A stretch of 20,135 nucleotides of DNA from a virus, in IMG/VR virus record IMGVR_UViG_3300042478_001309, positions 1-20,135 of that record; one strand, given 5' to 3'. The notes under the pieces were generated by a model, which searched no databases, was not told the origin of the DNA, and saw only the letters and a list, made by a program, of their open reading frames with translations. Shown here in pieces: positions 1 through 20,135 of the stretch (its first letter is position 1; each line of letters starts with the position of its first letter). A program made the translations under genes and the position numbers.

Positions 1-1
1 C

Positions 2-73
2 AAGACCATTAGAAAGGAATTTGGACTGATTGCTCGCCACAAGTGGCTAAACAAGGAGAACACCAATGGATAA
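2..73 (+). CDS. C-terminal end of an unidentified protein (partial)
   Basis: This is the only plus-strand frame that stays open from the left edge. It gives about 23 residues ending in KENTNG and stops at TAA (71-73). The last eight bases overlap the ATG of the next gene (ATGGATAA), a typical translational-coupling arrangement in phage operons. The visible tail is basic and too short to assign to a family. The gene begins outside the window. Confidence 0.55.
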   Translation, partial: KTIRKEFGLIARHKWLNKENTNG

Positions 74-278
74 TCATTTCAAGACACAGATTGTTCGGAA
101 TCCTCACAAGGGCAACAAGCCGTGCATGGCAATTTTTGGTGTAGACACCATTGAGATGGTGGACAGTTACACCCTTGCAGAACTAGAAAACTTGGTTTTC
201 AAGTTGACTGATGCAATGGACGATTTGCGGATTCGCACACACAGGGACGCTGAATCAAATCAGCCTAGCCTGTTCTAA
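66..278 (+). CDS. Small phage protein of unknown function (70 aa)
   Basis: A 70-residue soluble protein that I do not recognise. The start is supported by AAGGAG about seven bases upstream and by overlap with the end of the previous gene. The middle (roughly residues 33-55) is acidic and looks alpha-helical, with the segment LAELENLVFKLTDAM. No Cys pairs, membrane segments or catalytic motifs are visible. It is followed nine bases later by a tRNA gene, so it may share a transcript with that tRNA. Its place among small early-type genes suggests an accessory role, which is inference only. Confidence 0.65.
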   Translation: MDNHFKTQIVRNPHKGNKPCMAIFGVDTIEMVDSYTLAELENLVFKLTDAMDDLRIRTHRDAESNQPSLF

Positions 279-287
279 AGACATTCA

Positions 288-360
288 GCCTCCATAACTC
301 AATTGGTAGAGTAGCGAACTTTTAATTCGTAGGTTGCAGGTTCAAGTCCTGCTGGGGGCA
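288..360 (+). tRNA. tRNA-Lys (anticodon UUU)
   Basis: A full 73-base cloverleaf can be drawn. The acceptor stem is GCCTCCA with TGGGGGC (one G-U pair), followed by discriminator A. The D stem is ACTC/GAGT. The anticodon stem GCGAA/TTCGT encloses loop CTTTTAA, with anticodon TTT at 321-323. The T arm is GCAGG-TTCAAGT-CCTGC. The CCA end is not encoded. It sits alone between two small protein genes, far from the other two tRNAs in the window. Confidence 0.95.
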
Positions 361-376
361 CTAAACGGAGATTACT

Positions 377-817
377 ATGACTGATATCGTGGATTGGTTA
401 CGCAGCATCTTACACAATGACCGTTCTGTGGAACTGCATTGTCGGGAAGCCGCAGACGAAATTGAACGGTTGCGCGAGGAGCGTGATGAAGCGCAAACCA
501 AATACGCAAGAATCTTCAAAGGTCTTGAAGGTTCTTGTATGTCCTGCGAACCTGTCGGAGTGCTGAACCAGCAGATGGAACAGCAGATCAATCGGCTCCG
601 CAAGGAACGCGACGAGATGCACCGCGATCTACGAAAGGCTGAAACGGAATGCTCCATGCTCCGCATTGAATGTGGGGTGATTACCGCCGAGCGTGACGAG
701 GCTCGTAGGGAAATCTGTCAGTTCCGTTCCACTTCATATCCACATGACATGAAGGAAGTGTATGAAATTGCAGATTCCCGTGGTTGGGACTGCTTCAAGG
801 ATATTGACAATGCCTGA
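377..817 (+). CDS. Coiled-coil phage protein, paralogue of the next gene (146 aa)
   Basis: A hydrophilic, largely helical protein with unknown function. Residues about 20-50 and 65-115 are rich in E, R, K, L and A in coiled-coil spacing (for example CREAADEIERLREERDEA). The N-terminus (MTDIVDWLRS...) followed by EAADEIERLR is a pattern common in small phage and prophage early proteins. The C-terminus holds ERDEARREIC, then a spacer, then RGWDCFKD, which recurs almost unchanged in the next protein. GGAG lies eight bases before the ATG. The final eight bases overlap the next start codon. It does not look like a virion protein. An accessory early role is inferred from context only. Confidence 0.75.
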   Translation: MTDIVDWLRSILHNDRSVELHCREAADEIERLREERDEAQTKYARIFKGLEGSCMSCEPVGVLNQQMEQQINRLRKERDEMHRDLRKAETECSMLRIECGVITAERDEARREICQFRSTSYPHDMKEVYEIADSRGWDCFKDIDNA

Positions 818-1181
818 AAACCCTTACAACGAATTGAGCGATGACACTTTCCTAATCTATATCGCACAGAATGATTACATGATCGACGGGTATTACCTGC
901 CCGAAGGTGTGCGTCTGAACGCCGTGGCAGATGCTATTAAACGCACCGAAGCCCTACTGCGTGAGCAAACCCACAAGTCCATCGAAGCAGCGTTCGCTCT
1001 GCGTGAAGCAAAGCGTGAGCGTGACGAGGCACGACGAGAAGTGTGTGCATGGCAAAGCGGAGACACTGGCAAGAAATTTCAGGACACCGCAAAGATACGC
1101 GGATGGGATTGTTTTGAAACCAAAGAGCGTGAGGAAGCAATGGATAGACTCGCACAACTTGACGAAGAGTTGGGACTGTAA
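810..1181 (+). CDS. Coiled-coil phage protein with shared C-terminal module (123 aa)
   Basis: The frame is open from further upstream, but the ATG at 810 is preferred: AAGG precedes it and the upstream extension lies inside the previous gene. The first 50 residues (MPENPYNELSDDTFLIYIAQ...) differ from the previous protein. The rest is a charged helix, then ERDEARREVC, a short spacer and RGWDCFE, matching the previous gene's C-terminal module. This suggests tandem duplication with a diverged or swapped N-terminus. The stop overlaps the next start as TAATG, so the two coiled-coil genes and the PurA-like gene are probably translated as one coupled unit. Function unknown. Confidence 0.75.
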   Translation: MPENPYNELSDDTFLIYIAQNDYMIDGYYLPEGVRLNAVADAIKRTEALLREQTHKSIEAAFALREAKRERDEARREVCAWQSGDTGKKFQDTAKIRGWDCFETKEREEAMDRLAQLDEELGL

Positions 1182-2173
1182 TGATTGAAACTGTTGATGT
1201 GGTCTACGGTCTTGCGTGGGGTGATGAAGGCAAGGGCAAGATTGCCGCTGCTCTTGCCCCCAAATACGATTGGGTGTGCCGATGGAACGGCGGACCAAAC
1301 GCAGGACACACCGTATGGGTAAACGGCAAGAAGCACAAGACCCACATTATTCCTTCAGGCATTTTTGCAGGCAAGCGGTGTGTGATTGGTGCAGGTTGTG
1401 TAATAAACACGGACAAGTTTTTCAAAGAGATTCGGTATCTTCGCAGCGAAGGATTTGATACTTCACTTGTAAAGATTTCTCCTGCTGCACATATCATTAC
1501 CGAAGCACACATTGATTACGACAAGCGGCACTTGGGGCATCTTGGAACCACAGGGCAGGGCATTGCACCGTGCTATTCAGACAAGATGATTCGCTGCGGC
1601 AAGCGAGCAGTTGATGTGTTTGAATCCCAATGGCTGTGGGACGGAGAATTGGACGGCAAGGTGCTGTGCGAAGGCGCACAGAGCGTGTGGTTGGATATTG
1701 ACTACGGCGATTACCCGTATGTGACAAGCAGCACAACCATGCCTTACGGTGCTTGCTCTCTTGGATTTCCCACACAGAAAATTAAGCGTCTGATCGGAGT
1801 TGCAAAAGCATACGACACCAAGAGTGGTGTTGATCCGCTGTTCTCTGAATCCCTGTGGGACGATCCTGCGCTGAACAGAATTATTGAATTGGGTGGTGAA
1901 TACGGTTCAACCACAGGGCGTAAGCGATTGGTAAATTGGTTGAATCTTGATTTCCTGAAGCAATCCGTTCAAGTATCAGGTTGCACGGAATTGGTAATCA
2001 ATAAATGCGATGTGCTTAAAACTTTGGGATTGTTTAAAGTTTACAGCAGCGGTTGTCTGCGTGAATTTAAGAGTTTTTCGGAAATGCAGGCATTTATTAC
2101 TAGTGAACTAATTACTGCAAATTTTGAATACCTGCACGACATCAAGTGGTCGGGCAACGCCGAGACTATTTGA
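1181..2173 (+). CDS. purA: Compact adenylosuccinate synthetase-like enzyme (PurA/PurZ family, 330 aa)
   Basis: PurA joins IMP and aspartate using GTP to make adenylosuccinate. Phage PurZ relatives act on dGMP to make the 2-aminoadenine precursor. Visible motifs: WGDEGKGK (13-20, with Asp15 at the usual catalytic position), GGPNAGHT (37-44, catalytic His43), LGTTGQG (121-127), EGAQ (164-167), YPYVTSS (178-184), the aspartate loop TTGRKR (244-249) and NKCD (274-277), the guanine-recognition motif of GTP users. The protein is about 100 residues shorter than bacterial PurA. By spacing, about 50 residues are missing between GTTGQG and EGAQ and about 45 near the C-terminus. GTTGRG has become GTTGQG. 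The retained Asp and NKxD favour PurA-type chemistry, but the substrate (IMP or dGMP) cannot be decided here. Family assignment is firm. Confidence 0.9.
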   Translation: MIETVDVVYGLAWGDEGKGKIAAALAPKYDWVCRWNGGPNAGHTVWVNGKKHKTHIIPSGIFAGKRCVIGAGCVINTDKFFKEIRYLRSEGFDTSLVKISPAAHIITEAHIDYDKRHLGHLGTTGQGIAPCYSDKMIRCGKRAVDVFESQWLWDGELDGKVLCEGAQSVWLDIDYGDYPYVTSSTTMPYGACSLGFPTQKIKRLIGVAKAYDTKSGVDPLFSESLWDDPALNRIIELGGEYGSTTGRKRLVNWLNLDFLKQSVQVSGCTELVINKCDVLKTLGLFKVYSSGCLREFKSFSEMQAFITSELITANFEYLHDIKWSGNAETI

Positions 2174-2215
2174 TTCAAGTAATCAAAACAAATATAGAAA
2201 ACTCTCCCAAGGGTA

Positions 2216-2243
2216 TTGACATCGTGGCGAATGATGCTATACT
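2216..2243 (+). promoter_or_regulatory. Sigma-70-like promoter
   Basis: TTGACA (2216-2221), a 16-base spacer and TATACT (2238-2243) lie in the gap after the PurA gene, about 85 bases before the next start codon. This is a near-consensus host-type promoter, so the following small genes are probably expressed early or middle. Confidence 0.75.
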
Positions 2244-2265
2244 ATGGGAGTACAAGTCAGCCAAC

Positions 2266-2284
2266 GGTGCTAACGGGCAGCACC
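2266..2284 (+). promoter_or_regulatory. 5' leader hairpin
   Basis: GGTGCT (2266-2271) pairs with AGCACC (2279-2284) around a seven-base loop, and flanking GCC/GGC could extend the stem. It falls between the promoter at 2216 and the gene at 2328, so it would be in that gene's leader RNA. No T-run follows, so it is not a terminator. I do not recognise a known riboswitch. Confidence 0.4.
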
Positions 2285-2327
2285 TAACGGCTCTTTCAAT
2301 CACAAGCCCGATTTTGGAGATTTCACT

Positions 2328-2579
2328 ATGAAGACTCGTAACTACACCGTTTCCGTGAATGTCAATCTGTACAACAACAGCAACGACGGCAAGTTTGATG
2401 CTTTCGCTGATCGCATCAGCGGCAGCAACATCAGCCTCGTGCGTAGCCGCCCCACCGATGAGGGTCGTGCGTACACCTTCAAGTGCAGCGAGCAGGGCGT
2501 TGCGATTCTGCTGAATCGTTGGACGAAGCGTCTGGGTTCGGGTATGCGCGATGCGACCGTGAAGGTCTTCACCGCCTAA
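2328..2579 (+). CDS. Small phage protein of unknown function (83 aa)
   Basis: An 83-residue soluble protein with alternating beta-type segments (NYTVSVNVNLYNN, GRAYTFKCSEQG) and a basic C-terminal half (NRWTKRLGSGMRDATVKVF). No recognisable family. TTTGGAG precedes the start by about nine bases. It is the first gene downstream of the sigma-70-like promoter at 2216 and is followed by a GC-rich hairpin region. The fold could be a small alpha/beta or ferredoxin-like domain, but that is a guess from residue pattern. Confidence 0.7.
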   Translation: MKTRNYTVSVNVNLYNNSNDGKFDAFADRISGSNISLVRSRPTDEGRAYTFKCSEQGVAILLNRWTKRLGSGMRDATVKVFTA

Positions 2580-2599
2580 TCAGAAACACCTGTGGTGAG

Positions 2600-2652
2600 G
2601 GGTGGGTGTGTGGATGCTAAATTCTTCCGCGCACCCACCCTTTGGGTGTTTT
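2600..2652 (+). terminator. Possible terminator with an alternative stem
   Basis: CACCC (2636-2640), loop TTT, GGGTG (2644-2648) and TTTT form a small intrinsic-terminator-like hairpin. The same CACCC bases lie within CACCCACCC (2632-2640), which pairs perfectly with the upstream GGGTGGGTG (2600-2608). The two stems are mutually exclusive, as in an attenuator. It sits between two small genes. Confidence 0.4.
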
Positions 2653-2682
2653 GTGTTCAAAACTTTTTCAAGGAGATTCAAA

Positions 2683-3057
2683 ATGCGTAACAAGACTTCT
2701 ATTTTCAGCACATACGCTCTAGTGAGCGTGATTGGTTTCGGTGGTTTTTGGTGGTTCGGGGCGAAGGGTGGGGAAAGCCTGAACGCTGCGGAGACTTTCA
2801 TGGCGTTCTACAGTTTCCTGTGCACTACGGTGGTGTTCTATGTGCTTGCTGGTCAGAAGCAGAGCATGGATCACGCTTTTGATGCAATTCAGGACGAAGT
2901 GAATGAGCGCGGTCGTGATATTGAGGCTGCGTATCGTTACATTGATGACGAGAACGGCAAGATTGCTCGTCGGATTGACATGACTACGGATTCCATCTAT
3001 CGTGAGATGGAGTACCATAGCGAGTCCAAGACCGATACTTGCTGCAAGACTCTGTGA
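2683..3057 (+). CDS. Two-pass membrane protein with charged helical tail (124 aa)
   Basis: The frame extends upstream to 2602, but that part overlaps the GC-rich hairpin region. The ATG at 2683 has AAGGAG nine bases before it. Two hydrophobic segments are clear: residues about 9-27 (STYALVSVIGFGGFWWFG) and about 38-57 (TFMAFYSFLCTTVVFYVLAG). Residues 58-124 form a charged, probably coiled-coil tail ending in a Cys pair (TCCKTL). The layout resembles small inner-membrane phage proteins that alter the host envelope, but no family is recognised, and holin activity is not supported. A strong terminator follows at 3072. Confidence 0.7.
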   Translation: MRNKTSIFSTYALVSVIGFGGFWWFGAKGGESLNAAETFMAFYSFLCTTVVFYVLAGQKQSMDHAFDAIQDEVNERGRDIEAAYRYIDDENGKIARRIDMTTDSIYREMEYHSESKTDTCCKTL

Positions 3058-3071
3058 TTTGATACTTTTTG

Positions 3072-3105
3072 GGCGGCATGGGGCTAACGCCTCTTGCCGT
3101 CTTTT
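3072..3105 (+). terminator. Rho-independent terminator
   Basis: GGCGGCA (3072-3078) pairs with TGCCGTC (3095-3101) with one G-U pair. An inner stem GGGGC/GCCTC around TAAC continues it, and TTTT CTTT follows. It ends the small membrane protein's transcript and lies directly before the start of the deaminase-like gene. Confidence 0.85.
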
Positions 3106-3109
3106 CTTT

Positions 3110-3553
3110 ATGAACGCGAAACGCATCCAAAGACTGCTAGAAATGGCGCATCCTCTGTGTTTGGACATCAAACGACAGAAAAAGCACATTTCTATCATTC
3201 TTCGCAAGGGGCGAATCGTGTCTATCGGGTGCAACCGCTTCAAAACTCACCCCCGAGCCAAGGAAAAGGGGTATATGTTTGAAGAAATGCACTCTGAATT
3301 GGACGCATTTTTGAAATTAGACGCTCCTGAACGGGGATTAGTGCTTTTTAATGTGCGTTTCAACAATTTGGGGCAAATGCGGATGGCACGCCCGTGTGAA
3401 CGGTGTATGCCGTGGTGTGTTGGTGCATTTTCAGAGATTTGGTACACCACAGATGAGGGTGTAATGCTGCACGGCGAGTCTCTACTGCCGCTAAATATAG
3501 TATTACCCCATCAGGAGAAGCATTCAAATGAAGAAGTTTTCACAATTTCTTGA
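3110..3553 (+). CDS. Cytidine-deaminase-like zinc protein (147 aa)
   Basis: Contains the paired zinc signature of the cytidine/deoxycytidylate deaminase fold: HSE (His61, Glu63, normally H-A/V-E) and PCERC (Pro95-Cys96..Cys99). Beta-type segments precede them (HISIILRKGRIVSIGCNRF) and lie between them (GLVLFNVRFNN). The spacing of about 33 residues between H and the first Cys fits the fold. Known relatives deaminate free nucleotides, RNA or DNA bases; the substrate here is unknown. The ATG at 3110 lacks a clear ribosome binding site and lies just after a terminator; ATG 3142 is an alternative. The 3' end overlaps the next gene by 26 bases and contains that gene's late promoter. Family call moderate, catalytic activity inferred. 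Confidence 0.65.
   Translation: MNAKRIQRLLEMAHPLCLDIKRQKKHISIILRKGRIVSIGCNRFKTHPRAKEKGYMFEEMHSELDAFLKLDAPERGLVLFNVRFNNLGQMRMARPCERCMPWCVGAFSEIWYTTDEGVMLHGESLLPLNIVLPHQEKHSNEEVFTIS
3491..3497 (+). promoter_or_regulatory. T4-type late promoter element (CTAAATA)
   Basis: CTAAATA lies 31-37 bases before the ATG at 3528, inside the end of the deaminase-like gene. It resembles the T4 late consensus TATAAATA read by gp55 and helped by gp33. The same core recurs before several other genes in the window. Confidence 0.55.
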
Positions 3554-4382
3554 CCAAAACGAACTAAACGAGTGGATTAATCGCAAAGACACAAGCGAGA
3601 CTCCACTAGTTGAAGCCAAACTGTCTCGCGTTTTCCAATATGTGGAAGACGATAGCAAGGATTTCGGTATTGTGAGTTCTTTCCGTGGCGGATTAAGCAA
3701 CGAAGAAAACATGAAGCGTCACGCTGATCTCAAGGCTCGTGTTCGCAAGATGGGATACGGCTACATTGAGATGAAGGGCGGCTACCAAGAAGAAGGTGGC
3801 GTTGTGGAAGAGTTGAGTCTACTGATTCCTCAAATCAAGAAGTCTGAAATTGTGCAGTTGGGTCGCCATTACGAGCAACACAGCGTGATGTACAAGAACA
3901 ATGAGGACTTTTTCTATATCGGCACAAACGAAAGTGCTGGTGTTGGCAAGGTTCTTATGCGCTTCAAGAAGGGCGAAGGGCAACAGAATCTTGAACTAGC
4001 CAAGCACAAGGTTTCACAATTCTTCTCGCAGTTGCGTAAGGGCGATCACGCAAACAAGAAGTTTGTGTTTAATGTCAAGGACGAACCACAACACGCAGGC
4101 GAGCAGGAAAAGAGTGGAGAAAGTGCCACTACTGCACACAAGCACCGCCCCGGTGATGTGTGGAAGACCTCTAGCGGATTGTTTGGTGCAATGAACGATG
4201 CAAGGCAATACGAATACTTTGAAGACCAAGACGCTGCGCGTCGTTACGCCAAGAAGACCAAGAGCGGTTACAAGATTCAAGAGCGTGAAGAGTGGAGTTT
4301 TTCCAAGGCTGCGTATCTGCGTCGTGGTGAAGACCCCAAGTGGATCACAATTTTTGAGGAATTGAACGACGAAAACTCCTAA
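3528..4382 (+). CDS. DUF3293-like phage protein (284 aa)
   Basis: AGGAGA precedes the ATG. Residues about 45-140 have the sequence character of DUF3293 proteins: a start like FGIVSSFRGG, then a helix with basic residues, GYGYIEMKGGYQEEGG, an acidic-hydrophobic strand (VEELSLLIP) and GRHYEQHSVMYKN. The C-terminal half is hydrophilic and includes a second possible domain ending EERE..FS. The function of this family is unknown; I infer a conserved alpha/beta domain. A late element sits just upstream and another overlaps the stop codon (TAA of TAAATA), which suggests late expression. Family call tentative, gene call strong. Confidence 0.75.
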   Translation: MKKFSQFLDQNELNEWINRKDTSETPLVEAKLSRVFQYVEDDSKDFGIVSSFRGGLSNEENMKRHADLKARVRKMGYGYIEMKGGYQEEGGVVEELSLLIPQIKKSEIVQLGRHYEQHSVMYKNNEDFFYIGTNESAGVGKVLMRFKKGEGQQNLELAKHKVSQFFSQLRKGDHANKKFVFNVKDEPQHAGEQEKSGESATTAHKHRPGDVWKTSSGLFGAMNDARQYEYFEDQDAARRYAKKTKSGYKIQEREEWSFSKAAYLRRGEDPKWITIFEELNDENS

Positions 4383-4394
4383 ATAGTTTAGGAG
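4376..4394 (+). promoter_or_regulatory. Late promoter inside a hairpin that holds a ribosome binding site
   Basis: CTCCTAAA (4376-4383) and TTTAGGAG (4387-4394) are a perfect 8-base inverted repeat around TAG. The left arm contains the late element TAAATA (4380-4385), and its TAA is the stop codon of the upstream gene. The right arm contains the GGAG that serves the ATG at 4399. Read-through RNA would hide GGAG in the stem; RNA started at the late element would lack the left arm and leave it free. Confidence 0.6.
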
Positions 4395-4398
4395 CAAA

Positions 4399-4530
4399 AT
4401 GTCTAAAATCCCCAAGTCTTCTCGGGATAAATTAAAAACTTTACTCTTAAAAAATGCCGTTTCTAAAATTAGAAATGGCGGACGCTGTGGTTGCACCAAG
4501 CCCAAATCAAATAATCGGAATTCTCGTTAG
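4399..4530 (+). CDS. Small basic protein with a Cys-Gly-Cys motif (43 aa)
   Basis: A 43-residue, strongly basic protein (many K and R, few acidic residues). The N-terminal part looks helical (KLKTLLLKNAVSKIRN), followed by GGRCGCTKPKS and a polar tail. AGGAG is positioned five to nine bases before the ATG. The start lies 14 bases past a late promoter element, which supports it as a real late gene despite its size. The CGC pair could bind metal or form a disulfide; nucleic acid binding is possible from charge alone. No family recognised. Confidence 0.6.
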   Translation: MSKIPKSSRDKLKTLLLKNAVSKIRNGGRCGCTKPKSNNRNSR

Positions 4531-4534
4531 GGGC

Positions 4535-4562
4535 TTGACACCCCTCCGATTTGTGGTAACAT
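4535..4562 (+). promoter_or_regulatory. Sigma-70-like promoter
   Basis: TTGACA (4535-4540), a 16-base spacer and TAACAT (4557-4562) lie about 22 bases before the ATG of the first exported Gly/Tyr-rich protein. GGAG follows within the short leader. This points to early or middle expression of the two exported proteins. Confidence 0.7.
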
Positions 4563-4583
4563 ATATGTGAAAGGAGTTCATCC

Positions 4584-4994
4584 ATGAACCTCAAGACTCT
4601 TCTAGCCTCTGCCGTTCTCGCAACATCTACTCTGTTCGCCTCTTCCGCTTCGGCGCAGTACGGGGGCAGCGCAATCGGTGTAAACTTCGGTGGTGGCTAC
4701 AGTACCACCAAGGTTGATACGCCGCAGGGAACTTATAGGGTTTCCAACAGTTACATTGGCGGCGGCATCGGTGTGAACGCTGCAAGTGGCTACGGCGGCG
4801 GTTACGGTGGCTACGGCTACGGTGGTGGCTACGGTGGCTACGGCAGTCCTGTTGGCTACGGCTGTGTGCCTGTGTACTCGCCGTTCACGCGCTGCTACGG
4901 TGCGCCCATCTATCCTGCCGTTGTGGTTCCGTACTACGGTGGTTGCGCTGTGCCTGTGTATCCCGTGTGTGGTGGTCAGTTCATTGTTCGCTAA
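4584..4994 (+). CDS. Exported Gly/Tyr-rich protein (136 aa)
   Basis: The N-terminus is a textbook Sec signal peptide: a Lys near the start, a hydrophobic core (LLASAVLATSTLFA) and an ASA cleavage site after about residue 24. The mature part has one ordinary-looking segment (VDTPQGTYRVSN), then GYGG-type repeats (about residues 69-87) and a Val/Pro/Tyr-rich end with several Cys residues (CVPVY, RCYG, GCAVPVYPVCGG). Mature location would be periplasm, outer membrane or outside. Similar low-complexity exported proteins occur in bacterial genomes, so host origin is possible. AAGGAG precedes the start, and the promoter at 4535 drives it. Function unknown. A sibling of similar composition follows 25 bases later. 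Confidence 0.8.
   Translation: MNLKTLLASAVLATSTLFASSASAQYGGSAIGVNFGGGYSTTKVDTPQGTYRVSNSYIGGGIGVNAASGYGGGYGGYGYGGGYGGYGSPVGYGCVPVYSPFTRCYGAPIYPAVVVPYYGGCAVPVYPVCGGQFIVR
4788..4844 (+). repeat. Short tandem repeat encoding GYGG units
   Basis: Imperfect repeats of GGCTACGGTGG-type units inside the exported Gly/Tyr-rich gene encode GYGGGYGGYGYGGGYGGYG. Third-position changes (GGC/GGT/GGG, TAC) break exact identity. Repeat number could vary between relatives by slippage. Confidence 0.75.
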
Positions 4995-5019
4995 ACTTCT
5001 GAAAACGGAGACATTCAAA

Positions 5020-5349
5020 ATGCGATTCGCGTCTACTGCCCTTGTTTCGTCTTTCCTGTTCTGTGGTTTTGGTTGCTACACGCAAACCGACATCACGCGA
5101 ACCGTGACCATGCCTGATGGCAAGGTGGAGACTTATGTGAACAAGAGCAATGGCTACAACTATAATCCCAACTTCACGGGCACGAACGAGCAGTCGGTTC
5201 ATGTGCGTGATTACGGTTACGGCCCAATCTACGGCGGTGGCATGGGCATGGGTGGTGTTGGTATGGGTATGCCGTATGGTGGCTACGGTGCAGTTCCTGT
5301 GGTTCCCGTGGTTGTTCCTAACTACGGTCAGTACGGATACCCCTACTGA
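5020..5349 (+). CDS. Exported, possibly lipid-anchored Gly/Tyr-rich protein (109 aa)
   Basis: The ATG at 5020 follows GGAG and begins a short hydrophobic signal (FASTALVSSFLFCGFG) ending at Cys19. GFGC is only a weak lipobox because the -3 residue is Gly, so it may be a lipoprotein or use an ordinary signal peptide. The mature part has a small polar domain (ITRTVTMPDGKVETYVNKS) and then Gly/Met/Tyr repeats and a Val/Pro-rich end (AVPVVPVVVPNYGQYGYPY), like the preceding gene's end. The two genes are co-transcribed from 4535 and may be diverged copies or partners. Upstream extension of the frame is an artefact of the neighbouring gene. Confidence 0.75.
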   Translation: MRFASTALVSSFLFCGFGCYTQTDITRTVTMPDGKVETYVNKSNGYNYNPNFTGTNEQSVHVRDYGYGPIYGGGMGMGGVGMGMPYGGYGAVPVVPVVVPNYGQYGYPY

Positions 5350-5404
5350 ACCGTTCAGGTTTCTACTGGTCTTTCCCTCGCAGCGGTTGAAAAGATCAGA
5401 TTAC

Positions 5405-5477
5405 GGGCCTATCGTCTAGTGGTCTAGGATAGGAGGCTTTCATCCTCTTGACCGGAGTTCGAATCTCCGTAGGCTCA
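5405..5477 (+). tRNA. tRNA-Glu (anticodon UUC)
   Basis: A 73-base cloverleaf: acceptor GGGCCTA with TAGGCTC (one G-U pair) and discriminator A. Anticodon stem GGAGG/CCTCT encloses loop CTTTCAT with anticodon TTC at 5439-5441. The T arm is CGGAG-TTCGAAT-CTCCG. The D arm GTCTAGTGGTCTAGGA is typical of bacterial tRNA-Glu. CCA is not encoded. It stands 21 bases before the tRNA-Met. Confidence 0.95.
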
Positions 5478-5498
5478 CTTAATCTGCGTTTGTTGTTT

Positions 5499-5571
5499 GG
5501 CGAAGTAGTTCAGATGGCAGAACAATCCTTTCATACGGGATAAGTCGTTGGTTCAATTCCAACCTTCGCCA
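5499..5571 (+). tRNA. tRNA-Met (anticodon CAU)
   Basis: A 73-base cloverleaf: acceptor GGCGAAG/CTTCGCC with discriminator A, D stem GTTC/GAAC, anticodon stem ATCCT/GGGAT around TTCATAC with CAT at 5532-5534, and T arm GTTGG-TTCAATT-CCAAC. The paired first acceptor base argues for elongator rather than initiator tRNA. A CAU tRNA modified to read Ile AUA cannot be excluded. Confidence 0.93.
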
Positions 5572-5623
5572 TTTTTCATTGTTAAGACCTAGTTCAACAC
5601 TCTTCCCAAATCAACATACCAGT

Positions 5624-5812
5624 ATGGAAGACCTACAGATTGTATTTCTTATTGTTTCGGGGCTGTCCGCATTCGTTGCTGCCCAAATGTGGTTTTACAG
5701 ACGGGCGTATTCCACGGGATACGCACACGGTCGCCACGCAGGGTTTAGCGAAGGCTTATGGAAATCCGCAGAACGCTCTAATCGGAAGGATAGCCGCCTC
5801 CTAAATACTTGA
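5624..5812 (+). CDS. Small single-pass membrane protein (62 aa)
   Basis: One hydrophobic segment near the N-terminus (IVFLIVSGLSAFVAAQMWFY), then a basic cytoplasmic-type tail with small, Gly- and His-containing residues (STGYAHGRHAGFSEGLWKS). The frame opens upstream at a TTG close to the tRNA-Met, but the ATG at 5624 gives a normal membrane-protein start. No clear ribosome binding site is visible, which lowers confidence. Similar small membrane proteins are common in T4-like phages, usually of unknown function. The 3' end contains a late promoter element. Confidence 0.6.
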   Translation: MEDLQIVFLIVSGLSAFVAAQMWFYRRAYSTGYAHGRHAGFSEGLWKSAERSNRKDSRLLNT

Positions 5813-5819
5813 AGTATTT
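5798..5819 (+). promoter_or_regulatory. Late promoter element with overlapping hairpin
   Basis: CTCCTAAATA (5798-5807) is identical over ten bases to the elements at 4376 and 6434. The TAAATA is partly inside a 7-base inverted repeat, AAATACT (5803-5809) and AGTATTT (5813-5819). No convincing gene follows within 370 bases, so the transcript may be non-coding or may read through to gene 33. Confidence 0.5.
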
Positions 5820-6095
5820 GGAAGACGATGATACCGATCTTTCAAATATTCGGGACGAGATGCTAGCGGTGCTGAACCAAACCAAGTACCTGCTGTCTCT
5901 CAAATAAGTCCGATAACAGGCAGTCCCATAATCTACGGCATAGGGTGGTGGAAACAGGGATTTCCGTGCTGTACAGCCGCCGTGGATGCCCTGTGCTGCA
6001 TTTGGGGGTGCGGATAGACTGGCGGCACGGTTAAGGGGTAAAACGCCCCATTCCTTCTGCAAAACCGTTTAAACAGAAATCGCATTATTTCAGCG
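5820..6095 (+). other. Structured stretch without a convincing gene
   Basis: The only open frame of note runs to TAA at 5905-5907 and would give about 32 residues from a TTG at 5809, with no ribosome binding site. From 5908 on the DNA is GC-rich and full of potential stems: GGAAA/TTTCC (5951-5964), ACAGGG/CCCTGT (5954-5959 and 5989-5994), CCGTG plus CCGCC pairing with GGCGG plus CACGG (5964-5981 with 6021-6030), and GGGG/CCCC (6035-6049). No T-arm motif of a tRNA is present. It lies downstream of a late element, so a phage-encoded structured RNA is a reasonable hypothesis. No known RNA family is recognised. Confidence 0.35.
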
Positions 6096-6114
6096 TTGAC
6101 AACGCGGTTTTTGC
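6059..6114 (+). repeat. Inverted repeat overlapping a promoter and a terminator-like hairpin
   Basis: GCAAAACCG (6059-6067) pairs with CGGTTTTTGC (6105-6114) with one bulged base. Inside lie smaller stems GAAAT/ATTTC (6076-6091) and GCGTT-GAC-AACGC (6093-6105), the latter followed by GGTTTTT, which resembles a terminator. The promoter -35 box TTGACA (6096-6101) is within this structure. Confidence 0.5.
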
Positions 6115-6123
6115 GTGTATGAT
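6096..6123 (+). promoter_or_regulatory. Sigma-70-like promoter
   Basis: TTGACA (6096-6101), a 16-base spacer and TATGAT (6118-6123) precede gene 33 by about 60 bases. This gives gene 33 an early/middle promoter in addition to the late element at 6154, consistent with a late-transcription coactivator being needed before late genes switch on. Confidence 0.7.
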
Positions 6124-6153
6124 GCTGCCAACGCATCAGTGGAATGCAGCACG

Positions 6154-6160
6154 CTAAATA
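6154..6160 (+). promoter_or_regulatory. T4-type late promoter element (CTAAATA)
   Basis: CTAAATA lies 25 bases before the preferred ATG of gene 33 (6185). A start site about six bases downstream would leave a leader of only about 18 bases that still contains AAAGG, and would exclude or bisect the alternative ATG at 6167. Confidence 0.5.
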
Positions 6161-6184
6161 TGACGCATGAACGAAAGGTTGGAT

Positions 6185-6400
6185 ATGGAAGTAAACAATG
6201 CACGGTTTCCTAAAGAAGTAGAAGTACACGCTCAAAAATATGGAGTTTCGTATATTGACTCCGTGATTGCGGTGTGTGAGCGGTACGGGATTGAACCCCA
6301 AGTAGCCGCTAAATTCCTGAACAAGCCCATAATTGAAAAGATACGGGCTGAAGGACAGAATTTGAATCTGCTTCCCAAGAAGGCAAAACTTCCTATTTGA
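6185..6400 (+). CDS. 33: Late promoter coactivator, gp33-like (71 aa)
   Basis: T4 gp33 binds the RNA polymerase beta flap and links it to the sliding clamp, allowing the sigma-like gp55 to fire late promoters. The protein here is compact and helical: HAQKYGVSYIDSVIAVCERY, IEPQVAAKFLNKPIIEKI and a C-terminus NLNLLPKKAKLPI, which resembles the gp33 of T4-like marine phages. It is shorter than T4 gp33 (about 112 aa). ATG 6185 is chosen because AAAGG lies six bases upstream; ATG 6167 would add six residues but has no ribosome binding site and sits at the expected late start site. Its position directly before gene 32 and the many TAAATA elements in the window fit this role. Confidence 0.75.
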   Translation: MEVNNARFPKEVEVHAQKYGVSYIDSVIAVCERYGIEPQVAAKFLNKPIIEKIRAEGQNLNLLPKKAKLPI

Positions 6401-6403
6401 CAC

Positions 6404-6443
6404 TTGACAAGCCGTAGGTATTGGGGTATATTGCTCCTAAATA
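6404..6443 (+). promoter_or_regulatory. Tandem sigma-70-like and late promoters for gene 32
   Basis: TTGACA (6404-6409), a 17-base spacer and TATATT (6427-6432) form a host-type promoter. Immediately after is the extended late element CTCCTAAATA (6434-6443). AGGTATT (6415-6421) and AATACCT (6440-6446) are inverted repeats spanning both. Gene 32 begins about 60 bases downstream, so its leader could be a regulatory target. Confidence 0.7.
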
Positions 6444-6505
6444 CCTGTGTCTGAATTGTTCGTCAACACATCAACACACAGTACAAATAGTACAAGGAGA
6501 TACGC

Positions 6506-7453
6506 ATGAGTTTCAAGGATATGAAGAGCCGTTCCAAGTCGCCCACTTCCTACCAGTCCCTTGCGGCTGAAATGGAAAAACTGAACAAGCGTTCAGAGTC
6601 CTACAAGGACGACCGATTTTGGAAGCCCGCACTAGACAAGACTTCTAACGGATACGCGGTGATCCGCTTCCTACCTGCGGTTGAAGGTGAAGACCTGCCG
6701 TGGGCACGAGTGTGGAATCACGGTTTCCGTGGTCCGGGTGGTTGGTACATTGAGAATTCGCTCACCACCATTGGTCTAAAGGATCCGGTTTCGGAACTGA
6801 ATTCGCAGTTGTGGAACAGCGGTAGCGACGAGGACAAGAAGTTGGCTCGTGACCGCAAGCGTCGCCTGTCGTATGTCAGCAACATTCTTGTGGTCAGCGA
6901 TCCCAAGAATCCTGAAAACGAGGGCAAGGTGTTCCTGTTCCGTTACGGCAAGAAGATTTTTGAGAAGATTCAGAGTGCCATGAATCCTGAATATCAGGAC
7001 GAGAAGCCGCTGAACCCATTTGATTTTTGGGGTGGCGCAGACTTCAAGTTGAAGATTCGTCAGGTGGACGGCTATGTGAACTACGACCGCAGCGAGTTCG
7101 CTGAATCTGCTCCGCTAATGGGTGGAGACGACAAGGCTCTTGAGGAGTTGTGGAAGAAGCAGCATCCTCTCAAGGAGTTTACTGATCCCAAGAATTTCAA
7201 GTCTTACGATGAGTTGAAGACACGGCTCCACGAGATTCTCGGTGGTGATATCCGTGCGTCTGTCAACGAATCCGCTGCGAAGGGTGGTGCGGAAACTGCC
7301 TCTTTTGATGATGAAGACGAAACCCCGCGTCCCCAGACGCGCAAGCCTGTGGCTGCTCCTGCTCCCAATAAGGAGCAGAAGCGTGTGGTGGAGTCTAGTG
7401 ATGACTCGGAGGACGCGCTGTCGTACTTTGAGAAGTTGGCAGGCGACGAGTAA
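6506..7453 (+). CDS. 32: Single-stranded DNA binding protein gp32 (315 aa)
   Basis: gp32 coats single-stranded DNA during replication, recombination and repair. The start has AAGGAG. The basic, Ser/Thr-rich N-terminus (MKSRSKSPTSYQSLA) corresponds to the cooperative-binding arm with its LAST-like motif. The core OB-type domain shows RFWKPALDKTSNGYAVIRFL, WYIENSLTTIG, NILVVSDPKNPENEGKVF and FRYGKKIFEKI, close to known gp32 proteins. The C-terminal tail from about residue 265 is acidic and Pro/Ala-rich (FDDEDET, SSDDSEDALSYFEKLAGDE), the partner-binding tail. The protein has no cysteine at all, so the zinc site of T4 gp32 is absent, with ENSLTTIG-type sequence in that region. Flanked by dual promoters and a strong terminator. 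Confidence 0.95.
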   Translation: MSFKDMKSRSKSPTSYQSLAAEMEKLNKRSESYKDDRFWKPALDKTSNGYAVIRFLPAVEGEDLPWARVWNHGFRGPGGWYIENSLTTIGLKDPVSELNSQLWNSGSDEDKKLARDRKRRLSYVSNILVVSDPKNPENEGKVFLFRYGKKIFEKIQSAMNPEYQDEKPLNPFDFWGGADFKLKIRQVDGYVNYDRSEFAESAPLMGGDDKALEELWKKQHPLKEFTDPKNFKSYDELKTRLHEILGGDIRASVNESAAKGGAETASFDDEDETPRPQTRKPVAAPAPNKEQKRVVESSDDSEDALSYFEKLAGDE

Positions 7454-7478
7454 TCGCTCACCTTCACGGCACGAAAAG

Positions 7479-7506
7479 GGCACGCTTCGGCGTGCCTTTT
7501 TCTTTT
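7479..7506. terminator. Strong bidirectional terminator
   Basis: GGCACGC (7479-7485), tetraloop TTCG, GCGTGCC (7490-7496) and TTTTTCTTTT end gene 32. On the minus strand the same stem is followed by CTTTTC, so it can also end the converging tape-measure gene, whose stop codon is at 7505. Confidence 0.93.
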
Positions 7507-9658
7507 ATAGAGATGCGCGTTCTGCGGACTTTAGAGTGGGATCGTTGTTTCGTACACCCGCTCCCGTGTTGTTGTTCACGGTAATAGCGTTGTTGGTTGT
7601 CTTGGGAGCATTGACTGCATTTACTGTGGGTGCAGGTGCGGAATCCATTTGCTTGGCTTGTTCTGCTGCATCTCGTGCGCTGTCTAGTTGCATGGTTGTT
7701 CTGCCCACATCGGTTGACGGGGTTGATGGGGGAACAATGGTTCCGCTCTCCATTGAATACATTTGAGTGTACAGACTTTGCCGCCTTGTGTTTAGTTCTG
7801 CTCGCCGTGCGTTTAGTTTATTTTGTCCTTCAATAGTTCTATATGGATTTGAAGGATCGGGGTCTTGAGCGACAACTTCTAGTTTTCGCATCTCTTCATT
7901 GATTGTGTCAATTTCTCTTTGTATTGATGCTTTTCCATTTGATGCTTCTGGAATTGCTGCGGCAGGTGTTGTTTTCTCAATTGTTCCCGCGACTGGTGGA
8001 ATTTGTTCGGGAACAGGAGGTAGAGGTGGAAGAGCAACAGCAGTCGGATCTGCTTCCATGATCTTGCTTTTGAAAAATTCTGTATCTTCTCCTGCACCAT
8101 TTTGACTCTCATAGGTTGACAATTCCATTAGTGCTTGAGTGCCAGACATTTTGCCTTCACGCACAAGTTGTGCTAACTGTCTTGGATCTGTTGCTCTTTT
8201 TGCTGTATATTCTGGAGACGATACTGCTGCTTGGTGTGCTGTTTCTATTTTCTTGTCCATTTCTGCGCGCTGTCTGTCTCTTTCCACATCTCCAAATGTC
8301 CAAGTATCAGACTCCATCATTTTATCTGCTAGATTAGTTCCAAAAAGAGTGTCAACTCCTTTGTTTACCAAGTACGCACCACCTAATCCAATTGCTGCTC
8401 CACCAAGAACTGCTCCTGCCACTGGTGCTGCTGCCGCTAATCCACCAACAACAGAAGGAGCAAATCCTGCTATCGTGCTAGCAACAGCGGGTATGTACTC
8501 TTTTATGCCACCAAGCATACTACCAATCATTCCGCTTATGCCGCCACCCTCTTTTTTAACTTCAGCCCCTCCTCCACCTAATCCCATCATTTTCTTTAGT
8601 TTTCCAAACATTCCAGCCTTGGCGTTCTCTGCTTCTCTTTTGGCTTCTTCTTTTTTCAATTCTTCTTGGGCAGGATCGTATTGGTCAACCAAAATGGATT
8701 TAATGTCTTTTACTTGGGATAGAATATTTGTTAGTGTGTCTACTACTGCCTTTCCACCAAACACTCCTGTGGATTTGCCTCCACCCATAATTTTAGACAC
8801 AGTAGTGCCACCCGGAATTGGTGGAGTTGTGTCTGCCCCACCCATCAGGGACGGCGACGGCTCTATTTCTGCTCCTCCCCGTCTGCCGTATAGGCTGGTT
8901 CGTCCTGCTTGAGAAATCTCTCCAGCCAGTGTTGAAAGGGCTTCTGCTTCTTCTTCTTTTCGTTCACGGCGGCTTTGCAGAGATCGACTTAAAATACCAC
9001 CAATGAGTGGAATTTTTGCTGCCATTCTTTCGGGAATCTTTTTGGCAAAGTCTGTTATTTTTTCTTTAGCCGCAGCCTTGACACCGCTTTCTTTGGAAAG
9101 TGGCTTTTCAATCTTGGCAATCATTTCTAGTATCTTGCCTGCAATTGCTGATTCTCTGCCACCACCTGTACCAAATACTTTGTTTGTTACCTTTTTATAG
9201 GTTTGCAGGCGTTGTAGAATTTTGCGTTTTTCTTGTACAGTTTTAGCCCGTACTGCCATTTCTCCAAGACGAACCACACTTTCAAGAATTTCATATGCAG
9301 CAGATTGATCTACGGTCTTGTCGTATCGTTTGCCAAAGATGTTTTCATTTTCAGACACCAATACTTCTGCTGTTTGGCGTAAACCGTCAAGAACAGCGTC
9401 TTGAAGTTCAGACTGTTCTCCTCCCAAGTCATTCATGGTTTGAAGAAGGGCTTTTCGGAAACCAGAAATTTCTTCTGTGATTTGTTCAGGTGTTACAGTT
9501 GGGCCGGCAGGAGCCGCAGCAGGTGCAGATGGTGCTGCTGTAACCGTGGTTGTTGTGGTTGTGGCAGAAGTGGTTTTGGTTTTAAAACGACCAGTCGCCG
9601 GATCTTTCTCGCTTGCTGATCGTCCTCTACCTGGCCCTTTTTTTGATTTCTTCGCCAT
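7505..9658 (-). CDS. 29: Tape-measure / tail length determinator-like protein (717 aa)
   Basis: Tape measure proteins lie inside the tail tube and set its length; in T4 this is gp29 (590 aa). Seen here: a basic, low-complexity start (KKSKKGPGRGRS, then Thr/Ala-rich to residue 55), long helical stretches (56-250 and 310-350), a strongly hydrophobic Gly/Ala segment (about 370-432, including AAIGLGGAYLV), another helical part, and a C-terminus with AITVNNNTGAGVRNN and ASL, typical of T4-like tail internal proteins. The hydrophobic segment could enter the host membrane at injection. It is last in the minus-strand block after gp26 and gp51, the hub-assembly genes. Sequence identity to gp29 is too weak to prove by eye; structure and position support the call. 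Confidence 0.65.
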   Translation of the reverse strand: MAKKSKKGPGRGRSASEKDPATGRFKTKTTSATTTTTTVTAAPSAPAAAPAGPTVTPEQITEEISGFRKALLQTMNDLGGEQSELQDAVLDGLRQTAEVLVSENENIFGKRYDKTVDQSAAYEILESVVRLGEMAVRAKTVQEKRKILQRLQTYKKVTNKVFGTGGGRESAIAGKILEMIAKIEKPLSKESGVKAAAKEKITDFAKKIPERMAAKIPLIGGILSRSLQSRRERKEEEAEALSTLAGEISQAGRTSLYGRRGGAEIEPSPSLMGGADTTPPIPGGTTVSKIMGGGKSTGVFGGKAVVDTLTNILSQVKDIKSILVDQYDPAQEELKKEEAKREAENAKAGMFGKLKKMMGLGGGGAEVKKEGGGISGMIGSMLGGIKEYIPAVASTIAGFAPSVVGGLAAAAPVAGAVLGGAAIGLGGAYLVNKGVDTLFGTNLADKMMESDTWTFGDVERDRQRAEMDKKIETAHQAAVSSPEYTAKRATDPRQLAQLVREGKMSGTQALMELSTYESQNGAGEDTEFFKSKIMEADPTAVALPPLPPVPEQIPPVAGTIEKTTPAAAIPEASNGKASIQREIDTINEEMRKLEVVAQDPDPSNPYRTIEGQNKLNARRAELNTRRQSLYTQMYSMESGTIVPPSTPSTDVGRTTMQLDSARDAAEQAKQMDSAPAPTVNAVNAPKTTNNAITVNNNTGAGVRNNDPTLKSAERASL

Positions 9659-9668
9659 GCGCTATTGG

Positions 9669-9845
9669 TTACTTTCTATTTTTTGCTTTCTCTTTTTCTT
9701 CTTTCAAATAAGATATCAGCAAATTTATGTATACCTCACGCTCCCAAGGAATTAGTGACTCCAACTCTTCCAAAGAGTACTTGTGGTGCTGCATTAATGA
9801 AAAATTGGTTCGGTAAAACGCTGACAGATCACTGTGTGTCAGCAT
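9669..9845 (-). CDS. 51: Baseplate hub assembly protein, gp51-like (58 aa)
   Basis: A short gene between gp26 and the tape measure. The start ATG overlaps the gp26 stop as TAATG, so translation is coupled. The centre of the protein, HHKYSLEELESLIPWEREVY followed by INLLISYLKEEKEK, matches the pattern of small gp51-type proteins in T4-like phages (aromatic-acidic helix, PxExE-Y, then a charged helix). T4 gp51 is a non-structural catalyst of hub assembly and is longer. It ends ten bases before the tape-measure start. Gene call firm from tight packing and pattern; name moderately sure. Confidence 0.72.
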   Translation of the reverse strand: MLTHSDLSAFYRTNFSLMQHHKYSLEELESLIPWEREVYINLLISYLKEEKEKAKNRK

Positions 9846-10552
9846 TAGAGAAAAAAATCAGTTAAATTCTCCAAAAGTACCGATACTTTGTTCTTGCAGT
9901 TTGGGCACGGAAACGAGAACTCGTACTCCACAGAGGGTGCAGATTCCAAATATTCGGTAATTTCTTTGAACTGATCGGGTAGAAGGTGTTCAATAAACAG
10001 GGTCACATCTTCTTCCTTTATTGCACCACGCTCGTACACTTCGTCTTTGTACATTACCTTGTCCACGCACGAGTACGCCATCTCAAACAGCATGGTGGTC
10101 TGGTCTTTGGTTACATCCAAATCGTGAATGGTTGGATACCGCATTATAAGCGTAACATCGTCGTTGATCTTTATGTTGGGTGACTTTTCTTCAGCCTTTA
10201 CTTTGGTCTGAATACGATCAATATTGATTTTGATAGGGGTCTTGCCCTCGCAGAACGAGCACTTTACCGTTGGCTTTAGTTCTTCGCCTATGGATTTTGC
10301 GCGAATCTGCAACATGGCGTAGTTGGCATCTGATGCTGGAATCTTCTTGGTGTCTAGGCGATTCTCGGTGCACGCAAGAATCATGTTTCGCACAGCGTCT
10401 ATCACGATATTTGGATTTCCGCTCTGTAGAGCAATCAGCAACACCTTTTCTTCTTTCACCAAAAACGGTCGGTACTTTACAACCATTTTTGTGACAGGTA
10501 AAGTCATGGTATAGGTGGGTACTGTAGACGGAGCAAGACGAAGTTTTTCCAT
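9845..10552 (-). CDS. 26: Baseplate hub protein gp26 (235 aa)
   Basis: T4 gp26 takes part in hub assembly of the baseplate. The protein has CSFC (Cys98, Cys101) and CPNC (Cys216, Cys219), a paired zinc-ribbon pattern typical of the T4 baseplate gp26 family. Between them are MRYPTIHDL and a helical acidic region (ITEYLESA). The N-terminal part KMVVKYRPFLVKEEKVLLIAL is also the conserved start of this family. AAGGA lies before the start codon. A late promoter element on the minus strand sits 39 bases upstream, overlapping the stop of the preceding gene. It is followed directly by gp51. Confidence 0.88.
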   Translation of the reverse strand: MEKLRLAPSTVPTYTMTLPVTKMVVKYRPFLVKEEKVLLIALQSGNPNIVIDAVRNMILACTENRLDTKKIPASDANYAMLQIRAKSIGEELKPTVKCSFCEGKTPIKINIDRIQTKVKAEEKSPNIKINDDVTLIMRYPTIHDLDVTKDQTTMLFEMAYSCVDKVMYKDEVYERGAIKEEDVTLFIEHLLPDQFKEITEYLESAPSVEYEFSFPCPNCKNKVSVLLENLTDFFL

Positions 10553-10590
10553 AGTATTTCCTTTTCAAGTATACAGATCAGATAGTAAGG

Positions 10591-10598
10591 TATTTATC
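10591..10598 (-). promoter_or_regulatory. T4-type late promoter element (GATAAATA)
   Basis: GATAAATA on the minus strand lies 39 bases before the gp26 start. The TAA within it is the stop codon of the tail-tube-family gene (10594-10596), the same economy seen at 4380. It would allow gp26, gp51 and the tape measure to be transcribed separately from the upstream genes. Confidence 0.6.
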
Positions 10599-11304
10599 CT
10601 TGGTTTCCTGTTATTGCATTGCCAATACCCGTAAACAGATTGTTCGCGCCTTCGCGTACACCGGTAAAGAACGAAGCAATTCCCAACCCGTTTCCGTTGT
10701 TCTTGGGAATGTTGCCCTTGGGGAGTTCTCCACCGTTGTATTCTGGGAATTGCGGAACAAAGAATTGTGAGGTGTACTTTCTGAACGCAAAGGTGATTTC
10801 TTGAGTCAGGTACTCGTTTTCTCGGTCGTTTGCAAAACTCAAATCGCCAATCATTTTTGGATAGGTTTCTTCAACCAGTGAGATATACGACAACTGGTCG
10901 CTGCGATCCAATACATGGATGGCTAGCGTTCCTGCAAAATCATCGTAGTACCCCACCTTGTAGTTGTTGTTGTCTACTACTTTGCTCATCCATTTTTCAA
11001 AAAAGCCACGCTCTCTCATGTCTCGTGACATGATGTAGGTCAAGGTAATTTCTCCACCGTACAGGATTTCATACGGCATCTGACGAGCAGGTCCGTAGAT
11101 TCTGTATCCAACGGTTGACACATTTCTGCCGGGAATGGTTACATTTTGGCAGCGTATCATCAGGTTTGGTATGCTTGCACCTTCGTCTGCCATAGCCTTT
11201 GGTAGTTGAATTTCTGCCACATAGCGATTAGTGGTCAAGAACCCATTATCCATAATGTTGGATACTATGTTTTCTACTTTGGATGAGCCTTGAAACTGTG
11301 TCAT
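10594..11304 (-). CDS. Tail-tube-family protein, probably the tube initiator (gp54/gp19 type, 236 aa)
   Basis: The central 150 residues show the T4 tail-tube fold pattern: NRYVAEIQLP, then CQNVTIPGRNVSTVGYRIYG, GGEITLTYIMSRDMRER, FFEKWMSKVVD and YYDDFAGTLAIHVLD, ending with YPKMIGDLSF and ITFAFRKYTSQF. Strand-rich segments and the conserved tube-family words support this. A Gly/Asn-rich C-terminal extension follows from about 190. T4 gp19 forms the tube and is 163 aa; gp54 starts the tube on the baseplate and is 320 aa. The neighbouring hub genes and the lack of a sheath gene favour gp54, but gp19 cannot be excluded. The start overlaps the upstream stop as ATGA. Confidence 0.78.
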   Translation of the reverse strand: MTQFQGSSKVENIVSNIMDNGFLTTNRYVAEIQLPKAMADEGASIPNLMIRCQNVTIPGRNVSTVGYRIYGPARQMPYEILYGGEITLTYIMSRDMRERGFFEKWMSKVVDNNNYKVGYYDDFAGTLAIHVLDRSDQLSYISLVEETYPKMIGDLSFANDRENEYLTQEITFAFRKYTSQFFVPQFPEYNGGELPKGNIPKNNGNGLGIASFFTGVREGANNLFTGIGNAITGNQG

Positions 11305-11903
11305 AGGTTGTTCTCGGTGTTGATAGCAGAGTTGTACGACATACGACGAATACCCATTTTGCGTCCTTTCACAAACAGGGCTAGATCAATATCCACTAGC
11401 ACATCCCAAAATTGTGAAGGAATTTGTATGGGTTTTTTACGAAATCCCTCTCTTACATAGCGTCGGTAGCACGGCTTGAAAAACTTGAATTTCTTTGGGC
11501 CTTGTATTCTGCGGTATGTTGTACCCAACCTAGTCAGCGATTCGTCGCCGTTGTGTCGTACTGGCAGCGACTTTTCTATGGCGTTGAACAGTTGCTTTCT
11601 CCACTTTTGAGCAATAAAGTGTAGGTTGATGCCTTCAAAGCCGTCACGGTGAACTTCTGTGATGATTACCAAAGGAAACACATCGTATGCCACATTTGAA
11701 TTCAAGAACCGTTGGTCTTGTGGTTTATATTTGAAAAACACCATTTGACCCGGCAGAAACCGAGACGGCATGTGTAGTTCGTTCTCGTCTGCCAAATAGT
11801 GCAGCAGTTTTATGTACGACTGGTCTGTGCCACCAAGCCCTGCCACCGTCTCTGATAGCAGTTCTTTTAGTTCTGCTGATTGTTTTGTGTTTTGGTTGGT
11901 CAT
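11301..11903 (-). CDS. Conserved T4-like phage protein of unknown function (200 aa)
   Basis: The frame extends further upstream, but the ATG at 11903 overlaps the gp4 stop as ATGA and is preferred. A helical N-terminus (ELKELLSETVAGLGG) is followed by a compact domain with PGQMVFFKYKPQ, YDVFPLVIITEV and FEGINLHFIAQKWRKQLFNAI, then a very basic part (RRIQGPKKFKFFKPCYRRYV) and a hydrophobic end (FWDVLVDIDLALFV). The phrase YDxFPLxI...GxNLH occurs in unannotated proteins of many T4-like phages. Its place between the head completion nuclease and a tube protein suggests a morphogenesis role, possibly DNA-contacting given its charge. I cannot name it. Confidence 0.75.
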   Translation of the reverse strand: MTNQNTKQSAELKELLSETVAGLGGTDQSYIKLLHYLADENELHMPSRFLPGQMVFFKYKPQDQRFLNSNVAYDVFPLVIITEVHRDGFEGINLHFIAQKWRKQLFNAIEKSLPVRHNGDESLTRLGTTYRRIQGPKKFKFFKPCYRRYVREGFRKKPIQIPSQFWDVLVDIDLALFVKGRKMGIRRMSYNSAINTENNL

Positions 11904-12343
11904 TTCTTGTGTCGGAACAAGTCGTCTTCTGTGAGTACTTTGAATTCCCACCCACGATTAGTCGCTGCTTCTTTGGCGGCTTTCCATTTGGCACAGTTGG
12001 TGATCCAAGTTTGGGCTTCGTACAGGTAGTTTCGTGACTGCTTTTTTGGTTTCTTGGGTTCAGAACACTGCTTTTTGGGTTTTACCTCAATCAGCATAGT
12101 CTTGATTCCACCGTCTACAGTTTTCATCTCTACTATGAAATCCACAAAGTAGCGGTGTGGTTTGCGATCTAGTGGGCTGATGTACGGTATGATCACTTCT
12201 TCTGACCCCCAACGCACCACAGTTTCGCTCAAGTCGCAGTATTTCATAAATCGGCGTTCCCACATGGAGCGATACACGATTTGAGTGGGGTTGCCCATGT
12301 ACTTGGACGGGTTGGTTGGCTTAAAATATCCTTTGTAGGGCAT
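11900..12343 (-). CDS. 4: Head completion protein gp4, TnsA-like nuclease fold (147 aa)
   Basis: T4 gp4 is needed to finish the head before tail attachment and has a nuclease-like fold. The protein matches along its length: KYMGNPTQIVYRSMWERRFM, WGSEEVIIPY, HRYFVDFIVEM, MLIEVKPKKQ and TNRGWEFKVLTEDDL. Putative PD-(D/E)xK residues are Glu29, Asp68, Glu86 and Lys88. Length matches T4 gp4 (about 150 aa). It is the first gene of the minus-strand block and diverges from gp48, with only 37 bases between the two starts. In T4, gene 4 also lies next to gene 53, found nearby here on the other strand. Confidence 0.92.
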   Translation of the reverse strand: MPYKGYFKPTNPSKYMGNPTQIVYRSMWERRFMKYCDLSETVVRWGSEEVIIPYISPLDRKPHRYFVDFIVEMKTVDGGIKTMLIEVKPKKQCSEPKKPKKQSRNYLYEAQTWITNCAKWKAAKEAATNRGWEFKVLTEDDLFRHKK

Positions 12344-12350
12344 ATAGATA
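12343..12350 (+). promoter_or_regulatory. Possible late promoter element (TATAGATA)
   Basis: TATAGATA differs by one base from the T4 late consensus TATAAATA and lies 31 bases before the gp48 start, in the 37-base divergent gap. No clear element for the opposite strand is seen in the gap. AGAGG (12366-12370) serves as ribosome binding site for gp48. Confidence 0.35.
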
Positions 12351-12380
12351 TGTAGAACAGACCCAAGAGGAAATACTTAA

Positions 12381-13835
12381 ATGGCATTACCACCTATCAC
12401 TGGTCAAGGAATCGGCTCCCTCATAAAGCCACAAGAGGCATTGGAATCCGATTACACATTTGCAACAAACCGCCCGCAGAGTGGAAATATCATTCGTGAT
12501 GAATTGGTGGCTTCGCAAGGTAATGATCCAACAATCAATAAACTAGAGTCATTTCAGCCGTCCAAGCGTGGTTCACGGGAAAAGCCTCTAATTATGAAAT
12601 ATCCTGTTGATATGGGGCGTGGAGAAATTCCCCATGTCATGCAGTTCAAGGCATTTTGGAGATGGGAAAACCCTGAATTCAGACAAGCAGCCGAAAAACT
12701 TAAAGCAGAATCAGAGAACACTATTAACGAGTTGGTTGATGCTACCAATCTAGTGAACGACGGAAACTTTAATGTTGCGTCATTGTCACAGCAGGGTGGA
12801 TTGATTTCTACAAACGAATATGCGAACGCACACAAATTGCTAATGGATCCGGCTTTTGCGAATCCGTCAAATCCGTCAAATGATAATACACTAACGGATA
12901 TGCTTTCCAATCCAGAAACCCGCGAAGAAGCACGCCGACAGATGGAGCGTAATGTGCGTAGTGCAACTGATCGGGTTGAAAGTATTCAACAAGACTTTGG
13001 AAATTCCAAAGAAGCACGATTGGGTGCAACTGAAATCAGCAAAGATCCTGATTTCTTGGGAAACCGATTCAACAAACAGTTGTCTGGTGGTGCTCTAGGA
13101 GCAGTAAATTCTTTTTTGGCTATGGCAGGATTACAACAGCGCGATCCACAATACGATCAAATGGTTTCCATTTATCTTCCTGTTTGTACTCGTATAAACG
13201 GAGAAGATGCGTTTAGTTACACCGATGCAAACATGGCAATTGCAACTGGTGCTGCTGCTGCCTTCAATTCTCTGTTTAGCAGCGCATCTTTAGGAGATAA
13301 ATTAATAGAAGGTGCAAAACTAGCAGCCGTTGCTGCTGCCACTAATTCTGCAAACGGAACACCGTTGGCTGGTGTGGTTCCTGCTGTTACTGGATTGGTG
13401 CTGAATCCCCGAATAGAAAAAATGTTCAGCCAAAAAGAAATTCGTAATTTTAGTTTTTCGTGGGAACTGTATCCCCGCAACCAAGACGAAGTAAACACCA
13501 TCAAGAATATCATAGACACTTTCCGATACCATTCACATCCATCCCGAACAAGCGAAGGCGGAAACGAACTAGATCCTCAAATCATGCTTCGCGTTCCTGC
13601 CGAATTCACAATCAAGTTCTTGTCTGCAAGCGGAACACGCGGAGAAAACGGATTCGTGGAAAACGAATACATTCCCAAGATTTCTAGGTGTGTGCTAACA
13701 GGCATCGGCGTTGATTACACACCAAACGGTGTGTTTAGCACACTGCCAGATAACTCGCCCACAGGTTATGTGCTTACTCTCTCGTTCTCTGAAATTGCTC
13801 AACTCACCCGTCAGGATGTGGAGGTTGGCTACTAA
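12381..13835 (+). CDS. 48: Baseplate tail-tube cap gp48 (484 aa)
   Basis: gp48 sits on the baseplate hub and forms the platform from which the tail tube grows. The C-terminal half is diagnostic: NPRIEKMFSQKEIRNFSFSW, ELYPRNQDEVNTIKNII, FRYHSHPS, MLRVPAEFTIKFLS, IPKISRCVLTGIGVDYTPN and YVLTLSFSEIAQLTRQDV. The N-terminal part includes PVDMGRGEIPHVMQF and a long helical insert (about 85-230) rich in Gln, Asn and Glu. An Ala-rich segment lies around residues 285-335. T4 gp48 is 364 aa, so the insert accounts for most of the extra length. It ends at TAATG overlap with gp53. Confidence 0.92.
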   Translation: MALPPITGQGIGSLIKPQEALESDYTFATNRPQSGNIIRDELVASQGNDPTINKLESFQPSKRGSREKPLIMKYPVDMGRGEIPHVMQFKAFWRWENPEFRQAAEKLKAESENTINELVDATNLVNDGNFNVASLSQQGGLISTNEYANAHKLLMDPAFANPSNPSNDNTLTDMLSNPETREEARRQMERNVRSATDRVESIQQDFGNSKEARLGATEISKDPDFLGNRFNKQLSGGALGAVNSFLAMAGLQQRDPQYDQMVSIYLPVCTRINGEDAFSYTDANMAIATGAAAAFNSLFSSASLGDKLIEGAKLAAVAAATNSANGTPLAGVVPAVTGLVLNPRIEKMFSQKEIRNFSFSWELYPRNQDEVNTIKNIIDTFRYHSHPSRTSEGGNELDPQIMLRVPAEFTIKFLSASGTRGENGFVENEYIPKISRCVLTGIGVDYTPNGVFSTLPDNSPTGYVLTLSFSEIAQLTRQDVEVGY

Positions 13836-14737
13836 TGTACTTCAAAGAATTTCCAGTAGTTCCATATCCTTTCTATATTGGGGATACCAGATCGTATGCG
13901 GTTGCACGAAATGTGCTGCGGCGTGTTGCGTTCTCGGATCGTATCAACAGCCAATCCGCATTTATTGAGTACGATATCAAGGACGGAGAACGCCCTGAAC
14001 ATATAGCCAATCGCCTGTATGGAAACGCAAATCACCATTGGATTGTTTTGCTGGCAAACAATATTATTGATCCGTATCACGGGTGGTACAAATCGCAGAT
14101 GGCAATGGAGCAGTACATTCAGAAGAAGTATTCGGGTACTGCTGTTTATTTTAGTGGTAGAGGCGCAACATACGATTTTGTGTACAACACCGCGTTTGCA
14201 AGTGGTTGCACTTTGAGTCAAAACAGCAACAGCCAAGCCATTACAGGCTATCGTGAAACTTTCTGTGAGTTTACTGTGGGTTCTCCTGTTTTCACGGTTG
14301 GAAACGCAGAGGTTCAATTGCCTAGCGGTTCCACCACAGGAATCTATATTCAGAAGGTTTTGCCGTCGTATCAGGGGCTTCACCATTTCGCTGTGGCAAG
14401 ACCAACCACCGGAGACGGATCAAACGGTTCACAAGAGAATCCGTTTGTTGATCCTCTAAACAAACAATCGGCTGACTACGAGGATTTGGGAACCGTTGTG
14501 GGAACACAGATTCCACCATCAGGGATTAGTGGTGGAGCGACAGGCGCAACTGTTGCGTTTTGGGAAACCTATATTGGTGGTTATATGGGGGTTTCAGGAG
14601 ACGAAATCAACACATACGCAGTTAGCAACTATGTGTACGAAAACGATGAAAACGAAAGTAAACGAACCATCAAGGTGCTTGCCCCTGCGTACATGGAACA
14701 GGCAATCAAAGAACTAAAGAATGCTCTAGGAGTCTAA
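13835..14737 (+). CDS. 53: Baseplate wedge protein gp53 (300 aa)
   Basis: gp53 joins baseplate wedges and anchors them to the hub. Strong match near residues 45-85: SAFIEYDIKDGERPEHIANR followed by LYGNANHHWIVLLANNIIDP and YHGW, the LysM-like core of gp53. The N-terminus (MYFKEFPVVPYPFY) also fits. At 300 aa it is longer than T4 gp53 (196 aa); the added region (about 105-265) is Gly/Ser/Thr-rich and beta-type, and the C-terminus KRTIKVLAPAYMEQAIKELK returns to the gp53 pattern. The insertion could be an extra domain on the wedge. Translation is coupled to gp48. Confidence 0.9.
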   Translation: MYFKEFPVVPYPFYIGDTRSYAVARNVLRRVAFSDRINSQSAFIEYDIKDGERPEHIANRLYGNANHHWIVLLANNIIDPYHGWYKSQMAMEQYIQKKYSGTAVYFSGRGATYDFVYNTAFASGCTLSQNSNSQAITGYRETFCEFTVGSPVFTVGNAEVQLPSGSTTGIYIQKVLPSYQGLHHFAVARPTTGDGSNGSQENPFVDPLNKQSADYEDLGTVVGTQIPPSGISGGATGATVAFWETYIGGYMGVSGDEINTYAVSNYVYENDENESKRTIKVLAPAYMEQAIKELKNALGV

Positions 14738-14740
14738 TCA

Positions 14741-16084
14741 GTGCCTAATACTCATGGTAGTGATATTACAAAGGCTGGAGACTACAAGATCACCAAAATG
14801 GTTTTGCGGTCTGGTATCAAAGACGAGTTCTTGGATATCCGCGCCCTGTACACTTCGTTTGAAATTTACGAAGACATGTTTTCTCCGTACATGACAGCAA
14901 AGGTGTACATGATTGACTCGCTCAATATTCCTGAAGTTCTTCCTATTCGTGGGCAAGAAACGCTAGAATTAGAGTTTTCATCAGATGTGCCCGGTGTTGA
15001 TCCTGTAAAGAAGATTTTCAAGGTGTACAAGATTGATCGCCAAACCATTGACGAAAACGGTCGTGGGCAGGAGTATGTGCTGCACCTTATGAGTGAAGGC
15101 GGATACTTCAACTACACCGAGCGGTGTGGGTATTCTGTCAAGGGTAAAGTTTCAAACATGGTTGCTGAAGTGTTCAAAAAGCACTTTCCCGAGTACCTTT
15201 GGAAGTCTTCGCTGGTTGTGCAGCCCACTAGTGACAATTTTTCGTATGTCCTGCCTGCACAGTACACGCCATTTAAAGCCCTGTCATTTTTGGCTAGACG
15301 AGCGGTTAGCGGAGTTGATACCGATTACTCTCCGTACTTCTTCTACGAAACTATGGACGGATACCGCTTTCAGAGTCTATCCAAGATAATAGAAGACGGT
15401 CAGCAGTTGAAAGACATTTACTATTTCGTGAAGAGTAATGTGAACAGGAATCCTGAAACCAACGAAGGCAGCGGCATAAAGGTCAAGGGCGTTTCTAAAT
15501 TTCCTGCCCTATACAACCGCATACAGTCGCTTCAAGAAGAGTCGCGGTTTGACATGGTTGAAAACATTGGTTCAGGAATTATTGCGTCCAAGATGACTGT
15601 TCACGACATGGTTCGCAAAGAAAAGCGGGACTACACTTTCAAAGAGCGTGATGTGTTTGACGGTATGAAGAAGATGGGTAAGAATCCCCACTACATTTCA
15701 TCACAAGACCAAGAGTCCAATGAACTGTTCCAAAAGAGCACCTCTGCATATTTTTACTTGCCGTACACCCCGCTGACGGTGTACTCCAAAAAGAACAATA
15801 TAGTAGACAATGTTCGGTTTGAAGAGTATTTCTTGAAGCGCAAGTATATGGTAAACACCATGATGACCCAAAAACTCACCGTTCAGATTTACGGAGACAG
15901 CACCAAGCGTGTGGGTCAACTCATGGAAATTTTTGTTCCCAAGATTGCTGCTGACGGGCATTTGCAAGACGAAAAGGACGACAAAAATTTGAGTGGCGAG
16001 TACATGATTACTTCTATCTGTCACAAGATAGGCAAAAAATACAGTTGCACACTAGAACTGTCCCGAAACGGTATGGGAGTTTGA
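14741..16084 (+). CDS. 27: Baseplate central hub protein gp27-like (447 aa)
   Basis: gp27 forms the trimeric hub that holds the spike and connects to the tube. The gene starts with GTG; AGGAG lies at 14728-14732, eight bases upstream. Family-like segments include LYTSFEIYEDMFSPYMTAKV, LPIRGQETLELEF, a LIG-like block with YFNYTERCGYSVKGKVSNMV, and LSFLARRAVS, the last typical of hub and VgrG N-terminal domains. The C-terminal end (LSGEYMITSICHKIG and LELSRNGMG) is the common closing strand pair of hub proteins. Slightly longer than T4 gp27 (391 aa). Gene order before gp5 matches the complex formed by their products. Confidence 0.85.
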   Translation: MPNTHGSDITKAGDYKITKMVLRSGIKDEFLDIRALYTSFEIYEDMFSPYMTAKVYMIDSLNIPEVLPIRGQETLELEFSSDVPGVDPVKKIFKVYKIDRQTIDENGRGQEYVLHLMSEGGYFNYTERCGYSVKGKVSNMVAEVFKKHFPEYLWKSSLVVQPTSDNFSYVLPAQYTPFKALSFLARRAVSGVDTDYSPYFFYETMDGYRFQSLSKIIEDGQQLKDIYYFVKSNVNRNPETNEGSGIKVKGVSKFPALYNRIQSLQEESRFDMVENIGSGIIASKMTVHDMVRKEKRDYTFKERDVFDGMKKMGKNPHYISSQDQESNELFQKSTSAYFYLPYTPLTVYSKKNNIVDNVRFEEYFLKRKYMVNTMMTQKLTVQIYGDSTKRVGQLMEIFVPKIAADGHLQDEKDDKNLSGEYMITSICHKIGKKYSCTLELSRNGMGV

Positions 16085-16085
16085 A

Positions 16086-17189
16086 ATGAAAGAATTTGCA
16101 GGACGAGAAGGCTTTTATTGGTGGCACGGAGTGGTGGAAGATGTTGCCGATCCCATGATGCTTGGGCGTTGTCGCGTTCGTGTGTTTGGATACCACACCG
16201 ATGATTTGCTGCAACTTCCAACAAGCGATCTGCCGTGGGCGTATCCCATGCAGCCAATCACCAGTGCTGCCCTTTCAGGAATTGGAACCTCTCCCACAGG
16301 GCTGTTGGTTGGTTCCCATGTGTTTGGTTTTTTCAGAGACGATGAAGACGGGCAAGATCCGGTCATTATTGGCTCGTTTGGTGGCATACCTAAACAGAAC
16401 CCTGTAAAGCCACAAGGGTTTTACGACCAATCTAACCGCTACCCTGCCACTCCTGAAGGAGTAGACGCAAGACTGTATCCTGTTGGTGTTTCGGTTGTGG
16501 AAGAACCAGACACTAACCGCTTGGCAAGAAACGAAGACACCGCACAAATGGAGTCTACAGTTTACGCCAAAAAGGTGGTTGAACTCAAAAAAGGCATTCC
16601 CACCGTGCCTGACATGAAGAGCAAGAGCAATTGGAACGAACCACAGACCCCGTATGCTGCGGTGTATCCCAAAAATCATGTGCGGTACACAGAGAGTGGT
16701 CATATTCAAGAGTTTGATGATACACCGGGCGCAGAGCGTATCCACCAATACCACAAGTCAGGATCGTTTGTGGAGGTTGGAAACGGATGGAGAGTGAGTG
16801 GAGATCCTAACGGCACAAAGGTTGAGAAAATTGTTGGTAACGGGTACGAGATTTGTCTTGGTGACAAAAAGGTGTATGTGGCTGGAAGCGGTGGATTGGA
16901 CTTAGTTGTGGATGGAGGTGTAAATCTTACCGTTGGAGCCGCATCAAACATTCAAATAAACGGAGATGTAAACATTCTTGCCAAGAACAATGTGAATCTG
17001 CAATGCGAGGGTGACTTCAAGGCATCGGCTAAACAAATGGAGTTCTTTTCTGCGGGTAATATGGGTTTCTCTGGAAGATCGGTGTCGTTCATCAGCGATG
17101 CTGGTGTCATGGTGGTGACACAAGGCGGAAGGATTGAAATGAATTCAGGTAGCCCAACGGTTCGTCCGTCCAAGGTAAATGTTCAATAA
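16086..17189 (+). CDS. 5: Baseplate spike gp5-like, OB fold plus beta-helix, no lysozyme domain (367 aa)
   Basis: T4 gp5 forms the membrane-piercing spike. Here residues about 8-105 form the OB-type domain (FYWWHGVVEDVADPMMLGRC RVRVFGYH; GLLVGSHVFGFF; DPVIIGSFGG). A linker (106-195) follows. Residues about 200-235 have the VgrG/gp5 word ESGHIQEFDDTPGAERI, and 240-355 are short repeated strands (GGLDLVVDGGVNLTVGAASN, INGDVNILAKNNVNL) of a triple beta-helix. The roughly 170-residue lysozyme domain found between OB and helix in T4 is absent. The spike would therefore act mechanically only, or rely on another protein to open peptidoglycan. A PAAR tip gene follows ten bases later. Confidence 0.88.
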   Translation: MKEFAGREGFYWWHGVVEDVADPMMLGRCRVRVFGYHTDDLLQLPTSDLPWAYPMQPITSAALSGIGTSPTGLLVGSHVFGFFRDDEDGQDPVIIGSFGGIPKQNPVKPQGFYDQSNRYPATPEGVDARLYPVGVSVVEEPDTNRLARNEDTAQMESTVYAKKVVELKKGIPTVPDMKSKSNWNEPQTPYAAVYPKNHVRYTESGHIQEFDDTPGAERIHQYHKSGSFVEVGNGWRVSGDPNGTKVEKIVGNGYEICLGDKKVYVAGSGGLDLVVDGGVNLTVGAASNIQINGDVNILAKNNVNLQCEGDFKASAKQMEFFSAGNMGFSGRSVSFISDAGVMVVTQGGRIEMNSGSPTVRPSKVNVQ

Positions 17190-17198
17190 GGAGGGGTC

Positions 17199-17462
17199 AT
17201 GCCAAGAGTATGCCGAGCAGGAATAGATAAAGCCGGAGGTTTAATTTTGGGAGGAAGTTCCACAGTTTTTATTGACGGTTTTCCTGTAGCCCTTCAAGGC
17301 AACAGAATATCCGCTCACGGTGATAGCCCACACAATAACGCTATTATCATAAACGGCAGTTCAAATTTTATTATTGACGGTATTCCTGTTTGTGTGGAAG
17401 GAATCAGTAAAGGCACTTGTGGGCACATTGCGTCGTCCACTTCTTCAGTAATTGTACCATAA
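17199..17462 (+). CDS. PAAR-repeat spike tip protein (87 aa)
   Basis: PAAR proteins form a zinc-bound cone on the end of the gp5 or VgrG spike; T4's is gp5.4. The protein shows the family pattern of a start with PRVCRAGIDKAGG, two related halves (GSSTVFIDGFPVALQGN and GSSNFIIDGIPVCVEGI), and HG/CGH motifs. Candidate zinc ligands are His40, His45, Cys74 and His76. AAGGAGG precedes the start. The tandem half-repeat is clearly visible. It is directly after the gp5-like spike and before an unknown helical protein, in the place where toxin or adaptor genes sit in related secretion systems. Confidence 0.9.
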   Translation: MPRVCRAGIDKAGGLILGGSSTVFIDGFPVALQGNRISAHGDSPHNNAIIINGSSNFIIDGIPVCVEGISKGTCGHIASSTSSVIVP

Positions 17463-17471
17463 GAGGTAAGC

Positions 17472-18332
17472 ATGGCAGATGTAGGCCCAACACCAGAATG
17501 CCCGTGTGGCGCAAGAGTCTCTGACGATCAGAGAAATGCTGTAATTTGGGGGCGCAGTAACCCTGTTTTCCAAAACCCTGTTGCATCACAGATTAGCAAT
17601 GCACAGGGAGGGTTTGCTGATGGTTACACAAAAGTAGGTAATATAATAACTATTTTATCTGGCGTATCCGGTGCTGACACTTCTCAAATGAGTAAGTTGT
17701 ATAGTACTATCGGAAATATGCAGGGCGTGCTTACTAATTATTCAAACACATCAAACCGATTGTCTGGTTTGCCATTCGATGCTGGAACTGGCCCAGATTT
17801 GCTGTCTTTGGTGTCTGCTGTGGGTGCTGCTGTCAACTTTCAGTGTGCTTTGGGTATTGATGGACTGGATGTTGGTGTGGGTATAGGTCTAATGACTGAA
17901 AACGGAAAACTCAAACTGAATGTGGCTATTAACGCACAAGCAGACCTCAATAAAATATTAGACAAGATTCTTGCAGGTGGTGGCGCTGGTGCTGATGTTT
18001 TAAATGGAGTGCAGAGTGCTGTAGCAGAAATAGCAAAAATCACCAATGCAATTAATGCTATTGCAGGCGAGATAAACGATTCCATAAACGCTGTGAACGG
18101 CTTATTCAACGATGCTCTTAACTTTATTTCACAGTTCACCAACATCAACTTTGCAATCAATTTTTCAAACGATCCGTGCACCAAATTTGGTGTGGGTTTT
18201 CAACAAGGCATTTTGAATCCCGAATTCATTGAGCAAGCGCGAGCAGCAAACCCACTCAATCAAGCAGCCAATCCGGGATTCGGCTCACTTAATCAATCAC
18301 CCAATCCAGTATTCGGGAGTACAACGCGATGA
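17472..18332 (+). CDS. Unknown baseplate-operon protein with helical core and NP-FGS tail (286 aa)
   Basis: I do not recognise the family. The N-terminus has PECPCGARVSDDQRNAVIWG and an NPVFQNPVASQ word. The central part (about 110-235) is hydrophobic and helical, with Ala, Ile, Asn repeats (ITNAINAIAGEINDSINAVN; FISQFTNINFAINF). The last 35 residues repeat Asn-Pro-x-Phe-Gly-Ser (ANPGFGS and PNPVFGS), echoed by LNPEF just before. AGAGG lies before the start, and the end overlaps the next gene as ATGA. Its place after the PAAR tip suggests a spike-associated or tail-internal protein, perhaps delivered to the host. That role is inference. Confidence 0.7.
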   Translation: MADVGPTPECPCGARVSDDQRNAVIWGRSNPVFQNPVASQISNAQGGFADGYTKVGNIITILSGVSGADTSQMSKLYSTIGNMQGVLTNYSNTSNRLSGLPFDAGTGPDLLSLVSAVGAAVNFQCALGIDGLDVGVGIGLMTENGKLKLNVAINAQADLNKILDKILAGGGAGADVLNGVQSAVAEIAKITNAINAIAGEINDSINAVNGLFNDALNFISQFTNINFAINFSNDPCTKFGVGFQQGILNPEFIEQARAANPLNQAANPGFGSLNQSPNPVFGSTTR

Positions 18333-19000
18333 GCGAACCAACAGAAATGGCATCGTCTTTGAGTGGTATACGAGACATTGTGTTTTCTATTGGTGAATTG
18401 GTGGGTGTTTTGGGTGTTGGTGTTGGGCTTGGTGTGGTTTCCATGTTGAAGAAAAAGAATATTTCACTTAAATGGCGAGCCAAAAAGGAAACAACCCAAC
18501 TCCAAATACACAGCAAGGTTCACGAACTACTCACAGAGATGCGAGTACTCATGCGCTGCTCGCGTGCAATAATATTTCAATTCCACAACGGTGGCAAGTT
18601 TGCAGACGGTAGTTCCATTAAACGGTTCTCTGTGACACACGAATCCTGCGCGGGTGGCATTCCCAGTATGTTGCTAGAGTCGCAGGATGTGCTGCTGACA
18701 CGATACATGGAATTGGTTGATATTTTGGACAAGCGAACCAATGAAATCATACGGGTATCAAGTTTGCCGGATTGCTCGCTTCGTTCAATATTAGAGATAA
18801 ATAATGTAGTATATTTTTCTGTGAGTTCGTTGAAATGCCAAGATTCGCTGACTCCTATGGGTTTTGTGTGTTGCCATTGGTGTGATATGGATGATATGGA
18901 CAAACTCCACGAGGAAGGAATAGCCGATAGCAATCTACAGGATGTGATAGACAGCACCACACGAAGCATAAACAACCACCTGTTCCACGCACAAAAGTAA
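18329..19000 (+). CDS. Membrane-anchored GAF-like domain protein (223 aa)
   Basis: The N-terminal 45 residues contain one transmembrane segment (VFSIGELVGVLGVGVGLGVV) followed by basic LKKKN. From about residue 58 a GAF-like alpha/beta domain is suggested by HELLTEMRVLMRCSRAIIFQ, FHNGGKF, IKRFSVTHES and a final strand MGFVCCHWCD. The word FQFHNGG with a following SVTHES occurs in unannotated proteins of other T4-like phages. GAF domains bind small molecules or sense signals. The membrane anchor and the position between spike and wedge genes are unusual for a structural protein; a role in the infected cell's membrane or as a minor virion component is equally possible. Family call tentative. 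Confidence 0.7.
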   Translation: MSEPTEMASSLSGIRDIVFSIGELVGVLGVGVGLGVVSMLKKKNISLKWRAKKETTQLQIHSKVHELLTEMRVLMRCSRAIIFQFHNGGKFADGSSIKRFSVTHESCAGGIPSMLLESQDVLLTRYMELVDILDKRTNEIIRVSSLPDCSLRSILEINNVVYFSVSSLKCQDSLTPMGFVCCHWCDMDDMDKLHEEGIADSNLQDVIDSTTRSINNHLFHAQK

Positions 19001-19003
19001 CCA

Positions 19004-19426
19004 ATGCCCAACTACCTAACATCCAATACGGGAAAAAGTGTACAAGACCCCGTGTACACAGATATTGATCCTACAATGGGAGCGCATCCCAAAACAGACG
19101 ATTTGTTGACCCTTTCAGACACCAAAGCGGTTAGGCAGTCCATACTGAATCTGCTGTCAACCGCATACGGTGAGCGTCTGTTTCAGCCAAATATTGGAGC
19201 GTCTCTGCGTGCTCTGCTGTTTGAACCCATAGACTCCATAACTACATTTGAGATGCGAGACAGAATTCTAAACACACTGCGTACACACGAACCACGAATC
19301 GGAACCTTGTTTGTGGACATCAAATCCTTTCCCGATCAGAATTCATACGAAGTTAGTGTTGAGTTTTCGTTGCGTGCCACTGGCGAAAAGGACACAGTTA
19401 ACACGGTACTAGAAAGGATACGCTGA
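19004..19426 (+). CDS. 25: Baseplate wedge protein gp25 (140 aa)
   Basis: gp25 starts sheath polymerisation at the baseplate and is conserved in all contractile tails. The core is clear: AVRQSILNLLSTAYGERLFQ, PNIGASLRALLFEP, TTFEMRDRILNTLRTHEPRI and YEVSVEFSLRATGE. This includes the conserved E-RLF-P and G-L-LLFEP elements of the GPW/gp25 family. Length is near T4 gp25 (132 aa). It starts three bases after the previous stop, with no strong ribosome binding site, and ends in TGATG overlap with gp6. The order 25-6 matches the wedge core complex. Confidence 0.95.
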   Translation: MPNYLTSNTGKSVQDPVYTDIDPTMGAHPKTDDLLTLSDTKAVRQSILNLLSTAYGERLFQPNIGASLRALLFEPIDSITTFEMRDRILNTLRTHEPRIGTLFVDIKSFPDQNSYEVSVEFSLRATGEKDTVNTVLERIR

Positions 19427-20135
19427 TGGCACAGAATAACACAGTAAATGTTGTAGGGCTTGACTTTGAGGAAATCAAACAGTCCTTGAAAACCTATTTG
19501 GAGACACAGAGTAATCTAAAGGACTACAACTTTGACGGTTCTGTACTCAACACCTTGTTGGATGTGTTGGCGTACAATACGCACTACCAAGCGTTCTACT
19601 CCAACATGGTTGCAAACGAGATGTTCTTGGACAGCGCATTGCTGCGCCCGTCTGTGGTGTCTCATGCCAAGCATTTGGGCTACCTGCCGTCCTCTATAAC
19701 GGCATCCAAAGGCATGGTGAATGTCATGCTGGGCATAACCGCTTCAGCAGACACCTACTTGGCTAGAGGCACAGAATTCAGCGGAACCAATTTGGAAGGT
19801 ACGCGGTACAAGTTTGTGAATCTAGACACGGTTTTTGCTGATGCTGGTGATAACGCTATTAGAAATGTGGAGTTGTACGAAGGAACCATTCGCCGAGTCA
19901 CATACATCTACAACCGTGACACCAAGATTGGTTCGTTCCTGATTATTCCAAACAACAAGGCAGATATTAGTACTCTAAAGGTGCGTGTATACTCGTCTAT
20001 TAGCGACACCACGGGCATTGACGATGCGTGGAGTTTGGGAACTGACTACCTGACTTTGACTCCCACTTCCAAAGTGTATTTCTTACAAGAAAAAGAAGCA
20101 GGAATCTATGAAGTGTACTTTGGCGACGGCATCTT
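19426..20135 (+). CDS. 6: Baseplate wedge protein gp6, N-terminal part (partial)
   Basis: The ATG overlaps the gp25 stop (TGATG), with AAAGGA just upstream. The frame is open to the right edge, giving about 236 residues. The start NVVGLDFEEIKQSLKTYLET followed by FDGSVLNTLLDVLAYNTHYQ and AFYSNMVANEMFLDSA is the classic gp6 N-terminus of T4-like phages, and SVVSHAKHLGYLPSSITASK continues the family pattern. gp6 dimers form the inner ring of the baseplate and bind gp25 and gp53. T4 gp6 is 660 aa, so most of the protein lies outside the window. Confidence 0.93.
   Translation, partial: MAQNNTVNVVGLDFEEIKQSLKTYLETQSNLKDYNFDGSVLNTLLDVLAYNTHYQAFYSNMVANEMFLDSALLRPSVVSHAKHLGYLPSSITASKGMVNVMLGITASADTYLARGTEFSGTNLEGTRYKFVNLDTVFADAGDNAIRNVELYEGTIRRVTYIYNRDTKIGSFLIIPNNKADISTLKVRVYSSISDTTGIDDAWSLGTDYLTLTPTSKVYFLQEKEAGIYEVYFGDGI

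Follow-up and report, generated by a model that had tools for sequence, protein, structure and literature searches.

The gene at positions 1181 to 2173 of the window (the whole stretch of DNA analysed, a genome fragment of 20,135 bp and of T4-like phage origin) encodes a compact adenylosuccinate synthetase (PurA) that, judged by its sequence, is an enzyme of ordinary PurA chemistry and not a Z-base enzyme. Paired with a GMP reductase that the phage encodes upstream, it would form a one-way guanine-to-adenine nucleotide shunt feeding ATP and dATP to phage DNA synthesis. Both activities, the substrate, the direction of flux and the benefit are predicted, and this reading is given a probability of about 0.7. 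The features used below are as follows (residue equivalents are to E. coli PurA).

L004:5198-6259, ending 441 bp left of window base 1: guaC (GMP reductase), placed by the overlap of contig L004 with the window
762..1181, + strand: small ORF immediately 5' of purA, its stop sharing one base with the purA start (TAATG)
1181..2173, + strand: purA, compact adenylosuccinate synthetase, 330 aa (Pfam PF00709, NCBIfam PRK01117 above PurZ NF038379, PDB profile search and Foldseek)
1220..1240, + strand: GDEGKGK phosphate loop with the catalytic base D15 (Asp13)
1307..1309, + strand: H43 (His41), catalytic acid, invariant in the alignment
1547..1561, + strand: TTGQG IMP loop; T124 (Thr129) is kept and Q126 replaces R131 (alignment)
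1820..1828, + strand: K214-S215-G216 ribose-contact loop; Ser replaces Val273 (alignment; role of the Val from PMC8342488)
1910..1927, + strand: TTGRKR aspartate loop; R247 (R303) and R249 (R305) are invariant in the alignment
2000..2011, + strand: NKCD guanine-specificity motif; K275 (K331) and D277 (D333) are invariant in the alignment

The purA gene and its product

The reading frame had been placed exactly in the initial annotation. Its product matched the Pfam family Adenylsucc_synt (PF00709) at 293 bits (E 4e-87), past the gathering score of 27, and an AlphaFold model built with 47 viral sequences as input reached a mean pLDDT of 85 and a pTM of 0.86. Pairs of close relatives gave dN/dS values of ~0.03-0.13 for purA, which indicates purifying selection. 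Downstream in the window lie genes for a gp32-type single-strand DNA-binding protein, the tail tube, the tube cap and the baseplate hub; tRNA genes were located at 288-361 (tRNA-Lys), 5405-5478 (tRNA-Glu) and 5498-5572 (tRNA-Met).

The one-base overlap between the small ORF and purA probably couples their translation. No PHROG match was found for the small ORF. Small ORFs of differing sequence also end at the purA start in two relatives (L005:9624-10004 and L006:9672-10004), and all three have the tail RLAxLDEELGL in common, perhaps partly because the ribosome-binding site of purA lies inside it.

The two large gaps relative to bacterial PurA, put at about 50 and 45 residues from the sequence alone, were recovered by alignment with the E. 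coli enzyme: residues 156-199 and 207-214 are absent before EGAQ (52 aa), and residues 349-381, 404-406 and 423-431 towards the C-terminal end (45 aa). The identical two large segments are absent from archaeal PurA and from PurZ/PurZ0, so compactness is not specific to any of these groups. Short length as a sign of PurZ was ruled out, the functional archaeal enzymes having equal deletions.

Placement in the PurA family

Close homologues are frequent in viral contigs; 98 were confirmed and 80 were kept (56-100% identity); the GC content of purA loci ran from 27 to 49%. When 84,980 species genomes were scanned, the best cellular proteins among the matches listed were 34-41% identical. On these relationships the window PurA is a member of a compact PurA clade that is found only in viruses and spans at least 80 contigs. 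A recent origin by transfer out of a cellular host was rejected, no close cellular homologue being present among the matches listed. PurA homologues are already known from giant viruses.

The window protein scored 281 bits against the NCBIfam model of bacterial PurA (PRK01117), 163 against the archaeal model (PRK04293) and 92.8 against PurZ (NF038379), for which the cut-off of 300 was not reached. The purA equivalog cut-off of 402, a naming threshold for full-length enzymes, was not reached either (281 bits), because the protein is short and ~100 model residues are absent. In the PDB profile search and in Foldseek, bacterial and eukaryotic PurA stood at the top and PurZ/PurZ0 at the bottom; archaeal PurA ranked second by sequence profile and mid-list by fold.

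A maximum-likelihood tree of bacterial PurA, archaeal PurA, PurZ and PurZ0, as the initial annotation had proposed, was computed on 85 rows. The viral proteins formed a single clade (SH-aLRT 100) joined to bacterial PurA (99), with archaeal compact PurA and PurZ plus PurZ0 separate from it; these supports come from a quick search over long branches. In AU tests, grouping the viral proteins with PurZ (p 0.26) or with archaeal PurA (p 0.28) was not rejected. The tree thus groups the viral enzymes with bacterial PurA but leaves the PurZ grouping unrejected; it is consistent with the other evidence and does not itself settle their origin.

Compared with bacterial PurA (PRK01117, PF00709), which supplied the best sequence and fold matches, the window protein has every catalytic, aspartate-loop and guanine-motif residue that was checked, but is ~100 residues shorter and differs by three substitutions specific to the viral clade. 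Archaeal compact PurA (PRK04293; Pyrococcus horikoshii 2d7u and 5k7x) has the two large deletions in common with it and retains Asp13, whereas the archaeal rows lack the K331 that the viral clade has, the model score is the lower one, and the two groups stand apart in the quick tree, with a joint clade left unrejected by the AU test. PurZ (phiVC8, S-2L) and PurZ0 (Ghobes; 7vf6) are likewise phage-encoded and compact with a PurA fold, but differ in having Ser for Asp13, a changed K331 and a mostly changed R303; their phages carry DatZ/MazZ/DpoZ companions, and the window protein's score as a PurZ is weak.

Active-site residues

Residues were compared, in E. coli PurA numbering, across 80 viral, 80 bacterial, 12 archaeal and 10 PurZ/PurZ0 sequences. 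D13, K16, N38, H41, T129, R143, Q224, T239, R303, R305, K331 and D333 were invariant in all 80 viral relatives, and the motifs recognized beforehand (Asp15, His43, TTGRKR and NKCD in window numbering) all proved real.

Three substitutions, all near the IMP/aspartate site, are specific to the viral clade: V273S (79/80), R131Q (78/80) and Q34N (80/80). R131Q corresponds to the change of GTTGRG to GTTGQG that had been read as an altered substrate loop. The change itself is real and clade-wide; that reading did not hold, since position 131 is K/R in bacteria, T/S in archaeal PurA and K/S/Q in PurZ, and Q there is not diagnostic. A literature search on the role of Arg131 returned nothing usable. 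The exchange at position 273, overlooked in the initial annotation, is the more unusual: Val is invariant in the 80 bacterial and 12 archaeal rows and is V or I in PurZ. In PurZ this Val is so positioned that a ribose 2'-OH would collide with it, and R303, which touches O2' of IMP in PurA, is displaced (PMC8342488). Retention of R303 with loss of Val273 would therefore favour a ribonucleotide substrate. The V273S exchange offers a test of the determinants of ribose recognition in the PurA family.

The 2-aminoadenine (Z) pathway

The enzyme had been suggested to be an intermediate PurZ0-like form or base-modification enzyme, making the Z precursor from dGMP, with an ordinary nucleotide-pool PurA as the alternative; the residues, the model scores and the guaC neighbour bear out the alternative. 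What favours a PurZ0-like enzyme is that the gene is phage-encoded and compact and has a PHROG match, phrog_1211, labelled '2-aminooxy adenylosuccinate synthetase', together with the unrejected grouping with PurZ in the AU test. Against it, Asp13 is present in 80/80 viral sequences and replaced by Ser in all ten PurZ/PurZ0 references, in agreement with the earlier statement that classical PurZ lacks this Asp; Ser at this position marks PurZ and PurZ0 in 100% of 147 phage sequences (PMC12884076). K331 and D333 are kept here and at least partly replaced in PurZ (K331 is F or M in the PurZ/PurZ0 rows), the PurZ model score is some 93 bits against 300, and the quick tree joins the viral clade to bacterial PurA. 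The search for datZ, mazZ and a DpoZ-type polymerase, extended beyond the window as had been advised, found none in the relative contigs covered: DNA polymerase A and YfbR/DatZ-type genes were each found in 0/29 (31-172 kb, possibly incomplete), and a MazZ-type gene (PF04447) in 0/15, also possibly incomplete. Of five control Z-phages, four were positive in the DatZ (YfbR) search (phiVC8, S-2L, Ochrobactrum phage OH and Acinetobacter phage 53); two of them, S-2L and phage 53, were also positive for MazZ. DUF5664 (PF18909), a companion in PurZ0 phages, was found in 0/29 contigs, but a 14-genome control was silent as well, and this result is given no weight. A family B polymerase is encoded by two relatives and a Mom-like adenine-modification gene by one, which also speaks against a Z genome; altogether a PurZ0-like role is highly improbable.

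The Mom-like protein (L019:1675-2610, - strand, on an 84-kb relative of L006) belongs to an adenine-modification enzyme family (PF25680, 43.5 bits; phrog_1384), and its gene adjoins DNA methyltransferase genes. Small proteins at L006:19648-20187 and L026:4802-5143 matched DUF1599 (nucleotide modification associated domain 1) weakly, their scores falling slightly short of the gathering score. Separately, Flavobacterium phage MaF61 (L242; PQ858689, 168 kb) encodes a PurZ-type protein of 447 aa (gene 5968-7311) in which Ser stands in for Asp13 (GSSGKGK), with ribonucleotide reductase genes nearby; the phage has at most a sub-threshold DatZ match and could be an outlying Z-phage.

Since the phrog_1211 name falls on a PurA of the Asp13 type, automatic annotation would wrongly predict Z-DNA for these phages; looking at which residue occupies the Asp13 position is a fast way to tell the two kinds of enzyme apart.

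The GMP reductase neighbour

Contig L004 overlaps the window by 6741 bp with one mismatch (99.985% identical) and is taken to come from the same phage; it extends leftward, where it carries guaC. The presence of this gene so close to the window's left edge suggests that purA acts in purine interconversion. The L004 guaC copy is 80% identical to that of L005, and the products of the L005 and L006 copies passed the NCBIfam PRK05096 cut-off of 397 at 519 and 517 bits; the catalytic Cys motif GPGSVCTTR is present in the L034 and L005 enzymes.

A gene of the GMP-reductase/IMPDH family lay at most 6 kb upstream of purA at 37 of the 47 loci with full flank, was absent nearby at the other 10, and was present on 21/29 contigs of at least 31 kb. 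As a control for linkage, the window gp32 was used to find loci 12 kb or more in length; of the 46 obtained, 39 are without purA and seven have it. No guaC was found in the purA-less loci (0/39 in the stretch examined); in five of the seven purA-bearing loci none was seen, since there either the retrieved sequence or the contig itself stops close to purA.

Three types of neighbour were distinguished, each marking its own part of the PurA tree. One is E. coli-type GuaC (59% to E. coli GuaC in the L005-type copy). Another, on the opposite strand, is ~45% identical to the first and 46-49% to E. coli GuaC. The remaining type, of ~372 aa, is ~25% identical to both, as it is to GuaC and GuaB, and falls below every NCBIfam cut-off; it was found at L099:4197-5312 (with a YRGMAS motif) and, where the flank suffices, near purA throughout the L094-L109 subclade, and it may be a GMP reductase or an IMP dehydrogenase. 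Three distinct types at one place argue against a single neighbour gene carried along with purA, while common descent may account for part of the guaC-purA linkage. On L006, guanine-nucleotide sugar genes stand on both sides of the pair, a GDP-mannose 4,6-dehydratase gene (7512-8501) adjoining guaC and a GDP-fucose-synthase-like gene (12230-13135) lying beyond purA.

E. coli-type GuaC (PRK05096), which the neighbour resembles, has known examples in Caulobacter phage Cr30 and in Xanthomonas phage XacN1, GMP reductase is also annotated in the cultured phage RAS14, and a pelagimyophage GMP reductase has been reported (PMC7029224). No description of a phage guaC linked to a phage purA was found in the open-access literature, subscription journals lying mostly outside the search.

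The proposed shunt and its alternatives

In the proposed route, the phage GMP reductase would convert GMP to IMP, and the phage PurA would join IMP to aspartate, with GTP, to give adenylosuccinate. Host PurB would then release AMP, which kinases and ribonucleotide reductase would carry to ATP and dATP for phage DNA synthesis. A PurB-type lyase (PF00206) was found in 0/29 relative contigs of at least 31 kb, possibly incomplete, so the AMP step would have to fall to the host enzyme. That the pair amounts to an undescribed phage purine-interconversion module, in which a compact PurA confined to viruses and changed in its ribose-contact loop is repeatedly coupled to GMP-reductase-family genes of differing types and turns guanine into adenine nucleotides during infection, is somewhat favoured.

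The strongest competitor is a PurA that serves the nucleotide pool by itself, using IMP made by the host, with the GMP reductase beside it by coincidence or for another need. About one fifth of the full-flank loci have no such gene nearby; on L008 purA comes right after thyX and a class II ribonucleotide reductase gene, with no guaC found on 31 kb; and in Cr30, XacN1 and RAS14 the GMP reductase has no purA annotated nearby. The linkage at 37/47 loci against 0/39 in purA-less relatives, and the occupation of the same place by three distant GMPR/IMPDH-family types, make this explanation unlikely. Working instead at the deoxynucleotide level, the pair could turn dGMP from degraded host DNA into dIMP and dAMP, and degradation of host DNA is common among T4-like phages; GMP reductases, on the other hand, are known for ribonucleotide substrates. 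The residues divide on this point: the Ser found in 79/80 replaces a residue lying against the ribose 2' position, which would fit a changed ribose pocket, but the IMP O2' contact R303, displaced in PurZ, is invariant here (PMC8342488), and the deoxynucleotide route is improbable. A GMP reductase with a GTP-consuming PurA would also reduce guanine pools, and the shunt might serve mainly to drain them, blunting (p)ppGpp or cyclic-dinucleotide signalling as a counter-defence; neither defence nor signalling genes were seen linked to the pair, and the L008 purA sits among genes of dNTP synthesis, so that this purpose has very little likelihood.

Known phage takeover of nucleotide supply involves mostly reductases, thymidylate synthases and dUTPases. 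The virus-only PurA, standing mostly beside a phage GMP reductase, suggests that these T4-like phages probably encode a guanine-to-adenine nucleotide route of their own. If the guanine-to-adenine shunt is real, this purine-converting gene pair would represent a directed shift of the purine ratio, one that could be checked by simple assays.
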